Assembly (NCBI RefSeq): GCF_016860525.1
Contig: NZ_BNEA01000015.1
Span: 3,658,001 to 3,722,000, forward strand
DNA from: Streptomyces rubradiris
GTDB taxonomy: Bacteria; Actinomycetota; Actinomycetes; Streptomycetales; Streptomycetaceae
DNA length: 64,000 nucleotides
Reading direction: 5' to 3'
Part shown: positions 1-64,000 of the stretch, piece by piece
Layout of the letters: every line of letters starts with the position of its first letter
How positions within the stretch are numbered: the first letter of the stretch is position 1
The notes under the pieces: model-generated
Seen by the model: only the letters and a program-made list of their open reading frames with translations
Told to the model about the DNA's origin: nothing
Database searches by the model: none
Program-made: the position numbers and the translations under genes

Positions 1-921
1 CGCGGGCTCGTGCCGCAGCAGCCAGAACAGGTCGGCGCGGTTGCGCAGCTTGGCGTCGCCGTGGAAGAGGTCGCCGGTGGTGGGGTCGATCGGCGCCTTG
101 TAGTACGCCGACAGGCCGGCGCCGGCCGCGTACACGCGCGGGTGGTGCATGGCGAGCTTGAGCGCGCAGTAGCCGCCGGTGGAGTCGCCGACGATGCCCC
201 AGCCGCCCGGCCGCTTGCCGGCCCGGTAGTGACCGAGGACGGCGTCGGGCAGGTCCTTGGCGAAGAACGTCTCCGTCTGCGGCCCGCCCGGGATGTCCAC
301 GCACTCGGTGTCCCGCGGCGGCGCCACGGTCGGCCGCAGCATCACCAGGATCATCGGCTGCACGCGCCCGTCCCTGGCCATCCGCTGCGCGGTGCTCGGG
401 TAGTCCAGCTTGTCCACCAGCGACCACGCGGTGCCCGGGTAGCCGGTCAGCACGACGGTCGTCGGGAACGTGCGGGTGCGGTACTGCGGCTGGAAGTACT
501 CCGGCGGCAGGTACACGTACGCCGGGGTCGCGATGTGCGTCGTACGGCCGACGATGTCCACCTTCTGGATCTGCCCGCCCCGCTCCGGCCGCGCGGAGTG
601 CACACCGGGCACCTCGGAGGTGGAGACCACCTGGAGCGGGCCGCCGCTGCCGCCGTGCGCCGAGTGGTCGACCACCACGCCCTGCCCGGTCTCCGTACCG
701 AACAGGTCGGCCCAGCTGGCGTAGAAGCCGAAGGCCTGGTTGGCGGCGAGCCCGACGGAGGCGAACAGCGCCACCTGGGTGGCCAGCAGCAGACCGACCC
801 GCCCGCCGACGGACCGCCAGTGCTGCCGGGCCAGGCGCGGCCACAGCCACACCGTGCCGATGAACAGCACGGCGGCGATCACTATCGCCAGCCACAGCAC
901 TTTGTTGCTCGTGAGACCCAT
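1..921 (-). CDS. Membrane-anchored alpha/beta-hydrolase esterase, 3' end cut by the window
   Basis: The first 307 codons of a minus-strand gene are visible and the C-terminus lies outside the window. The ATG at 921 is followed by a hydrophobic segment at about residues 8-27 and a second at about 43-62, so the enzyme is probably tethered to the membrane with its catalytic part outside. The nucleophile elbow reads GDSTGG, with Ser near residue 245, in the context of the putative-esterase (esterase D / antigen 85-like) family. The acid and His of the triad are not visible. The substrate is unknown. In related Streptomyces the gene sits next to the lysyl-lipid synthase gene, as here, and is divergent from it. 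Confidence 0.85.
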   Translation of the reverse strand, partial: MGLTSNKVLWLAIVIAAVLFIGTVWLWPRLARQHWRSVGGRVGLLLATQVALFASVGLAANQAFGFYASWADLFGTETGQGVVVDHSAHGGSGGPLQVVSTSEVPGVHSARPERGGQIQKVDIVGRTTHIATPAYVYLPPEYFQPQYRTRTFPTTVVLTGYPGTAWSLVDKLDYPSTAQRMARDGRVQPMILVMLRPTVAPPRDTECVDIPGGPQTETFFAKDLPDAVLGHYRAGKRPGGWGIVGDSTGGYCALKLAMHHPRVYAAGAGLSAYYKAPIDPTTGDLFHGDAKLRNRADLFWLLRHEPA

Positions 922-1123
922 GGGCTGTTTCCTGTCCGCGCTTTCCGCCCGTGCCGTACCCACGCCTGGTGCGCGCGCTTGCCCGGGGCTTTCCTTGGCC
1001 TTTGACCCGACTTTCCGGTGGGGAGTGAACCTCCCTCCCCCAGACATCGTCCTAGAGGGCGCAATGTCGCCGGATGCCCCGATGGCACCGGATTCAAGGT
1101 CTCTCGCAGAACTACGGGATGCG

Positions 1124-2959
1124 ATGTCTGTCAGGATAGATGGGGAAGTGTCGGGCGGGGTTCCGGGCCGATCAAGCCGCGGGCGGCGCCTGCTGCGCGG
1201 TCCGCGCCCCGAGTCCGTTCCCGTTCTGGTCGGCCGGGCGGCCACGCTCGTAGGCCTCCTGGACATCGCCGCGGGTGTCTTCCCGCGTTTCCGGCACAGC
1301 CGCATGCACGCCCTGGCCGAGGTGCTGCCGGGCTCGTTCGGGCCGTTCGCGGCGGCGCTCTCGCTCAGCGCGGGCGTGCTGTTGCTGCTGCTCGCGCACG
1401 GGCTCAAGCGGCGCAAGCGCCGGGCGTGGCGGGCCGCGGTGGCGCTGCTCCCGGCGGGCGCGGCGGCCCAGTTCGCCTACCGGCACTCGATCGTCGGCGC
1501 GCTCATCGCGGTCGCCCTGCTGGTGCCGCTGCTGCGCCACCGGGACCAGTTCGCCGCCCTGCCCGATCCGCGCAGCCGGTGGCGCGCCCTCGCCAACTTC
1601 GTGCTCATGAGCGCCGGTTCGGTCCTCCTCGGGCTCGTCATCGTCAGCGTCCACCCGGGCCGGACGATCGGCGACCCGAGCCTGGCCGACCGGCTGACCC
1701 ACGTCATCTACGGCCTGTTCGGCTTCGAGGGCCCGGTCGACTACCGGGGCAACACGTCCTGGACGGTCGCCTTCTCCCTCGGCGCGCTCGGCTGGATCAC
1801 CGCGGTGACCACCATCTACCTGGCCTTCCGCCCGGAGCACCCGGCCGCCCGCCTCACCGAGGAGGACGAGGAGAAGCTGCGCGCCCTGCTGGCCAGGCAC
1901 GGCGGGCGCGACTCGCTCGGCCACTTCGCGCTGCGCCGCGACAAGGCGGTGGTGTTCTCGCCGAGCGGCAAGGCCGCGGTCACCTACCGGGTCGTCTCCG
2001 GGGTGATGCTCGCCAGCGGCGACCCCATCGGCGACGTCGAGGCCTGGCCGGGCGCCATCGAGCGCTTCATGGACGAGGCCCGGGCCCACTCCTGGACGCC
2101 CGCCGTCATGGGCTGCTCGGAGACCGGCGGCGAGGTGTGGACCCGCGAGACCGGCCTGGACGCCCTGGAACTGGGCGACGAGGCGGTGGTGGACGTGGCG
2201 GATTTCTCGCTCGCCGGACGCGCGATGCGCAATGTGCGCCAAATGGTCAAGCGCATCGAGCGGGCCGGCTACGAAACCCGGGTGCGGCGCATCCGTGACC
2301 TCGGCGAGGCCGAGCTGGAGCGGATCCGCCGGGCGGCGGAGGACTGGCGCGGCACGGACACCGAGCGCGGCTTCTCCATGGCGCTCGGCCGCATCGGCGA
2401 CCCGGCCGACGGCGACTGCCTGATCGCCACCGCGCACAAGCAGGACGACGAGCCGGGCGAGTACGGCGACCTGAAGGCGATCCTGCACTTCGTGCCGTGG
2501 GGCGAGGACGGCGTCTCGCTGGACCTGATGCGCCGCGACCGCTCCGCCGACCCGGGCATGAACGAGCTGCTGATCGTCGCCGCCCTCCAGGCCGCCGGGA
2601 AGTTCGGCATCACCCGGGTCTCGCTGAACTTCGCGATGTTCCGCTCCGCGCTCGCGCGCGGGGAGAAGATCGGCGCCGGTCCGGTGCTGCGGGCCTGGCG
2701 CGGGCTGCTGGTGTTCCTCTCACGGTGGTTCCAGATCGAGTCGCTGTACAAGTTCAACGCCAAGTTCCAGCCGCGCTGGGAACCGCGGTTCCTGGTCTAC
2801 CGGGCCCCCGCCGACCTGCCCCGCATCGGCTTCGCCGCCATGCAGGCCGAGGGCTTCGTCACCCTCGCCGTGCCGCTGCCGCGCTTCCTGCGCCGGCGCC
2901 GCCCCGCGCCGCCACGCCCGTGCGGGCACGTGGGCGAGCGGGACGTCCGGGCCGCCTGA
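1124..2959 (+). CDS. MprF/LysX-like membrane lysyl-phosphatidylglycerol synthase (DUF2156)
   Basis: About 611 residues. The N-terminal 240 residues hold several hydrophobic membrane segments; the C-terminal half (from about residue 260) matches the DUF2156 aminoacyl-phospholipid synthase fold, which moves an amino acid from charged tRNA onto phosphatidylglycerol. Landmarks are the RDKAVVFSPSGKAAV strand and the DLMRRD segment followed by the NFAMFRSALARGE stretch. The family alters membrane charge and resistance to cationic peptides; which amino acid is used cannot be read here. Start: ATG 1124 is chosen; ATG 1064 and GTG 1148 are in frame and possible. The gene is followed 95 bp later by folP. 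Confidence 0.85.
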   Translation: MSVRIDGEVSGGVPGRSSRGRRLLRGPRPESVPVLVGRAATLVGLLDIAAGVFPRFRHSRMHALAEVLPGSFGPFAAALSLSAGVLLLLLAHGLKRRKRRAWRAAVALLPAGAAAQFAYRHSIVGALIAVALLVPLLRHRDQFAALPDPRSRWRALANFVLMSAGSVLLGLVIVSVHPGRTIGDPSLADRLTHVIYGLFGFEGPVDYRGNTSWTVAFSLGALGWITAVTTIYLAFRPEHPAARLTEEDEEKLRALLARHGGRDSLGHFALRRDKAVVFSPSGKAAVTYRVVSGVMLASGDPIGDVEAWPGAIERFMDEARAHSWTPAVMGCSETGGEVWTRETGLDALELGDEAVVDVADFSLAGRAMRNVRQMVKRIERAGYETRVRRIRDLGEAELERIRRAAEDWRGTDTERGFSMALGRIGDPADGDCLIATAHKQDDEPGEYGDLKAILHFVPWGEDGVSLDLMRRDRSADPGMNELLIVAALQAAGKFGITRVSLNFAMFRSALARGEKIGAGPVLRAWRGLLVFLSRWFQIESLYKFNAKFQPRWEPRFLVYRAPADLPRIGFAAMQAEGFVTLAVPLPRFLRRRRPAPPRPCGHVGERDVRAA

Positions 2960-3054
2960 GCTCCGCGTACCGGGCGTCACGGCCCGCTGACCGGCCCCCT
3001 CGCCGAGGGGGCCGCCGCGCGTTCCCGGCACCGGCCTGGGCCTACGCTGAACGT

Positions 3055-3969
3055 ATGAACAGCATCAGCGGGCGCGGCCGGGTGGCCGGCCTTCCGGCAT
3101 GGGACCGGTGCGCGGTCATGGGGGTCGTGAACGTCACCCCCGACTCCTTCTCCGACGGCGGCCGCTGGTTCGACACCACCGTCGCCGTCAAGCACGGCCT
3201 CGACCTGGTCGCCGAGGGCGCGGACCTGGTCGACGTGGGCGGCGAGTCCACCCGGCCCGGCGCCACCCGCGTGGACGAGGCCGAGGAGCTGCGCCGGGTC
3301 GTCCCCGTGGTGCGCGGCCTGGCCTCCGAGGGGGTCGTCGTCTCCGTCGACACCATGCGCGCCTCCGTCGCCGAACAGTCCCTCGCGGCCGGTGCCGCCC
3401 TCGTCAACGACGTCAGCGGCGGCCTGGCCGACCCCGCGATGATCCCGGTGGTGGCCGCCGCGGGCGCCCCCTTCGTCGTCATGCACTGGCGCGGCTTCCT
3501 CCAGGGCGGCAACGTCAAGGGCGTCTACGCGGACGTGGTCGCCGAGGTCGTCCAGGAGCTCCACGCGCGCGTGGAGGCCGTGCTGGCGGGCGGCGTCGCC
3601 CCGGACCGCGTCGTCATCGACCCGGGCCTGGGCTTCTCCAAGGAGGCCGAGCACGACCTCGCCCTCCTCGCCCACCTGGACCGGCTGCGCGGCCTCGGGC
3701 ACCCGCTGCTGGTCGCCGCCTCCCGCAAGCGGTTCCTCGGCCGGGTGCTGGCCGGACCGCAGGGCCCGCCCCCGCCGGCCCGGGAGCGGGACGCGGCCAC
3801 GGCCGCCGTCTCCGCGCTCGCCGCGCACGCCGGCGCGTGGGCGGTACGCGTCCACGAGGTGCGCGCCACGGCGGACGCGGTACGGGTCGCGCGAGCCGTG
3901 GAAGAGGCGCGCGGCACGGAACGCACGCCCGGCGCGGACGGCGAGCACGGGCCGGAAGGAGCCCGGTGA
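3055..3969 (+). CDS. folP: Dihydropteroate synthase
   Basis: 304 residues. It condenses p-aminobenzoate with dihydropterin pyrophosphate in folate synthesis and is the sulfonamide target. The sequence shows the family signatures MGVVNVTPDSFSDGG near residue 22, the GGESTRPGA loop, DTMRASVAEQ, NDVSGG, the VVIDPGLGFSK strand and the terminal SRKRFLGR loop. Start ATG 3055 places the first conserved block at the usual distance from the N-terminus. Its stop overlaps the GTG of the next gene by four bases (GTGA), so the two are translationally coupled. It is the first gene of the folP-NTF2-folB-folK group. Confidence 0.97.
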   Translation: MNSISGRGRVAGLPAWDRCAVMGVVNVTPDSFSDGGRWFDTTVAVKHGLDLVAEGADLVDVGGESTRPGATRVDEAEELRRVVPVVRGLASEGVVVSVDTMRASVAEQSLAAGAALVNDVSGGLADPAMIPVVAAAGAPFVVMHWRGFLQGGNVKGVYADVVAEVVQELHARVEAVLAGGVAPDRVVIDPGLGFSKEAEHDLALLAHLDRLRGLGHPLLVAASRKRFLGRVLAGPQGPPPPARERDAATAAVSALAAHAGAWAVRVHEVRATADAVRVARAVEEARGTERTPGADGEHGPEGAR

Positions 3970-4496
3970 GCGCCCCCCACACCGACGTCGAGCAGGTGGA
4001 AGCCGCCAACACCGCCTTCTACGAGGCACTGGAGCGCGGCGACTTCGAGGAGGTCTCCGCGCTGTGGCTGACGCCCGCGGAACTGGGCGTGGACGAGACG
4101 TACCACGACCCCGCGGACACCGGCGTGATCTCCTGCGTGCACCCCGGCTGGCCGGTGCTGACCGGCCGCGGCGAGGTCCTCAGGTCGTACGCCCTGATCA
4201 TGGCCAACACCGACTACATCCAGTTCTTCCTCACCGATGTGCACGTCTCCGTGACCGGCGACACCGCGCTGGTGACGTGCACCGAGAACATCCTCAGCGG
4301 CGGACCCGCCCCGGAGGAGGGCGCGGAGCTGGGGCCGCTGGTCGGCCAGCTCGTCGTCGCCACGAACGTGTTCCGGCGCACCCCCTCGGGCTGGAAGCTG
4401 TGGTCGCACCACGCCTCCCCGGTCCTGGCCGAGACCGCCGAGGACGACGACACCGGTGCGAACGGCGTGGACCCGGACGACGGCTCCCTCGCCTGA
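3966..4496 (+). CDS. NTF2/SnoaL-like protein in the folate operon
   Basis: 176 residues starting at GTG 3966, overlapping folP by four bases. The fold is the nuclear transport factor 2 / SnoaL-like cone: an N-terminal helix (VEAANTAFYEALERGDFE), a central ISCVHPGWPVLTGRGEVLRS segment and a C-terminal strand with TNVFRRTPSGWKLWSHHAS. Members of this fold range from enzymes to binding proteins. The constant place between folP and folB in actinobacteria suggests a role linked to pterins, but none is established from sequence. The C-terminal 20 residues are acidic and probably disordered. Confidence 0.88.
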   Translation: MSAPHTDVEQVEAANTAFYEALERGDFEEVSALWLTPAELGVDETYHDPADTGVISCVHPGWPVLTGRGEVLRSYALIMANTDYIQFFLTDVHVSVTGDTALVTCTENILSGGPAPEEGAELGPLVGQLVVATNVFRRTPSGWKLWSHHASPVLAETAEDDDTGANGVDPDDGSLA

Positions 4497-4760
4497 CGGG
4501 GGAATCCGCCCCCGGCGGCGGACCGGCCGGGGGACGGGCACGTGGCCGGAATCACCTACCACCGGGTAGCAGCGGCGACCGGTCCGTGACTGGGCCGGGT
4601 TCCGCGGGGGAAACCGTCGGTGAACCCTGCGGGTTCCGGCCCGGCCCCGCGCCCCTCGGCCGGGCCCTGTCGGTGCCCGCGGGTAGATTCGTCTCAGACC
4701 GGCGTGCCGCCCGCACGTGGTACGGGCCGGTCGTTCCCGACGATTGCAGGAGTGATTCGC

Positions 4761-5120
4761 GTGGACCGTGTCGCGCTGCGCGGCCTCAAGGCCCGTGGGC
4801 ACCACGGGGTGTTCCCCAAGGAGCGCGAGGAGGGCCAGACCTTCATCGTGGACCTCGTGCTCGGCCTGGACACCCGGCCGGCCGCGGCCGACGACGACCT
4901 GTCGAAGACCGTGCACTACGGCATCGTGGCCGAGGAGGTCGTGGCCGTGGTCGAGGGCGACCCGGTGGACCTCATCGAGACCCTCGCCGAGCGGATCGCC
5001 CGGACCTGCCTGAAGCACGAAGGGGTTCAGGAGGTCGAGGTGTGCGTCCACAAGCCGGACGCGCCGATCACCGTCCCCTTCGACGACGTGACCGTCACCA
5101 TCACCCGGAGCCGAGTATGA
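4761..5120 (+). CDS. folB: Dihydroneopterin aldolase
   Basis: 119 residues. It cleaves dihydroneopterin to 6-hydroxymethyl-dihydropterin and glycolaldehyde. The family pattern begins VALRGLKARGHHGVFPKERE, followed by the DDLSKTVHYGIVAE stretch and the LIETLAERIA helix; the C-terminal VHKPDAPI motif carries the catalytic Lys region. GTG 4761 is preceded by AGGAG eight bases upstream. The final ATGA is shared with folK, so these two genes are coupled. Confidence 0.95.
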   Translation: MDRVALRGLKARGHHGVFPKEREEGQTFIVDLVLGLDTRPAAADDDLSKTVHYGIVAEEVVAVVEGDPVDLIETLAERIARTCLKHEGVQEVEVCVHKPDAPITVPFDDVTVTITRSRV

Positions 5121-5728
5121 CCCGACCTTTCCGCCAGGGTCACAGCGACCCGACCGTCCAGCCGGTACCCGCGTCGGTCGTCGAGAAGGTGGACGCAGCC
5201 GACACGACCCTGCACAACCCCCAGTGGGCCGTGATCTCCCTCGGCTCCAACCTGGGCAACCGCCTGGAGACCCTCCAGGGGGCCGTGGACGCCCTGGAGG
5301 ACACCCCGGGCGTCCGGGTGAAGGCCGTCTCGCCGGTGTACGAGACCGAGCCGTGGGGCGTCGAGCCCGGCAGCCAGCCGTCGTACTTCAACGCGGTCGT
5401 GGTCCTGAAGACGACCCTGCCCCCCGTCTCCCTGCTGGAGCGGGCGCACGCCGTCGAAGAGGCCTTCCACCGCGTCCGCGACGAGCGCTGGGGCCCGCGC
5501 ACGCTGGACGTCGACATCGTCGCCTACGCCGACGTCACCTCGGACGACCCGGGACTCACCCTGCCCCATCCGCGCGCCCACGAGCGCGCCTTCGTGCTGG
5601 CGCCCTGGCACGACGTGGACCCCCAGGCCCAGCTCCCCGGCCGCGGCGCGGTCGCCGAACTGCTGACCGCGATCACCCGTGAGGGTGTGGCGCACCGGAA
5701 GGACCTGGAACTCCGGCTGCCCGAGTAG
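5117..5728 (+). CDS. folK: 6-hydroxymethyl-7,8-dihydropterin pyrophosphokinase
   Basis: 203 residues. It transfers pyrophosphate from ATP to 6-hydroxymethyl-dihydropterin, making the substrate of FolP. The conserved SLGSNLGNR, SPVYETEPWG, QPSYFNAVV, RWGPRTLDVDI and LPHPRAHERAFVLAP blocks are all present. About 35 residues precede the first block, a normal N-terminal tail in Streptomyces. The ATG overlaps the folB stop by four bases. Confidence 0.96.
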   Translation: MTRPFRQGHSDPTVQPVPASVVEKVDAADTTLHNPQWAVISLGSNLGNRLETLQGAVDALEDTPGVRVKAVSPVYETEPWGVEPGSQPSYFNAVVVLKTTLPPVSLLERAHAVEEAFHRVRDERWGPRTLDVDIVAYADVTSDDPGLTLPHPRAHERAFVLAPWHDVDPQAQLPGRGAVAELLTAITREGVAHRKDLELRLPE

Positions 5729-5805
5729 TCGTTAAGGTCGAGTCGGGTCGAGACCAAGAACGACCACCGTCCGGGACGGTCCGGGGGAACAACTGAAGGG
5801 ACACC

Positions 5806-6294
5806 GTGAGAGAGCTGCGCATCAGGGTGCTGGCGGGCGTGTTCGTCGTGGCCGGCGTCCTGTCCTGGGCGGGCGCCCGCCTCTGGAACTCGATCGGGAC
5901 CCTGCCGAGCGTCCCACTGGCCGCCCCCGTGGTCCTCGCGCTGATCGCGGTGGTGCTGCTCTCCACGGCGCTCTCCCTGCGCGCCCGGCTGAAGGCGCAG
6001 CGCGAGCGCCGGCCCGGCGCCAAGGGCGTCGATCCGCTGATGGCCGCCCGCGCCGTCGTCTTCGGCCAGGCCAGCGCCCTGGTCGCGGCCCTCGTCGCCG
6101 GCATGTACGGCGGCGCGGGCGTCTTCCTGCTGGAGCTGCTGGACTTCCCGGCCCGCCGCGACCAGGCGATCTACGCCGGATTCTCGGCCCTGGCCGGCTT
6201 CGCCGTGATAGCGGCCGCCCTGTTCCTGGAGCGGGTGTGCCGGCTCCCCGAGGACGACGACCAGAACCCTCCGGGGGCGCAGCCGGCGGCCTGA
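5806..6294 (+). CDS. DUF3180 membrane protein
   Basis: 162 residues with four predicted membrane segments (about 7-24, 36-57, 85-107 and 118-140) and a charged C-terminal tail. DUF3180 proteins follow folK throughout the actinobacteria but have no assigned function. GTG 5806 follows a GAAGGG ribosome site with a five-base spacer. The gap to folK is 77 bp, so it may share the operon or have its own promoter. Confidence 0.88.
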   Translation: MRELRIRVLAGVFVVAGVLSWAGARLWNSIGTLPSVPLAAPVVLALIAVVLLSTALSLRARLKAQRERRPGAKGVDPLMAARAVVFGQASALVAALVAGMYGGAGVFLLELLDFPARRDQAIYAGFSALAGFAVIAAALFLERVCRLPEDDDQNPPGAQPAA

Positions 6295-6319
6295 CCGCCC
6301 GCCGCGCCCGGCGGCCGGG

Positions 6320-6925
6320 TCAGCGCGCCATGATCAGGCTCATGGCCTCGTTGCGCGTGGCCACATCGCGCAGCTGACCGCGCACGGCGGACGTTATGGT
6401 CTTCGCGCCCGGCTTGCGGATGCCGCGCATCGACATGCACATGTGCTCGCACTCGACGACGACGATGACGCCCCGCGGCTCCAGGATCTCCATCAGGGAG
6501 TCCGCGATCTGCGTGGTCAGGCGCTCCTGCACCTGCGGCCGGCGGGCGTAGACGTCGACGAGACGGGCCAGCTTGGACAGCCCGGTGATCTTGCCGCTCT
6601 CGGACGGGATGTAGCCGACGTGGGCGACGCCCCGGAACGGCACCAGGTGGTGCTCGCAGGTCGAGTAGACCTCGATGTCCTTCACGAGGACCATCTCGTC
6701 GTGACCGAGGTCGAACGTCGTGGTCAGGACCTCCTCCGGCCGCTGCCACAGACCGGCGAAGATCTCCCGGTAGGCGCGCGCGACCCGGGCCGGCGTCTCC
6801 CTGAGCCCCTCGCGGTCCGGGTCCTCCCCGACCGCGATCAGCAGCTCCCGCACGGCGTTCTCGGCGCGCTTCTCGTCGAATTCTCCGATGCGGCCCTCGC
6901 CGTCCAGCGTCACCGGGTCGGTCAT
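6320..6925 (-). CDS. folE: GTP cyclohydrolase I
   Basis: 201 residues. It converts GTP to 7,8-dihydroneopterin triphosphate, the first step of folate synthesis. Zinc and active-site blocks are visible: [11 protein letters not shown], the [16 protein letters not shown] stretch, [10 protein letters not shown] and [14 protein letters not shown]. It lies on the opposite strand to the rest of the folate genes and is separated from ftsH upstream by a strong hairpin, so it is expressed on its own. Confidence 0.97.
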
Positions 6926-6990
6926 CTGGTTCCTCGTTCCCGCGCCATGACGCGCGTCTGTCTCGCCTTGCCGAAACTGCGGACATGCGA

Positions 6991-7032
6991 AATGCCGCGC
7001 CCCCCAGGCTAGAACCTGGGGGGCGCGGCATT
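6991..7032 (-). terminator. Hairpin terminator after ftsH
   Basis: Perfect 18-bp inverted repeat, arms 6991-7008 and 7015-7032, with the loop CTAGAA. It lies 29 bp past the ftsH stop, between ftsH and the folE start. There is no U tract, as is usual in Streptomyces. Confidence 0.88.
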
Positions 7033-7060
7033 CATTCCGGGCCGTGTGTCCGCGGGGCGG

Positions 7061-9100
7061 TCAGCTGTCGGAACGGTCCTCGGGGGACTGGTCCGTCACC
7101 GGGGCGGACTCCGCCGCCGTCGACTTCGCGGTGCTGATCGACGCCGTCGCGCCGTTCGCGCCGTTGGTCAGTGCCAGCTCCTTCGGGGAGAGCACCGGCG
7201 GGCGGGTGGACGGGGTGCGGCGGGAGGAGCCGGTCCAGGCGGGCCGCGGCGGGCGCTTGACGATCGGGGCGAAGATCTCGGCGATCTCCTCCTTGCCCAG
7301 GGTCTCCTTCTCCAGCAGCTGGAGAACGAGGTTGTCGAGCACGTCGCGGTTCTCGACCAGGATCTCCCAGGCCTCGTTGTGCGCGGTCTCGATGAGCTTC
7401 TTGACCTCTTCATCGACCAGCGCGGCGACCTCTTCCGAGTAGTCCCGCTGGTGGGCCATCTCACGGCCGAGGAACGGCTCGCTGTTGTCGCCGCCGAACT
7501 TGATCGCGCCGAGACGCTCGGTCATGCCGTACTGCGTGACCATCGCGCGGGCCAGGTTGGTGGCCTTCTCGATGTCGTTGGCGGCACCGGTGGTCGGGTC
7601 GTGGAAGACCAGTTCCTCGGCCGCCCGGCCGCCCAGCATGTAGGCGAGCTGGTCGAGCATCTCGTTGCGGGTGGTCGAGTACTTGTCCTCGTCGGGCAGG
7701 ACCATCGTGTAACCGAGGGCACGGCCGCGGGACAGGATCGTGATCTTGTGGACCGGGTCGGAGTTCGGCGAGGCCGCCGCGACCAGGGCGTGACCGCCCT
7801 CGTGGTACGCGGTGATCTTCTTCTCCTTGTCCGACATGATCCGGGTCCGCTTCTGCGGGCCCGCGACCACGCGGTCGATCGCCTCGTCCAGCGCCTTGTT
7901 GTCGATCAGCTTCTGGTCGCCGCGGGCGGTGAGCAGCGCGGCCTCGTTCAGCACGTTGGCGAGGTCGGCACCGGTCATGCCCGGGGTGCGGCGGGCCACG
8001 GCGGACAGGTCGACGTCGGGCGCGACCGGCTTGCCCTTCTGGTGGACCTTGAGGATCTCCAGACGGCCCTGGAGGTCCGGCGGGTCGACCGCGATCTGCC
8101 GGTCGAAGCGGCCCGGCCGCAGCAGCGCCGGGTCGAGGATGTCCGGCCGGTTGGTGGCCGCGATCAGGATGACGCCGCCCTTGACGTCGAAGCCGTCCAT
8201 CTCGACCAGCAGCTGGTTCAGGGTCTGCTCGCGCTCGTCGTGACCGCCGCCGAGGCCGGCGCCGCGGTGGCGGCCGACCGCGTCGATCTCGTCCACGAAG
8301 ACGATCGCCGGGGCGTTCGCCTTGGCCTGCTCGAACAGGTCACGCACCCGGGAGGCGCCGACACCGACGAACATCTCGACGAAGTCGGAACCGGAGATCG
8401 AGTAGAACGGGACGCCCGCCTCGCCCGCGACGGCACGCGCGAGCAGGGTCTTGCCGGTACCCGGGCGGCCGTAGAGCAGCACGCCCTTGGGGATCTTGGC
8501 GCCGACGGCCTGGAACTTGGCCGGCTCCTGGAGGAACTCCTTGATCTCCTGGAGCTCCTCGACGGCCTCGTCACAGCCGGCGACGTCGGAGAAGGTCGTC
8601 TTCGGGGTGTCCTTGGTGATGAGCTTCGCCTTGGACTTGCCGAAGTTCATGACCCGGGAGCCGCCGCCCTGCATCTGGTTCATCAGGAACAGGAAGACGA
8701 CGACGATCAGGACGAAGGGGAGCAGGGAGAGCAGGACGCCGACGAACGGGTTCTGCTTGGACGGCGAGACCGTGTAGCCGTCCGTGATCTGCTTTTCCTG
8801 GTACTTGGTCTGCAGCGTGCCGGCGAGCTGCACACCCTGGTCGCCGATGTAGCTCGCCTGGATCTTCGAGCTGCCCTCGACCTTGTAGCCGTCCTTGAGC
8901 GTGACCTTGATGCTCTGCTCGTCACCGGTGGTGAGCTTGGCCGACTCGACCTTGTTCGCGTTGATCGCCGCCACGACCTGGCCGGTGTCCACCGTCTTGT
9001 AGCCGCCGGACGAGCCGACGACCTGCATCAACACGACCACGGCAAGGACGGCCAGCACGATCCACATGACCGGCCCACGGAAGTATCGCTTCACGTCCAT
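7061..9100 (-). CDS. ftsH: ATP-dependent zinc metalloprotease FtsH
   Basis: 679 residues; membrane-bound AAA+ protease that degrades misassembled membrane proteins and some soluble regulators. Order: membrane segment 11-29, extracytoplasmic domain, membrane segment about 120-140, AAA domain with Walker A GRPGTGKT (211-218), Walker B VFVDEIDA (about 267-274), the second region of homology ending RPGRFDRQI, and the zinc motif HEGGH (433-437). The tail is Pro/Arg/Thr rich. Walker A has Arg where most family members have Pro (GPPGTGKT). Start ATG 9100 is chosen by homology; an upstream in-frame ATG at 9136 has no better ribosome site. Confidence 0.96.
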
Positions 9101-9296
9101 CCATACGGAGCGGTGCCGCCCCGTCCCTCCTGCCATAGTGAGTTTGATAAGACAGTTCTTCTGACGGTACCCCAGCATTGTTGCCCGAAGCCGCACGGAG
9201 CCGATTCGACGGCTGGGAAAACCCGTCTCCGCTTGCTTCAACGGCGCGGAACCCGCTGGGGTTCCCGATCGTCCTACAGGGCTTGGGCCGAGTGGC

Positions 9297-9857
9297 TCAG
9301 CCGCCGTAGACGTGAGGCGCGAGCGTACCCACGAACGGCAGGTTGCGGTACTTCTCGGCGTAGTCGAGGCCGTAGCCGACGACGAACTCGTTCGGGATGT
9401 CGAAGCCGACCCACTCGACGTCGATGGCGACCTTGGCGGCCTCCGGCTTGCGCAGCAGCGTGCACACCTTCAGGGAGGCGGGCTCGCGCGAGCCGAGGTT
9501 GTTGATCAGCCAGGACAGGGTCAGGCCGGAGTCGATGATGTCCTCGACGATCAGGACGTGCCGCCCCTTGATGTCGGTGTCGAGGTCCTTGAGGATGCGG
9601 ACCACACCGGAGGACTGGGTGCCCGCGCCGTAGGAGGACACGGCCATCCAGTCCATGGTGACGGGGGTGGACAGCGCTCGGGCGAGGTCCGCCATGACCA
9701 TCACCGCGCCCTTGAGGACGCCGACGATGAGCAGGTCCTTGCCCTCGTACTCCGCGTCGATCTTCGCGGCCAGCTCGGCCAGCTTCGCGTCGATCTCTTC
9801 CTTGGTGATGAGCACCCGCTGGAGGTCGGCACCCATGTCTTTCGCGTCCACCCGCAT
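9297..9857 (-). CDS. hpt: Hypoxanthine phosphoribosyltransferase
   Basis: 186 residues; makes IMP or GMP from hypoxanthine or guanine and PRPP in purine salvage. The PRPP loop reads [14 protein letters not shown], and the flexible loop includes [11 protein letters not shown]. The product has the conserved C-terminal end ([15 protein letters not shown]). It lies 197 bp upstream of the chosen ftsH start and 125 bp downstream of tilS on the same strand; tilS-hpt-ftsH is a conserved bacterial order. Confidence 0.95.
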
Positions 9858-9982
9858 CACTTTCGGTCGTCCCGCACTTACGGCCGCGTGCGCGGCCACC
9901 GGCTGGGGCCGCGTGTACGGCCCCCGGGGCCGCCCGGCCCGCCGGAGGGCACCGGGTGTGGGCACTCCGCGGGGGCCGGTCG

Positions 9983-11011
9983 TCAGCCTTGCCGAATCAC
10001 CAGTCTGCCACCCTGCCGCTGGGCGACGACTTTGCCGGGGAGGTTGATGGCTCCCTGGCCGCGCCAGCCGGTGATCAGGCGGTCGACTTCCTCGATGTGG
10101 CGGGCGAACAGCGCACCGGCCGGGGCTCCCGCCTCGATGGCCGCGCGGCGCAGGATCCGGCGGCGTACGGCGGGCGGCAGGGCGTACAGCTTGGCGCACT
10201 CCAGCAGGCCGGCCGCGTCCCGTACGGATGCCTCGGCCTGCCTGGCCCAGGTGTCCAGGGCGTCGGCGTCGTCGCGGGAGAGCTGGGCGGTGCGGGCCAG
10301 CGCCTCCACCACGCCCTTGCCGAGGGCCTTCTCCAGGGCGGGCAGCCCCTCGTGCCTGAGCCGGGAGCGGGTGTAGGCCGGGTCGGCGTTGTGCGGGTCG
10401 TCCCACACCGGCAGGGACTGCACCATGCAGGCCTTGCGGGCGGTCTGCCGGTCCAGGTGCAGGAAGGGCCGCCGGTAACGGCCGCCGGCCCCCGAGACCG
10501 CGGCCATGCCGGACAGGGAGCGGATGCCGGAGCCGCGGGCGAGCCCCAGCAGGACGGTTTCGGCCTGGTCGTCGCGGGTGTGGCCGAGCAGGATCGCGGT
10601 CGCGCCGTGGCGTTCGGCGGCGGCGTCCAGGGCGGCGTAGCGGGCGTCCCGGGCGGCGGCCTCGGGGCCGCCCTCGCGGCCGACGGTCACCGCGACGGAC
10701 TCCACCGGGTCGAGGCGCAGCTCGCGCAGCCGCACGACGACCTCCTCGGCGCGGAGGTCGGAGCCGGGCTGGAGGCCGTGGTCGACGGTGACCCCGCCGG
10801 CGCGGACGCCGAGCTTGGGGGCCTCGAAGGCGAGGGCGGAGGCGAGGGCCATGGAGTCGGCGCCGCCGGAGCACGCGACGAGGACGAGCGGGGAGGGGAG
10901 CCGCTCGGCCGTCGGGCCCGCGGGGGCGCGGGAGGTCTGGTCGTTCAGAATGTCGTGGAGGACGCGGCGGACCGCCAGGCGTATCGCCGCGACCGCAGGA
11001 TGGGGACCCAT
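9983..11011 (-). CDS. tilS: tRNA(Ile)-lysidine synthetase
   Basis: 342 residues. It attaches lysine to C34 of the tRNA-Ile CAU anticodon, switching it to read AUA. The PP-loop SGGADSM is at about residues 48-54, followed by [21 protein letters not shown], and the [13 protein letters not shown] and RPFL motifs. It is the short actinobacterial form without the long C-terminal domain of E. coli TilS. Start ATG 11011. Confidence 0.95.
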
Positions 11012-11203
11012 GTCCGGTTCCCTTCATGAAGTTTTCCGGGGGGCGAGCCCGGTTCGGTCACTCAGAGTGTGTAGATGGTGACAGAACCGGGGTGTTCCCC
11101 GAGCATCGCACGCCTACGCATGGCATACGGTCCCTCGGACGGGTGATTGGAGGGGCGTTCGCCTGCCGTCGGCCGGACTCCCTTCACGACTCCGCCGCGC
11201 CGT

Positions 11204-12337
11204 TCACCCCTCGGCCCTGCCGTGCACCCGCGCGACCCAGTCCGCCGGTTTGGCGATCTCCGCCTTGGTCGGAAGGGTGTTGGGCGAGGTCCACACGCGG
11301 TTGAAGCCGTCGGTACCCACCTGTTCCACGACGGCTCGCACGAACCGTTCGCCGTCGCGGTACTGCCTCAGTTTGGCATCCAGGCCCAGCAGCTTGCGCA
11401 GGGCGGCGTCCAGGCGGGAGGCGCCCTTGGCACGGCGCTGCTGGAACTTCTCGCGGATCTCGGCGACGCTCGGCACGACGCTGGGGCCGACGCCGTCCAT
11501 GACGTAGTCGGCGTGACCCTCCAGCAGCGACATCACGGCGGTGAGCCGCCCGAGGATCTCCCGCTGGGCCGGGGTCTGCACCAGCTCCACGAAGGAGCGC
11601 CCGCCGTCCTCCTCCTCGCCCTCGGGACGTCCGCCGGCCAGGGACTGGGCGGCGTCCCGGATGCGCTCCAGGAAGGTCATCGGGTCGACGTCGGTCTCCG
11701 CGAGGAACGACTGGATCTCGCCCTCCAGGTGGTCGCGCAGCCAGGGCACGGCGGTGAACTGGGTGCGGTGGGTCTCCTCGTGCAGGCACACCCACAGGCG
11801 GAAGTCGTGCGGCTCGACGTCGAGTTCGCGCTCCACGTGGACGATGTTGGGCGCCACCAGCAGCAGCCGGCCGCCGCCGTTCGAGCCGGCCGGCAGGTCG
11901 CGGCCGGCGGGGGCGAAGGTCTCGTACTGGCCGAGGACCCGGGAGGACAGGAACGACAGGAGCATGCCCAGCTCCACGCCGGTGACCTTGCCGCCGACGG
12001 CGCCCAGGACGGCGCCGCCCGGGCCGCCGCCGCGCCGTTCCTGCATCTTCTCCAGCAGCGGTTTGAGGATCTCCCGGAAGCCCGCGACGTTGGCGCGGAC
12101 CCAGCCGGGGCGGTCGACCACGAGGACGGGGGTGTCGTGGGTCTCCTCCGTTCCCATCCGGGTGAAGCCACGGACGTGTTCCTCCGAGGCCTTGGCGTGC
12201 CGGCGCAGCTCCGCGACGACGGCCCTGGCCTCGTCGCGGCTGACGTCGGGGCCGGGGCGTGCGAGCCGTGTCGCGGTCGCCACCGCGAGGTTCCAGTCGA
12301 CCATCCCGGGAGATGCGGTGCCACCGAAGCCAGTCAT
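11204..12337 (-). CDS. Zinc-dependent metalloprotease, DUF2342 family
   Basis: 377 residues. The sequence contains LHEETHRTQF, an HExxH zinc site, and a downstream EGHADYVMDG segment that is likely to supply a further ligand. The family is also annotated as 'coenzyme F420 biosynthesis associated' through genome context, but no enzymatic role is proven. Only short hydrophobic stretches are seen, no signal peptide, so it is probably cytoplasmic. It lies between the PBP4-type peptidase and tilS on the same strand, an arrangement found across actinobacteria. Confidence 0.9.
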   Translation of the reverse strand: MTGFGGTASPGMVDWNLAVATATRLARPGPDVSRDEARAVVAELRRHAKASEEHVRGFTRMGTEETHDTPVLVVDRPGWVRANVAGFREILKPLLEKMQERRGGGPGGAVLGAVGGKVTGVELGMLLSFLSSRVLGQYETFAPAGRDLPAGSNGGGRLLLVAPNIVHVERELDVEPHDFRLWVCLHEETHRTQFTAVPWLRDHLEGEIQSFLAETDVDPMTFLERIRDAAQSLAGGRPEGEEEDGGRSFVELVQTPAQREILGRLTAVMSLLEGHADYVMDGVGPSVVPSVAEIREKFQQRRAKGASRLDAALRKLLGLDAKLRQYRDGERFVRAVVEQVGTDGFNRVWTSPNTLPTKAEIAKPADWVARVHGRAEG

Positions 12338-12429
12338 GTTGTCAACCGTACGTGCTCGCCGCCGCTTGGGGCAGGCCGTGGCGGGTCGGCAGGGGCCGGG
12401 GGAGTCGCCATGGGACCCGGTGGCGGTGC

Positions 12430-14019
12430 TCACCTCGCCAGTGCCGTCGCCGCCTCGTCCAGGGTCGACTGGGCCCGCGTGGGGTCCGTGGTGCCGGAGG
12501 CCAGGAAGGCGAAGGCGAGGAGGTGGCCGGTGTCGTCCACGACCGTGCCGGCGAGGGCGTTCACGCCGGTCAGGGTGCCGGTCTTGGCGCGTACGACGCC
12601 GGACGCGCCGTCGGCGAAACGATTGCTCAGGGTGCCGGTGAAGCCGGCCACCGGCAGGCCGGTGAGGACCGGGCGCAGGCCGGGGCGGTCCGGGTCGGCC
12701 GCCCGGACCAGGAGACCGGTCAGCAGGTCGGCGGTGAGCCGGTCGGCGCGGTCCAGGCCGCTGCCGTCGCGGAAGACGGCGCCCGCCACCGGCAGGCCCA
12801 GCCCCCGCAGTTGCGTGGCGATGGCCTCGCCGCCGCCGGCGAAACTCGCCGGACGCCCGCCGGCCAGGGCCGTGTGCCGGGCCAGGGCCTCGGCGATGTC
12901 GTTGTCGCTGTTGGTCAGCATCCGCTCGACCAGGGCGGACAGCGGGGGCGAGGAGACCTGGGCGAGGGTCTGCGCGCGCGTGCCGGCCTTGGACGGGCCG
13001 GGGGGCGTGGTCGTGATGCCGGCCTGCTTCAGGAAGCCCGCGAACCGGGCCGCCGCGTCCGCCGCCGGGTCGCCCACGCGGATCGCCGGGCCGCTGGTGG
13101 AGTCGTCGGTGCGGCCCTCGTCGGCGGCCAGGGCGCTGACCGGGGCGAGGTTGTCGTTGACGCCGATGGGGTGCAGGGCGGGGCCGGTGAACAGGGTGGT
13201 GTCGTAGGACAGGGTGATCTCGCGGATGCCGCGCTCGCGCAGGGCCTTCGCGGTGTCCGCGGCCAGCGTCCGCAGGCTCGCCCAGCCGCCGCCGCGGGCG
13301 CGCGCGGTGAGGGTGGGGTCGCCGCCGCCGACCAGGACGAGTTCCCGGGTGTCGGGTTCCAGGGCGGCGCGGGTGGTGAGGCGGTGGTCCGGGCCGAGGG
13401 CGGACAGGGCGGCGACGGCGGTGGCGAGCTTGGTGGTGGAGGCGGGGACGAGGGCCTTGCCGGCGTCGGTGTCGTAGAGGCGTTCGCCGGTCGTGGCGTC
13501 CACGACGGCCGCCGCGTGGCTGTCGCCGAGCGCGGGGGCGTCCAGGAAGGGCTCCAGGGCGTCGGAGACGGCCTGCGCGTCCGGCGCGGTCCGTTTGGTG
13601 CCCACGGCGCCCGTGACGCCGCCCAGGCCCGCGAGGACGGGTCCGGCGCTCGGCGCGGGCCGGGGCGGCGCACCGGGGCGGCCGTGATCTGCGCCACCCG
13701 CACGCTCCAGGGCGGCGGCGCGGTCCCGCTCGGCCGTACGCTGACCCGAGGCGTCCCAGGGTCCGGCCGCGGTCACCACACCGGCGGCCAGTGCCAGGCC
13801 GGCGGTGGCGGCGCCCGCGGTGTACTGCCAGGTCCGGACGGTACGCGGACGGGGGAGACGGGGGAGGTGCACAGGGCCGGTCCGCACGGCCCGCGACAGC
13901 CGCGCGAGCGGCGGCCGCACGGCCGTCACGGCGCGCGTGAGACTCGGTCGGACGGCGTTCGCGAGCCGCGCCACCCGCGGTCCCGCGGCTCGCCAAGGCC
14001 CCAGCTCTGGCACGACCAC
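12430..14019 (-). CDS. dacB: D-alanyl-D-alanine carboxypeptidase/endopeptidase, PBP4 (DacB) type
   Basis: 529 residues. A basic cytoplasmic tail of about 65 residues is followed by one membrane segment (about 66-86), then an extracellular peptidase S13 domain. The three active-site motifs are STTK (194-197), SDN in LTNSDNDIAEAL, and KTG in RAKTGTL. It trims or cleaves peptide cross-links of peptidoglycan. Start GTG 14019 has AAAGGGG just upstream; GTG 14013 is an equal alternative. It is divergent from ppa. Confidence 0.93.
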   Translation of the reverse strand: MVVPELGPWRAAGPRVARLANAVRPSLTRAVTAVRPPLARLSRAVRTGPVHLPRLPRPRTVRTWQYTAGAATAGLALAAGVVTAAGPWDASGQRTAERDRAAALERAGGADHGRPGAPPRPAPSAGPVLAGLGGVTGAVGTKRTAPDAQAVSDALEPFLDAPALGDSHAAAVVDATTGERLYDTDAGKALVPASTTKLATAVAALSALGPDHRLTTRAALEPDTRELVLVGGGDPTLTARARGGGWASLRTLAADTAKALRERGIREITLSYDTTLFTGPALHPIGVNDNLAPVSALAADEGRTDDSTSGPAIRVGDPAADAAARFAGFLKQAGITTTPPGPSKAGTRAQTLAQVSSPPLSALVERMLTNSDNDIAEALARHTALAGGRPASFAGGGEAIATQLRGLGLPVAGAVFRDGSGLDRADRLTADLLTGLLVRAADPDRPGLRPVLTGLPVAGFTGTLSNRFADGASGVVRAKTGTLTGVNALAGTVVDDTGHLLAFAFLASGTTDPTRAQSTLDEAATALAR

Positions 14020-14098
14020 CAGCCCCTTTCGCGATCACACACCTGCGTGAGGGACACTTAACCACCAGAACTATGTGCTGATCATGGAGGAGCCACCG

Positions 14099-14590
14099 GT
14101 GGAGTTCGACGTCACGATCGAGATCCCGAAGGGTTCGCGGAACAAGTACGAGGTGGACCACGAGACCGGCCGGATCCGCCTGGACCGTCGCCTCTTCACC
14201 TCGACCGCCTACCCGACCGACTACGGCTTTGTCGAGAACACCCTCGGCGAGGACGGCGACCCGCTGGACGCGCTGGTCATCCTGGACGAGCCGACCTTCC
14301 CGGGCTGCCTGATCCGCTGCCGTGCGATCGGCATGTTCCGGATGACGGACGAGGCGGGCGGCGACGACAAGCTGCTGTGCGTCCCGGCCACCGACCCGCG
14401 TGTGGAGCACCTGCGTGACATCCACCACGTGTCGGAGTTCGACCGCCTGGAGATCCAGCACTTCTTCGAGGTGTACAAGGACCTGGAGCCCGGCAAGTCG
14501 GTCGAGGGCGCCAACTGGGTGGGCCGGACGGACGCCGAGGCGGAGATCGAGCGGTCCTACAAGCGCTTCAAGGAGCAGGGCGGTCACTGA
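14099..14590 (+). CDS. ppa: Inorganic pyrophosphatase (family I)
   Basis: 163 residues. It hydrolyses cytoplasmic pyrophosphate. Conserved [17 protein letters not shown], the [19 protein letters not shown] metal site and the KDLEPGKSV region are visible. GTG 14099 is preceded by GGAGGAG with a six-base spacer, which decides it over the in-frame ATG 24 bp upstream. The window also holds a membrane pyrophosphatase (hppA), so the cell has both routes. Confidence 0.96.
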
Positions 14591-14604
14591 CCCCCGCTCC
14601 GTTG

Positions 14605-14634
14605 ACGGGCCGCACGCGCAGGCGTGCGGCCCGT
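14605..14634 (+). terminator. Hairpin terminator after ppa
   Basis: Perfect 13-bp inverted repeat (14605-14617 and 14622-14634) around the loop GCAG, 14 bp after the ppa stop. Confidence 0.88.
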
Positions 14635-14720
14635 TCGCATGTGTGCACGCATGCGCCCCATCGGGGTACGTGTGCGCATACTGAGGGCTACGCGAGGTGT
14701 GGTGCAGGGAGCGGTGCGAA

Positions 14721-16382
14721 GTGACGGAGGCGGAGGACCGCAAGCCCCGGTCGGACGAGGCTCGGTACGACCCGGAGATCACCTCCGAGTTCGCCATCCC
14801 CGAGGGTCTCGACGTCCCGAAGACCGGCGGTGAGAGCGAGACGACCTCCGAGTTCGCGGTGCCGGAGGGGCTACAGACACCGCAGCCGCCCGGTGCCGAG
14901 CCGGAGGGTTCGGCGTTCACGCCGCCGCGCACCTACAGCGCCAAGGAAGCGCCGGCCGCGTTCACGCCCGCGACCGGGGTGCCGCTGGTCAGCCTGATCA
15001 AGGACGCGCCCTGGCAGGACCGGATGCGCACGATGCTGCGCATGCCGGTGACCGAGCGGCCGGCCCCGGAGCCGGTGCAGCGCGAGGAGGAGGGCGGCCC
15101 CGCCGTCCCGCGCGTGCTGGACCTGACCCTGCGCATCGGCGAGCTGCTGCTGGCCGGCGGCGAGGGCGCGGAGGACGTGGAGGCCGCGATGTTCGCGGTG
15201 TGCCGGTCCTACGGCCTGGACCGGTGCGAGCCGAACGTCACCTTCACGCTGCTGTCGATCTCGCACCAGCCGTCGCTGGTGGAGGACCCGGTGACGGCGT
15301 CCAGGACGGTACGGCGGCGGGGCACCGACTACACCCGGCTGGCGGCCGTCTTCCACCTCGTGGACGACCTCAGCGACCCGGAGACCGAGGTCTCCCTGGA
15401 GGAGGCCTACCGGCGCCTGGCGGAGATCCGCCGCAACCGGCACCCCTACCCCGGCTGGGCGCTGACCCTGGCCGGCGGGCTGCTGGCCGGTGCGGCCTCT
15501 CTGCTGGTGGCGGGCAGGGGCGACCCGGTCGTGTTCCTCGCGGCGGCCGTCGGCGCCATGCTCGGCGACCGGCTGGCGTGGCTGTGCGCGGGGCGCGGGC
15601 TGCCGGAGTTCTACCAGTTCACGGTGGCCGCGATGCCGCCCGCGGCGATCGGGGTGGCGCTGACCCTGGCCCACGTGGACGTGCAGGGCTCGGCGGTGAT
15701 CACCGGTGGGCTGTTCGCGCTGCTGCCGGGGCGGGCGCTGGTCGCGGGGGTGCAGGACGGGCTGACCGGCTTCTACATCACCGCCTCCGCGCGGCTGCTG
15801 GAGGTCATGTACTTCTTCGTCGGCATCGTCGCCGGGGTGCTGACCGTCCTGTACTTCGGCGTGAAGATCGGCGGCAAGCTGGACCCGGAGGCCGCGCTGA
15901 GGGTCTCGGAGGAGCCACTGCTCCAGATCGCGGCCTCGATGCTGCTGTCCCTGACGTTCGCCGTCCTGCTCCAGCAGGAACGTTCCACCGTGCTCTGGGT
16001 GACCCTGAACGGAGGCGTCGCCTGGTCGGTGTACGGCGCGATGCACTACGCCGGCGACATCTCACCGGTGGCCTCCACGGCGGTCGCGGCGGGCCTGGTG
16101 GGCCTGTTCGGGCAGTTGCTGGCCCGTTACCGGTTCGCCTCCGCGCTGCCGTACACCACAGCCGCGATCGGGCCGCTGCTGCCCGGTTCCGCGACCTACT
16201 TCGGGCTGCTGTCCATAGCGCAGAACGACATCGACAAGGGGCTGGTGTCGCTGGCCAAGGCCGTGTCGCTGGCCATGGCCATCGCCATCGGGGTCAACCT
16301 GGGGTCGGAGATCTCCCGGATGTTCCTGCGCATCGGCTCCGCCGGCAAGCGCCGGGCGGCGAAGCGGACCAGGGGATTCTGA
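14721..16382 (+). CDS. ThrE-type threonine/serine exporter family protein
   Basis: 553 residues. A hydrophilic N-terminal region of about 125 residues carries a near-duplicate TSEFAIPEGL / TSEFAVPEGL at about residues 16-25 and 42-51. It is followed by the DUF1212 domain (LDLTLRIGELLLAGGEGAEDVEAA stretch, then about ten hydrophobic segments and the DUF3815-like second half). ThrE of Corynebacterium exports threonine and serine; the substrate here is inferred. Start GTG 14721 has AGGGAGCG upstream. The gene converges on the DedA gene. Confidence 0.88.
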   Translation: MTEAEDRKPRSDEARYDPEITSEFAIPEGLDVPKTGGESETTSEFAVPEGLQTPQPPGAEPEGSAFTPPRTYSAKEAPAAFTPATGVPLVSLIKDAPWQDRMRTMLRMPVTERPAPEPVQREEEGGPAVPRVLDLTLRIGELLLAGGEGAEDVEAAMFAVCRSYGLDRCEPNVTFTLLSISHQPSLVEDPVTASRTVRRRGTDYTRLAAVFHLVDDLSDPETEVSLEEAYRRLAEIRRNRHPYPGWALTLAGGLLAGAASLLVAGRGDPVVFLAAAVGAMLGDRLAWLCAGRGLPEFYQFTVAAMPPAAIGVALTLAHVDVQGSAVITGGLFALLPGRALVAGVQDGLTGFYITASARLLEVMYFFVGIVAGVLTVLYFGVKIGGKLDPEAALRVSEEPLLQIAASMLLSLTFAVLLQQERSTVLWVTLNGGVAWSVYGAMHYAGDISPVASTAVAAGLVGLFGQLLARYRFASALPYTTAAIGPLLPGSATYFGLLSIAQNDIDKGLVSLAKAVSLAMAIAIGVNLGSEISRMFLRIGSAGKRRAAKRTRGF

Positions 16383-16409
16383 GCGCCGTACGGCCCGGGG
16401 CCCCGGGGG

Positions 16410-17426
16410 CTACTGGCGGCGCTGGTCGTACGGGTAACCGTTCTCGTCGTACCGCTGCTGGTCGTAGCTGCGGTGCTGGTCGTAGCCCTGCTGCTGGTCC
16501 CAGTTCTGCTGCTGCGGGTACTGCTGCGGCTGGTACGGCTGCTGGTACTGCTGCTGCCCGTCGTAGTACTGGTCGTAGCCCTGCTGCCGGTTCCAGTCCT
16601 GCTGCTGGGGCTGCTGCGGCTGCTGGTAACCGGGCTGCTCGTACCGCTGCTCCTCGTAGTGCGGCTGCTCCGGCTGGACGCGCCGCAGCTGGGTCGTGGC
16701 GTCGTCCATCACCGGGGGCTGCTGCCGGTACGACGGCTGGGGCTGCTGGTAGGCGGGCTGCTGGGCCGGCACCGGCTGGGGCTGCGGCCGGGACTGGGCT
16801 GCCTTCTTCTGCTTGCCGCGGGCGCGCAGGAACTCGATCGCGATCGGGATCACCGAGATGAGGACGATCAGGATGAGGATCGCCTCGATGTTGGTCTTGA
16901 CGAACTCGATGTTGCCGAGCCAGGAGCCGAGCAGGGTGACGCCGGCCCCCCACAGGACGCCACCGATGACATTGAAGATCAGGAACGAGCGGTACCGCAT
17001 GCCGCTGACGCCCGCGATGATCGGCGTGAACGTGCGCACGATCGGCACGAAACGGGCCAGGACCAGGGACTTCGGGCCGTACTTCTCGAAGAACTCGTGC
17101 GCCTTGGTGACGTTCTCCTGCTTGAACAGGCGGGAGTCCGGGCGGTTGAACAGGGACGGGCCGACCTTCTTGCCGAACATGTAGCCCGCCTGGTCGCCCA
17201 GGATCGCGGCAAGGCAGATCAGGGCGATCGCCCCCCACAGCGGGAAGTCCAGCTCGCCGGAGGTGATCAGCAGGCCGCAGGTGAACAGCAGCGAGTCACC
17301 CGGCAGGAAGAAGCCGATGAGCAGGCCGGACTCGGCGAAGACGATGAGCAGCAGGCCCCAGATGCTGTAGGTGTTCAGCAGGTAGTCGGGATCGAGCCAG
17401 CTCGGGCCTAGGGCGAGTGTCATCAC
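16410..17426 (-). CDS. DedA-family membrane protein with Gln/Tyr-rich tail
   Basis: 338 residues. Residues 1-215 are a DedA (SNARE-associated/VTT) domain with the ESGLLIGFFLPGDSLL entry motif, GDQAGYMFGKKVG and ARFVPIVRTFTPIIAG; the family contains undecaprenyl-phosphate and lipid flippases dependent on proton motive force. Residues 220-338 form a low-complexity tail dominated by Gln, Tyr and Pro, likely disordered and cytoplasmic. GTG 17426 lies nine bases after AGGAG; ATG 17423 is the alternative. Confidence 0.9.
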   Translation of the reverse strand: MMTLALGPSWLDPDYLLNTYSIWGLLLIVFAESGLLIGFFLPGDSLLFTCGLLITSGELDFPLWGAIALICLAAILGDQAGYMFGKKVGPSLFNRPDSRLFKQENVTKAHEFFEKYGPKSLVLARFVPIVRTFTPIIAGVSGMRYRSFLIFNVIGGVLWGAGVTLLGSWLGNIEFVKTNIEAILILIVLISVIPIAIEFLRARGKQKKAAQSRPQPQPVPAQQPAYQQPQPSYRQQPPVMDDATTQLRRVQPEQPHYEEQRYEQPGYQQPQQPQQQDWNRQQGYDQYYDGQQQYQQPYQPQQYPQQQNWDQQQGYDQHRSYDQQRYDENGYPYDQRRQ

Positions 17427-17626
17427 GGGTCCGGGCTCCTGAGGGGGTGAGGGCGGCTACGGCGTCCAAGTGCGGCCGCACAAAGCTATCAACGCGACGT
17501 GACCGCCCCAGGTTCCACCGGTGGCACCAGGATGCCCTGTGCGAGACCCCTGAGAAAGCTGTGACGCAGGGGACTTCTGGGGTCGGGCCCGGGAGCGAAC
17601 TCCGCGCGCTCCCGGGCCGGCACCAC

Positions 17627-18427
17627 TCAGGACGCGGTGTGCCGGGCCGTGTTCGCCACGATCGCGTCCCGCAGATAACGGGCCAGACCGGGACGGACGG
17701 CCTCGTACGTGGCGGTGAACCGCTCGTCGGTGACGTACATCTCGCCGAGGCACGCGTGCAGCTCGTGCCCGCAGTCGTAGTACGCGCCCGTGATGAACCG
17801 GCGGTGCTCCTCGGCGACCTCCATGGCCGCTTCCGAGTCCGCGGGCACGCCCTCGGCGAGCAGGCCGGCCATCCGGCCGTGGATCGCGTCCAGCTCGGCG
17901 GTGAGCCGCTTCCAGTCCTCCTTGGTGTAGGCGGCGGTCCGGTGCTGCGACTGCCGGTAGGCCTCGGTGTGCCCCCAGCGCCGCTCCACCTCGTCCGCGT
18001 GCTCGTCGGGGTCGAAGTCGCCGAAGACCTCGAACTTCTCCTCCGGGGTCAGGTTGACGCCCATCCTGCGTGCCTCCATGGCGTGCTCCACGGCCGCGGC
18101 CATCTGCTGGAGCTTCTCGATCCGGGCGGTCAGCAGGTCGTGCTGGCGGCGCAGGTGCGCGCGCGGGTCCGCGTCCGGGTCGTCGAGCAGGGCCGCGACC
18201 TCGTCGAGCGGGAAGCCGAGCTCCCGGTAGAACAGGATCTGCTGGAGCCGGTCGAGATCGGCGTCGGTGTAGCGCCGGTGCCCGGCGTGGGTGCGCGCGC
18301 CGGGCACGAGCAATCCGATCTCGTCGTAGTGGTGCAGGGTGCGCACCGTGATCCCGGCGAAACCGGCGACCTGCCCCACGGAGTAGACCCCGCCCGGTGA
18401 CCGGTCCTGTCCCACAGGGTGGCTCAC
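17627..18427 (-). CDS. tipA: TipAL, thiopeptide-induced MerR-family activator
   Basis: 266 residues. The N-terminal MerR winged helix (GQVAGFAGITVRTLHHYDEI, then the HAGHRRYTDADL wing) is followed by a long dimer helix (about 88-120) and the globular TipAS drug-recognition domain (122-266). The two cysteines of the YDCGHELHAC segment fall at 219 and 226, matching Cys207 and Cys214 of S. lividans TipAL with a 12-residue longer start. In that family a cysteine bonds thiopeptides covalently. GTG 18427 follows AAGGAG by eight bases. An internal ATG at 18064 with its own GGAGG would give the 145-residue TipAS form alone. The promoter shows the TipAL operator. Confidence 0.95.
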   Translation of the reverse strand: MSHPVGQDRSPGGVYSVGQVAGFAGITVRTLHHYDEIGLLVPGARTHAGHRRYTDADLDRLQQILFYRELGFPLDEVAALLDDPDADPRAHLRRQHDLLTARIEKLQQMAAAVEHAMEARRMGVNLTPEEKFEVFGDFDPDEHADEVERRWGHTEAYRQSQHRTAAYTKEDWKRLTAELDAIHGRMAGLLAEGVPADSEAAMEVAEEHRRFITGAYYDCGHELHACLGEMYVTDERFTATYEAVRPGLARYLRDAIVANTARHTAS

Positions 18428-18458
18428 TTCTTCCGCTCCTTCGGTCGGTACGCCGTCC

Positions 18459-18489
18459 ACCCTGGGGCCTCACGTCGCGTGAGGTGCAA
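18459..18489 (-). promoter_or_regulatory. tipA promoter with TipAL operator
   Basis: On the minus strand: -35 TTGCAC (18489-18484), a 19-bp spacer, and -10 CAGGGT (18464-18459). The inverted repeat CCTCACG-N3-CGTGAGG (18484-18468) fills the spacer. The over-long spacer is the hallmark of MerR-type activation by DNA twisting, and the sequence closely resembles the S. lividans tipA promoter as I remember it. Confidence 0.9.
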
Positions 18490-18521
18490 GCCGGTCGCTC
18501 CGGCCCCGGGGCCGGAGCCGC

Positions 18522-19163
18522 TCAGCGGTCGTCCTCCGGGTGCCGCTCCCCCGTCGCGTACGGGTTCTCCTGCCCCTCGGCGAGGACCCCGACGAACGGC
18601 TCGCCCTCCCCCGCGAAGGTGTACGCGCCCGCCTCCAGGCGGTCGATCAGGCCCTGGGTCCAGGCCGCGTCGGAGTCGGCCGTGTGGATCCACATGCGCA
18701 TGATCTCGCCGATGTGACCGAGCTGCTGCGGGCCGCCCTCGGGGAGGTACTCCCCGGTGACCGAGTCCCGCCACCGCCCGATCCGGCGGATCCGCTCCCG
18801 CAGCAGCTCCAGGGCCTCGGCGCGGGGCAGCTCGACCAGGAAGCCGATGGCCGCCGACCGGACGTCGGGCTTCTGGTCGTAGGAGACCAGGGACTCGCGC
18901 AGCAGCCGGAAGAACTCCTCCTCGCCGCGGCCGGTGATCTCGTACTCGGTGCGCGGCGGTCCGCCGGCCGTGGACGGCGCGGTCTCGTGCGCGTGCAGCA
19001 GTCCCTGCCGGGCCATCTGCTTCAGGGCGTGGTAGACCGAGCCGGGCTTGGCGTTGGACCACTCGTGCGCGCCCCAGTACTCCAGGTCGTTGCGCACCTG
19101 GTAGCCGTGGGCCCGGCCGTGCTGGCGGACCGCGCCCAGCACGAGGAGACGGATCGCTGACAT
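18522..19163 (-). CDS. PadR-family transcriptional regulator
   Basis: 213 residues. The N-terminal winged helix (SAIRLLVLGAVRQHGRAHGY, then KPGSVYHALKQMARQGLL and the wing PPRTEYEITGRGEEEF) is typical of PadR. The C-terminal half is the Vir_act_alpha_C-like helical domain. It starts at ATG 19163, 24 bp after the stop of the DinB-like gene, so the two probably form one transcript and one response unit; the inducer is unknown. Confidence 0.9.
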   Translation of the reverse strand: MSAIRLLVLGAVRQHGRAHGYQVRNDLEYWGAHEWSNAKPGSVYHALKQMARQGLLHAHETAPSTAGGPPRTEYEITGRGEEEFFRLLRESLVSYDQKPDVRSAAIGFLVELPRAEALELLRERIRRIGRWRDSVTGEYLPEGGPQQLGHIGEIMRMWIHTADSDAAWTQGLIDRLEAGAYTFAGEGEPFVGVLAEGQENPYATGERHPEDDR

Positions 19164-19186
19164 GGGGTCCAGGTTAGGACCCGCGC

Positions 19187-19735
19187 TCAGGCCGGAGAGC
19201 CGCCCTGTTCCCGGGCCACCAGCTCGAACGCGGTCCTGCCGTCCAGCGACTCGCGGATGATGTCGGCGTGGCCGGCGTGCCGGGCCGTCTCGCGGATCAG
19301 GTGCAGGCACAGCCAGCGCAGCGAGACGCGGCCCTCGGGCGGGAACCACGGGTCGGGCGGCAGCGGGAAGGTGTCGTCCAGGCTGGGCGCGGAGCGGATC
19401 AGCTCCTCCGTCCCGGCGGCCACCCGCTCCCAGTACGCCAGCTGCGCGGCGACCGTCTCGCCGTCCGTCAGCCGGAACGTCTCGTGCCAGTCGGAGGCGT
19501 CGCGCTGCACGGCGGGCGGCTCCTGCCGCGCCCGGGCCACCCAGCCCTGCTCCACCTCGACGACGTGCTTGAGCAGGCCGCCCAGGGACAGCTCGCTCGC
19601 GCTCGGGCGGCTGCGGGCCTGCTCCTCGGTCAGCCCGAGCAGCGCCCTGCGGATCCCGCCGCGCTGTTCCTCGATGAACGCGAGCAGCGCTCCCCGCTCG
19701 TCGCCCTTGTCCTCCGCCGGCACGTGCGTGACCAT
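19187..19735 (-). CDS. DinB/DUF664-family putative thiol S-transferase-like protein
   Basis: 182 residues, a four-helix DinB-type bundle. The metal-binding pattern of the family is visible as His in GGLLKHVVEVEQGW and the pair in ETARHAGHADIIRE. Such proteins include mycothiol- or bacillithiol-dependent transferases and many of unknown function. It is cotranscribed with the PadR gene downstream, suggesting a small detoxification or resistance unit. Confidence 0.87.
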   Translation of the reverse strand: MVTHVPAEDKGDERGALLAFIEEQRGGIRRALLGLTEEQARSRPSASELSLGGLLKHVVEVEQGWVARARQEPPAVQRDASDWHETFRLTDGETVAAQLAYWERVAAGTEELIRSAPSLDDTFPLPPDPWFPPEGRVSLRWLCLHLIRETARHAGHADIIRESLDGRTAFELVAREQGGSPA

Positions 19736-19795
19736 GGCCCGCCGCCTCTCGTCTGGCCGTCCGCCGGGGCGGTCACCCCGACGGGAGAGACGCTA

Positions 19796-19832
19796 GGGGC
19801 CATTGCGGTCGGATCCTGACCGCAATGGCCCC
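19796..19832 (-). terminator. Hairpin terminator after the aldehyde dehydrogenase gene
   Basis: Perfect 15-bp inverted repeat (19796-19810 and 19818-19832) with a seven-base loop, 20 bp after the stop at 19853. Confidence 0.88.
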
Positions 19833-19852
19833 GGGCGGGACAGGTGCCGCGG

Positions 19853-21313
19853 CTAGAACGGGAATCCGCTGCGGCCGTGCTGGATCGAGATCCACTTGAC
19901 GGTGGTGAACGCCTCCATCGTGGTCTCGCCGTTGAGGCGGCCGACCCCGGAGTGCTTCTCCCCGCCGAAGGGCACGATCGGTTCGTCGTGGACGGTGCCG
20001 TCGTTCACGTGGAACATGCCGGTGTCGATCCGCTTGGCGAAGGCCACACCGCGCTCGATGTCCCCGGTGTGGACGGCGCCGCTCAGGCCGTACGGGGTGC
20101 CGTTGACGATCCGCACCGCGTCCTCCTCGCCGTCGAACGGGATGAGGAAGACGACCGGGCCGAAGACCTCCTGCTGGAGCAGCGGGGACTCGGCCGGGAC
20201 ACCGGTCAGCACGCTCGGCTCGACCAGGTTGTTCGTCGTGCCGCCGTGCACCAGGGCGGTGGCGCCCTCGGCGATCGCCTGCTCGACGGTCCCGGAGATC
20301 GCGGCGGCCTGCGCGGAGTTGATCATCGGGCCGATCACGGTCTGCGGGTCGCGCGGGTCGCCGGTCTTCAGGCTCCTGACCTTGGCGACGAACTTCTCGG
20401 TGAACTCCTCCTGGACGGAGCGGTCCACCAGGACCCGGTTGGCGGCCATGCAGACCTGGCCCTGGTGCACGAAGCGGCTGAAGACCGCCGCGTCCACCGC
20501 GTAGTCGATGTCGGCGTCGTCCAGCACCACCAGGGCGCTGTTGCCGCCGAGTTCGAGGACCGAGCGCTTGAAGTGCCTGGCGCAGACGGTGGCGACGTGC
20601 CGGCCGACCTTGTCGGAGCCGGTGAAGGAGATCACCTTCGGGACGGGGTGTTCGAGGAACGCGTCACCGATCTCGGCGATGTCGGTCACCAGGACGTTCA
20701 GCAGCCCCCCGGGCAGCCCGGCGTCCTCGAAGATCTTCGCGATCAGGGTGCCGCCGGCGATCGGGGTGTTCTGGTGCGGCTTGAGCACCACGCCGTTGCC
20801 GAGCGCGAGGGCCGGGGCGACCGACTTCAGCGACAGCAGGAAGGGGAAGTTGAAGGGGCTGATCACACCGACGACGCCGACCGGCACCCGGTAGACGCGG
20901 TTCTCCTTGCCGTCGACCGGGGAGGGCAGGATCCTGCCCTCGGGGCGCAGCGCGAGGTGGATCGACTCGCGCAGGAACTCCTTGGCGAGGTGGAGTTCGA
21001 AGGCGGCCTTCACGCGCGTGCCGCCCAGTTCCGCGATGATCAGGTCGGCTATCTCCTGCTCGCGGTCCTCCACCAGCCGCAGCGCGCGCTCGAACACGGC
21101 CCGCCGGGTGTAGGGGTTGGTCTCCGCCCACTCCTTCTGGGCACGGGCGGCGGCCCGGTAGGCCAGGTCCACCTCCTCGACGGTGGCCACGGTGATCGAG
21201 GCCAGCTTCTCGTCGTTGTAGGGGTTGAAGTCGATGACGTCCCAGGAGCCCGTGCCCGGGCGCCACTCGCCGTCGATGTACTGCTGGGCCAGGTCGCTGA
21301 AGTAGGACGACAT
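19853..21313 (-). CDS. NAD(P)-dependent aldehyde dehydrogenase (benzaldehyde/vanillin type)
   Basis: 486 residues. All catalytic elements are present: FNFPF with Asn155, Lys178 in LKPHQNTP, SFTGS, general base Glu254 in ELGGN and nucleophile Cys288 in HQGQVCMAANR, then EVFGPV and PFGGEKHSG. The family oxidises aldehydes, often aromatic, to acids; the equivalent S. coelicolor gene is annotated benzaldehyde dehydrogenase as I recall. ATG 21313 has GAGG six bases upstream; the in-frame TTG at 21325 is less likely. Confidence 0.93.
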   Translation of the reverse strand: MSSYFSDLAQQYIDGEWRPGTGSWDVIDFNPYNDEKLASITVATVEEVDLAYRAAARAQKEWAETNPYTRRAVFERALRLVEDREQEIADLIIAELGGTRVKAAFELHLAKEFLRESIHLALRPEGRILPSPVDGKENRVYRVPVGVVGVISPFNFPFLLSLKSVAPALALGNGVVLKPHQNTPIAGGTLIAKIFEDAGLPGGLLNVLVTDIAEIGDAFLEHPVPKVISFTGSDKVGRHVATVCARHFKRSVLELGGNSALVVLDDADIDYAVDAAVFSRFVHQGQVCMAANRVLVDRSVQEEFTEKFVAKVRSLKTGDPRDPQTVIGPMINSAQAAAISGTVEQAIAEGATALVHGGTTNNLVEPSVLTGVPAESPLLQQEVFGPVVFLIPFDGEEDAVRIVNGTPYGLSGAVHTGDIERGVAFAKRIDTGMFHVNDGTVHDEPIVPFGGEKHSGVGRLNGETTMEAFTTVKWISIQHGRSGFPF

Positions 21314-21408
21314 GTGATCCCTCAATCGCTAGCGGACACCAGATCTACGCCGTGTCTGACAGGACGTCATCGTACTGGTGGGTACAGCGAGTTGAGAGCC
21401 CTCCTGGG

Positions 21409-22269
21409 TCAGGAGAGTTGCAGGAGGCCGCGGAGCAGGTCCCGGCTCTCGTCCGGGCCGGGGCTGTCCTGCTGGAGCTCCTTCAGGGCCTGCTCGTACT
21501 GGGCGACGTCCTCGCGCTTGTCCAGGTACAGGGCGCTGGTCAGCTGCTCCAGGTAGACCACGTCGGACAGGTCGGACTCGGGAAAGCTGAGGATGGTGAA
21601 GGCGCCGCTCTCGCCGGAGTGCCCGCCGAAGCTGAACGGCATGACCTGGAGCCGCACGTTGGGCCGCCCGGAGATGTCGATCAGGTGCTGGAGCTGGCCG
21701 CGCATCACGTCCCGGTCGCCGTAGGGGCGGCGCAGGGCGGCCTCGTCCAAAACGATGTGCAGTTCCGGGGCGTTGTCGGAGAGCAGGTGCCGCTGCCGCT
21801 CCAGGCGCAGGGCGACCCGGCGCTCGATGTCGGCGGCGCTCGCGCCCTTCATGCCGCGCCGGACCACCTCGCGGGCGTAACTCTCGGTCTGGAGCAGGCC
21901 GTGCACGAACTGCACCTCGTAGACCCGGATCAGCGAGGCGGCGCCCTCCAGGCCCACATAGGTGGGGAACCAGCTGGGCAGGACGTCGGTGTAACTGTGC
22001 CACCAGCCCGCCACGTTGGCCTCCCGGGCGAGGGACAGCAGCGACTCGCGCTCCGCTTCGTCGGTGATGCCGTAGAGCGTCAGCAGGTCCTCGACGTCTC
22101 TGGTCTTGAAGCTCACCCGGCCCAGCTCCATCCGGCTGATCTTCGACTCTGAGGCGCGGATCGAGTATCCCGCCGCCTCGCGCGTGATCCCCCGCGCTTC
22201 CCGCAGTCGCCTGAGTTGCGAGCCGAGCAGCATCCGCCGCACCACCGATCCGGGCTCTCCCGCGCTCAC
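21409..22269 (-). CDS. WhiJ-like XRE-family regulator with DUF5753 domain
   Basis: 286 residues. An N-terminal helix-turn-helix (about 16-70: LRRLREARGITREAAGYS, then SESKISRMELG) is followed by a DUF5753 domain (HSYTDVLPSWFPTYVGLEG, PNVRLQVMPFSFGGHSG). Such proteins lead the WhiJ/AbaA-type cassettes of Streptomyces, in which a DUF397 protein is thought to modulate DNA binding. GTG 22269 has GGAGG nine bases upstream. It is divergent from the anti-sigma gene, and the shared spacer carries a duplicated sequence element. Confidence 0.92.
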   Translation of the reverse strand: MSAGEPGSVVRRMLLGSQLRRLREARGITREAAGYSIRASESKISRMELGRVSFKTRDVEDLLTLYGITDEAERESLLSLAREANVAGWWHSYTDVLPSWFPTYVGLEGAASLIRVYEVQFVHGLLQTESYAREVVRRGMKGASAADIERRVALRLERQRHLLSDNAPELHIVLDEAALRRPYGDRDVMRGQLQHLIDISGRPNVRLQVMPFSFGGHSGESGAFTILSFPESDLSDVVYLEQLTSALYLDKREDVAQYEQALKELQQDSPGPDESRDLLRGLLQLS

Positions 22270-22581
22270 TTTCGCCAGCCTCCCCAACCGTCTCTCAGGG
22301 GCCGAAGTCTGCCACTAAAACACTCCGAGCAGTACTCGCACGGTTACGGAAACGGAAAGAGCTCGGCCGTTTCCACCGTGCCCGGACCGGGCCAGAGGTC
22401 CGGACCTCTGGCGGCTTCCCGGGCGAAGTCGGCGGAAAAAATGGCCAAGAAGCGGTACGGGCTGTGCCATTTCGGCCGCGTGCACGTGCATCTGCCCTTG
22501 CATCTGCTCTGCGCATCCGAAACCATGGGTGCCGCGCCACCGCTGCATCGCAACGACCGCGAATTCCCGGGAGTGCCTCGC
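22270..22581. other. Divergent intergenic region of the WhiJ-like cassette
   Basis: 312 bp between the XRE-DUF5753 gene and the anti-sigma gene. It should contain both promoters. The only clear structure is the element at 22479-22510, a near copy of one found upstream of the DUF397 gene. No gene is seen. Confidence 0.7.
22479..22510 (+). promoter_or_regulatory. Cassette element A, upstream of the anti-sigma gene
   Basis: Reads CGTGCACGTGCATCTGC, three variable bases, then TGCATCTGC. It contains the palindrome TGCACGTGCA and a TGCATCTGC direct repeat with 12-bp period. It ends 71 bp before the start codon and matches element B at 26 of 29 positions in the same orientation to its gene. Confidence 0.75.
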
Positions 22582-23076
22582 ATGGGGACGAATGGATCGA
22601 CCATGCTCAAGCCGTTACGGCAGGGCCTTCCGCCGCTGGATCCCGCGGCCGTGTCCGATGCCGCCTCCTGCGCCCTCCCCGCCCGTTACGAGGCGGTGCG
22701 CGAGGCCCGGCGCTTCACCCGCGACACCCTGGGCCGGTGGGACGTCGGCGACCGCTTCGACGACGTGTGCCTCGTCGTCTCCGAACTCGTCACCAACGCC
22801 CTGCGCCACGCCGTGCCGACGGACCCCTGTCCCGCCGACGGCCTCCCGTCCGTGCGGCTGCACCTGATGCGCTGGAGCGAGCGGCTGGTGTGCGCGGTGC
22901 GCGACCCGAGCCACGAGACGCCGGCGCCGAGGGACTCGGACGACTTCTCGGCCGAATCGGGCCGCGGCCTCTTCCTCGTCGACTCCTTCGCCGACAGCTG
23001 GGGCTGGCACCCGCTCGCGGGCACCCTCCACGGCAAGGTGGTCTGGGCGCTGTTCCGGATGCAGCCGGCGGGCTGA
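22582..23076 (+). CDS. Anti-sigma-type ATP-binding (HATPase/RsbW-like) regulator with a TTA codon
   Basis: 164 residues. The GHKL ATPase boxes are visible: N box VSELVTNALRHA, G1 CAVRDPS and G2 SGRGLFLVD. These proteins bind sigma factors or antagonists and can phosphorylate serine. ATG 22582 has GGGAG eight bases upstream; ATG 22603 is a shorter option. Codon 12 is TTA (22615-22617), the rare leucine codon that needs the bldA tRNA, so translation is probably limited to late growth. It stands between the XRE-DUF5753 gene and the DUF397 gene, the usual cassette order. Confidence 0.9.
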   Translation: MGTNGSTMLKPLRQGLPPLDPAAVSDAASCALPARYEAVREARRFTRDTLGRWDVGDRFDDVCLVVSELVTNALRHAVPTDPCPADGLPSVRLHLMRWSERLVCAVRDPSHETPAPRDSDDFSAESGRGLFLVDSFADSWGWHPLAGTLHGKVVWALFRMQPAG

Positions 23077-23158
23077 GTCCCGTTACCGCGCGGGCGCACG
23101 CCCGGTTTCTACGCGCGTACACCCATGGCTCACCGATGCGTGCGCGTGCTGGTGTGAC

Positions 23159-23254
23159 GTGGCCGCGCGTGACGGTCGCCGCGTGGGCAGGCGTGCCGGT
23201 CGCCCTGTGGGCAAGCATGCCGGCCGTCAGGTGGGCGCGCGTGCCATTGTCATA
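23159..23254. repeat. Four tandem 24-bp imperfect repeats
   Basis: Units begin at 23159, 23183, 23207 and 23231, each starting GTGGSC and carrying a GCRTG(C/A)C core near the middle. They lie in the spacer between the convergent anti-sigma and DUF397 genes. Twenty-four bases keep the frame, so one plus-strand frame encodes an eight-residue repeat beginning with Trp, but no start site supports a gene. Confidence 0.75.
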
Positions 23255-23282
23255 TGCACGTGCACGACGGCGAAGGCGGTCG

Positions 23283-23552
23283 TCAGCTCGCGATCAGATG
23301 GTCGAACTCGCCGTCCTTGACCCCGAGGAGCATGGCCTCGATCTCCGCGCGCGTGTAGACGAGCGCCGGCCCGTCCGGGAAGCGCGAGTTGCGCACGGCG
23401 ACATCACCGCCCGGCAGCCGCGCGAACTCCACGCAGGAACCCTGCGAGTTGCTGTGCCTGCTCTTCTGCCAGGCCACTCCGTCCAGCTGCGTGGCAGCCA
23501 TGCCGTTGTACACGTCGTACCCCCCGTACACGCTGTCAACGTCGCGGTCCAC
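23283..23552 (-). CDS. DUF397 (BldB/WhiJ-partner-like) small protein
   Basis: 89 residues. The DUF397 signature is plain: VAWQKSRHSNSQGSCVEFA, then VAVRNSRFPDGPALVYT and a C-terminal acidic helix. DUF397 proteins are small partners of XRE-DUF5753 regulators in Streptomyces developmental cassettes. GTG 23552 has GGGGAG six bases upstream. Upstream lies element B, which matches element A of the anti-sigma gene. Confidence 0.92.
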   Translation of the reverse strand: MDRDVDSVYGGYDVYNGMAATQLDGVAWQKSRHSNSQGSCVEFARLPGGDVAVRNSRFPDGPALVYTRAEIEAMLLGVKDGEFDHLIAS

Positions 23553-23630
23553 AGGTCGCTCCCCGGTGGTGCACTGGCTGGTGTGGCCATAGGTGCTGTG
23601 GTCAACTGACCCGGATCATAACTCTGTTCA

Positions 23631-23662
23631 CGTGCAGATGCATGAGCAGATGCACGTGCACG
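23631..23662 (-). promoter_or_regulatory. Cassette element B, upstream of the DUF397 gene
   Basis: On the minus strand reads CGTGCACGTGCATCTGC, three bases, then TGCATCTGC. It ends 78 bp before the GTG start of the DUF397 gene and is a near copy of element A. A third TGCACGTGCA palindrome is at 23265-23274, just beyond the 3' end of the DUF397 gene. Confidence 0.75.
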
Positions 23663-23997
23663 AGCAGTGCTCCCGTGATTACACCTTTGACGTGTGCTTT
23701 ACCAGAGCTGCTCCGCCGACTGCCCCGGAGCAGGCAGGACATGCCTCGCCCCGCACCGGATGAGACGCGTACCGCACCGCTCATGTTCCCCTGCCCGGCA
23801 ACCGGTCGGCCCGGCGGACTGGCCGGAACGGCGTCCGTCCACCGGAGGGACGGCCTCCGCATGGTGGCGTAGACCCGCCGCCGCGCCGCTACGACAGCGG
23901 GACGCGGGCGCCGGGACACGTGACGGAGATCATCCGGTACCGGTCGGCGTAGCACCCCGGGGCGGTCCGCGACCGGCACCGGCGGCACGGCAAGAGA

Positions 23998-24035
23998 CAG
24001 GCGCCGCCCTACGGGGGAGCGTAGGGCGGCGCCTG
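23998..24035 (-). terminator. Hairpin terminator after rpsR2
   Basis: Perfect 15-bp inverted repeat (23998-24012 and 24021-24035) with an eight-base loop, 16 bp after the rpsR2 stop, ending the zinc-responsive ribosomal operon. Confidence 0.9.
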
Positions 24036-24050
24036 CCTGTGCGGGGGGCT

Positions 24051-24284
24051 TCAGCGGCCGGCGTACGGCAGCAGCGCCATCTCGCGGGCGTTCTTCACGG
24101 CCCGCGCGAGCAGCCGCTGCTGGCGGACGGTGACCGGGGTGACGCGGCGGCTGCGGATCTTGCCGCGGTCGGAGATGAACTTCCGCAGCAGGTCGGTGTC
24201 CTTGTAGTCGATGTAGGTGATCCCGGCCTCGTCCAAGGGGTTGGGGCGGTTGCGGACGGAGGGGCGTTCGCTCTTGCGGGGCAT
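24051..24284 (-). CDS. rpsR2: Ribosomal protein S18, second (cysteine-free) copy
   Basis: 77 residues with the S18 core ([40 protein letters not shown]). There is no cysteine, so it should need no zinc. Its ATG shares one base with the stop of the CobW-like gene (TGATG), so it is translationally coupled. It is the last gene of the rpmG-rpmE-cobW-rpsR group behind a Zur box. Confidence 0.94.
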
Positions 24285-25522
24285 CAGACCTCCAGCAGGG
24301 TGTCGAAGGCGGGCGGGAGCCGGCGCCAGGACTCCCGCCCGGCGGCGTACTCGGCGTCGGTGAGCAGGCAGGACTCCAGCAACCCGGTCAGTCCCTCGCG
24401 GTCGAGGCCGGGCGAGGTGAACACCAGGTGGTTGCAGCGGTCGCCGTGCTCGGGGTGCCAGTCGAGCGCGGCGGCGGCGCGGCGCACCGGCGGCACCAGT
24501 TCCCAGGCCGCGTCCGGCAGCGCGGCGAGCCAGGGGCCCGCGCTCTCCACGCACAGCGCCCCGCCCGCCGCGTCCCAGTGCAGCAGCGAGTCCGGCTTGT
24601 CGGCGAGCCAGAACCGGCCCCGGCTGCGGGCGGCGGCGCAGGTCAGGTCCTCCAGCGCCGCGTACAGCCGCTCCGGGTGGAAGGGCCGGCGGCGGTGCCA
24701 GACCAGGGTGGAGACGCCGTGGTCGTCGGCCTCCTGGGGCAGCAGTGCGCAGGCCGGGTGTTGGGCAGCGGCGGCGGCCTCCACGTCGAAGCCGGCGAGG
24801 GCGGCCCGGGCGAGCGGACCCGGGTCCCCGGCTCCCGGGTCCCCGGCTCCTGGATTCCCGGCGTCCGCGCCGCCCGGGACCGGCCGGGCCGTCGAACGCG
24901 GCCGCGCCGGCGGCCCTCCGTCCCCGGCGGGCGCGTCGATCGGCACCCGGCGGGCCGTCGGGTGCAGCTGCGCCAGCAGCTCCATGTCCTCGTCGTCGGC
25001 CTCCGGGGAGTCGGCCAGGGCGAGCACGGGGGCGTATTCCAGCTGGCGGGCGAAGGTGTCGGCGACCGTGCGCCGGTCGGTGGCCGCCGCGGCGAGCCCG
25101 GCCTCGGCGAGGTCGTCGCCGTTGCCCAGGTACGGCAGCACCAGCGCCGGGTCCACGGCCGTGATCACGGACGTGACGGTCAGCCCGCCGGAGGCGATCA
25201 CCTCGGCCATCGCCTTCGGCTCGACCGAGTCCCACAGTTCGACGATCGCCAGCCGGGTGGTCGCCGCGTCGGCCAGCCGCCGCAGTTCGGGCACCAGGTC
25301 CTCGCGCAGCGCGCAGCAGGCGCAGTCGTTGACCAGAGGCGTCTCGCCGCGCGACACGATGCCGTCGCGGTCCCGGACGGTCCGCGCGACCCGGCCGGCG
25401 GGGGCCGTGGAGAGGTCGTGGTGCAGGACGACGCTCCCGGGCACGTCGGCGAGCAGCCGGTCGACGGCCGCCGTGCGGGCCGCGGCGTGCAGCCCGCCGA
25501 CGACGGCCACGGCCAGGCTCAC
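24284..25522 (-). CDS. CobW/Zng1-family metal GTPase homologue with a degenerate P-loop
   Basis: 412 residues. The family features present are the metal motif CACC in [13 protein letters not shown] (about 95-105), the [15 protein letters not shown] segment and the C-terminal CobW_C domain ([17 protein letters not shown] to the [12 protein letters not shown] stretch). The Walker A site, normally GxxxxGKT, reads GGLHAAART at about residues 9-17 and lacks the Lys, so GTP hydrolysis in the usual manner is doubtful. It overlaps rpmE2 upstream by four bases and rpsR2 downstream by one base. The context points to zinc allocation during starvation. Confidence 0.88.
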
Positions 25523-25773
25523 GCCCTGCCCCGCTTCCCGAACCGGCGCTCGAAGCGCTCGACGCGTCCGGCGGTGTCCAGCACGCGCGCGGTGCCGGTG
25601 TAGAAGGGGTGGCTGACGTTCGAGATCTCGACGTCCACGACCGGGTAGGTGTTGCCGTCCTCCCACTCCACCGTCTTGTCGCTCGTCATCGTCGACCGGG
25701 TGAGGAAGGCGTGGCCGGCGGCGCGGTCGCGGAAGACGACCGGTCCGTAGGCGGGGTGGATTCCCTTGCGCAT
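25519..25773 (-). CDS. rpmE2: Ribosomal protein L31 type B
   Basis: 84 residues with the L31 type B pattern ([44 protein letters not shown]). It has no cysteines, unlike the zinc-binding L31, and replaces it under zinc limitation in Streptomyces and Bacillus. It overlaps the CobW-like gene by four bases. Confidence 0.95.
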
Positions 25774-25782
25774 GGCGGGGGT

Positions 25783-25947
25783 TCAGCGCTCCTCTCGGAA
25801 GTCGACGTGCCGGCCGGCGACGGGGTCGTACTTGCGCAGCGTCAGACGGTCCGGGTCGTTGCGGCGGTTCTTGCGGGTCACGTAGGTGTAGCCGGTCCCG
25901 GCGGTGGACCGGAGTTTGATGACCGGGCGCAGCTCGTTGCGTGGCAT
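25783..25947 (-). CDS. rpmG: Ribosomal protein L33, cysteine-free copy
   Basis: 54 residues: [20 protein letters not shown], then [20 protein letters not shown] and a short tail. The CxxC pairs of the zinc form are absent. It is the first gene of the leftward operon, ten bases before rpmE2, and its start lies 13 bp from the Zur box. Confidence 0.94.
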
Positions 25948-25960
25948 GCTGCTACCTTAC

Positions 25961-25982
25961 TGAAAATGAATTCCATTTGCTG
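25961..25982. promoter_or_regulatory. Zur box between divergent ribosomal operons
   Basis: TGAAAATGAATTCCATTTGC, an AT-rich interrupted palindrome (AAATG-N5-CATTT) that fits the actinobacterial Zur consensus around TGAAAATnATTTTCA. It lies between rpmG (minus) and rpmB2 (plus), so zinc-loaded Zur could repress both operons at once. Confidence 0.82.
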
Positions 25983-26009
25983 ACTCGATACGAGGAGAGC
26001 TACGTCACC

Positions 26010-26246
26010 ATGTCCGCGCACTGCATGCTCACCGGGGCCCGGCCGGGCTTCGGCAACCGCGTCTCCCACTCCCACCGGCGCACCTCCCGCCGCTTCGACC
26101 CCAACATCCAGACCAAGCGCTACTGGCTGCCCGGCGAGGGCCGGTACGTCCGGCTGCGGCTGAGCGCGAAGGGGGTCAAGACGGTGGACGCCATCGGTGT
26201 GGAGGCGGCCGTCGCCCGCATCCGCGCCCGGGGGGTACGGGTCTGA
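26010..26246 (+). CDS. rpmB2: Ribosomal protein L28, zinc-independent copy
   Basis: 78 residues with the L28 pattern ([53 protein letters not shown]). Only one cysteine remains, at position 5, so the zinc ribbon is lost. Start ATG 26010 is preceded by GAGGAG at a longer than usual spacing of about 13 bases. The stop overlaps the ATG of rpsN2 by one base. Confidence 0.94.
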
Positions 26247-26551
26247 TGGCGAAGAAGAGCAAGATCGCGAAGAACGAGCGGCGCAGGGAGATCGTCGCCC
26301 GGTACGCCGAGCGCCGCGCCGAGCTGAAGGAGATCATCCGCCGGCCCTCCACGCCCGAGGCCGAACGGCTCGCCGCCCAGCGGGAACTGCGCGCACAGCC
26401 GAGGGACGCCAGCGCCACGCGCGTCCGCAACCGCGACCGGATCGACGGCCGCCCGCGCGGCCACCTGCGCGCCTTCGGCCTGTCCCGGGTGAACCTGCGA
26501 ACGCTGGCACACCAGGGCTTCCTGCCCGGGGTTCGCAAGTCGTCGTGGTGA
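26246..26551 (+). CDS. rpsN2: Ribosomal protein S14, cysteine-free copy
   Basis: 101 residues. The long S14 type without the CxxC zinc finger: [20 protein letters not shown], then [20 protein letters not shown] and [19 protein letters not shown]. It is coupled to rpmB2 by TGATG and ends the rightward zinc-starvation operon. Confidence 0.95.
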
Positions 26552-26982
26552 GCGGCGGTTGACCGGGCCCGGCCACGGGCGCTTCGGAGGGCGAGCCGCG
26601 ACCGGTGGAGGTCGGTCGGCAGCCGTCGGGGGGCGGCGGCCGGGGCCCGCTGCGGGCCGTTGAAGGCGGTCCGCTACCGGCAGCGGGCCGTTCGGCGGGC
26701 GGGCCGCGACCGGCGGCAGCTCAGTCGACAGTTGCCGGCAGTGCGGGCCGCGACCGGCGGGGGCGCGGCTGGTCGCGCCGTCAGGTGCGTTCCTGCGGCT
26801 CGCGCGGGTGCGCGGGCGCGGGCTCACGGAGGTGGCCGTGGGCGGTGGGGTGCCCGGAAGGTGCCCCGGCCGCGCGGGCTTCGCGGGGCCGGGGCCCGGG
26901 TTCCGGAGGGGCGGGCGTACGGGGTTCGGGGGCAGGCGCCATGATGCAAGGGCACCGTCACCACCAGGACAGGGACCCGCCC
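26552..26982. other. Gene-free GC-rich stretch with short repeats
   Basis: About 430 bp. An 18-bp sequence beginning GCGGGCCGCGACCGG occurs at 26699-26716 and again at 26743-26760, with a two-mismatch copy at 26591-26608. No reading frame has a plausible start or protein pattern until the lipoprotein at 26983. Confidence 0.6.
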
Positions 26983-27498
26983 ATGCGCGCCATTCCGCTC
27001 ACCGTCACCGCTCTCGCCGCCGCCCTGCTGCTGACCGCCTGCGACGACGGTGGCGGAAAGAAGGGGAACGGCGCCGACTCGGCCTGCGAGTTCGGCGGGG
27101 TCTCCGTGCAGATCGGCTCGGCGAGCGTGGCTCCGGCCGCCGGGGACACCGGCGAGATCCCGGTCAGCCTCACCAACCAGAGCGCGCCCTGCACCCTGGA
27201 CCACTTCCCGGGCGTCGTGCTGAGCGGCGGCGGCAGCGACGCCACCGTGCCCACGCTCAAGGGCGCGAAGGCGCAGAAGCTGAAGCTGGCCAAGGGCGAC
27301 TCCGCGTCCTTCTCCCTCACTTACGTACGCGGCAAGGACGGCGCCGAGAACTCCCTCGCGGCGAAGACCGTGAAGATCACCCTGCCCGGTACGGACACCG
27401 GCCGCAGCTTCCCGTGGAAGTACGGCCCGGTCGCCGGGAAGGCCGACGGGAGCGGGCCGGACGCCTCGGTGAGCGCCTTCCAGCAGGTCGGCGACTGA
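26983..27498 (+). CDS. DUF4232-like secreted lipoprotein
   Basis: 171 residues. Signal peptide with lipobox LLTAC, the acylated Cys being residue 19 or close to it. The mature part resembles DUF4232: a SCEFGGVSVQIGSASVA-like opening, the QSAPCTLDHFPGVVL stretch with a second Cys, and a LKLAKGDSASFSLTY strand. Function is unknown; it should be anchored on the outer face of the membrane. AGGGA lies upstream of ATG 26983. Confidence 0.85.
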   Translation: MRAIPLTVTALAAALLLTACDDGGGKKGNGADSACEFGGVSVQIGSASVAPAAGDTGEIPVSLTNQSAPCTLDHFPGVVLSGGGSDATVPTLKGAKAQKLKLAKGDSASFSLTYVRGKDGAENSLAAKTVKITLPGTDTGRSFPWKYGPVAGKADGSGPDASVSAFQQVGD

Positions 27499-27535
27499 GG
27501 CCGGGGACAGGTAAGACGCGCTTCGGCAGCGAGGC

Positions 27536-28645
27536 TCACTCCAGTCGCGGCCGGGCCCTGACCTGGGCCTGGTCCGCCGCGCGTGCGCCCTCGGTCCAGC
27601 CGGCCGCGTCGCTGACGCCCCTGAGCCGGGTCGTCGTGGTCTGCGGGAACATGGTTTCCAGCCGGCCGGTGACGGCTATCGCGCGCGTGGCCAGCACCGG
27701 CAGCAGGTCCTGGGGCACCTGGGTCTCCGCGGCGGCCGCGAGCCGGTCGCCCACGCGGTGCGCGTAGGCCGCGAGGAACGACTGCCGGAAGGTCTTGGTC
27801 CGCTTGCGCCCGCCGGCCCGCTGGGCCGCCTCGGCCCTGGTCATGGCGTGCGTGGCCTGCACCAGCAGCGAGGTGTAGAGCAGCTCGACGGCCTCCAGGT
27901 CCGCCTCGAAGCCGACGACCGTGGAGAAGCCGAGCGGTTCGTTCCACACCGCGCGGCAGTGGTTGGCCGTGGCCACCGCGTCCAGCAGGACGGCCTTGGC
28001 CTGTTCGTACGGCGGCTCGACGCCGATCCGGCAGGCGCCGGGCGCGTCCGGCGCGGGTGCCTCGGCGGCGAGCAGCGCCTCGTCGACGCTGTGCCGGGCC
28101 ATCAGCTCCTGCGCCTTGGCGCTGAGCGCCTCCGCCTCCTCGGGATACCCGGTGGCCTCGGCCTTGGCGAGCAGCGCGCGGATGCGGGTGAGCATCCGGG
28201 ACGCGGCCGGGCCGGGGGCGCGCCGGGGCTCGTCGTCCAGCGGCTCCAGGGCGGGCAGGCGCAGCAGCAGGCGGTACAGCTCCAGGACGGTGGTGGCGTG
28301 CGAGAAGCGGTCCGTGGCACGGTCGGGGCCGGCGGGCAGCGCGGCCAGCTGATCGGCCCAGCGGCGCCCGCGCGGACGGTCCCGCCCGGCCTGCGCCCGG
28401 ATGAGCGAGGCGGTCAGGTGGACGTGCGGGTCCTCCAGCTCGCGCCGCACCAGTCGTACGACATCGGCGGGCTGCCAGCCGCGTCTCCAGGCCGCCGCCA
28501 CGAACTCCTCACCGCGCCGCGCGAGTTCGGCGTCGGCCTCCGGATCGGCGGCGAGCAGGGAGGCGCCCGTGTCGAGCCCGGTGTCGGTGTCGTCGTAGAG
28601 AGCGGCCCGGAAGGCCCGCTCGACGGTGCTGGCAGTACTGGTCAC
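27536..28645 (-). CDS. DUF2786-domain protein
   Basis: 369 residues. The DUF2786 core is seen as RMLTRIRALLAKAEATGYPEEAEALSAKAQELMARHSVDEAL, here abbreviated to its ends RALLAKAEATGYPEE and AQELMARHSVDEALL. A charged helical N-terminal region and a C-terminal part with RTKTFRQSFLAAYAHRVGDR follow the usual actinobacterial architecture. No function is known. GTG 28645 is taken as start. Confidence 0.85.
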   Translation of the reverse strand: MTSTASTVERAFRAALYDDTDTGLDTGASLLAADPEADAELARRGEEFVAAAWRRGWQPADVVRLVRRELEDPHVHLTASLIRAQAGRDRPRGRRWADQLAALPAGPDRATDRFSHATTVLELYRLLLRLPALEPLDDEPRRAPGPAASRMLTRIRALLAKAEATGYPEEAEALSAKAQELMARHSVDEALLAAEAPAPDAPGACRIGVEPPYEQAKAVLLDAVATANHCRAVWNEPLGFSTVVGFEADLEAVELLYTSLLVQATHAMTRAEAAQRAGGRKRTKTFRQSFLAAYAHRVGDRLAAAAETQVPQDLLPVLATRAIAVTGRLETMFPQTTTTRLRGVSDAAGWTEGARAADQAQVRARPRLE

Positions 28646-29024
28646 AGACCCGATCGTGCCACGCGCCACCGACAGGCGGGGGCGGCTGTCCACAGGCTGT
28701 GGACAACTCCCGTACGTGACCGTCCGGCTGGTCGACGCCGACGACGCGGTGCCCGCCGAGCTGCTGCGGGCGGAGGCGGACCTCGGGGCCGGCTCGGCGG
28801 TAGGCCCCAGCACGCCTGAGGAGTCCTACGGCTCCTACGCAGGGGCGTGACGCCGTACGAGAGTCCGGACCGGTGGGCGTGACGCCGTACGGCTCCTGCG
28901 CCCGTACGGCGCCCGCACGCCCGATGCCGCCACTCCCGCCCGGCCGGGCGGGAGTGACCCCGGGCCACTGTCTCACCTTCCGGAATCCCGCCCCCGCGCG
29001 CGGGCCGGTGCCGAGCGTGGCCGC
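28646..29024. other. Gene-free stretch with a perfect palindrome
   Basis: About 380 bp. A 26-bp perfect palindrome, CACTCCCGCCCGG followed directly by its reverse complement, lies at 28931-28956. A GACGCCGTACG motif occurs twice near 28850-28890. No gene is supported. Confidence 0.6.
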
Positions 29025-29486
29025 ATGATCGACACGTTCGCGGTCAGGGCGTTCCGGGGCGACGGCGAGCCGGCCGGGGCCGGGCCGGCGCCGGACGAGG
29101 GAGCGGGCCCGAAGGCGGGGCCGGCGCGGCGGCGGGCCTTCTGGCGGGGAGCCGTCACCAACCTCCTCAACCCGAAGGTGATCCTCTTCAACGTCTCCTT
29201 CCTGCCCCAGTCCGTGACCCCCGCCCTGGGCCACGTACAGGAGCAGTTCCTCCTGCCGGGCCGCACGATCACGGCGATGGGACTCCTGGTGGACGGCTCG
29301 GTCGGGCTGCTCTCCGGCGGGCTCGCCGCGCTGCCGCGGCGCAGTCGACGGGTGGCGCGCGGCCTGGACTGCTTCAGCGGGACGGTGTTCGCCGGACTCG
29401 CGATACGGCCGGCCACACCCAAGCAGTCAGACGGAACCACATGTCAACCACCGGTTGACACCCCAGAGGGCGCAACCTACGGTTGA
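29025..29486 (+). pseudogene. LysE/RhtB exporter remnant (C-terminal half)
   Basis: From about 29130 to 29410 the frame matches the second half of LysE-family amino acid exporters: FWRGAVTNLLNPKVILFNV, FLPQSVTPALGHV, AMGLLVDGSVGLLSGGLA and a final RGLDCFSGTVFAGLA. The N-terminal half with its first membrane segments is missing and replaced by low-complexity sequence. The open frame runs past the natural end into the promoter of the next gene. Probably a decayed gene. Confidence 0.75.
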
Positions 29487-29490
29487 CGAC
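29443..29490 (+). promoter_or_regulatory. Leaderless promoter with paired GTCAACC-N3-GGTTGAC operators
   Basis: Operator 1, GTCAACC-ACC-GGTTGAC, is at 29443-29459. Operator 2, CGCAACC-TAC-GGTTGAC, is at 29471-29487, 28 bp downstream. A -35 TTGACA (29455-29460) sits in operator 1 and a -10 TACGGT (29478-29483) in operator 2, with a 17-bp spacer. This predicts transcription from about the ATG at 29491. Confidence 0.75.
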
Positions 29491-30237
29491 ATGGCGACCA
29501 ATCAGAAGATCACGTCTTCCGTGCGCCTCGACGACCTCATCGAGGCCATCAAAAATGCCCACCCCGAACCCCTCGACCAGCTTGAGGACGCGGTGATCGC
29601 CGCCGATCACCTCGGTGACGTGGCCGATCACCTGATCGGGCACTTCGTCGACCAGGCCCGCCGCTCGGGCGCGTCCTGGACCGACATCGGCCACAGCATG
29701 GGCGTCACCCGGCAGGCGGCGCAGAAGCGGTTCGTGCCCAAGGAGTCCACCGACCTCGACCCCAGCCAGGGCTTCAGCCGCTACACCCCCCGCGCGCGCA
29801 ACGTGGTCACGGCCGCGCACAACGAGGCGCTGGCCGCCCGCAACACCGAGATCCGCTCCGAGCACCTGGTCCTCGGCCTGCTGTCCGAGCCCGGGGGCCT
29901 GGCCGCGAAGGCGATCACCTCCCAGGGCGTGCTCCTGGACGCCGTACGCCAGGCCGCGACCGCCGCGCTGCCGCCGGCCGCGGACGACGTCCCCGACCTC
30001 GTCCCCTACGCCCCCGACTCCAAGAAGGTCCTGGAACTCACCTTCCGCGAGGCCCTCCGGCTCGGCCACAACTACATCGGCACCGAGCACATCCTGTTGG
30101 CCCTGCTGGAGCACGAGAACGGCCAGGGCGTCCTCAGCGGCCTGGGCATCACCAAGCCGGCCACCGAGGAGGAACTGCACAAGATGCTGGCACTGCTGCT
30201 GGAGAACACCCCGGAAGCGGGCGGCTCGCAGGGGTAG
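29491..30237 (+). CDS. Helix-turn-helix protein with Clp N-terminal repeats
   Basis: 248 residues. The N-terminal 90 residues carry a helix-turn-helix-like segment, ASWTDIGHSMGVTRQAAQKR (about 67-86). The rest is a double Clp_N domain: YTPRARNVVTAAHNEALAAR, SEHLVLGLLSEPGGLA, and the second copy FREALRLGHNYIGTEHILLA. There is no AAA ATPase. This looks like a regulator that senses substrates or adaptors of Clp chaperones, or an adaptor with DNA binding. It most likely controls itself through the paired operators at its promoter. There is no ribosome site, consistent with a leaderless message. Confidence 0.85.
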   Translation: MATNQKITSSVRLDDLIEAIKNAHPEPLDQLEDAVIAADHLGDVADHLIGHFVDQARRSGASWTDIGHSMGVTRQAAQKRFVPKESTDLDPSQGFSRYTPRARNVVTAAHNEALAARNTEIRSEHLVLGLLSEPGGLAAKAITSQGVLLDAVRQAATAALPPAADDVPDLVPYAPDSKKVLELTFREALRLGHNYIGTEHILLALLEHENGQGVLSGLGITKPATEEELHKMLALLLENTPEAGGSQG

Positions 30238-30298
30238 ATCCGCAGGTCAAGCCCGAGATCACGGTCGATTGTCAGACCCGCCTGCCACACTCGCGGAC

Positions 30299-31987
30299 AT
30301 GACGGACCGGTGGGCGCTCGCACCGGCCGAGGACGGAGGCGTGGACGTCGCCCCCCTCGGCCCGGACGGGCTGCCCGCCGGACCGGTGCGGCGGGAGAGC
30401 GATCCCGCCGGGGCGGTGCGGAGCCGCCCGGAGGTGACGCGCTGGGTGTGGCGGTCGACCGCCGAGGTCTATCCGCGTCTGCTCGCCACGGGGGTGCGAG
30501 TGGAGCGGTGCTACGACATCGAGGACGCCGAGACACTCCTGCTGGGCCACGAGGGCCGGTACGGCGAGCCACGCTCGGCCGCCGCCGCCCTGGCCCGCCT
30601 CCGCGGCGGCCCCGTCCCGCCCGATCCGCCGCAGCGCGCGGCCGAACCGGGCGCCCAGTCCCCGCTGTTCGAACCCGCCGGCGCCCCTCTGCCCCTGCCG
30701 GACCTGCTCGCGGTCTACGCCGAGCAGCAGCGCCGCCACCAGAAGGCCGCCCACCCGGACCGGATGCGGCTGCTGACCGCCGCCGAGTCGGCCGGCATGC
30801 TGGTGGCCGCCGAGATGAACCGCTCCGGCCTGCCGTGGCGCGCCGAGGTGCACCGCGCACTGCTGCACGAACTGCTCGGCGAGCGGTACGCGGGCGGCGG
30901 CGAGCCGCGCCGCCTCGCCGAGCTGGCCGACGAGGTGTCCGCGGCCTTCGGCCGCCGGGTGCGGCCGGACCTGCCCGCCGATGTGGTCAAGGCCTTCGCG
31001 CAGGCCGGGATCAAGGTGAGGTCCACCCGCCGCTGGGAGATCCAGTCCGTCGACCACCCGGCCGTCGCCCCCCTGCTGGAGTACAAGAGGCTGTACCGCA
31101 TCTGGGTGGCACACGGCTGGTCCTGGCTCCAGGACTGGGTGCGCGACGGCCGCTTCCGCCCCGAGTTCCTGGCCGGCGGCACGGTCACCGGCCGCTGGGT
31201 GACGAACGGCGGGGGCGGTCTGCAGATCCCCAAGGTGGTCCGGCGGGCCGTGGTCGCCGACCCCGGCTGGCGGCTGGTGGTGGCCGACGCCGACCAGATG
31301 GAGCCGCGCGTACTCGCCGCGATCTCCCGCGACCCCGGCCTGATGGAGGTGGCCGGCCGCGACGGCGACCTCTACCAGTCCGTCTCCGACCGCGCCTTCT
31401 CCGGCGACCGCGCGCAGGCCAAGCTCGCCGTGCTCGGCGCGGTCTACGGCCAGACCTCCGGCGACGGCCTGAAGAACCTCGCCGCGCTCCGCCGCCGCTT
31501 CCCGAAGGCCGTCGCCTACGTCGACGAGGCCGCCCGCGCGGGCGAGGAGGGCCGGCTGGTGCGCACCTGGCTGGGCCGCACCTGCCCGCCGGCCGCCGGG
31601 TCGGGCGAGGACACCGCGGAGGAGGCGGGCATCCCGGGCGGCGAGGAGGAGAGCGAGGGCCAGTCCGGCTGGGTCCCCGGATACGCCTCGGCCGACACCC
31701 GCGCGCGGGGCCGCTTCGCGCGCAACTTCGTCGTTCAGGGCAGCGCCGCCGACTGGGCCCTGCTGCTGCTCGCCGCGCTGCGCCGGGCGCTGTGGGACAT
31801 GGCGGCCGAGCTGGTCTTCTTCCAGCACGACGAGGTGATCGTGCACTGCCCCGCGGAGGAGGCCGAGGCGGTCGTCCGGGCCATCCGCGACTCCGCCGCC
31901 CTGGCCGGCCGGCTGACCTTCGGCGACACCCCGGTGCGGTTCCCGTTCACGACGGCGGTGGTGGAGTGCTATGCCGACGCCAAGTGA
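30299..31987 (+). CDS. Family A DNA polymerase with a degenerate 3'-5' exonuclease-like N-terminus
   Basis: 562 residues, shorter than Pol I. Polymerase motifs: A, VVADADQMEPRVLAA; B, RAQAKLAVLGAVYGQTSGD; C, FFQHDEVIVHC; and NFVVQGSAADWALLLL. The catalytic Asp of motif A and the Asp-Glu of motif C are kept. The N-terminal 170 residues align with the exonuclease region but no complete DEDD set is visible. The equivalent actinobacterial proteins are annotated bifunctional 3'-5' exonuclease/DNA polymerase; the role in the cell is unknown. ATG 30299. Confidence 0.9.
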   Translation: MTDRWALAPAEDGGVDVAPLGPDGLPAGPVRRESDPAGAVRSRPEVTRWVWRSTAEVYPRLLATGVRVERCYDIEDAETLLLGHEGRYGEPRSAAAALARLRGGPVPPDPPQRAAEPGAQSPLFEPAGAPLPLPDLLAVYAEQQRRHQKAAHPDRMRLLTAAESAGMLVAAEMNRSGLPWRAEVHRALLHELLGERYAGGGEPRRLAELADEVSAAFGRRVRPDLPADVVKAFAQAGIKVRSTRRWEIQSVDHPAVAPLLEYKRLYRIWVAHGWSWLQDWVRDGRFRPEFLAGGTVTGRWVTNGGGGLQIPKVVRRAVVADPGWRLVVADADQMEPRVLAAISRDPGLMEVAGRDGDLYQSVSDRAFSGDRAQAKLAVLGAVYGQTSGDGLKNLAALRRRFPKAVAYVDEAARAGEEGRLVRTWLGRTCPPAAGSGEDTAEEAGIPGGEEESEGQSGWVPGYASADTRARGRFARNFVVQGSAADWALLLLAALRRALWDMAAELVFFQHDEVIVHCPAEEAEAVVRAIRDSAALAGRLTFGDTPVRFPFTTAVVECYADAK

Positions 31988-32414
31988 AGGGATGCGGTGG
32001 ACCGTGGGGGCTCGTCGGCGGTGGTCCGGGCTCACTGGCCGAGCGGGGTTCAGCGGGCGGCCGACTCGGCGGCGAGTGGGGGCTCGGCGGCGGGCGGGGG
32101 TTCGGCGGTCGGCCGGAGCTCAGCGGGTGGCCGGCTCGGCGGCGAGTGAGGGCTCGGCGGCGGGCAGGGGTTCGGCAGTCGGCCGGAGCTCAGCGAGCGG
32201 CCGGCTCGGCGGCGAGTGGGAGCTCGGCGGCGGGCAGGGGTTCGGCAGTCGGCCGGAGCTCAGCGGGCGGCCGGCTCGGCGGCGAGTGAGGGCTCGGTGG
32301 CGGGCAGGGGTTCGGCAGTCGGCCGGAGCTCAGCGGGTGGCCGGCTCGGCGGCGAGTGAGGGCTCGGCGGTCGGCCGGAGTTCAGTGGGCGGGCAGGCGG
32401 GGGCTCGGTCCCGT
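31988..32414. other. Intergenic region between convergent genes, filled by tandem repeats
   Basis: The gap between the polymerase and SARP stop codons. Nearly all of it from 32047 on is a 70-bp tandem repeat array, listed separately. No gene is seen. Confidence 0.8.
32047..32400. repeat. Array of 70-bp tandem repeats
   Basis: The landmark CAGCGGG or variant occurs at 32051, 32121, 32191, 32261 and 32331, a constant 70-bp period; the last unit is 52 bp because 18 bases are missing before CAGTGGGC at 32383. Units differ at a few positions. The period is not a multiple of three and the array lies between two convergent stop codons, so it is not coding. Confidence 0.9.
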
Positions 32415-35400
32415 TCAGCCGGTCTCCGGGTTCTCGCTCGGCGGAACCGGTTCACCGGAACCGCCAAGGCCCCCGCCGTCCGGGGCCCCGCCCCGTCCGC
32501 CGACCCCGCCCCGTCCGCCGACCGCGCCCGGACCGCCGCCCGACGGCCCCGCTCGGACAGCGGCGTCAGTGGCATGAGCGGTGTCAGCAGCGTGCGCGGC
32601 GTCAGCGGCTTCGGACGCGTCGGAACCGTCGCCCAGCAGGTCCCGCAGCTCCGCCAGGACCGCCTGCTCGTCCGTGCCGTCCAGTGCCGCGCGTGCCGCG
32701 CGCCAGGCGTCGTAGGCCTCCCTCCGCCGCCCCTGCTCACGCAGCAGCAGCCCGTGCTGGTGCAGGGCCAGTCCGCCCGTGTAGCGGTCGGCGCGGGCGT
32801 CGGCCCGGCGCAGCAGCTCGGCGCACTCCTCGGCTGCCCGCTCGGTCCGCCCCAGTTGCCGCAGCGCGCGGACCAGACCGAGCCGGGACTGGGCCTCGCC
32901 GTGCCAGTCGCCGTGGCCGCCCAGGATGCGCAGGCTCTCCTCGAAGTGCCGGGCGGCGGACTCCGGTTCGCCGAGGGTGAGATGGGCGTAGCCGATGTTG
33001 CAGTGCGCCGAGTGCCGCACGATGACCGCGCCGATCCTGTCCCCGATCGCCAGCGAGCGCCGGTGCTGCTCGATGGCGGCACGCGGGTCGGTGTGCTCGT
33101 AGAGGTTGCCGAGGTGGCTGCGGGTGACGGCCTCGCCGTAGGGGTCGTTCAGCATCCGCGAGTAGGCGAGGCTCAGGCGCAGCGTCTCCCCCGACTCCGC
33201 GAACCGCCCGAGCCCCTCCAGCAGCAGCCCCCGGTTGTTCAGGCAGCGCCGGATCCGGGAGACCATGCCCAGCCGCCCCCAGATCTCCAGGGCCTGGTCG
33301 GTGAGGGCGAGGGAGTCGTTCTGCCGGCCCGTCAGGAAGTGCAGCGCGGCGAGGTCGCACAGCGCGTACCCCTCGGCCACCGGGTCGCCCAGCCGACGTG
33401 CCGCGCCGAGCCCGGCCCGGCCCAGCACCTCCATCTCGGCGACCCGGCCGCTGCGCTGCACGTACGGGGAGAGCAGTCGTGTGAGCACCGAGAGGCAGGC
33501 GGCCGTGCGCGGGTCGTCGGTGTCCGCGTTCCGTGCCACCAGCGCGACGATGTTCTCCAGCTCCGTCTCGCCCCAGGCGAACGCCTGCTCGGCAGACTCG
33601 AAGTGCGCGAGGGCGGCCACGTCCGTGGCGTGCTCGGCCGGCTGCGCCGCGGTCGGCCGCCGCCGGTCGTCCTGGTCGATGCCGGGTTCCACGATCGCCT
33701 CCAGCGCCCGCTCGGACACGGCGGCGTACCAGCGCAGCGCGACGAGGTCGGCCCAATGGTGAAGGGCGGTGGTGCGGGACTCGCCCGCCTCCGGGATCGC
33801 GTGCCCGGCGGCGGCCCGCGCCGGATCAGTCCGCGCGGGGGTGGCCTCCGCGGGGCCGGCCTGTGTATGGGTGGCGGACTGCGCGACGGTGGCGGACTGC
33901 GCAGGGGCGGCGGACTGAACGTGGGTGGCCCGCGCGTCGGCGTCCGCCAGTTCGCGGGCGAAGTCGCGGACCAGGTCGTGGGGCGCGTAACGGCCGTACG
34001 CCGTCTCCTCCAGCAAAGCCACGTCGACCAGGCGGTCCAGCGCGGCCTCGGCGCGCCGCTCGTCGGTGCCGGTGAGACGGGCGATCAGCGAGGCACCGTA
34101 TGTCGGCAGGTCGAGCGCGCCGATGCGGCGCAGGGCGAGGGCGGCGTCCCGGTCGGCCTCGCGCTCGGCGGCGGCGAGCGCGTCGTGGGCGACGGCCAGG
34201 GAGCGGCGGACGCTCAGATCGTCGTACTCCAGATGGTGCAGCCGGCTGCCGGTATCGGCCAGCTGACCGGCCAGCACGTCCGGGGTGAGGGCGCGGCGGG
34301 CGGCGAGCCGGGCGGCGACCACGCGCAGCGCCAGCGGGAGCCGGCCGGTCAGCTCGACCAGCGGGTGGCCCGCGTCCAGCCCCGCGCGTCCGCTGACCGC
34401 GCGCAGCAGGGCAGCGCTGTCCTCGCCGGTCAGCGGGGCGAGCGGGAAGCGCCGGGCGCCGTCGAGTGCGGTGAGCGGCGAACGGCTGGTGACGATCACC
34501 GCGCAACCGGGCCCGGCCGGCAGCAGGGGCCGGACCTGGGCCGCGTTCGCCGCGTCGTCCAGCACCAGCAGGAGGCGCGCGGGGGCGAGCAGCGAACGGA
34601 GCAACGCGGCCGCGGCGTCGGGGTGTTCGGGGATGTTCCGGGGGCCCACGCCGAGGTCGCGCAGGAGCGCGGTGAGTGCCTGGGCGGCGGTGAGCGGGGT
34701 CACGCCGGGGGTGGCGCCGTGCAGATTGACGTAGAGCTGACCGTCGGTGAAAAGCTCCCGCAGCTCATGGGCCACGTGCAGGGCCAGGGCGCTTTTGCCG
34801 ACCCCGGCCATGCCGCTGATCACCGCGACGGCGGGGACGGAGGCGGGCGGCCCGGTCAGCGCCCGGCGCAACTCGCGCCGTACGTCCGCCCGCCCGGTGA
34901 AGTGGGCCGGCGGCGCGGGCAACTGGGCCGGAGGCGGCGTCTGCGGCACGGGCCGGGCGGCGCCGTCCTGCGGGGAACCGGAGACCGAGGGACCGGAGGT
35001 CGCGGGACCAGTGGCCGTGGGACCGGGGTCCGTGGGACCGGAGTCGGTGCGTGGGCACAGCTGTGGGGCCGGGTCCGCGGGGGAGGCGGTTCCGTCAACG
35101 GCGCTCGCGAGGCCGACGGCATCGTCATCAGTAGTGCCCGAGCCGGTGCCGTCGTCGGTACCGGCCCTCCCGGCGGCGGCCGGCGCACCGGCGTCAGCGA
35201 CACGCGGCTCCTCCCCGGGCCAGGGCTCCGGCCGGAAGTCGTCACGCGCCTGCCCACAGCGGTCGCGCAGCACCTCGACATGCGCCTCGCGGACCGCCGG
35301 ACCGGGTTCGATACCGAGTTCCTCCACCAGACGGGCGCGCAGGTCGCGGTGGACGGCGAGGGCCTCGGCCTGGCGCCCGGTGCGGTGCAGGGCGAGCATC

Positions 35401-36137
35401 AGCTGACGGTGGTACGCCTCGCGCAGCGGATGCTCGGCGGCCAGGGCCGTCAACTCCGGGACGAGGGCGGACAGGCGGGTGCCGCCGAGGGCGAGTTCGG
35501 CGTCGTACCGCCATTCCAGCAGGAGCAGCCGGGCCTGCTCCAGGCGCTGCACGAAGGCGTAGCCGCCGATGTCGGCGGGGAGCCCGCTGAGCGGGGTGCC
35601 GCGCCACAGCGCGAGCGCGTCGGCGCAGGACCGCAGCACGCCCGGCCAGTCCCGCCGGGCGTGCGCGGCCCGCGCCTCGGCGGCCCGGGCGTCGAAGACG
35701 TGCACGTCTAGTTCGCCGTGGTCGACCCGCAGCACATAGCCCGGCGGTACGGCTCTGAGCCGCTCGGAATCGTCCAGGAGCCGGCGCAGCCGGGTGACGT
35801 GGTTGTGCAGGGACGCCCGCGCGGAGACGGGCGGCGCGCCGCCCCACAGCGCGTCCTTCAGCACCTCGACGGAGACGACCCGGCCGGGCTCCAGCAGCAG
35901 CGCGGCGAGCAGGGCGCGGACCTTGGGGCTGCCGATGGAACGGACGTGACGGGCGGGAACGTCGGCCCCGGACTCACCGGCCTTCCCGGTGACACGGCGG
36001 GAAGCCACGGGACCAAAGGCCCGGGGCGAGGCGGCGTCCGGGGCCCCGGGTGAGGGCTCGTACGAGACTCCGTACGACGGTCGGTCGTAGAGAACCGGCG
36101 GTCCCAGCAGTCCGAAGCGCAGCTCGCACCGCCGCAT
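32415..36137 (-). CDS. AfsR/SARP-family transcriptional regulator with NB-ARC and TPR domains
   Basis: 1240 residues. Order: winged-helix (OmpR-like) DNA-binding domain about 65-150 (SPKVRALLAALLLEPGRVVS, LHNHVTRLRRLLDD, PPGYVLRV); bacterial activator domain about 155-310 (HPLREAYHRQLMLALHRTGR, ELGIEPGPAVREAH); Pro/Thr-rich linker; NB-ARC ATPase with Walker A GMAGVGKSA and LLVLDDAANAAQ; then C-terminal TPR repeats and a Gly-rich tail. Large SARPs of this type activate antibiotic or developmental genes. No biosynthetic cluster is in view, so its targets are unknown. ATG 36137 has GGAG seven bases upstream. Confidence 0.93.
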   Translation of the reverse strand: MRRCELRFGLLGPPVLYDRPSYGVSYEPSPGAPDAASPRAFGPVASRRVTGKAGESGADVPARHVRSIGSPKVRALLAALLLEPGRVVSVEVLKDALWGGAPPVSARASLHNHVTRLRRLLDDSERLRAVPPGYVLRVDHGELDVHVFDARAAEARAAHARRDWPGVLRSCADALALWRGTPLSGLPADIGGYAFVQRLEQARLLLLEWRYDAELALGGTRLSALVPELTALAAEHPLREAYHRQLMLALHRTGRQAEALAVHRDLRARLVEELGIEPGPAVREAHVEVLRDRCGQARDDFRPEPWPGEEPRVADAGAPAAAGRAGTDDGTGSGTTDDDAVGLASAVDGTASPADPAPQLCPRTDSGPTDPGPTATGPATSGPSVSGSPQDGAARPVPQTPPPAQLPAPPAHFTGRADVRRELRRALTGPPASVPAVAVISGMAGVGKSALALHVAHELRELFTDGQLYVNLHGATPGVTPLTAAQALTALLRDLGVGPRNIPEHPDAAAALLRSLLAPARLLLVLDDAANAAQVRPLLPAGPGCAVIVTSRSPLTALDGARRFPLAPLTGEDSAALLRAVSGRAGLDAGHPLVELTGRLPLALRVVAARLAARRALTPDVLAGQLADTGSRLHHLEYDDLSVRRSLAVAHDALAAAEREADRDAALALRRIGALDLPTYGASLIARLTGTDERRAEAALDRLVDVALLEETAYGRYAPHDLVRDFARELADADARATHVQSAAPAQSATVAQSATHTQAGPAEATPARTDPARAAAGHAIPEAGESRTTALHHWADLVALRWYAAVSERALEAIVEPGIDQDDRRRPTAAQPAEHATDVAALAHFESAEQAFAWGETELENIVALVARNADTDDPRTAACLSVLTRLLSPYVQRSGRVAEMEVLGRAGLGAARRLGDPVAEGYALCDLAALHFLTGRQNDSLALTDQALEIWGRLGMVSRIRRCLNNRGLLLEGLGRFAESGETLRLSLAYSRMLNDPYGEAVTRSHLGNLYEHTDPRAAIEQHRRSLAIGDRIGAVIVRHSAHCNIGYAHLTLGEPESAARHFEESLRILGGHGDWHGEAQSRLGLVRALRQLGRTERAAEECAELLRRADARADRYTGGLALHQHGLLLREQGRRREAYDAWRAARAALDGTDEQAVLAELRDLLGDGSDASEAADAAHAADTAHATDAAVRAGPSGGGPGAVGGRGGVGGRGGAPDGGGLGGSGEPVPPSENPETG

Positions 36138-36899
36138 CACGCCGCTCCACAGCCTTCCCGCGCGGCCGGGCCGACCGCGCTCCGCGGCAAGCGCCTGCCC
36201 GCCGTCGTCTGGCGGAAACCCGCCCCGTCCACAACGGTTTCCCGCCACTTCCTGCCCACCGAACGTCCTGCGGAACCACCCTCGTTCGAGGGACCGTTCC
36301 CGCTCCCGAAGGGCGAGTTCGAGCCAGCCGTTCAGCGGCCTACCGACGAACCGTTGGCCACATGTTAGCGATCCGTTGGCGAATCCTGATGTGATCATTC
36401 CATCGGATCTGGCTCGACGGCGCGCGCGTATGTCGCGTAACTCGGGGGAGTGTCGCCGCAGGCCGGATCCGGGGACGACAAGGGCCCCGGCCGGCGGAGG
36501 TGAACGACCGGGGCCCCGTCCCGCCCCTCCTGTGACTGGAAAGCGCGGCGAACCACGCCCGCCCCAAGGCGATGAAGGCCGCGATCGACGCGATGCCACC
36601 CTTCCGCCCCGTCACCAGCCCCGCAAGGCGCCGGCACATCAAGCCCACGCCCAGTACGCCCCTGAACTCCCGTATCCCAGACCGTCACCTGCGCCGATGG
36701 GCCCTGCCGATACCAGAAGCCTCAGGTCGTGACGCGTGAGTCCGGAACATCATGCCTTCCGGACCATGCGAAGCCGTCCGATCCCGCTAACCGAGCTGCA
36801 CGGCATCCGCTACCATCAGCCTCCCTGGGGGGTCAGGTTTCCGCGCGTGTCCTATGCCGTGGCGCTCACCCCTGTCTTGCGGAGGAGCTGGTCGCCGAG
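36138..36899. other. Gene-free 760-bp region upstream of the TerY-P operon
   Basis: No reading frame shows recognisable protein features. It holds a hairpin at 36482-36516, a weak -10-like TACCAT at 36811, and GGAGGAG at 36881. The GC content falls between about 36340 and 36480, as in promoter regions. The SARP promoter and the triad promoter should both lie here. Confidence 0.6.
36482..36516. terminator. Orphan hairpin
   Basis: GGGCCCCGG (36482-36490) and CCGGGGCCC (36508-36516) around a 17-base loop. It resembles a terminator, but no gene ends near it; it could mark the end of a lost gene. Confidence 0.5.
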
Positions 36900-37742
36900 A
36901 TGCCGTACACCGCCGAGATCAGCCGGACCAACCCCGGTTGCTTCATCTTCCTCGTGGACCAGTCGGCGTCGATGAGCGATCCCATCGGCAGCGGTGAGGC
37001 GGTGCAGCAGCGCGCCCAGGTCGTTTCGGACGCCATCAACCGGCTGCTGACCGAGCTCTCGGTCAAGTGCGCGAAGGAAGAGGGCGTCCGCGACTACTTC
37101 CACGTCGCGGTGATCGGCTACGGCCACAACCAGGTCGGTTCCGCCTTCACCGGCGCGCTCGCCGGCCGGGACCTCGTACCGCTGAGCGAGATCGCGAACA
37201 ACCCCGCCCGTCTGGAGAGCCGTATGAAGAAGGTTCCGGACGGCGCCGGCGGCCTCGTCGAGACGACCGTTCAGTTCCCCGTCTGGATGGACCCGGTCAC
37301 CAACGGCGGCACTCCGATGACCCGCGCCCTCGGCTACGCCGACTCCCTGGTGGCCCGCTGGGTCGATGAGCACCCGGGCGGTTTTCCGCCCATCGTTCTC
37401 AACCTGACCGACGGCGAGTCCACCGACGGCGACCCCACGAGCGCGGCCATCGGGCTCGCCTCGCACGCCACCGCCGACGGATCAGTGCTCCTGTTCAACC
37501 TGCACGTGTCCGGGGCCGGCGGGACCCCCGTCACGTTCCCGGACAGCGAGGCCGAACTCCCGGACACCTACTCCCGGCTGCTCTTCCACATGTCGAGCGT
37601 GCTGCCCAGCCACATGCGCTCCTACGCCGCTTCGCAGGGCCACCGGGTCAGCGAGACCACACGCGGTTTCGTCTACAACGCCGACATCACCTCCATCGTC
37701 GAGTTCCTCGACATCGGTACGCGCGCCACGGAGCTGCGCTGA
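36900..37742 (+). CDS. TerY-like von Willebrand A domain protein
   Basis: 280 residues, essentially one vWA domain. The metal-ion-dependent adhesion site is complete: DQSAS (Asp20, Ser22, Ser24), the Thr of GGTPMTRAL and the Asp of LNLTDGEST. There is no signal peptide, so it is cytoplasmic. It is followed after five bases by a PP2C phosphatase and then by a kinase with helix-hairpin-helix domain. This is the TerY-P triad described by comparative genomics in tellurium-resistance-like and phage-defence contexts. ATG 36900 follows GGAGGAG by 12 bases. Confidence 0.88.
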   Translation: MPYTAEISRTNPGCFIFLVDQSASMSDPIGSGEAVQQRAQVVSDAINRLLTELSVKCAKEEGVRDYFHVAVIGYGHNQVGSAFTGALAGRDLVPLSEIANNPARLESRMKKVPDGAGGLVETTVQFPVWMDPVTNGGTPMTRALGYADSLVARWVDEHPGGFPPIVLNLTDGESTDGDPTSAAIGLASHATADGSVLLFNLHVSGAGGTPVTFPDSEAELPDTYSRLLFHMSSVLPSHMRSYAASQGHRVSETTRGFVYNADITSIVEFLDIGTRATELR

Positions 37743-37747
37743 TCAGC

Positions 37748-38608
37748 ATGGGCGCACACCCGACGCCCATCGACCTCCACTGCTTCCTGGTGCCCAAGGC
37801 AGGCAGCCTCCCCGAGGAATGTGAGGACGCCACCTACGTCGCGTCCTCACCCGACGAGCATTCCGTCTTCGCCGCCGTGTCCGACGGGGCGTCCGAGAGC
37901 CTGCTCTCCGGAGCGTGGGCCAGGAAGCTCGTACGAGGTGCCGTCGCCTCGATGGCGGCTGCCGACGACCGGCGGCACGACACGGAGAACAGCCGGTCCG
38001 AGTCCTTCGTCGAGGACCTCCTGGCCCGCACCGTCGACCAGTGGGACGGCTACATCGCGGAGTACCGGACCGAGCGGGCGGCCCGCGGCCGGCCCATCAC
38101 CTGGTACGAGCAGCCGGGGCTGGACAAAGGGGCTTTCGCCACGCTCCTGGCCGCCCACGTCCGGGCGGCACCAGCCGTCCCGGAAGACCCCACGGCCCCG
38201 CGGCCTTGGACCTGGCACGCCTTCGCCCTCGGCGACAGCTGCCTCTTCCACCTCCGCGAGGGCCGGCTGATCGCCTCGTTCCCCATCGCGGACGGCGACG
38301 GCTTCGGCATCACCCCGCAGCTGCTCGGCAGCCGCAACCGGGACGCCGCCCTGATCACCGACCGCGCGTCGACCGCGACCGGCGAACTGCGCGCGGACGA
38401 CGAGCTGCTGCTGACGACCGACGCGTTGGCCGCATGGCTGCTCGCACACCCTGAGCTCGCTTCGGGCGGACCCGGCAGACAACTCGGAAAGCTCGCCGAT
38501 CTGGGCGAAGAGACCTTCGCCGAGTGGGTCCAGAGCGAGCGCGACAAGTCCCGGATGCGCAACGACGACGTGGCCCTCATTCGCGTGCGGGTGAAGACGG
38601 AGGGGTAA
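37748..38608 (+). CDS. PP2C-family protein serine/threonine phosphatase (TerY-P triad)
   Basis: 286 residues. PP2C metal-site motifs: ECEDATY near residue 25, FAAVSDGASES (Asp46, Gly47), a central FALGDSCLFHLREGRL strand and the C-terminal MRNDDVALIRV with paired Asp. It is cytoplasmic, with no membrane segments. The insert around 70-140 is lineage specific. Its stop overlaps the kinase start by one base (TAATG), so phosphatase and kinase are made in a coupled way and probably act on the same target, possibly the vWA protein. Confidence 0.88.
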   Translation: MGAHPTPIDLHCFLVPKAGSLPEECEDATYVASSPDEHSVFAAVSDGASESLLSGAWARKLVRGAVASMAAADDRRHDTENSRSESFVEDLLARTVDQWDGYIAEYRTERAARGRPITWYEQPGLDKGAFATLLAAHVRAAPAVPEDPTAPRPWTWHAFALGDSCLFHLREGRLIASFPIADGDGFGITPQLLGSRNRDAALITDRASTATGELRADDELLLTTDALAAWLLAHPELASGGPGRQLGKLADLGEETFAEWVQSERDKSRMRNDDVALIRVRVKTEG

Positions 38609-40797
38609 TGGCGGTCTCCCGCACCGGCGGACCTGCCGCCGGACGGAAATTCCCGACCGGCGCGAACTACGTGGAAACCCTCCAGAACCCCACACTGTGC
38701 TTCGAGGACCCGGACCTCAAGCACGGGACGGTCCAGCAGAGCCCCGTACTCGGCCCGAAGGCGATCTCCGGAAATTTCGCAAGCGTCTTCTCCATCACCG
38801 CCCCGGGCGGACAGCGGTACGCCTTGAAGTGCTTCACCCGCGACAGCAGCACGCTGGAGGCCCGCTACCAGGCCATCAGCGGGCAGCTCGCCGGCCTTGA
38901 GCCCGCCAAGCTGTCCCAGCCCTGGCCGGTCGGCATCGAGTACCTGCCGAGGGGCGTCCTCGTCGCCGGTGAGTGGTACCCGGCCCTGAAGATGGCCTGG
39001 GTGGAGGGCACCAACCTGATCACGTGGATCGAGCGGAACATCCGGGACACGACGGCCGTTCACAAGATGGCTGAACGCTTCGCCGCGCTGGTCGCCGACC
39101 TGGAAAGGCTCGGCGTCGCCCACGGCGACCTCCAGCACGGCAATCTCCTGGTCGCCGCCGACGGCACATTCCGTCTCGTCGACTACGACGGGATGTACGT
39201 GCCCGCTCTGAAGGGGCAGGGCGCCACGGAGAACGGTCACCGCAACTACCAGTCCCCGACGCGTACGAGCGCGGACTTCGGCCCTGCCATGGACCGGTTC
39301 TCGGCCTGGGTCATCTACCTCAGCCTCGTCGCGATCGCCACCGACCCCGCGATCTGGGACCAACTGCACGAAGCCCACGGTGAGTTCCTGATCCTGAAAG
39401 AGGACGACTTCAAGGAACCGCGATCCTCACCGGCCTGGAGCCTGCTGCTGACCCATGCGGACCCGGACCTGCGGGCGCTGGCCGCGCAGACGCACGGGCA
39501 CCTCACGGCGGCCGCGCCGGCAGTACCTCCGCTGACCACGTCAAAGGCGGCCCCGACCCCGCGTCCGGCCCCTGCGGTGAACCAGCAGGGCGGAACCCCC
39601 TCCTGGCTGGCAGGGCACATTCCGCAGCCCCGGAACGCCCCTGCGGCAAGCGGCGCGAGTACGGGTACGGGTACGGCCGCCGGTGCGGGCTTCGCACGCC
39701 GACGCCCCGGAGACATCCTCGCCGGCATCTTCGCGCTGACCGGATCGGCGGCACCGGCCACGCTGACGGCCATCGGCACGCTGCCGACCGGCTCCATGGC
39801 CGCCGCTCAGCTGGGAGCGCTGCTCCTGTCCGGCGGCGCCCTCCACGCCACCCGGCGCTCCCGCCCCGAAGCCCGGGCTTCGAAGGCCCGGATACTGGTG
39901 CTCCGGCAACAGGTGGACGCGTTGGCCGACTCCGTGGCGGCGGCGCAGAAGATCGACCAGGAGATCGAATCCCTGAACGCGGCCGGCGCGAGCCGGGACA
40001 CGGAGATCAGCCGGCAGATCAAGAGCCTGCAGACCCAGCTGCGCGACGAGCAGTCGCGGATCACCGTCAGGCTCAACAAGGAGACCGGCGAACTCAGGAC
40101 CAAGCTGAGCGGTCTCGCCGCCAAGGAGCAGCAGCGACTGGATGCCGCGCTGGCGTCGGCGGTAAGGACGCACATCCAGGACACGCTGCGCCGGACGTCC
40201 GTCCAGGACGTCAAGAAGCTCTCCAACATGGGCAGCGGAACGGTCACGAACCTGATCGCCGCCGGTATCCGCACAGCCGCCGACTTCACGGGGGTCCGGT
40301 ACGTACAGGGCAGCAGACACGGCAATCGTGACGCGTACCTCGTCCGCCCCAACGGATACAAGGTCAAGGTCCCGGGCGTCGGCGAGGTCCGGGCGGCGGC
40401 GCTCGAAAGCTGGCGGGCCTCACTGGAGCAGCGGGCCCGGAAGTCGGCCCCCACCAGTGTGAGCGCCCAGGAACGGGCCGCGATCCGGCAACAGTTCGCC
40501 GCACAGAAGAAGAGGTACGAAACAGACATCACGCAGGCCGAGAGCGCGGCCCGACACGAGCGTGATCAGCTCCAGCAGCGCATCACCACCCGTCTGCAGC
40601 AGATCAACAAGGAGAAGCAGCAGCACCAGGCGACCACCCAGCAGCAGCGCGCGGTGCTGCTTCAGCGCCAGAGCCAACTCGCCGACGCCACCACCACGCA
40701 CGGCCGTCTGGTCACCCAGCTCGCCACGGCCCGCATGGAGCACCGCCGCGCCTATGGCCTGCGCCGATACATACGCTTCGTCACAACGGGCCGTTGA
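38608..40797 (+). CDS. Protein kinase with transmembrane, coiled-coil and helix-hairpin-helix regions (TerY-P triad)
   Basis: 729 residues. Kinase domain 45-295: Gly loop near 54-61, Lys74 in YALKCF, catalytic HGDLQHGNLL (Asp174, Asn179) and the metal Asp in VDYDG (192-196). A Pro-rich linker (300-365) is followed by two hydrophobic segments (about 370-412), a coiled coil (430-515), two helix-hairpin-helix motifs (VKKLSNMGSGTVTNLIAAGI at 535-554; KVKVPGVGEVRAAALESWR at 585-603) and a Gln-rich coiled coil to the end. The HhH pair matches the module on TerY-P kinases. It ties a phosphorylation switch to nucleic acid, perhaps at the membrane. Confidence 0.88.
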   Translation: MAVSRTGGPAAGRKFPTGANYVETLQNPTLCFEDPDLKHGTVQQSPVLGPKAISGNFASVFSITAPGGQRYALKCFTRDSSTLEARYQAISGQLAGLEPAKLSQPWPVGIEYLPRGVLVAGEWYPALKMAWVEGTNLITWIERNIRDTTAVHKMAERFAALVADLERLGVAHGDLQHGNLLVAADGTFRLVDYDGMYVPALKGQGATENGHRNYQSPTRTSADFGPAMDRFSAWVIYLSLVAIATDPAIWDQLHEAHGEFLILKEDDFKEPRSSPAWSLLLTHADPDLRALAAQTHGHLTAAAPAVPPLTTSKAAPTPRPAPAVNQQGGTPSWLAGHIPQPRNAPAASGASTGTGTAAGAGFARRRPGDILAGIFALTGSAAPATLTAIGTLPTGSMAAAQLGALLLSGGALHATRRSRPEARASKARILVLRQQVDALADSVAAAQKIDQEIESLNAAGASRDTEISRQIKSLQTQLRDEQSRITVRLNKETGELRTKLSGLAAKEQQRLDAALASAVRTHIQDTLRRTSVQDVKKLSNMGSGTVTNLIAAGIRTAADFTGVRYVQGSRHGNRDAYLVRPNGYKVKVPGVGEVRAAALESWRASLEQRARKSAPTSVSAQERAAIRQQFAAQKKRYETDITQAESAARHERDQLQQRITTRLQQINKEKQQHQATTQQQRAVLLQRQSQLADATTTHGRLVTQLATARMEHRRAYGLRRYIRFVTTGR

Positions 40798-40820
40798 CCG
40801 CCACTCGCCACGGCGACAGA

Positions 40821-40855
40821 AAACCCCAGGCCACGGGCAATGTGACCTGGGATTT
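40821..40855 (-). terminator. Hairpin beside the left att copy
   Basis: CCCAGG (40825-40830) pairs with CCTGGG (40846-40851), extended by CAC/GTG inside and AAA/TTT outside. It lies just 3' of the tRNA fragment in tRNA orientation, so it is likely the original tRNA-Thr terminator left behind on integration. Confidence 0.65.
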
Positions 40856-40858
40856 CAC

Positions 40859-40902
40859 TGAGCCGCTTTCGGGATTCGAACCCGAGACCTACGCATTACG
40901 AG
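40859..40902 (-). repeat. Left att copy: 44-bp 3' fragment of tRNA-Thr
   Basis: Identical to 43569-43612, which is the 3' 42 bases of the tRNA-Thr gene (T arm, variable region, part of the anticodon arm) plus two flanking bases. The 5' part of the tRNA is absent here. Exact duplication of a tRNA 3' end 2.7 kb away is the signature of a site-specific integration event. Confidence 0.9.
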
Positions 40903-41020
40903 ACCGAGAGCGTTCATGACGTGTAGTACCGCACAGTGCCGCCTGATGACGTTTCTCCTGATCAGACCGTGTGCACTCGGTTTCCCCATGCTGCCTGGTA
41001 CTGCCCCGTCCGAAGGCGTC

Positions 41021-41042
41021 TGTCCACCGGCTGTCCACCGGA
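41021..41042. repeat. Left double TGTCCACCGGC site
   Basis: TGTCCACCGGC followed at once by TGTCCACCGGA. The same 22 bp occur at 43450-43471 near the other end. Likely recombinase arm sites or the coding end of lost integrase genes. Confidence 0.7.
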
Positions 41043-41260
41043 GGGAAACCCCGTTCAGCACGTGGTGAGCACCTGCTGGCACGCTGGCACCGTGAAGACT
41101 CGGCTGGTTCCCTACTCTGACGCGCTTGACTCTTACGCGCTTGCCGAGACCCAACAGTCACTCGTTCCAACAGCTCTCCGGAAAACGAGGTTGCCCCGAG
41201 ATCGGCAGCCGGTGGGGCGTGCCGCGCGGAGGCGGGAGCCCCCGCGCGGCACAGGTTGGG

Positions 41261-41773
41261 TCAGATACCGAACGCAGCGGCGTAGTGGACGGTGCCGCTG
41301 GGGAGCGGGTGGTCGGCGTCGAGGCTGAGTGCCATCAGGGCCTCGTCGGGGACGTCGATAGTCAGGCCGATGCCGTGGTTTGAGGCACGGGTGAACCCGA
41401 ACCGGGGGTAGTAGGCCGGATGGCCGAGGACGACCACGTGGTGCTCGCCCAGCGCATTCGCCGCGGCCAGGGCGGCGCGGATGGCCGCGGTGCCCGCACC
41501 GGTGCGCTGGTGTTCCGGGCGGACGGCGCACGGGGCCAGGCACAGGGCCGGTGTGGTGTCGATGTGGCAGCGGGTCAGCAGGGCGTGGCCCACCGCGTGG
41601 CCGGTCTCGTCCGCTGTGACGAGGGAGAGTCCCTCGATCCAGGCGGTCGGGTCGGCGCGCAGGCTCTCGATGAGGTCGGCCTCCGCCGGGGTGGGGAAGG
41701 CGGCGAGGTTGATATCGCGGATGGCGGGGATGTCGGCGCTGGTTTCGGCGCGCGTGATCCAGGTGTTGCCCAT
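41261..41773 (-). CDS. GNAT-family N-acetyltransferase
   Basis: 170 residues. The GNAT acetyl-CoA site is visible as LAPCAVRPEHQRTGAGTAAI (motif A, Q/RxxGxG/A), with VVVLGHPAYYPRFGFTRAS as motif B. The subfamily resembles YhbS-like predicted acetyltransferases. It is the only apparently intact gene of the element. ATG 41773 has no strong ribosome site; a 21-codon ORF with a strong site lies 80 bp upstream. Confidence 0.88.
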   Translation of the reverse strand: MGNTWITRAETSADIPAIRDINLAAFPTPAEADLIESLRADPTAWIEGLSLVTADETGHAVGHALLTRCHIDTTPALCLAPCAVRPEHQRTGAGTAAIRAALAAANALGEHHVVVLGHPAYYPRFGFTRASNHGIGLTIDVPDEALMALSLDADHPLPSGTVHYAAAFGI

Positions 41774-41853
41774 GACGATGGAAGATCCGTTTCGGAAGAT
41801 GTTCGTGTGATTGCCCCGCAAGCTCACGCTCTCGGCAAGGGCGGGCAGGAGAG

Positions 41854-41919
41854 TCAGGCCACGGCCCGGGACGTGAGGCAGACCCGGGCGCTACGCACGG
41901 TGGCCTTGAGCGCGGTCAT
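41854..41919 (-). CDS. Candidate 21-residue leader peptide upstream of the acetyltransferase
   Basis: Encodes MTALKATVRSARVCLTSRAVA. The ATG at 41919 is preceded by GGGAGGTGAGGTTG, a near-perfect ribosome site, much stronger than that of the acetyltransferase that starts 80 bp downstream. The VCLTSR core recalls the short cysteine-containing leader peptides of actinobacteria. It may couple or attenuate expression of the downstream gene, or be a fragment. Confidence 0.5.
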   Translation of the reverse strand: MTALKATVRSARVCLTSRAVA

Positions 41920-42123
41920 CAACCTCACCTCCCTACTACTCAGCTCCTGATCAAATACGAACACAACAACCATACACGGCTCCGGCTGCCCACCCGCGGT
42001 CGTGCCGGCCGTGCTGCTGTCGAAACGCGTGTACATCTGCATCCGAGTATTCGAATTCAGGCGCCTTCCAATGTGCTGTCGAAGCGCCGTCCATTCTCGT
42101 GGCCAGAGCCACGAGGAGGACAC

Positions 42124-42276
42124 ATGACCGACGACCAGCAGCTCTGGGGGTACCCGGAGGTCGCCGCCCACCTGGAAATCAGTGTCGGAGCAACCCGCAG
42201 CCGAAAGAGCCGGGGGGAGCCTGCCCGCGCCCTGCGACAACTTCTACCTCGCCTCGAACCCGACGCCTGTCCGTGA
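42124..42276 (+). pseudogene. Truncated helix-turn-helix protein
   Basis: The first 30 codons after ATG 42124 (ribosome site GAGGAGG) encode MTDDQQLWGYPEVAAHLEIS and VGATRSRKSRG, a MerR/excisionase-like DNA-binding start common in Streptomyces integrative elements. After about 42215 the frame runs into unrelated sequence that in another frame belongs to an aminotransferase. Probably a deletion joint. Confidence 0.6.
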
Positions 42277-42484
42277 CGCCATCACGAACTACCGGCGCGC
42301 GTTCGACGAGAACCCGCGCAGCTTCCTCGACGACAACATGTTCGCCCGGGAAGAGGACATGCTGTGGCGCTCCGTCCGCGCCGAGGCTGCCGAGTACGTC
42401 GGCGGACAGGCCAGCGAGGTCGCTCTGACCAGCAACACCACCATGGGACTTGCGCTGACCTACAACGGCCTGTTCACAGCCTGA
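42182..42484 (+). pseudogene. N-terminal fragment of a class V PLP aminotransferase
   Basis: The frame holds FYLASNPTPVRDAITNYRRA, FDENPRSFLDDNMFAREEDM and ASEVALTSNTTMGLALTYNG, which match the start of isopenicillin N epimerase-like aminotransferases. It ends at a stop at 42482 before the PLP lysine, so only the first quarter is left. Confidence 0.7.
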
Positions 42485-42711
42485 GCGACGACTTCGCCGT
42501 CCGGAAGGGTAGGTGCCTTGGTCACGGTCTCACCGGGGATGTGTTCGGCACGACCCGGTGCCGGTGCGTGTGCCGTTGAGGACGAGGGGCGAGCGGACTC
42601 CTTGCGACCGGCGTCGGGTGCGTGGCTGTCATCGCTGCTGCAGCCGACGACGGCGAGAACCGCTACGGCGGTCAAAGTGGTCGCGTATGCGAGAGGGCTC
42701 AGCTTTCCCAC
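42460..42711 (-). pseudogene. Lipoprotein fragment
   Basis: From GTG 42711 the frame gives a hydrophobic signal with lipobox VVGC, followed by about 60 low-complexity residues rich in Ser, Ala and Pro. It ends inside the aminotransferase remnant, so the C-terminus has probably been lost. No strong ribosome site. Confidence 0.45.
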
Positions 42712-42842
42712 AGGTACCAGCCTGTGCGGTAGGGGGAGTAGCTGGTCACGGTCTGCTCCGGTGTGACGGGACCCGCCACTCGATGACCAACGGGCGCAGC
42801 CCGCCAACCCGCGCCTCGCAAGGTCATACGTTCGGTCTCACC

Positions 42843-43385
42843 TTCGGTACTGCTTGCGCCAGTTCTCGATCAGGGCGGGCAGTTCGCGGCCCATGTACGC
42901 GTAGAAGTCCTGCATCTCCTGTAGGCGGATGACGGTGAGGGAGCCGCCCGCCGCCGCGTCGATGCCTTCCCGTGCCGCTTCGAGCATGGTGTTCTGCTGG
43001 GACATGAGCGTTGCCCAGGCGCCCTCGCGAAAGCGGTAGTGGTCATGCCGACTGCCGGGGGCGGGACCCGCTCGACCAGGCCGACGGGGATGAGGTGCTT
43101 GATCGCGGTGGACACCGCACCCGAGCTGATGGCGGGCACCGGTGATGTGACCGAGTCAGCGACCGGCCAAGTCGTGGGCGCAGGCGGCCAGGACGGCAGG
43201 TGCGGTGAAGAGCGCGGATGCTGCGGAAGGCTGGTGTGTGGCAGCTGACCAGGCTTGTGCGACCGTGCGATGTCGCGGGCGGTGATGATGCCGGTGAGGT
43301 GCTGGCCGTCCATGACGAGGAGGCACACTCCCCCGAGTGGCTCGAGCTTGCCGCGGCTCCTGGAGCACGAAGGCGCGCTTGGCAC
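42843..43385 (-). pseudogene. Frameshifted CBS-domain and MarR-type regulator remnants
   Basis: Upstream, GGVCLLVMDGQHLTGIITAR is a CBS-domain piece. Downstream, ISSGAVSTAIKHLIPVGLVE is a MarR-type winged-helix piece. After a run of five C near 43068 the matching sequence continues in another frame (HYRFREGAWATLMSQQN to the end of a regulator C-terminus at about 42843). Multiple frame changes show decay. Confidence 0.65.
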
Positions 43386-43449
43386 CGCTCGGCCGACGAA
43401 CGCCCTCAGACGTCCGCTCGTCGACCGTGCCGCATGCTCGTTGTCCGCA

Positions 43450-43471
43450 TGTCCACCGGCTGTCCACCGGA
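43450..43471. repeat. Right double TGTCCACCGGC site
   Basis: Same 22 bp as 41021-41042, direct orientation, 97 bp from the right att copy. Confidence 0.7.
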
Positions 43472-43531
43472 AGCGATCATGGCGCTTGCCCGAGGGGCCT
43501 CTACCTCTGCGGACCGATCTTGAGAAGCATA

Positions 43532-43564
43532 AGGCCCAGGTCAGACGATGTCTGTCCTGGGCCT
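43532..43564 (-). terminator. tRNA-Thr terminator hairpin
   Basis: AGGCCCAGG (43532-43540) pairs with CCTGGGCCT (43556-43564), with an inner AGAC-GAT-GTCT stem. It lies directly 3' of the tRNA gene. Confidence 0.8.
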
Positions 43565-43568
43565 AATG

Positions 43569-43612
43569 TGAGCCGCTTTCGGGATTCGAACCCGAGACCT
43601 ACGCATTACGAG
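43569..43612 (-). repeat. Right att copy inside tRNA-Thr
   Basis: 44 bp identical to 40859-40902, covering the 3' 42 bases of the tRNA and two bases beyond it. Confidence 0.9.
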
Positions 43613-43644
43613 TGCGTTGCTCTGGCCATCTGAGCTAAAGCGGC
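43571..43644 (-). tRNA. tRNA-Thr (CGU anticodon)
   Basis: Read on the minus strand: acceptor GCCGCTT pairs with AAGCGGC; D arm with AGCTCAG and AGAGC; anticodon stem ACGCA and TGCGT around the loop CTCGTAA, giving anticodon CGT; T arm TCGGG-TTCGAAT-CCCGA. No CCA is encoded. The 3' half is the integration site of the element to the left. Confidence 0.95.
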
Positions 43645-43713
43645 GTGCTGCTCGCACCATGGTGCGATCGGCAACGTCGGTAAGTCTACACAGTTTCCGA
43701 GGGTGCTTCGTAC

Positions 43714-43742
43714 CCACCCCGGAGCGGAGGGGCCCGGGGTGG
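43714..43742 (-). terminator. Possible terminator after the secreted peptidase gene
   Basis: Nine-base arms, 43714-43722 and 43734-43742 (CCACCCCGG and CCGGGGTGG), around an 11-base loop, ten bases past the stop at 43752. Confidence 0.6.
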
Positions 43743-43751
43743 GGGGTGAGG

Positions 43752-45380
43752 TCAGGAGCAGCGCTTTCCGGAGGGTGGCGGGGTGCCTCGGAGGAGGTAG
43801 GTGTCGATCGCCGTGTCCACGCAGCCGCTGCCCCGCCCGTACGCCGTGTGGCCGTCGCCGGCGTAGGTCAGCAGGCGGGCCGAGGAGAGCTGGCCGGCCA
43901 GGGACCGGGCCCAGCGGTAGGGCGTCGCCGGGTCGCGTACCGTGCCGACCACCACGATCGGCGCCGCCCCCTTCGCCTCGATGCGGTGCGGCTCCCCCGT
44001 GGCCCGCACCGGCCAGTACGCGCAGTTCAGCGAGGCCCAGGCCAGGCCGGGCCCGAAGACCGGGGACGCCTTCTCGAACGCGGGCAGCGCCTTCTCGACC
44101 TCCTCGGGGCCCGAGAACGCCGACGGCAGGTCCAGGCAGTTCACGGCCGCGTTGGCCATCATCAGGTTGCTGTAGTGGCCGTCGGCGCCCCGCTCGTAGT
44201 AGGTGTCCGCGAGGGACAGCAGGCCCGCGCCGTCGCGTTCCTTGATCGCCGAGGTGAGCGCCTCGCGCAACTGCGCCCAGGCCCCCTCGTCGTACATCGC
44301 CGCGATCACCCCGGTCGTGGCCAGCGCCTCCCCCAGCCTGCGGCCGTCCGCGTCGCCCGCCGGCAGCGGGCGGGCGTCCAGCTCGCGGAAGAACGCCCGC
44401 AGGCGGTCGCCGACCCGCGCGGGCGTCGCACCCCTGCCGCCGAGCGGGCAGTCGGACCGCCGTACGCAGTCCTTCGCGAACGCCTGGAACGCCGTCTCGA
44501 AGCCCGCCGTCTGGTCCAGGTTCATCCTGCGAGCGTCCAGGGACGGGTCCATCGCGCCGTCCAGCACCATCCGGCCGACCCGCTCGGGGAAAAGCCCCGC
44601 GTACGTCGCCCCGAGGAACGTGCCGTACGACGCCCCCACGTAGTTCAGCCTCCGGTCCCCGAGCACCGACCGCAGGATGTCCATGTCCCGGGCCGCCTCC
44701 ACCGTGGAGACGTGCCGCAGCAGCCGCGCCGAGTGGGCCCCGCAGCTCTCCGCGAACCTCCGGTCCGCCGCGACCAGCGCGTCCCGCTCCCGCTGGTCGT
44801 CGGGTGTCATGTCCGTCTGCGTGTACGCGTCCATCCGCCGCCCGTCGAGGCACTTCACCGGCTCGCTGCGGGCGACGCCCCGCGGGTCCATCGCCACCAT
44901 GTCGTAGCGGGCGCGGATCCGCGCCGGGTAGCCGAGGCCCGCGTACTGCTGGAGGTAATCCACCGCCGAGCCGCCCGGACCACCCGGATTGACCAGCAAC
45001 GAGCCCAGCCGCCCGGCCGTACCGGTGGCCTTCTTCCGGGCGACGGCGAGCCGGACGGTGCCCGCGTCGGGATCGGCGTAGTCCAGCGGGGCCTTCATCG
45101 TCGCGCACTCGAATCCGGGGACACCGCACTCGCGCCAGCGCAGCCGCTGACCGTAGTACGGCGTCAGCGCCGCCGGCGTCGTACGCGGCAGCGCGGCGAG
45201 CGCCGCCTGCACCGTCCGGCCGGACGGCGTGGCCGGGTTCCCGGGAGAGCACGCGGACACCAGCAGTGCGGCGGCCCCGAGGAGAGCGGCCGTGAGACGG
45301 GCCGTCGCCCGGCGGCGGGTGCCTCGGATCCGGTGGGCGCGGCGGGAACCGCGGGTACGGGGAGATGGCCTGGTTCGCAT
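43752..45380 (-). CDS. Secreted tripeptidyl-aminopeptidase-type alpha/beta hydrolase lipoprotein
   Basis: 542 residues. A basic N-terminus, hydrophobic core and lipobox LVSAC (about 40-44) indicate a lipoprotein. The catalytic triad is visible: nucleophile in YVGASYGTFLG (about 224), Asp in VVVGTVRDPATPY and His in YAGDGHTAYG. The oxyanion segment is LLVNPGGPGGSAVD. The family (Streptomyces Tap/SlpD/SlpE) removes N-terminal peptides from proteins outside the cell. It is the first conserved gene right of the tRNA-Thr insertion site. Confidence 0.92.
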   Translation of the reverse strand: MRTRPSPRTRGSRRAHRIRGTRRRATARLTAALLGAAALLVSACSPGNPATPSGRTVQAALAALPRTTPAALTPYYGQRLRWRECGVPGFECATMKAPLDYADPDAGTVRLAVARKKATGTAGRLGSLLVNPGGPGGSAVDYLQQYAGLGYPARIRARYDMVAMDPRGVARSEPVKCLDGRRMDAYTQTDMTPDDQRERDALVAADRRFAESCGAHSARLLRHVSTVEAARDMDILRSVLGDRRLNYVGASYGTFLGATYAGLFPERVGRMVLDGAMDPSLDARRMNLDQTAGFETAFQAFAKDCVRRSDCPLGGRGATPARVGDRLRAFFRELDARPLPAGDADGRRLGEALATTGVIAAMYDEGAWAQLREALTSAIKERDGAGLLSLADTYYERGADGHYSNLMMANAAVNCLDLPSAFSGPEEVEKALPAFEKASPVFGPGLAWASLNCAYWPVRATGEPHRIEAKGAAPIVVVGTVRDPATPYRWARSLAGQLSSARLLTYAGDGHTAYGRGSGCVDTAIDTYLLRGTPPPSGKRCS

Positions 45381-45525
45381 CAGGCGAGCGTAACGCTCCG
45401 CGACGGATCAGGTGCGGTGCGTGGGCTTTGTGCCTCCTACGGGGGACACGCACGCCACCCGGACCGGTCGGCGCTCCCCGCTGACTTCACACCCCTGAGC
45501 GCTTCAGCACCGCGGTGCCACCGTC

Positions 45526-46731
45526 TCAGCCCGCCCGCAGCGCCATCGTCATCGCCTCGACCGCGAGCAGCGGGGCCACATTGCGGTCCAGGGCCTCGCG
45601 GCACGCGGAGATCGCCTCGATGCGGCGGAGCGTGGACTCGGGGCTGCTGCCGCGCGCCAGCCGCTCCAGGGCGTCCTCGGCGTCGGCGTTGGCGATGGCG
45701 ACGCGCGTGCCGAGCTGGAGGGCGAGGACATCGCGGTAGAAGGCGGTGAGGTCGCCCAGGGCCACGTCCAGGCTGTCGCGCTGCGTGCGGGTTCTGCGGC
45801 GCTTCTGCATGTCCTCCAGGTCCTTCATCACCCCCGCCGTCCCGCGCGGCAGCCGACCGCCCTGGGCCGCGCCGAGCGCCGCCTTGAGCTCCTCGGTCTC
45901 CTTGCCGTCCATCTCCTCGGCGAGCTGCTTGGCGTCCTCCGCCGCCGCGTCGACCAGCTCCTGGGCGGCCTTGAGGCAGGCGCCCACCTCGTCCAGCCGC
46001 GACGGCAGCCGCAGCACGGCGGCGCGGCGCTCGCGGGCCGCCGGGTCGGTGGCCAGCCGGCGGGCCCGGTCGACATGGCCCTGGGTGGCGCGGGCGACGG
46101 ACGCGGCGACCTCCGGCTCGATGCCGTCGCGCCGTACGAGCATGTCGGCGACCGCGTCGACGGACGGCGTGCGCAGGTTCAGGTGGCGGCAGCGGGAGCG
46201 GATGGTGGGCAGGACGTCCTCGATGGAGGGGGCGCACAGCAGCCAGACCGTGCGCGGGGCGGGCTCCTCCACGGCCTTGAGGACGGCGTTGGCCGACTTC
46301 TCGTTCAGCCGCTCGGCGTCCTCGACCAGGATGATCTGCCAGCGGCCGTTCGCCGGGGCGGTGAAGGACTTGCGGACCGTGTCCCGCATGTCCTTGACCA
46401 GGATCTCGGCGCCGACCGCGGCGACCGTCGTGACGTCCGCGTGGGTGCCGAGCAGCGCCGTGTGACAGCCGTCGCAGAAGCCGCAGCCGGGGGCCCCGCC
46501 GAGCGCGCGGTCGGGGCTCACGCACTGCAGGGCCGCGGCGAAGGCCCTGGCCGCCTGGTTCCGGCCCGCGCCGGGCGGGCCCGTGAACAGCCAGGCGTGG
46601 GTCATCTTCGACGCCTCGGGCAGCGGCTGGTCCGCCGAGGCGGCCGTGACGAGGGCGTCGGCGTCCCGCGCGGCCGCATCGAGCACCGCGCTCACCTTCT
46701 CCTGCCCGACGAGGTCGTCCCACACGGTCAT
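45526..46731 (-). CDS. holB: DNA polymerase III delta' subunit
   Basis: 401 residues. AAA+ clamp-loader subunit. The P-loop is modified (FTGPPGAGRNQAARAF, Arg-Asn in place of Lys-Thr), as in delta' proteins. The zinc module CGFCDGCH, the VEDAERLNEKSANAVLKAVE stretch and the IRSRC sensor follow. It lies downstream of the tmk fusion gene, as in most bacteria. Confidence 0.95.
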   Translation of the reverse strand: MTVWDDLVGQEKVSAVLDAAARDADALVTAASADQPLPEASKMTHAWLFTGPPGAGRNQAARAFAAALQCVSPDRALGGAPGCGFCDGCHTALLGTHADVTTVAAVGAEILVKDMRDTVRKSFTAPANGRWQIILVEDAERLNEKSANAVLKAVEEPAPRTVWLLCAPSIEDVLPTIRSRCRHLNLRTPSVDAVADMLVRRDGIEPEVAASVARATQGHVDRARRLATDPAARERRAAVLRLPSRLDEVGACLKAAQELVDAAAEDAKQLAEEMDGKETEELKAALGAAQGGRLPRGTAGVMKDLEDMQKRRRTRTQRDSLDVALGDLTAFYRDVLALQLGTRVAIANADAEDALERLARGSSPESTLRRIEAISACREALDRNVAPLLAVEAMTMALRAG

Positions 46732-46951
46732 GGGTCACGCCGCCCTTCCGTCACGTTCCGCGTTCCGGAATCCATTGTGCGGGTGACCACTGACAAGGGG
46801 CCGCCGACCGAGGACGCCGGGGTGCCGATCGAGGGGTCACGGGGCGTCGGCCGAGGACGCCGGGACGCCTACCAAGGGCTACGGGGCGCCCGCCAAGGGC
46901 AACGGAGCACCGGCCGAAGGCGTCGGGGGCCTAAGGCGTCGGGACGCCCGG

Positions 46952-49900
46952 TCAGCCCCGCCGTCCCCGGCCCCGGCCTCGGCCCCGGCCGCCCTGCTCC
47001 TCGCTCTCGCCCCCGTCGCCGTACTGCCGCTCGCCGTACTCCCCCTCGTCGTACGACCCGAGCAGTTCGTCGGCCAGCGACGGCAGGTCGTCCAGCGGGG
47101 TCTCCTCGGCCCAGTCGGGGCGCGGGCGGCGGCGGGGCGTGCCGTCGGCGTCGAGCTGGGGCATCTCACGCGTGCGGGCCTCGGAGCCGTCGGGGCTCGC
47201 CGCGGGGCGTTCGTCGCGGAAGTAGCCGGGCGGCACCCGGTCCGCCGGGTCGTCACCGCGTACGGGCGGCAGCACCGCCGTCTCGTCCGCCGCCCCTGGA
47301 GCCACCGGCGGCAGTACGGCTGTCGCGTCCCCCGGTGCCGGACGCGCCGACCGCGGGTCGGCCGATCCGTCGGCCACCGGCGGCAGTACGGCCGTCTCGT
47401 CCGCCGCCCCCGGTGTCACCTGCGGCAGCACCGCCGTCTCCTCCCCCGGCCCGGTCGGCGCCGGCGGCTGCGGCAGTTCGGCGGTCACCTCGGAGTCGGA
47501 GTAGGCGTCCCGGGGGCCGTCGGCGGGCCGGTCGCGCTCTTCGCGCACCGGTCGCAGCACCGTCGTGTCGTCCGTGGCCGGTCCGTCCGTACGCCGCCCC
47601 GTCGTACCCGGTGTCCGTGGTGTCCGCGCGTCCGGCGACACCGCCGGCGTCGGGACGGTCTCCTCGATCTCCGCGACGCCCTCGGCGCCGTGGGCCGCGC
47701 CCGGGGCCGTGGGAAGCGGCGCGCTGGGCCTGCGGGCCGCCGCGTCGGCCACCGCCGCGGCCTCGGCGGCCTGCCGCCGGGCTTCCTCGGCACGCAGCAG
47801 CGCCTCCTCGGCCTTGCGCTGCGCCTCCAGCCGCCGCGCCTCCTCCTCGGCACGCAGCTTCGCCTGCCGGGCCTCCTCCTCGGCGCGCAACCGGGCCTCC
47901 TCCTCGGCCTGCTTGCGGCGCTGCTCCTCCTCGGCCTTGCGGCGGGCCTCGGCCTCGGCGCGCGCCTTCTCCTCGGCGAGCAGCCGCTGCCGCTCCTCCT
48001 CCGCGCGCCGGCGCGCCTCCTCGGCCCGCTGCCGGGCCTCCTCCGCCTGCCGCTCGGCCTCGCGCCGCTGCGCCTCCTCCAGCTCGCGCCGCTTGCGCTC
48101 CTCCTCCTCGGCGCGCAACCGGGCGAGCTGCTCCTGGCGCTCCCGCTCCAGACGCTCTTCCTCGGCCTTGCGGGCGGCCTCTTCCTCGGCCTTGCGGCGG
48201 GCCTCCTCCTCGGCCTTGCGCCGGGCTTCCTCCTGGGCCTTGATCTCGGCCTCGGACAGCGGCAGCACGGTGTCCAGCCGGTGCCGGATCACGGTGGTGA
48301 CGGCCTCGGGCTCCTGTCCGGCGTCCACCACCAGATAGCGGCCGGGGTCGGACGCGGCCAGCGTGAGGAAACCGGCCCGCACGCGCGCGTGGAACTCCGC
48401 CGGCTCCGACTCCAGCCGGTCCGGCGCCTCGGTGAACCGCTCGCGGGCGGTCTCCGGGGAGACGTCCAGCAGGACGGTGAGGTGCGGGACCAGGCCGTTG
48501 GTGGCCCAGCGGTTGATGCGGGCGACCTCGGTCGGGGACAGGTCCCGGCCGGCGCCCTGGTAGGCGACGGAGGAGTCGATGTAGCGGTCCGAGATGACCA
48601 CCGCGCCGCGCTCCAGGGCGGGCCGTACGACGGTGTCGACGTGCTCGGCGCGGTCGGCGGCGTACAGCAGCGCCTCCGCGCGGTGCGACAGCCCCGCCGA
48701 GGACACGTCCAGCAGGATGGAGCGCAGCCGCTTGCCGACCGGGGTGGCGCCGGGTTCGCGGGTGACCACGACCTCGTGGCCCTTGGCGCGGATCCACTCG
48801 GCGAGGGCCTCGGCCTGGGTGGACTTGCCGGCGCCGTCGCCGCCCTCCAGGGCGATGAAGAAGCCGCCGGCCGCCGGTGCCGTGACCGGATCGTCGCCGC
48901 CGAGCAGCGCGTCCCGCAGGTCCTGGCGCAGCGGGACGCCGGAGCGGTCGTCGACCTTGGCGAGCACCAGCGCGGCCACCGGCAGCAGCAGCGCGCCGAC
49001 GAGCATGAGCGTGAAGGCGGCGCCGCCGTGCGCGAAGACGAACTTGCCGTTCTCCAGCCGGTGCGGGCCGATCAGCGCCGCGAACAGCGGCGCGATCAGG
49101 ACGCCGAGCGCTATGAAGACGCGGACCACGGCGTGCAGGTGCTCGGTGGTGCGCGCCCGGCGGTAGTCCTCGGTCTCCTGGTCGAGCAGGGTGTGCCCGG
49201 TGTTCGCGGCGACGCCCGCGGCGGCACCGGCCAGCGTGACGATCAGCACGACCGTGGTGACGTCCGGGACCAGTCCGGCGGCCAGCAGCGCGATGCCGGC
49301 GACGGCGATCGCCAGGGCCAGCAGGCGGCGCCGGGACAGGGAGGGCAGCAGCGCGGGGGCGATCCGGATGCCGGCGGCGACACCGCCGGTCAGGCCCAGC
49401 ACCAACAGGCCGTAGAGGACCGGGCCGCCGCCCAGGTCCCGGGCGTGCAGCACGCACACCGAGACGGCCGCGGCGATCGCGCCGGCGACTCCGGCACAGG
49501 CCAGGACCAGCAGCGGGGCGACGCCCGTACGGCCCTTGTCGACGCCGGTGCCGGTGCGCGGGCGGCGCAGACCCTCCAGCGGGGACCGCGCGCGCGGGGT
49601 GCGCGCGCCGGGCACCTCCAGGGACGTCAGCACGGACAGGGAGGCGGCGAACAGGCCCGCCGCGACATACGACCCGAGGGCCGCCTGGTGCTGGTCGAAC
49701 CAGTCCACGCCGGTGCCCAGCAGGTTGTTCAGCAGGGCGGCGACGATCAGGGCCGCCGCGGCCAGCGGGACCGCGAGGAAGGTGGTGCGCAGGGCCAGGC
49801 GGCGCAGGGCGTCCAGGTGGTCCGGCAGCGGCCGCACGGTCGCGCCCTCCGGGGGCGGGGCCGGCAGCAGGGCGGGGGCGGCGCTCTCCCGGCACACCGT

Positions 49901-50389
49901 CCACAGCCGCTCGGCGACGCCGGTGACGAAGGCGGTGACCAGCAGGACGGCGAGCGCGTCACCGTGGATCCAGTCGATCCACAGGGGCGCGACGATCAGC
50001 AGCGCGGCGCGCAGGCCGTCGGCGCCGACCATGGTCCAGCGGCGGTCGAGCGGGCCCTCCTCGGAGGTGAGGGAGGTCAGCGGGCCGAGGAGGACGGCGC
50101 CGAAGAGCAGCGTGGCGAGGATGCGCGCGGCGAAGACCGTCGCCACTGCGAATGCCACGCCTCGGTAGCCGCCGCCGAGGGCGTCCTCGGCGACCGACGC
50201 CTGGAGGACCAGCACGACGAGGACGAGGAGGGACAGGGTGTCGCCGACACCGCTCACCAGCTGCGCGCTCCACAGGCGCCTCAACTGCGGTCGGCGCAGC
50301 AGGGAACGGACGGCGCGCTCGCGGGAGTCCGCGACCAGGGCGTCGTCCGGGGCTGTGGGGTGGGCCGTTGGCTGCTCGGCTCGCGTCAT
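46952..50389 (-). CDS. tmk: MFS transporter-thymidylate kinase fusion
   Basis: 1145 residues in three parts. Residues 1-510 form a 12-segment major facilitator-like membrane domain. About 525-735 is a complete dTMP kinase: P-loop ALEGGDGAGKSTQAEAL, VVTREPGATPVGKRLR, the DRYIDSSVAYQGAGRDL substrate/LID region. About 735-890 is an Arg/Glu/Ala-rich coiled coil, and 890-1145 is a disordered acidic tail with a repeated TAVLPPV motif. dTMP kinase makes dTDP; why it is fused to a transporter is not known. No internal start with a good ribosome site was seen, so one polypeptide is likely. Confidence 0.92.
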   Translation of the reverse strand: MTRAEQPTAHPTAPDDALVADSRERAVRSLLRRPQLRRLWSAQLVSGVGDTLSLLVLVVLVLQASVAEDALGGGYRGVAFAVATVFAARILATLLFGAVLLGPLTSLTSEEGPLDRRWTMVGADGLRAALLIVAPLWIDWIHGDALAVLLVTAFVTGVAERLWTVCRESAAPALLPAPPPEGATVRPLPDHLDALRRLALRTTFLAVPLAAAALIVAALLNNLLGTGVDWFDQHQAALGSYVAAGLFAASLSVLTSLEVPGARTPRARSPLEGLRRPRTGTGVDKGRTGVAPLLVLACAGVAGAIAAAVSVCVLHARDLGGGPVLYGLLVLGLTGGVAAGIRIAPALLPSLSRRRLLALAIAVAGIALLAAGLVPDVTTVVLIVTLAGAAAGVAANTGHTLLDQETEDYRRARTTEHLHAVVRVFIALGVLIAPLFAALIGPHRLENGKFVFAHGGAAFTLMLVGALLLPVAALVLAKVDDRSGVPLRQDLRDALLGGDDPVTAPAAGGFFIALEGGDGAGKSTQAEALAEWIRAKGHEVVVTREPGATPVGKRLRSILLDVSSAGLSHRAEALLYAADRAEHVDTVVRPALERGAVVISDRYIDSSVAYQGAGRDLSPTEVARINRWATNGLVPHLTVLLDVSPETARERFTEAPDRLESEPAEFHARVRAGFLTLAASDPGRYLVVDAGQEPEAVTTVIRHRLDTVLPLSEAEIKAQEEARRKAEEEARRKAEEEAARKAEEERLERERQEQLARLRAEEEERKRRELEEAQRREAERQAEEARQRAEEARRRAEEERQRLLAEEKARAEAEARRKAEEEQRRKQAEEEARLRAEEEARQAKLRAEEEARRLEAQRKAEEALLRAEEARRQAAEAAAVADAAARRPSAPLPTAPGAAHGAEGVAEIEETVPTPAVSPDARTPRTPGTTGRRTDGPATDDTTVLRPVREERDRPADGPRDAYSDSEVTAELPQPPAPTGPGEETAVLPQVTPGAADETAVLPPVADGSADPRSARPAPGDATAVLPPVAPGAADETAVLPPVRGDDPADRVPPGYFRDERPAASPDGSEARTREMPQLDADGTPRRRPRPDWAEETPLDDLPSLADELLGSYDEGEYGERQYGDGGESEEQGGRGRGRGRGRRG

Positions 50390-50440
50390 GCGTTCAGCCT
50401 ATCCGCAGCCGCTGACACCACACCTCGCGTGTCCGGACGC

Positions 50441-50479
50441 ACGTCCGCCCCGGCGCCGTGCGGGCGCCGGGGCGGGCGT
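50441..50479 (-). terminator. Hairpin terminator after topA
   Basis: Seventeen-base arms (50441-50457 and 50463-50479) with one G-T pair and a five-base loop, between the topA stop and the tmk start. Confidence 0.8.
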
Positions 50480-50626
50480 ACGTTTCGCGAAGCCGGACGC
50501 GAAGCGCGACACGGCAGGCAAGGCCGAGTGCACGGCGACGGAATGCCGTGAGCGGACACCCCTGCGAAAGAGACGCCCGCTCACCCGCGAGGAAGGCCTC
50601 AGCCGGCCCCCGCCCCGGCTCCGTCG

Positions 50627-53458
50627 TCAGTCCTCCGCCCCGGAACCCGACGCCTTGGCAGCCGTGGTCTTCTTCGCGGTCGTCTTCTTGGCGGTCGTCT
50701 TCTTCGCGGCGGCCGTCGTCTTCTTGGCGGTCGTCTTCTTGGCCGCGGTCTTCTTCGCCGGAGCGGTCTTCTTGGCCGTCGCCTTCTTCGCGGTCTTCTT
50801 GGCCGGTCCCTTCGCCCTCTTCTCGGCGAGCAGCTCGAAACCACGCTCAGGAGTGATCGTCTCGACGCTGTCGCCGGAGCGCAGGGTCGCGTTCGTCTCG
50901 CCGTCGGTGACGTACGGACCGAAGCGGCCGTCCTTGACCACGACCGGCTTCCCGGAGACCGGGTCCTCCCCCAGCTCCTTCAGCGGCGGCTTGGCCGCGG
51001 CCCGCCCCCGCTGCTTCGGCTGGGCGTAGATCGCCTGGGCCTCTTCCAGCGTGATCGTGAAGATCTGGTCCTCGGACTGCAGTGAACGCGAGTCCGTGCC
51101 CTTCTTCAGGTACGGGCCGTAGCGGCCGTTCTGCGCGGTGATCTCCACGCCGTCGGCGTCCGTGCCGACGACACGCGGCAGCGACATCAGCTTCAGCGCG
51201 TCCTCGAGCGTCACCGTGTCGAGCGACATGGACTTGAACAGCGAGGCCGTCCGCGGCTTGACCGCGTTCTTGCCGGTCTTCGGGGTGCCTTCGGGCAGCA
51301 CCTCCGTGACGTACGGGCCGTAGCGGCCGGCCTTGGCGACGATCTGGTGGCCCGTCTCGGGGTCGGTGCCCAGCTCGAAGTCGCCGCTCGGCTTGGCCAG
51401 CAGTTCCTCGGCCAGCTCGACGGTCAGCTCGTCCGGCGCCAGGTCGTCCGGGATGTCGGCGCGCTGGTGCTCCTCGGTGTCCTTCTCGCCGCGCTCGATG
51501 TACGGGCCGTAGCGGCCGACACGGAGCACGATGCCGTTGCCCACCGGGAACGAGGAGACCTCGCGGGCGTCGATCGCGCCCAGGTCGGTCACCAGCTCCT
51601 TGAGGCCGCCGAGGTGGTCGCCGTCGCCGTTGCCCGCCTCGGCCGCGCTGCCGACGCCCCGGCCCTCGCCGAAGTAGAAGCGCTTCAGCCACGGCACGGC
51701 CTGCGCCTCGCCCGCGGCGATCCGGTCGAGGTCGTCCTCCATCTTGGCGGTGAAGTCGTAGTCGACGAGCCGCCCGAAGTGCTTCTCCAGCAGGTTGACC
51801 ACGGCGAAGGACAGGAAGGACGGCACCAGGGCGGTGCCCTTCTTGAAGACGTAGCCGCGGTCCAGGATCGTGCCGATGATCGACGCGTACGTGGACGGGC
51901 GGCCGATCTCGCGCTCTTCCAGCTCCTTGACCAGGCTGGCCTCGGTGTAGCGGGCCGGGGGCTTGGTGGCGTGGCCGTCGGCCGTGATCCGCTCGGCGGA
52001 CAGCGCGTCGCCCTCGGCGACCTGCGGCAGCCGGCGCTCGCGGTCGTCGAGCTCGGCGTTCGGGTCGTCGGCGCCCTCGACGTAGGCCTTCAGGAAGCCG
52101 TGGAAGGTGATCGTCTTGCCGGACGCGCTGAACTCGACGTCCCGGCCGTCGGCGGACGTGCCGCCGATCTTCACCGTGACGCTGTCGCCGGTCGCGTCCT
52201 TCATCTGGGAGGCGACGGTCCGCTTCCAGATCAGTTCGTAGAGCCTGAACTGGTCGCCGGTCAGACCGGTCTCCGCGGGCGTGCGGAAACGATCACCCGA
52301 CGGACGGATGGCCTCGTGGGCCTCCTGCGCGTTCTTGACCTTGGCGGCGTACGTGCGGGGCTGCGGCGGCAGGTAGTCGGCGCCGTACAGCTGCGTGACC
52401 TGGGCGCGGGCCGCGGAGATCGCGGTGTCGCTCAGGGTCGTGGAGTCCGTACGCATGTACGTGATGTAGCCGTTCTCGTACAGCTTCTGCGCGATCTGCA
52501 TCGTCGCCTTGGCGCCGAAGCCGAGCTTGCGGCTCGCCTCCTGCTGGAGCGTCGTCGTGCGGAACGGCGCGTACGGCGAGCGGCGGTACGGCTTGGACTC
52601 GACGGAGCGCACGGAGAAGCGGGTGTTCTCCAGGGCGGCGGCGAGGCCACGGGCGGTCGCCTCGTCGAGGTGGAGAGTGCCCGCGCTCTTGAGCTGTCCC
52701 ACGGAGTCGAAGTCGCGGCCCTGCGCGACCCGCCTGCCGTCGACGGTCTGGAGGCGCGCGACCAGCGACGACGGGTCCGACGGGTCTCCGGCGCGGCCGG
52801 TGGCGAAGGTGCCCGTCAGGTCCCAGTACTCGGCGGAGCGGAAGGCGATGCGCTCGCGTTCCCGCTCCACGACGAGCCGCGTGGCGACGGACTGCACGCG
52901 GCCGGCCGACAGCCGGGGCATGACCTTCTTCCACAGCACCGGGGAGACCTCGTAGCCGTAGAGGCGATCGAGGATGCGGCGGGTCTCCTGGGCGTCGACC
53001 AGCTTCTGGTTGAGCTGGCGCGGGTTGGCGACGGCCGCGCGGATCGCGTCCTTGGTGATCTCGTGGAACACCATCCGCTTGACCGGGATCTTCGGCTTCA
53101 GGACCTCCTGGAGGTGCCAGGCGATCGCCTCGCCCTCCCGGTCCTCATCGGTGGCGAGGAACAGCTCGTCGGAGTCCTTCAGCAGGTCCTTGAGCTTCTT
53201 TACCTGGGCCTTCTTGTCCGCGTTGACGACATAGATCGGCTGGAAGTCGTGTTCTACGTCCACACCGAGGCGGCGGACCTCGCCGGTGTACTTCTCGGGC
53301 ACCTCGGCGGCACCGTTGGGAAGGTCGCGGATGTGCCCGACGCTCGCCTCGACGGTGTAACCGGGGCCGAGGTAGCCCTTGATCGTCTTCGCCTTGGCAG
53401 GCGACTCGACGATGACGAGTCGGCGACCGCCGTGTGCGGTCTCGCTGGTCGGGGACAA
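50627..53458 (-). CDS. topA: DNA topoisomerase I
   Basis: 943 residues. Type IA topoisomerase relaxing negative supercoils. TOPRIM: VIVESPAKAKTIKGYLG and DEDREGEAIAWHL; active-site Tyr334 in YITYMRTDST; repeated RYGPY-type C-terminal topoisomerase domains (four to five copies) in place of zinc fingers. The last 65 residues are a Lys/Ala/Thr tail of KKTTA repeats that in Streptomyces aids processivity. Start is TTG 53458 with GGAGAG upstream. Confidence 0.96.
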   Translation of the reverse strand: MSPTSETAHGGRRLVIVESPAKAKTIKGYLGPGYTVEASVGHIRDLPNGAAEVPEKYTGEVRRLGVDVEHDFQPIYVVNADKKAQVKKLKDLLKDSDELFLATDEDREGEAIAWHLQEVLKPKIPVKRMVFHEITKDAIRAAVANPRQLNQKLVDAQETRRILDRLYGYEVSPVLWKKVMPRLSAGRVQSVATRLVVERERERIAFRSAEYWDLTGTFATGRAGDPSDPSSLVARLQTVDGRRVAQGRDFDSVGQLKSAGTLHLDEATARGLAAALENTRFSVRSVESKPYRRSPYAPFRTTTLQQEASRKLGFGAKATMQIAQKLYENGYITYMRTDSTTLSDTAISAARAQVTQLYGADYLPPQPRTYAAKVKNAQEAHEAIRPSGDRFRTPAETGLTGDQFRLYELIWKRTVASQMKDATGDSVTVKIGGTSADGRDVEFSASGKTITFHGFLKAYVEGADDPNAELDDRERRLPQVAEGDALSAERITADGHATKPPARYTEASLVKELEEREIGRPSTYASIIGTILDRGYVFKKGTALVPSFLSFAVVNLLEKHFGRLVDYDFTAKMEDDLDRIAAGEAQAVPWLKRFYFGEGRGVGSAAEAGNGDGDHLGGLKELVTDLGAIDAREVSSFPVGNGIVLRVGRYGPYIERGEKDTEEHQRADIPDDLAPDELTVELAEELLAKPSGDFELGTDPETGHQIVAKAGRYGPYVTEVLPEGTPKTGKNAVKPRTASLFKSMSLDTVTLEDALKLMSLPRVVGTDADGVEITAQNGRYGPYLKKGTDSRSLQSEDQIFTITLEEAQAIYAQPKQRGRAAAKPPLKELGEDPVSGKPVVVKDGRFGPYVTDGETNATLRSGDSVETITPERGFELLAEKRAKGPAKKTAKKATAKKTAPAKKTAAKKTTAKKTTAAAKKTTAKKTTAKKTTAAKASGSGAED

Positions 53459-53714
53459 CTTCGCTCTTCTCTCCGGTCGACGCTGGGGCCTCCCCAGGCC
53501 TTGGTCCCGGGGTCGCGGCGTACTGCTGGCTCGTGTGACGCTGCGGAGTGTGACGCTACATCCCGCCCCCGTGTCAAACGGGAAAAGCCCACAACGGCCA
53601 CTCGAACGGTAACCCGACTACCGCCATTCCTGCCGCCCGGACCACCCGGCCGCCTCCGCACCCCTGTCCGGAGCGTAACGCTCCTCTTACCCGCCGGAGC
53701 CGCGTTCCACGGCC

Positions 53715-53912
53715 TCAGAGCCGGGTCAGGCAGTACCCGCCGAGGGCCAGGGCGACGGTTCCGGCCATGGCCGCGAGGGCGGAGGATGCGATCCGGTTCA
53801 CACCGAGGCCCACCGGTTCCCCGCGCCGCAGCCGCGCCCAGGTCCACGCCAGCAGACCGGCCCCGAACAGGGCGAACACCGCTCCCGCGAAGATCGTCGG
53901 CCCACTCTCCAT
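53715..53912 (-). CDS. Small membrane protein
   Basis: 65 residues with two membrane segments (about 7-25 and 45-62) and a short basic loop. Conserved in position next to topA in Streptomyces. Function unknown. ATG 53912. Confidence 0.7.
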   Translation of the reverse strand: MESGPTIFAGAVFALFGAGLLAWTWARLRRGEPVGLGVNRIASSALAAMAGTVALALGGYCLTRL

Positions 53913-54159
53913 CGCCCGCCCACCCCTTTCCCGCCGCCGGTTCCGCCCGGCGCGGGGAGAGTGGCACGCACGGGAGACGGGCGGGCGACATCAGGGTGAA
54001 CGGAAGATCGACGCATAATCAAACATACGAGCGAGGGGACACTCTCCGGATTCCTCGGCCATATTTTTCCGGCCGTTTTACGAAGAGCGGCGCGCCCCGG
54101 CGCCTCCGGGACCCTTTCCGGGCCCCGGCTCGCGGTGTACGACCGGTGCGCGCGGCCGC

Positions 54160-55683
54160 TCAGTGCGCCGCCGGCTCCAGGAAGCCCTGCTCCACCAGCA
54201 GCCGGATCTGGGCGGGGGTGCGGTCGCGGAGCAGTACCGCGTCCTCGCCGACGAGCTGGGCGATGGCGTCCAGGATGCGGCCCGCGCTCAGCGTGCCGTC
54301 GCACACGCCCGCGAACCCGGCGCCGACCGTGTCCACCTTCGTCGCCCGCCGCATCCCGCGGTGCTGGCGCAGCACGACATGCTCGGGGTCCTCGGCGCCG
54401 GGCAGCCCGACCTGCTCCTGGACCACTTCGGGGGCGAGCTTGAAACGGCTGTCCAGCAGCGCCGCGTCATCGTGGTCCCGGAGGTAGTCGAGCCGGTCGA
54501 AGTGCGCCCGGATCGTCTCGCCGAGCGGCTGCTCGACCGGGTGCGGCCACTCCTCCACGGTGACGACGGGCTCGGCGGAGCCGGTCTTGCGCAGGGTGAT
54601 CCAGCCGAAGCCGACCGCCCTGACCTTGCGCGCTTCGAACTCGTCGAGCCAGGCGTCGTAGCGCGCCTGGTACTCCGCCGGGTCGCCGCGGTGGTCACCG
54701 GCGTCCCGCAGCCACAGCTCGGCGTACTGTGTGACGTCCTGCACCTCGCGCTGCACGATCCAGGCGTCGCAGCCGCGCGGCACCCACGACCTGAGCCTGT
54801 CCTGCCAGTCCTCCCCCGCCACGTGCTGCCAGTTCGCGAGGAACTGCGCGAACCCGCCCTCGGCCAGCCGTTCCCCCGCCTGCCGAACGAGCGAGCGGCA
54901 CAGATCGTCCCCGCCCATGCCGCCGTCCCGGTACGTCAGCCGGGCGCCCGGGGAGATCACGAACGGCGGGTTGGAGACGATCAGGTCGAACGTCTCGTCG
55001 TCGCGGACCGGCTCGAAGAGCGAGCCCTCGCGCAGCTCGGCGGCGGGCGCCCCGGACAGCGCCAGCGTGAGCGCCGTGATGTGCAGCGCGCGCGGGTTGA
55101 GGTCGGTCGCCGTCACGCGCGTGGCGTGCTGGGCGGCGTGCAGCGCCTGGATGCCGGAGCCGGTGCCGAGGTCCAGGGCGGAGGCGACGGGGGTGCGCAC
55201 GGTGATGCCGGCGAGGGTGGTGGAGGCGCCGCCGACGCCCAGCACGACGCCCTCCTCGTGCTGCCCGATGCCGCCGGCCCCGCCGACCGCGCAGCCGAGG
55301 TCGGAGACGATGAACCAGTCCTCGCCGCCGGGACCGCCGTAGGGCCGCACGTCCACGGTCGCGGCCACCTCGTCGCCGCCCACGCGTCGCAGCCAGCCGG
55401 CCTCCAGCGCCTCCTGGACGGGCAGCACGGCCGCCACGCGCGCGTGCGGCACCGGCTGCTGGAGCAGGAACAGCCGTACGAGCGTCTCCAGCGGCGTGTC
55501 GCCGCGGGTCGCCCGCAGGGCGGGCACGGTCTCGCTGCGGGCCAGGGCCGCGTACGCGGGCGCGCCGAGCAGGTCGAGCAGTCCGTCGGCGGTGAAGGAG
55601 GCGGCCAGCAGCGCGTCCCTCAGGCGCGCGGCGATGTCGGGCCGGTCGGCGGCGGGCAGGGAAGCGGGTCCGGTGTCAGTCAC
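54160..55683 (-). CDS. Class I SAM-dependent methyltransferase, HemK-like (DUF7059 N-terminus)
   Basis: 507 residues. An N-terminal winged-helix-like domain (about 1-110) precedes the methyltransferase: SAM motif I ALDLGTGSGIQALH, TDLNPRALHIT and the catalytic-type VSNPPFVIS (NPPF). This motif is shared with enzymes that methylate amide or exocyclic nitrogen (HemK, DNA or rRNA). A C-terminal helical domain of about 170 residues is specific to actinobacteria. The substrate is unknown. GTG 55683. Confidence 0.88.
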   Translation of the reverse strand: MTDTGPASLPAADRPDIAARLRDALLAASFTADGLLDLLGAPAYAALARSETVPALRATRGDTPLETLVRLFLLQQPVPHARVAAVLPVQEALEAGWLRRVGGDEVAATVDVRPYGGPGGEDWFIVSDLGCAVGGAGGIGQHEEGVVLGVGGASTTLAGITVRTPVASALDLGTGSGIQALHAAQHATRVTATDLNPRALHITALTLALSGAPAAELREGSLFEPVRDDETFDLIVSNPPFVISPGARLTYRDGGMGGDDLCRSLVRQAGERLAEGGFAQFLANWQHVAGEDWQDRLRSWVPRGCDAWIVQREVQDVTQYAELWLRDAGDHRGDPAEYQARYDAWLDEFEARKVRAVGFGWITLRKTGSAEPVVTVEEWPHPVEQPLGETIRAHFDRLDYLRDHDDAALLDSRFKLAPEVVQEQVGLPGAEDPEHVVLRQHRGMRRATKVDTVGAGFAGVCDGTLSAGRILDAIAQLVGEDAVLLRDRTPAQIRLLVEQGFLEPAAH

Positions 55684-55744
55684 GCCCCCATTGTGGCCCG
55701 CGGCGGGCCGCCGGGGCGGACTCCGCGCGGGCCGTTCGCCGACG

Positions 55745-56356
55745 TCAGCCGGTCGCCGCCGAGCCGGTGGGCTGTGCCGCCGCGGACGCGGCGACCTTGC
55801 AGCTGGGCTGCTCGGCCATGGCTTCCTTGACCTCGCCCTGCTCCAGCCGCTTCAGCGCCTCGGTGCCGTCGTCGCCCTGCTTGCCGACCTCCTTGGTCTG
55901 CCCGGCGACCGTCTTCAGGCCCTTGGCGAACTTGCCCTGGTCCTTGGTGTCGAGCCCCTCGACCGTCTTCTTCAGCTCGGTGTACGACGTGGCAAGGCCG
56001 GCCAGGTTCCTGGCGGCGTCCTTCTGGAGCTTGGCTCCGCCGTCGATGCCGGGGGGCGCGCCGGCGCTGTCGAGGGCGCCCGCGAGGGCCTTGTAGCCGT
56101 CGGCGAGGTTCTGGAAGGCCTCGACGTACGTCTTCTGGGCCTCCTTGGGCGGAAGGTTGCTGTCCGTGGCGATGGACGCGATCGACGCGTTGGCCGACTT
56201 GATCCTGGCGCTCTGGGCGGGCACGGCGTCGCACACCGTCTTGGCCCAGGACACCAGCTTGGGGTCGGGCCCCTTGTCTTCGCTGCCGCCGCACCCCGTC
56301 AGCGCGACTGCCAGTACCGCACCGCTGGACAGTGCGGCCGCGAGCTTCTTGTTCAC
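55745..56356 (-). CDS. Secreted small lipoprotein
   Basis: 203 residues. Lipobox ALTGC, then a helical domain with Cys at about 42 (KTVCDAVP) and near 186 (PSCKVA) that may form a disulfide. GTG 56356 follows AAGGG by nine bases; ATG 56374 is an upstream in-frame alternative. Function unknown; it lies next to hppA in many Streptomyces. Confidence 0.82.
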   Translation of the reverse strand: MNKKLAAALSSGAVLAVALTGCGGSEDKGPDPKLVSWAKTVCDAVPAQSARIKSANASIASIATDSNLPPKEAQKTYVEAFQNLADGYKALAGALDSAGAPPGIDGGAKLQKDAARNLAGLATSYTELKKTVEGLDTKDQGKFAKGLKTVAGQTKEVGKQGDDGTEALKRLEQGEVKEAMAEQPSCKVAASAAAQPTGSAATG

Positions 56357-56504
56357 CGGATTGGTCCCTTCCATGGCTCTCGGCCCCCGGAATCTACACG
56401 GCGGGCGGCCTCGCCCCCGCTACCGGGCGAGAGATCAGCCAGCTTTTATGACCTTTTGTGCCATGGGAGAGAAGGCTCACGACGTGGCCGGGCCCACACG
56501 GCAA

Positions 56505-56544
56505 GACGGGCGGTCGGCGCGTCAGCACGCGCCGGCCGCCCGTC
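56505..56544 (-). terminator. Hairpin terminator after hppA
   Basis: Eighteen-base arms (56505-56522 and 56527-56544) with one G-T pair and loop CAGC, 26 bp after the stop at 56571. Confidence 0.9.
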
Positions 56545-56570
56545 CGTCACCCGGGTCCTGCCGGTCCGGG

Positions 56571-58973
56571 CTAGGAAACCACCGCCGCGTCGGGCGAGTT
56601 GGTGACCCGCTCGGCGTTGTCCTCGTCACCGACGGCGATGCCACGCCGCTTGGAGACGTACACGGCCACGATGATCACCAGGAGCGCGAAGACCGCGATA
56701 CCGATCCGCACACCGAGGTTCTTGTCGTCGCCGTAGGAAAACCTGATCACCGCCGGCGCGATGAGCAGCGCGACCAGGTTCATGACCTTCAGCAGCGGAT
56801 TGATCGCGGGTCCGGCGGTGTCCTTGAAGGGGTCGCCGACCGTGTCCCCGATCACCGTGGCCGCGTGCGCCTCGCTGCCCTTTCCGCCGTGGTGGCCGTC
56901 CTCCACCAGCTTCTTGGCGTTGTCCCAGGCGCCGCCGGAGTTGGCGAGGAACACCGCCATCAGCGTGCCCGCGCCGATGGCACCGGCGAGGTAGGAGCCG
57001 AGCGCGCCGACACCGAGCGTGAACCCGATGAAGATCGGCGCCATGACGGCGAGCAGACCGGGCGTGGCCAGCTCGCGCAGGGCGTCCTTGGTGCAGATGT
57101 CGACGACCTTGCCGTACTCGGGCTTCTCGGTGTAGTCCATGATCCCGGGCTTCTCGCGGAACTGCCGCCGCACCTCGAACACCACCGAACCGGCCGAGCG
57201 CGAAACGGCGTTGATGGCCAGCCCGGAGAACAGGAAGACGACCGCGGCGCCCGCGACCAGCCCGACCAGGTTGTTGGGCTGCGAGATGTCCAGCGACAGG
57301 CTGAGCGGCGAGCCCGGCCCGGTCAGTTTGGCGCCGACGTCCTGCACGTTGGTGGTGATCGCATCGCGGTACGACCCGAACAGCGCCGCCGCGGCGAGCA
57401 CGGCGGTGGCGATGGCGATGCCCTTGGTGATGGCCTTGGTGGTGTTGCCGACCGCGTCCAGGTTGGTGAGCACCTGCGCGCCCGCGCCCTCGACGTCACC
57501 GGACATCTCGGCGATGCCCTGCGCGTTGTCGGAGACCGGCCCGAAGGTGTCCATGGCGACGATCACGCCGACCGTGGTGAGCAGGCCGGTGCCGGCCAGG
57601 GCCACCGCGAACAGCGCCAGCATGATCGACGTACCGCCGAGCAGGAACGCGCCGTACACCCCGAGCCCGATGAGCAGGGCGGTGTACACGGCCGATTCCA
57701 GTCCGACCGAGATGCCGGACAGGACGACGGTGGCCGGCCCGGTCAGGGAGGTCTTGCCGATGTCCCGCACCGGGCGGCGGGTGGTCTCGGTGAAGTAGCC
57801 GGTCAGCTGCTGGATGACGGCGGCGAGCAGGATGCCGATGGCGACCGCGACCAGCGCGAGGACGCGCGGGTCGCCGTCCTTGCCCTTGATCGCCGCGTCG
57901 GTGACGCCGTCCAGGCCGGCGTAGCTTCCCGGCAGGTAGACGAAGACGGCCACCGCGACCAGCGCCAACGAGATCACCGCGGAGATGAAGAAACCGCGGT
58001 TGATCGCGGTCATGCCGCTGCGGTCGGCGCGGCGCGGGGCGACCGCGAAGATGCCGATCATCGCCGTGATCACGCCGATGGCGGGCACCAGCAGCGGGAA
58101 GGCCAGTCCGAAGTCGCCGAAGGCGGTCTTGCCGAGGATCAGCGCGGCCACCAGGGTCACGGCGTACGACTCGAAGAGGTCGGCCGCCATGCCCGCGCAG
58201 TCGCCGACGTTGTCGCCCACGTTGTCGGCGATGGTCGCGGCATTGCGCGGGTCGTCCTCCGGAATGCCCTGCTCGACCTTGCCGACCAGGTCGGCGCCGA
58301 CGTCGGCGGCCTTGGTGAAGATGCCGCCGCCCACCCGCATGAACATGGCGATCAGGGCGGCGCCGAGGCCGAAGCCCTCCAGCACCTTCGGCGCGTCGGC
58401 GGCGTACACCAGCACCACGCAGGAGGCGCCCAGCAGGCCGAGCCCCACCGTGAACATGCCGACGACGCCGCCCGTGCGAAACGCGATCTTCATCGCGGTG
58501 TGCGAGACGGTGGTGAGATCCTTTCGCGGTTCGCCTTCCGCGGGAGTCGCTTCCCGGGCCGCCGCGGCGACCCGCACGTTGCTGCGCACGGCGAGCCACA
58601 TGCCGATATAGCCGGTGGCCGCCGAGAACGCCGCTCCGATCAGGAAGAACACCGAGCGGCCGGCCCGCTGATTCCAGTCGTCCGCGGGCAGCAGCATGAG
58701 CAGGAAGAACACGACGACGGCGAATACGCCGAGCGTGCGCAACTGCCGGGCGAGATAGGCCTTGGCGCCTTCCTGGACCGCCTCGGCGATCCGTTTCATG
58801 CTGTCGGTTCCCTCGCCCGCCGCGAGTACCTGCCGGACCAGGACCCCCGCGACCACCAGCGCGGCCAGGGCGACGGCCGCGATAACGGCGACGATGATCC
58901 GATTGTCGTCGGTCAGGACCGCTGCTGCGAGAGAAGTGGGATGACCCAGATGAGGGGTAGAAAGCCCCGCCAT
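56571..58973 (-). CDS. hppA: Membrane proton-pumping pyrophosphatase
   Basis: 800 residues, about 16 membrane segments. It couples pyrophosphate hydrolysis to proton export. Substrate loops: the ADVGADLVGKVEQGIPEDD stretch, DNVGDNVGDCAGM, and the C-terminal DTVGDPFKDTAGPA. The GNTTKAITKG motif has Lys where potassium-dependent forms have Ala, so it should be the potassium-independent type. ATG 58973 has AAGGAGG upstream. A -10-like TACAAT is on the minus strand at 59021-59016. Confidence 0.96.
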   Translation of the reverse strand: MAGLSTPHLGHPTSLAAAVLTDDNRIIVAVIAAVALAALVVAGVLVRQVLAAGEGTDSMKRIAEAVQEGAKAYLARQLRTLGVFAVVVFFLLMLLPADDWNQRAGRSVFFLIGAAFSAATGYIGMWLAVRSNVRVAAAAREATPAEGEPRKDLTTVSHTAMKIAFRTGGVVGMFTVGLGLLGASCVVLVYAADAPKVLEGFGLGAALIAMFMRVGGGIFTKAADVGADLVGKVEQGIPEDDPRNAATIADNVGDNVGDCAGMAADLFESYAVTLVAALILGKTAFGDFGLAFPLLVPAIGVITAMIGIFAVAPRRADRSGMTAINRGFFISAVISLALVAVAVFVYLPGSYAGLDGVTDAAIKGKDGDPRVLALVAVAIGILLAAVIQQLTGYFTETTRRPVRDIGKTSLTGPATVVLSGISVGLESAVYTALLIGLGVYGAFLLGGTSIMLALFAVALAGTGLLTTVGVIVAMDTFGPVSDNAQGIAEMSGDVEGAGAQVLTNLDAVGNTTKAITKGIAIATAVLAAAALFGSYRDAITTNVQDVGAKLTGPGSPLSLSLDISQPNNLVGLVAGAAVVFLFSGLAINAVSRSAGSVVFEVRRQFREKPGIMDYTEKPEYGKVVDICTKDALRELATPGLLAVMAPIFIGFTLGVGALGSYLAGAIGAGTLMAVFLANSGGAWDNAKKLVEDGHHGGKGSEAHAATVIGDTVGDPFKDTAGPAINPLLKVMNLVALLIAPAVIRFSYGDDKNLGVRIGIAVFALLVIIVAVYVSKRRGIAVGDEDNAERVTNSPDAAVVS

Positions 58974-59222
58974 TCGTCCTCCTTGACGCTTGGGCTGAGC
59001 TCAAGATGTGGACGGATTGTAGGTACCCCGGAGTGATCTAAACAGGGGACGGTAAACGGATTCGGCCTGCTCGCGCTCTTCAGCAAATGATCGAGAGAAC
59101 GACATGGAACCCGAAAGAAGTAATGCCCTCAGGGCATTGACGGCCGCATTGGCGCTTGATCAAATTATCGGGCTATTGATCGTGAATTCCTTCACGAATT
59201 CCGGAGCGGCCGGAAAATACGA
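58974..59222. other. AT-rich intergenic region upstream of hppA with inverted repeats
   Basis: From about 59085 to 59220 the AT content is clearly higher than elsewhere. It contains AATGCCCT-C-AGGGCATT (59122-59138), CGTGAA-TTCC-TTCACG (59181-59196), TTGATC twice and GAATTCC twice. It probably holds the hppA promoter with operator sites; no convincing gene is present. Confidence 0.65.
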
Positions 59223-59249
59223 CGAGGGCCCTGCTGAGCAGGGCCCTCG
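59223..59249 (-). terminator. Hairpin terminator after the bldG-anti-sigma operon
   Basis: Perfect 12-bp inverted repeat (59223-59234 and 59238-59249) with loop TGA, 21 bp after the stop at 59271. Confidence 0.88.
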
Positions 59250-59270
59250 CGGGTGCGGCTGCGCCGTCGG

Positions 59271-59705
59271 TCAGACGAGCGCCGTGGCCGGCGGTGTCGT
59301 CGGCCAGGTCATGCGGATCAGTCCGCCGTTCGGTCCGGTGGTGACCTCCACGTCGTCGACGAGGCCGCTGATGACCGCCAGGCCCATCTCGTCCTCCTCG
59401 ACCTCGGTCTCGCCGTCCCGTGCGGTGCCGGGCGCGTCACCGCCCGCGACGGCGTGCGGCGCCTCGTCGCCGACCTCGATGGAGAACTGTTTCTCCTCTT
59501 CGATCAGCGCCACCTTCACCGGTGCCGTGACGCCGCTGCTCTGGTGCAGTCCCACCGCGCGGGAGCACGCCTCCCCCACGGCCAGGCGCACCTCGTCCAG
59601 GACGGCCTCGTCCACTCCCGCCCTGCGTGCCACCGCTGCCGCCACCAGCCGGGCGGTCCGGACGTGTTCGGGCAGCGCGCTGAAGCGGAGTTCGACGGTG
59701 GCCAT
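59271..59705 (-). CDS. Anti-sigma-type ATP-binding protein downstream of bldG
   Basis: 144 residues. HATPase (RsbW-like) pattern: VRLAVGEACSRAVGLH as a degenerate N box, the FSIEVGDEAP G1 region, and DEMGLAVISGLVDDVEV near G2. In S. coelicolor the equivalent gene (SCO3548, ApgA from memory) is cotranscribed with bldG and is a BldG-binding partner. No TTA codon is present. ATG 59705. Confidence 0.9.
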   Translation of the reverse strand: MATVELRFSALPEHVRTARLVAAAVARRAGVDEAVLDEVRLAVGEACSRAVGLHQSSGVTAPVKVALIEEEKQFSIEVGDEAPHAVAGGDAPGTARDGETEVEEDEMGLAVISGLVDDVEVTTGPNGGLIRMTWPTTPPATALV

Positions 59706-59937
59706 GCATCCCCCTCGCGACTACGGGCGTGCGGTCGGGGACGGGGCCGCCGCCGGGCGACCGCACCCCCTGGTGTCCTTGCTCTACCCCGGGCCGCCCT
59801 GTCCGCAGCGTCTGGTCTGCGTCATCCGCGTCGTCGGCGTCCGCGTCGTCGGCGCGGCCCAGGACGGGACCGGCCGACGACGGGCCCCGGAGGGAGCCCG
59901 GCGCCGGCGACCGGTCCCGGAATCGGCCTGCGGCCGA

Positions 59938-60279
59938 TCAGTCGGTGGCCTGCACCGCTTCCTCGACCGTGGTGTGGATCGGGAACACCTTGGTGAGGCC
60001 GGTGATACGGAAGATCTTGAGAATGCGCTCCTGGTTGCAGACCAGGCGCAGCGAGCCCTCATGGGCACGCACCCGCTTCAGGCCGCCGACCAGCACGCCG
60101 AGCCCGGTGGAGTCGAGGAAGTCCACGCCCTCCATGTCGACGACGAGGTGGAAACTCCCGTCATTCACCAGCTCGACCAGCTGCTCGCGCAGCTTGGGCG
60201 CGGTATACACGTCGATTTCGCCACCGACTCGGACGACCGTACGATCGCCGACGGTCTCGGTCGACAGGGACAGGTCCAC
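59938..60279 (-). CDS. bldG: Anti-anti-sigma factor BldG
   Basis: 113 residues, a single STAS domain. The phosphoacceptor serine is in [16 protein letters not shown] (about Ser57). The sequence agrees throughout with the S. coelicolor BldG I remember, which is required for aerial growth and antibiotic production and binds anti-sigma factors such as that of sigma H. GTG 60279 follows GGAGG. The gene is divergent from the helicase gene. Confidence 0.96.
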
Positions 60280-60360
60280 GGATCCTCCAGCACCTTGCTA
60301 TCGAGCGTTTGTCCCTCGGGCACCTCGGCTTGCGGCCCCCGGGACGCTTCGCCAGCCGCG

Positions 60361-62838
60361 ATGGCATTCAATCACTTACCGGCAGGCGTGCACGACGCCT
60401 TGACTCCATTGTCCGTCACACCAGTGACACACTCGGTGCCGATGGCCAAGAATCACCGATCCGATCGAACCCCGGCGGGCCCGGCGTCCCGACCGTCTCC
60501 GGGCGCGGTCCTGGACCGGCTCGCCTCCGGGCCGAGCCGGGCTGCGCGCATCACTCATACGGAGCACTTGCCCCCGCGCGCGGGCCGCCATGCCGTCTGG
60601 CCTGACCGGATTCGCCCCGAGGTGATCGCGGCCGTCCAGGCGTGCGGAATCGCGCATCCCTGGGCACACCAGGCACAGGCGGCCGAGCACGCCCTCGACG
60701 GCAACTCCGTGGTCGTCGCCACCGGCACCGCCTCCGGCAAGTCCCTCGCCTATCTCGTGCCCGTCCTGTCCACCCTCCTGGACGGGTCCGAGGCCCCGAA
60801 CGGACGCGGCACCACCGCCCTCTACCTGGCGCCCACCAAGGCGCTCGCGGCGGACCAGTGCCGGTCGGTGAAGGAACTTTCACAACCTCTCGGCACCTCG
60901 GTACGCCCCGCCGTGTACGACGGCGACACCCCGTTCGAGGAACGGGAGTGGATCCGGCAGTACGCCAACTACGTCCTCACCAACCCGGACATGCTGCACC
61001 GCGGGATACTTCCCTCCCACCCTCGCTGGTCCTCCTTCCTGAAGTCGCTCCGGTACGTCGTCATCGACGAGTGCCACACCTACCGCGGTGTGTTCGGCTC
61101 GCACGTCGCCCAGGTGCTGCGCCGACTGCGCCGCCTGTGCGCCCGCTACGGCTCCTCCCCCGTGTTCCTGCTGGCCTCGGCGACCTCCGCCGAGCCCGCG
61201 GCCTCCGCCCGCCGGCTGACCGGCCTGCCGGTGCTGGAGGTCGCCGACGACGCCTCCCCGCGCGGTGAGCTGGTCTTCGCCCTCTGGGAGCCCCCGCTCA
61301 CCGAGTTGCAGGGCGAGAAGGGCGCTCCCGTACGGCGCACCGCCACCGCCGAGACCGCCGATCTGCTGACCGACCTGACCGTGCAGGGCGTGCGCTCGGT
61401 CGCCTTCGTCCGCTCCCGGCGCGGCGCCGAGCTGATCTCGGTCATCGCCCAGGAGCGGCTCGCCGAGGTCGACCGCTCCCTGGTCCGGCGTGTCGCGGCC
61501 TACCGCGGCGGCTACCTCCCCGAAGAACGCCGCGCCCTGGAACGCGCCCTGCACTCCGGCGAACTCCTCGGTCTCGCGGCGACGACGGCCCTGGAGCTGG
61601 GCGTGGACGTCTCCGGCCTGGACGCGGTGGTGATCGCCGGCTACCCGGGCACGCGCGCGTCCCTGTGGCAGCAGGCGGGTCGCGCGGGCCGCTCCGGCCA
61701 GGGCGCCCTGGCGGTCCTCGTCGCCCGCGACGACCCGCTGGACACCTTCCTCGTCCATCACCCCGAGGCCCTGTTCGACCAACCGGTGGAGTCGACGGTC
61801 CTCGACCCCGACAACCCCTACGTCCTCGCCCCGCACCTGTGCGCCGCCGCCGCGGAGCTGCCGCTGACCGAGGAGGACCTGGAGCTCTTCGGTCCCGGCT
61901 GCGCGGACGTGCTGCCGCAGCTGGAGGCCGCGAAGCTGCTGCGCCGCCGCACCCGGGCCTGGCACTGGACCCGCCGGGAGCGGGCCGCCGACCTCACCGA
62001 CATCCGCGGCGCCGGGGGCCGCCCGGTGCAGATCGTGGAGTCCGGCACGGGCCGGCTGCTCGGCACGGTCGACGCGGGCGCCGCGCACTCCTCGGTCCAC
62101 GAGGGCGCCGTCCACCTGCACCAGGGCCGCACCTACCTGGTGCGCTCCCTGGACCTGGAGGACTCCGTCGCCCTGGTCGAGCAGGCCGACCCGCCGTACT
62201 CGACCGTCGCCCGCGACACCACGTCGATCTCCATCCTGGAGACGGACACCGAGATCCCGTGGGGCTCCGGCCGCCTGTGCTTCGGCTCGGTGGAGGTCAC
62301 CAACCAGGTGGTCTCCTATCTGCGTCGGCGCCTCATCACCGGCGAGGTGCTGGGCGAGACGAAACTCGACCTCCCTCCTCGTACGCTGCGCACCCGCGCG
62401 GTGTGGTGGACGGTCACCGAGGACCAGCTGGACGAGGCCCGGATCACCCCGGAGATCCTCGGCGGCTCCCTGCACGCCGCCGAGCACGCCTCCATCGGCA
62501 TGCTGCCCCTCTTCGCGACCTGCGACCGCTGGGACATCGGCGGAGTCTCCGTGCCGCTGCACCCCGACACCCTCCTGCCCACGGTCTTCGTCTACGACGG
62601 CCACCCCGGCGGCGCGGGCTTCGCCGAGCGCGCCTTCCACACCGCCCGCACCTGGCTGTCCGCCACCCGCGAGGCCATCGCCTCCTGCGAGTGCGAGGCC
62701 GGCTGCCCGTCCTGCATCCAGTCCCCCAAGTGCGGCAACGGCAACGACCCACTGCACAAGCGGGGGGCGGTACGACTTCTCACGGTGCTGCTGCGGGGAG
62801 CGGCGGCGGAGCCGGCGGACGGGGTGGGTGCGGGTTAG
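60361..62838 (+). CDS. DEAD/DEAH-box helicase with DUF1998 domain and an early TTA codon
   Basis: 825 residues from ATG 60361. Helicase motifs: ATGTASGKSLAYL (I), LAPTKALA (Ia), VVIDECHTYRG (II), LASATSAEP (III), ALELGVDVSGLDAVVIAGYP (V), QQAGRAGRSGQG (VI). The C-terminal DUF1998 has four Cys in CECEAGCPSCIQSPKCGNGN. This is the Hrq1/YprA-like group of repair helicases. Codon 6 is TTA (60376-60378). Starting instead at ATG 60442 would give 798 residues and avoid the TTA codon; neither start has a clear ribosome site. Confidence 0.92.
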   Translation: MAFNHLPAGVHDALTPLSVTPVTHSVPMAKNHRSDRTPAGPASRPSPGAVLDRLASGPSRAARITHTEHLPPRAGRHAVWPDRIRPEVIAAVQACGIAHPWAHQAQAAEHALDGNSVVVATGTASGKSLAYLVPVLSTLLDGSEAPNGRGTTALYLAPTKALAADQCRSVKELSQPLGTSVRPAVYDGDTPFEEREWIRQYANYVLTNPDMLHRGILPSHPRWSSFLKSLRYVVIDECHTYRGVFGSHVAQVLRRLRRLCARYGSSPVFLLASATSAEPAASARRLTGLPVLEVADDASPRGELVFALWEPPLTELQGEKGAPVRRTATAETADLLTDLTVQGVRSVAFVRSRRGAELISVIAQERLAEVDRSLVRRVAAYRGGYLPEERRALERALHSGELLGLAATTALELGVDVSGLDAVVIAGYPGTRASLWQQAGRAGRSGQGALAVLVARDDPLDTFLVHHPEALFDQPVESTVLDPDNPYVLAPHLCAAAAELPLTEEDLELFGPGCADVLPQLEAAKLLRRRTRAWHWTRRERAADLTDIRGAGGRPVQIVESGTGRLLGTVDAGAAHSSVHEGAVHLHQGRTYLVRSLDLEDSVALVEQADPPYSTVARDTTSISILETDTEIPWGSGRLCFGSVEVTNQVVSYLRRRLITGEVLGETKLDLPPRTLRTRAVWWTVTEDQLDEARITPEILGGSLHAAEHASIGMLPLFATCDRWDIGGVSVPLHPDTLLPTVFVYDGHPGGAGFAERAFHTARTWLSATREAIASCECEAGCPSCIQSPKCGNGNDPLHKRGAVRLLTVLLRGAAAEPADGVGAG

Positions 62839-62885
62839 GGGCGGAGGGGGAACCAAGGCTGGTCAGGGTTGTGGCCAGGGGCTGG

Positions 62886-63617
62886 TCAGGGGCTGGGCGG
62901 TTCCGGGTGCGCTCCCGGTCCGGCGGGCGGCACGCCCCGGAACCCGTCCGGGATCATCGGCGGCACCGGCCCCGGCGGGCCCGCTCTCGCCCTGACCTCC
63001 GCCGCGAACGGCCCTCTCCCTACGGCCGCCGTCACGTCCGAGGTGTCACCCACGATCGCGCACCGCACCAGCCGTACCCCTTGGGCCGCCGCCAGCCGCC
63101 CGGCGCGGGCGCAGGCCACGGTGCCGCCCTCGGCCCAGTGGTCCGCCGCCGCGAGCGCCGCCAGGTCCGCGCCGCCGGCCGCCCGGTGCCGTACGGCGAC
63201 GGCCTGCCCGTAGAAGAGCACCGCGCCGAACACCGCGCACAACAAGGCCATCGCCCCCAGGCTCCACACGGTGGCCGACCCCCGGTCGGCCCCCCACCGC
63301 CACGCCACGCCCGCGTGCACGCGGCCCGGCACCGACGCACGACGTCCCCGGCCGAACCACGACCACCGGGACACCGCCCGCGCCGCCTCCACGCAGATCC
63401 ACCGGCCCGGCACCCCACGCCCAGACTCCCGGGTCGCGGCACACCTCCGCCGACCACACTCCCGCCGGCCACGCCCTTGCCCGGGCGTTTCCTCACGGTG
63501 CCCCCGGCCGGCCCGCCACCGGCCCAGTCGGCCGCGTCCACCCCCGGGCGCCCTCGTGTCTTCCCGTACGCCGTCGGCGGGCCGCTGTTCGCCGGTCAGC
63601 TCGTACCCGCGCCTCAC
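62886..63617 (-). CDS. Rv3654c-like TadE-related secretion protein
   Basis: 243 residues if started at GTG 63617, which overlaps the upstream TadE stop by four bases and has GGGGGAGG seven bases upstream. The recognisable part is the C-terminal half: DRGSATVWSLGAMALLCAVF with one membrane segment, then VAVRHRAAGGADLAALAAAD, typical of Rv3654c proteins beside Tad pilus genes. The first 100 residues are Arg/Gly rich and of low complexity. GTG 63320 would give only the conserved part. Confidence 0.75.
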   Translation of the reverse strand: MRRGYELTGEQRPADGVREDTRAPGGGRGRLGRWRAGRGHREETPGQGRGRRECGRRRCAATRESGRGVPGRWICVEAARAVSRWSWFGRGRRASVPGRVHAGVAWRWGADRGSATVWSLGAMALLCAVFGAVLFYGQAVAVRHRAAGGADLAALAAADHWAEGGTVACARAGRLAAAQGVRLVRCAIVGDTSDVTAAVGRGPFAAEVRARAGPPGPVPPMIPDGFRGVPPAGPGAHPEPPSP

Positions 63618-64000
63618 GGCAGCGCCTCCCCCGTGCGCACGGTGTCCTCGGCAAGCGCCACCGCCTCCTCGCGTACCTCGACGGGCAGCCCGCTCAGAAG
63701 CGGGGGCCGGGCCACCACCGTGACCCGGACCCGGTCGCCCTCGCGTGCGACGGTCACCCGCGCTCCTCGCGGAGCCGTATCCCGCGTCACCCGCACCACC
63801 GCGCCGGGCGGGTCCTGCCGGGCGGCGGCCCGGGCGCCCGCGCGGGCCGCGTCCACGCACTCGATCCGCGCCGCCATCATGAGCAGCCCCGAGACCAGCG
63901 CCATCGTGAACGCCACCAGCACGGACAGCGCCATGGCCGCCTCCACGGTCACGAACCCGTGGTCCCCGCCCCGCGTTCCTCCTTCCTCACATCCGGGCAC
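63614..64000 (-). CDS. TadE-family pilus minor pilin, 5' end at the window edge
   Basis: At least 128 residues. HGFVTVEAAMALSVLVAFTM is the TadE membrane segment with a prepilin-like Glu; ARIECVDAARAGARAAARQD follows. Part of a Tad/Flp pilus locus that continues outside the window. The true start may lie beyond 64000. It is coupled to the Rv3654c-like gene. Confidence 0.82.
   Translation of the reverse strand: MPGCEEGGTRGGDHGFVTVEAAMALSVLVAFTMALVSGLLMMAARIECVDAARAGARAAARQDPPGAVVRVTRDTAPRGARVTVAREGDRVRVTVVARPPLLSGLPVEVREEAVALAEDTVRTGEALP

Follow-up and report, generated by a model that had tools for sequence, protein, structure and literature searches.

Twin 6/12-bp phased TGCA arrays as putative operators of the XRE-DUF5753 regulator in a widely kept WhiJ-like cassette of Streptomyces

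Cassettes in which an XRE-DUF5753 (WhiJ-like) regulator adjoins an AbaA-like ATPase gene and a BldB-like DUF397 gene are a known type, and a WhiJ paralog, WhiJ9, is known to bind direct repeats. In Streptomyces rubradiris, one such cassette carries nearly the same 29-bp element twice, once before the ATPase gene and once before the DUF397 gene. Which protein would read these two copies, and what would it do to the two genes? We addressed these questions by comparing the element in the window (the whole 64,000-nucleotide stretch of S. rubradiris DNA analysed, to which positions refer unless a contig is named) with the rest of the 9.05-Mb genome and with the corresponding loci of other actinobacteria.

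Results

The regulator gene lies on the minus strand (21409..22269). Its product matches Pfam HTH_31 (57.7 bits) and DUF5753 (199.5 bits), both above the cut-off and both found on the longer open reading frame; this longest listed frame opens at TTG 22287, and we took GTG 22269, preceded by GGGGAGG, as the probable start. The closest named relative of the regulator among the matches listed is from Streptomyces achromogenes (99% identity). On the plus strand follows the HATPase gene (AbaA-like, anti-sigma-like; 22582..23076), for which we favour ATG 22582 as the start, with GGGAG at 22569-22573; its product matches Pfam HATPase_c_2 (53.8 bits, scored from ATG 22603). The BldB-like DUF397 gene (23283..23513, minus strand) gives a product matching Pfam DUF397 (68 bits, on the longer frame), and GTG 23513, preceded by GGGGGG, appears a likelier start than GTG 23552 of the listed frame. 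All three neighbours are thus present, and the locus is a WhiJ/AbaA/BldB cassette. A sequence search among solved structures returned no match at E 0.1. The ATPase gene has a TTA codon at 22615-22617, codon 12 counted from ATG 22582, which stands at the same place in 52 of 60 loci of the genus.

Past the cassette, an inverted repeat at 23995-24038, with a 6-nt loop and 19-nt arms that are 95% complementary, resembles a strong terminator and separates it from the next genes. These include open reading frames resembling ribosomal proteins S18, L31 and L33 and a CobW-like protein (24051-25947), which we take to be a zinc-related cluster.

The two copies of the element read CGTGCACGTGCATCTGCCCTTGCATCTGC at 22479-22507 (plus strand) and CGTGCACGTGCATCTGCTCATGCATCTGC at 23662-23634 (minus strand). 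They differ at 2 of 29 positions, so that 27 match on recounting and not the 26 given in a preliminary description of this DNA. Other statements of that description held: each copy faces the gene it precedes; the distances to the start codons are 74 bp (ATG 22582) and 81 bp (GTG 23552), given those starts; and both copies contain the palindrome TGCACGTGCA and, twice at a 12-bp period, TGCATCTGC. It had also judged a chance match very unlikely, and a chance origin of the repeat is indeed ruled out: when 22288-23700 was shuffled 100 times (first-order Markov), no inverted pair of 29-mers exceeded 22 matches (mean of the best pairs 20.3), against the 27 observed.

The decamer TGCACGTGCA occurs at 18 sites in the genome against 20 for its reversed control, and is thereby ruled out as a genome-wide motif. 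The longer string TGCACGTGCATCTGCNCNTGCAT, allowing up to three mismatches, matched the 9.05-Mb genome only at the two places before the ATPase and DUF397 genes (one match for the reversed control); specificity resides in the longer string, not in the decamer. A third TGCACGTGCA had been placed at 23265-23274. It exists, but at 23255-23264, near the 3′ end of the DUF397 gene, and with a counterpart in the matching interval of only 7 of 59 loci, six of those similar to one another, it is unsupported as a conserved operator and a doubtful member of the system.

The palindrome and the direct repeat, previously listed as separate features, are a single array phased at 6 and 12 bp. Both copies follow the pattern TGCACG-TGCATC-TGCnnn-TGCATC-TGC. 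At its full length the putative operator before the ATPase gene (22479..22510, plus strand) reads TGCACG-TGCATC-TGCCCT-TGCATC-TGCTCT from 22481, and that before the DUF397 gene (23625..23662, minus strand) reads TGCACG-TGCATC-TGCTCA-TGCATC-TGCACG-TGAACA from 23660 downwards. Autocorrelation at lags 6, 12 and 18 was 0.48, 0.59 and 0.49 before the ATPase gene and 0.54, 0.65 and 0.60 before the DUF397 gene, and fell to 0.23 to 0.27 after column permutation; in both arrays the 12-bp step is the strongest periodicity.

The arrays keep a fixed distance to a downstream hexamer. AACCAT, AACGAT or AAGCAT follows the fourth TGCA at 22 nt in 58 of 60 ATPase regions of the genus, and TATGAT follows it at exactly 22 nt in 52 of 59 DUF397 regions. 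Spacing in the seven exceptions on the DUF397 side is 23 (three loci), 24, 35, 47 and 58 nt, the last three (L059, L074 and L084) corresponding to about one, two and three added 12-bp units. Given a 17-nt spacer to this −10-like hexamer, the fourth unit occupies the place of a −35 element. From position and conservation we infer a promoter at 22498..22526 for the ATPase gene (plus strand; TTGCAT 22498-22503, 17 nt, AACCAT 22521-22526) and another at 23615..23643 for the DUF397 gene (minus strand; ATGCAT 23643-23638, 17 nt, TATGAT 23620-23615). No sigma70-type consensus promoter was called at these sites and neither −35 is near consensus. A reading as an RNA element was rejected, because no Rfam family reached gathering score within 21300-24300 and the array lies upstream of the predicted transcription starts.

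DNA matching 22287-23680 was found in 61 of 61 genomes of the genus, weakly in one of them (G001), which was left out; 59 fetched loci and the window made 60 for comparison, related to one another and hence not independent samples. Relatives of the regulator and of the ATPase gene adjoin the element in all 60, and a DUF397 relative in 59, the contig ending at the sole exception (L079). The preliminary description had staked its proposal on orthologous cassettes carrying the element, and we found it before the ATPase gene in 60 of 60 loci and before the DUF397 gene in 59 of 59, with start codons in the relatives extrapolated from tblastn matches. The ATPase-side copy retains 25-29 of 29 positions over the 60 loci, 30 of which, the window included, are identical over 29 bp; the DUF397-side copy retains 21-28 of 29 over 59 readable loci. 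The remaining intergenic sequence is largely poorly conserved, with other conserved blocks adjoining both gene starts. On the regulator side, 28 of 60 loci preserve at least 12 of the 13 positions of the block AGTGGCAGACTTC (22303-22315), which may belong to the promoter or leader of the regulator gene itself.

The exact 15-mer core TGCACGTGCATCTGC is present in 387 of 392 genomes of the genus, mostly once per strand, against 3 matches (counted from the table) for the reversed 15-mer in the same survey. Among the compared loci it stands before the ATPase gene in 57 of 60 and before the DUF397 gene in 42 of 59. To score variant arrays we used a hexad array score (maximum 20), devised after the first loci had been seen, with first-order Markov shuffles as the null; 0.7% of 3100 shuffles reached 15 or more. 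This score was attained in 60 of 60 genus loci and in all five genus genomes lacking the 15-mer, which have the ortholog, the recognition helix described below and variant arrays scoring 17 to 18 at the same cassette.

Outside the genus, the 15-mer search alone matched 34 of 80 other genomes of the family. We examined loci in 30 of these 34, and all 30 adjoin relatives of the regulator, the ATPase and the DUF397 protein and score at least 15. So do 29 of 30 loci from family genomes without the 15-mer: these 29 genomes hold a close ortholog with arrays scoring 15 to 19, and the thirtieth (L285) has a 42% paralog as its best match and an array score of 13. In genus g7, the array before the DUF397 gene reads, at locus L172 for example, TGCACG-TGCACA-TGCACG-TGCAGA-TGCACG-TGC. 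Over 59 family loci with a DUF397 match, the TGCA nearest to TAT[CG]AT lies 22 nt away in 18, 10 or 11 nt away in 19 and at another spacing in 4, and the hexamer was not found in 18.

At the level of the class, the 15-mer occurs in 16 of 268 genomes outside the genus, a raw count that is uninformative because the reversed control gave 14 matches. Of 15 such loci examined, nine adjoin relatives of the DUF397 gene and the regulator; the six without a cassette look like chance matches, and the sixteenth match (G709) lies about 470 bp from a regulator relative. At L213 and L214 the array precedes the DUF397 gene, the regulator gene comes next on that strand, and no ATPase relative was found. Of 30 loci from other families, only 11 attain a score of 15 or more. 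When the search interval was widened for the other 19, TGCACGTGCA appeared upstream of the DUF397 gene in 15 and upstream of the regulator in one, these 16 having a degenerate hexad pattern; among the remaining three, the core of one contains a masked base and two are cut short by the end of the contig. The distance from the core to the DUF397 match is roughly 170-480 bp in one family.

The array is accompanied by a particular recognition helix. The helix core SESKISR is present in the regulators of 60 of 60 genus loci, 5 of 5 genus loci without the 15-mer, 28 of 30 family loci with it, 28 of 30 family loci without it and 30 of 30 loci of other families, at regulator identities outside the genus of 51 to 73% (partial matches included). 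The S. rubradiris genome has 24 DUF5753 matches, the cassette regulator included, and SESKISR was found in none of the 15 paralogs with a readable helix; the eight further paralogs of the 23 gave no full helix for comparison (one partial, six unaligned, one without a match). Nor was the element found within 510 nt upstream of the 23 other DUF5753 genes, where scores were 10-13 against 18 at the cassette. With the regions upstream of the paralogs' own ATPase and DUF397 relatives added, 21 of 22 scored loci stayed below 15, and at the one that reached 15 the site falls within coding sequence ahead of the DUF397 gene. The link between helix and array is not strict: two family loci with the 15-mer (L184 and L190) carry GSHAKISR and a third, with the array (L284), carries ASHPKISR, so that a degree of change in the helix is tolerated. 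At L184, L190 and L321, the neighbour of the DUF397 and ATPase relatives is a relative of a second type, with helix GSHAKISRLELGR; two of these three loci hold the 15-mer.

Periodic arrays of other sequence were rejected as a rule for the S. rubradiris paralogs, being isolated matches at 3 of 23 (L240, L242 and L243). At L243 (C15:3377496-3378029), one of these three, a different DUF5753 gene is preceded by TGTCTCGGC, a 9-bp direct repeat. An internal TAG stop marks a partial DUF5753 match at C15:916045-916398 (L255) as a likely decayed WhiJ-like gene.

Discussion

The locus-to-locus comparison, which takes in other genera and families, supports the earlier suggestion that the element is a good candidate for the operator of the cassette's XRE-DUF5753 regulator. 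We consider it probable that both elements are operators of this regulator, through which it would act on two promoters, those of the ATPase and DUF397 genes. Each operator would consist of TGC(A) half-sites every 6 bp, with a dominant 12-bp step, and would cover the −35 position of a weak promoter. The regulator would bind side by side and co-operatively along the array, probably as dimers, and so would meet RNA polymerase at the −35 of both the AbaA-like and the BldB-like gene; the DUF397 protein may in turn act back on the regulator as a feedback partner. TTA codons require the bldA tRNA for their translation, and the one in the ATPase gene would make output of the anti-sigma-like protein subject to that tRNA.

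We take the S. coelicolor cluster SCO3421-SCO3423-SCO3424 to be the probable ortholog of the cassette, equating the two through published descriptions and gene order. The SCO4677 locus, a first candidate, was set aside on its published description. SCO3424 has been called similar to AbaA and BldB (PMC6767563), and a TTA codon is reported in 12 of 14 SCO3423 orthologs (PMC4255298), much as the ATPase gene has one in most loci here. In the available portions of the literature on these genes we found no operator described.

WhiJ9 of S. venezuelae offers the closest comparison for the arrays. Its binding site beside iosA consists of direct repeats, several of which together increase binding, and iosA activation requires WhiJ9 (PMC10294661). 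In both systems a WhiJ-like regulator adjoins a BldB-like gene (bldB9 there), and direct repeats lie in an intergenic region before a neighbouring target, here as TGCATCTGC at a 12-bp period with periodicity at lags 6 and 12. The repeats themselves differ, however, being CGXXCTCAAC there and TGC(A) every 6 bp here. The WhiJ9 site lies 113 bp above the iosA start site, whereas the present array covers the predicted −35 and does so twice, before two genes; moreover, iosA is not AbaA-like, and binding was measured there and is predicted from sequence here (PMC10294661). A triple CTCAAC pattern has no match in the S. rubradiris genome. The WhiJ9-like pattern matched 25 of 101 genomes of the genus, but control matches were also common and only one of 20 loci examined adjoins XRE and ATPase relatives, so the search revealed nothing general. 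At that locus (L324, genome G022, near 1501), an ATPase relative and a further XRE relative flank three CTCAAC repeats with a 10-bp period, which may be an array private to a different WhiJ-like cassette.

The same three kinds of gene occur in the WhiJ cluster of S. coelicolor (SCO4543, with SCO4542 and SCO4544), in which the DUF397 partner SCO4542 acts genetically upstream of WhiJ (PMC4255298, PMC6262351). That cluster is described as present in few streptomycetes, in contrast to the present cassette, found in all 61 genomes of the genus searched, if weakly in one; WhiJ targets were not known as of a 2013 review (PMC4255298). XRE-DUF5753 regulators with DUF397 partners are also seen in Scr1/Scr2 (SCO4441/SCO4442) and fourteen other S. 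coelicolor pairs, which act on antibiotic production or differentiation (PMC6262351, PMC10364602). These are other paralogs: SCO3421 is not in the pair list of PMC10364602. None of the fourteen other pairs is reported to behave as a type II toxin-antitoxin system in which the XRE protein neutralises a toxic DUF397 protein (PMC10364602), and the parts of these two reports available give no binding site for such pairs (PMC6262351, PMC10364602). The biochemical function of BldB has been called unknown (PMC10294661).

Activation appears the likelier sign of control, because the −35 is weak, the geometry is fixed and WhiJ9 provides a precedent (PMC10294661). The same regulator could instead repress both promoters from the same sites by covering the −35, with repression lifted by the DUF397 protein, a serious possibility that we nonetheless rather doubt. 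The array does overlie the −35 position, the published model for WhiJ and SCO4542 is one of repression relieved by the DUF397 partner (PMC4255298, PMC6262351), and WhiJ9 apparently lowers expression of its own gene by about a factor of two (PMC10294661). However, neither promoter has a consensus −35 to be covered, a site at a fixed distance above the −10 suits an activator as well, and iosA requires WhiJ9 for its activation (PMC10294661).

That another protein reads the element, with the cassette regulator a mere neighbour, seems improbable. Binding by the regulator is deduced from comparison of sequences, and three loci keep the array despite a helix differing from SESKISR. Yet a protein that reads the long element should act at this one locus, the genome having only those two matches, and the element accompanies the XRE gene in other families, including loci in which an ATPase relative was not found. 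The shared conservation of helix and array and this two-place specificity point to the cassette's own regulator as the binder. It is very unlikely that the block is simply the promoter of one particular sigma factor with no separate operator, in spite of its fixed spacing to the −10-like hexamer and the reports of sigmaE at SCO3424 and SCO3423 (PMC6767563, PMC10771440), given that it begins 40 bp above that hexamer, that at three loci the interval is about 12, 24 or 36 bp longer, that in one family the core stands roughly 170-480 bp away from the DUF397 match, and that the hexamers of the two genes differ (AACCAT and TATGAT).

We found no published description of the array of this cassette; the 15-mer is absent from the papers searched, a search that left most subscription papers outside, and those papers containing TGCACGTGCA that were judged appear unrelated by title. 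Relative to the literature found, the putative operator, the phasing of its hexads, its placement before two different genes, its register with the −10-like hexamer and its conservation together with the helix would be new.

A broader reading, offered tentatively and more likely wrong than right as a whole, is that WhiJ-family regulators are co-operative oligomers on short half-sites arranged in phased arrays, whose units change from one face of the helix to the other every 6 bp, and that each paralog cassette has a private array set by its recognition helix. The present cassette would then be an ancient copy kept across actinobacterial families, its pair of arrays balancing the anti-sigma-like against the BldB-like protein, and mixing between DUF397 and BldB proteins might couple array occupancy to development.

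For the operator model itself, the explicit site pattern, the proposed binding protein, the two target genes and the constant promoter spacing open a widely kept WhiJ-like cassette to a simple bench test. It also predicts that other WhiJ paralogs could be matched to their sites through the recognition helix. Kept with its regulator across many actinobacteria, the array would make a poorly understood developmental switch readily testable.
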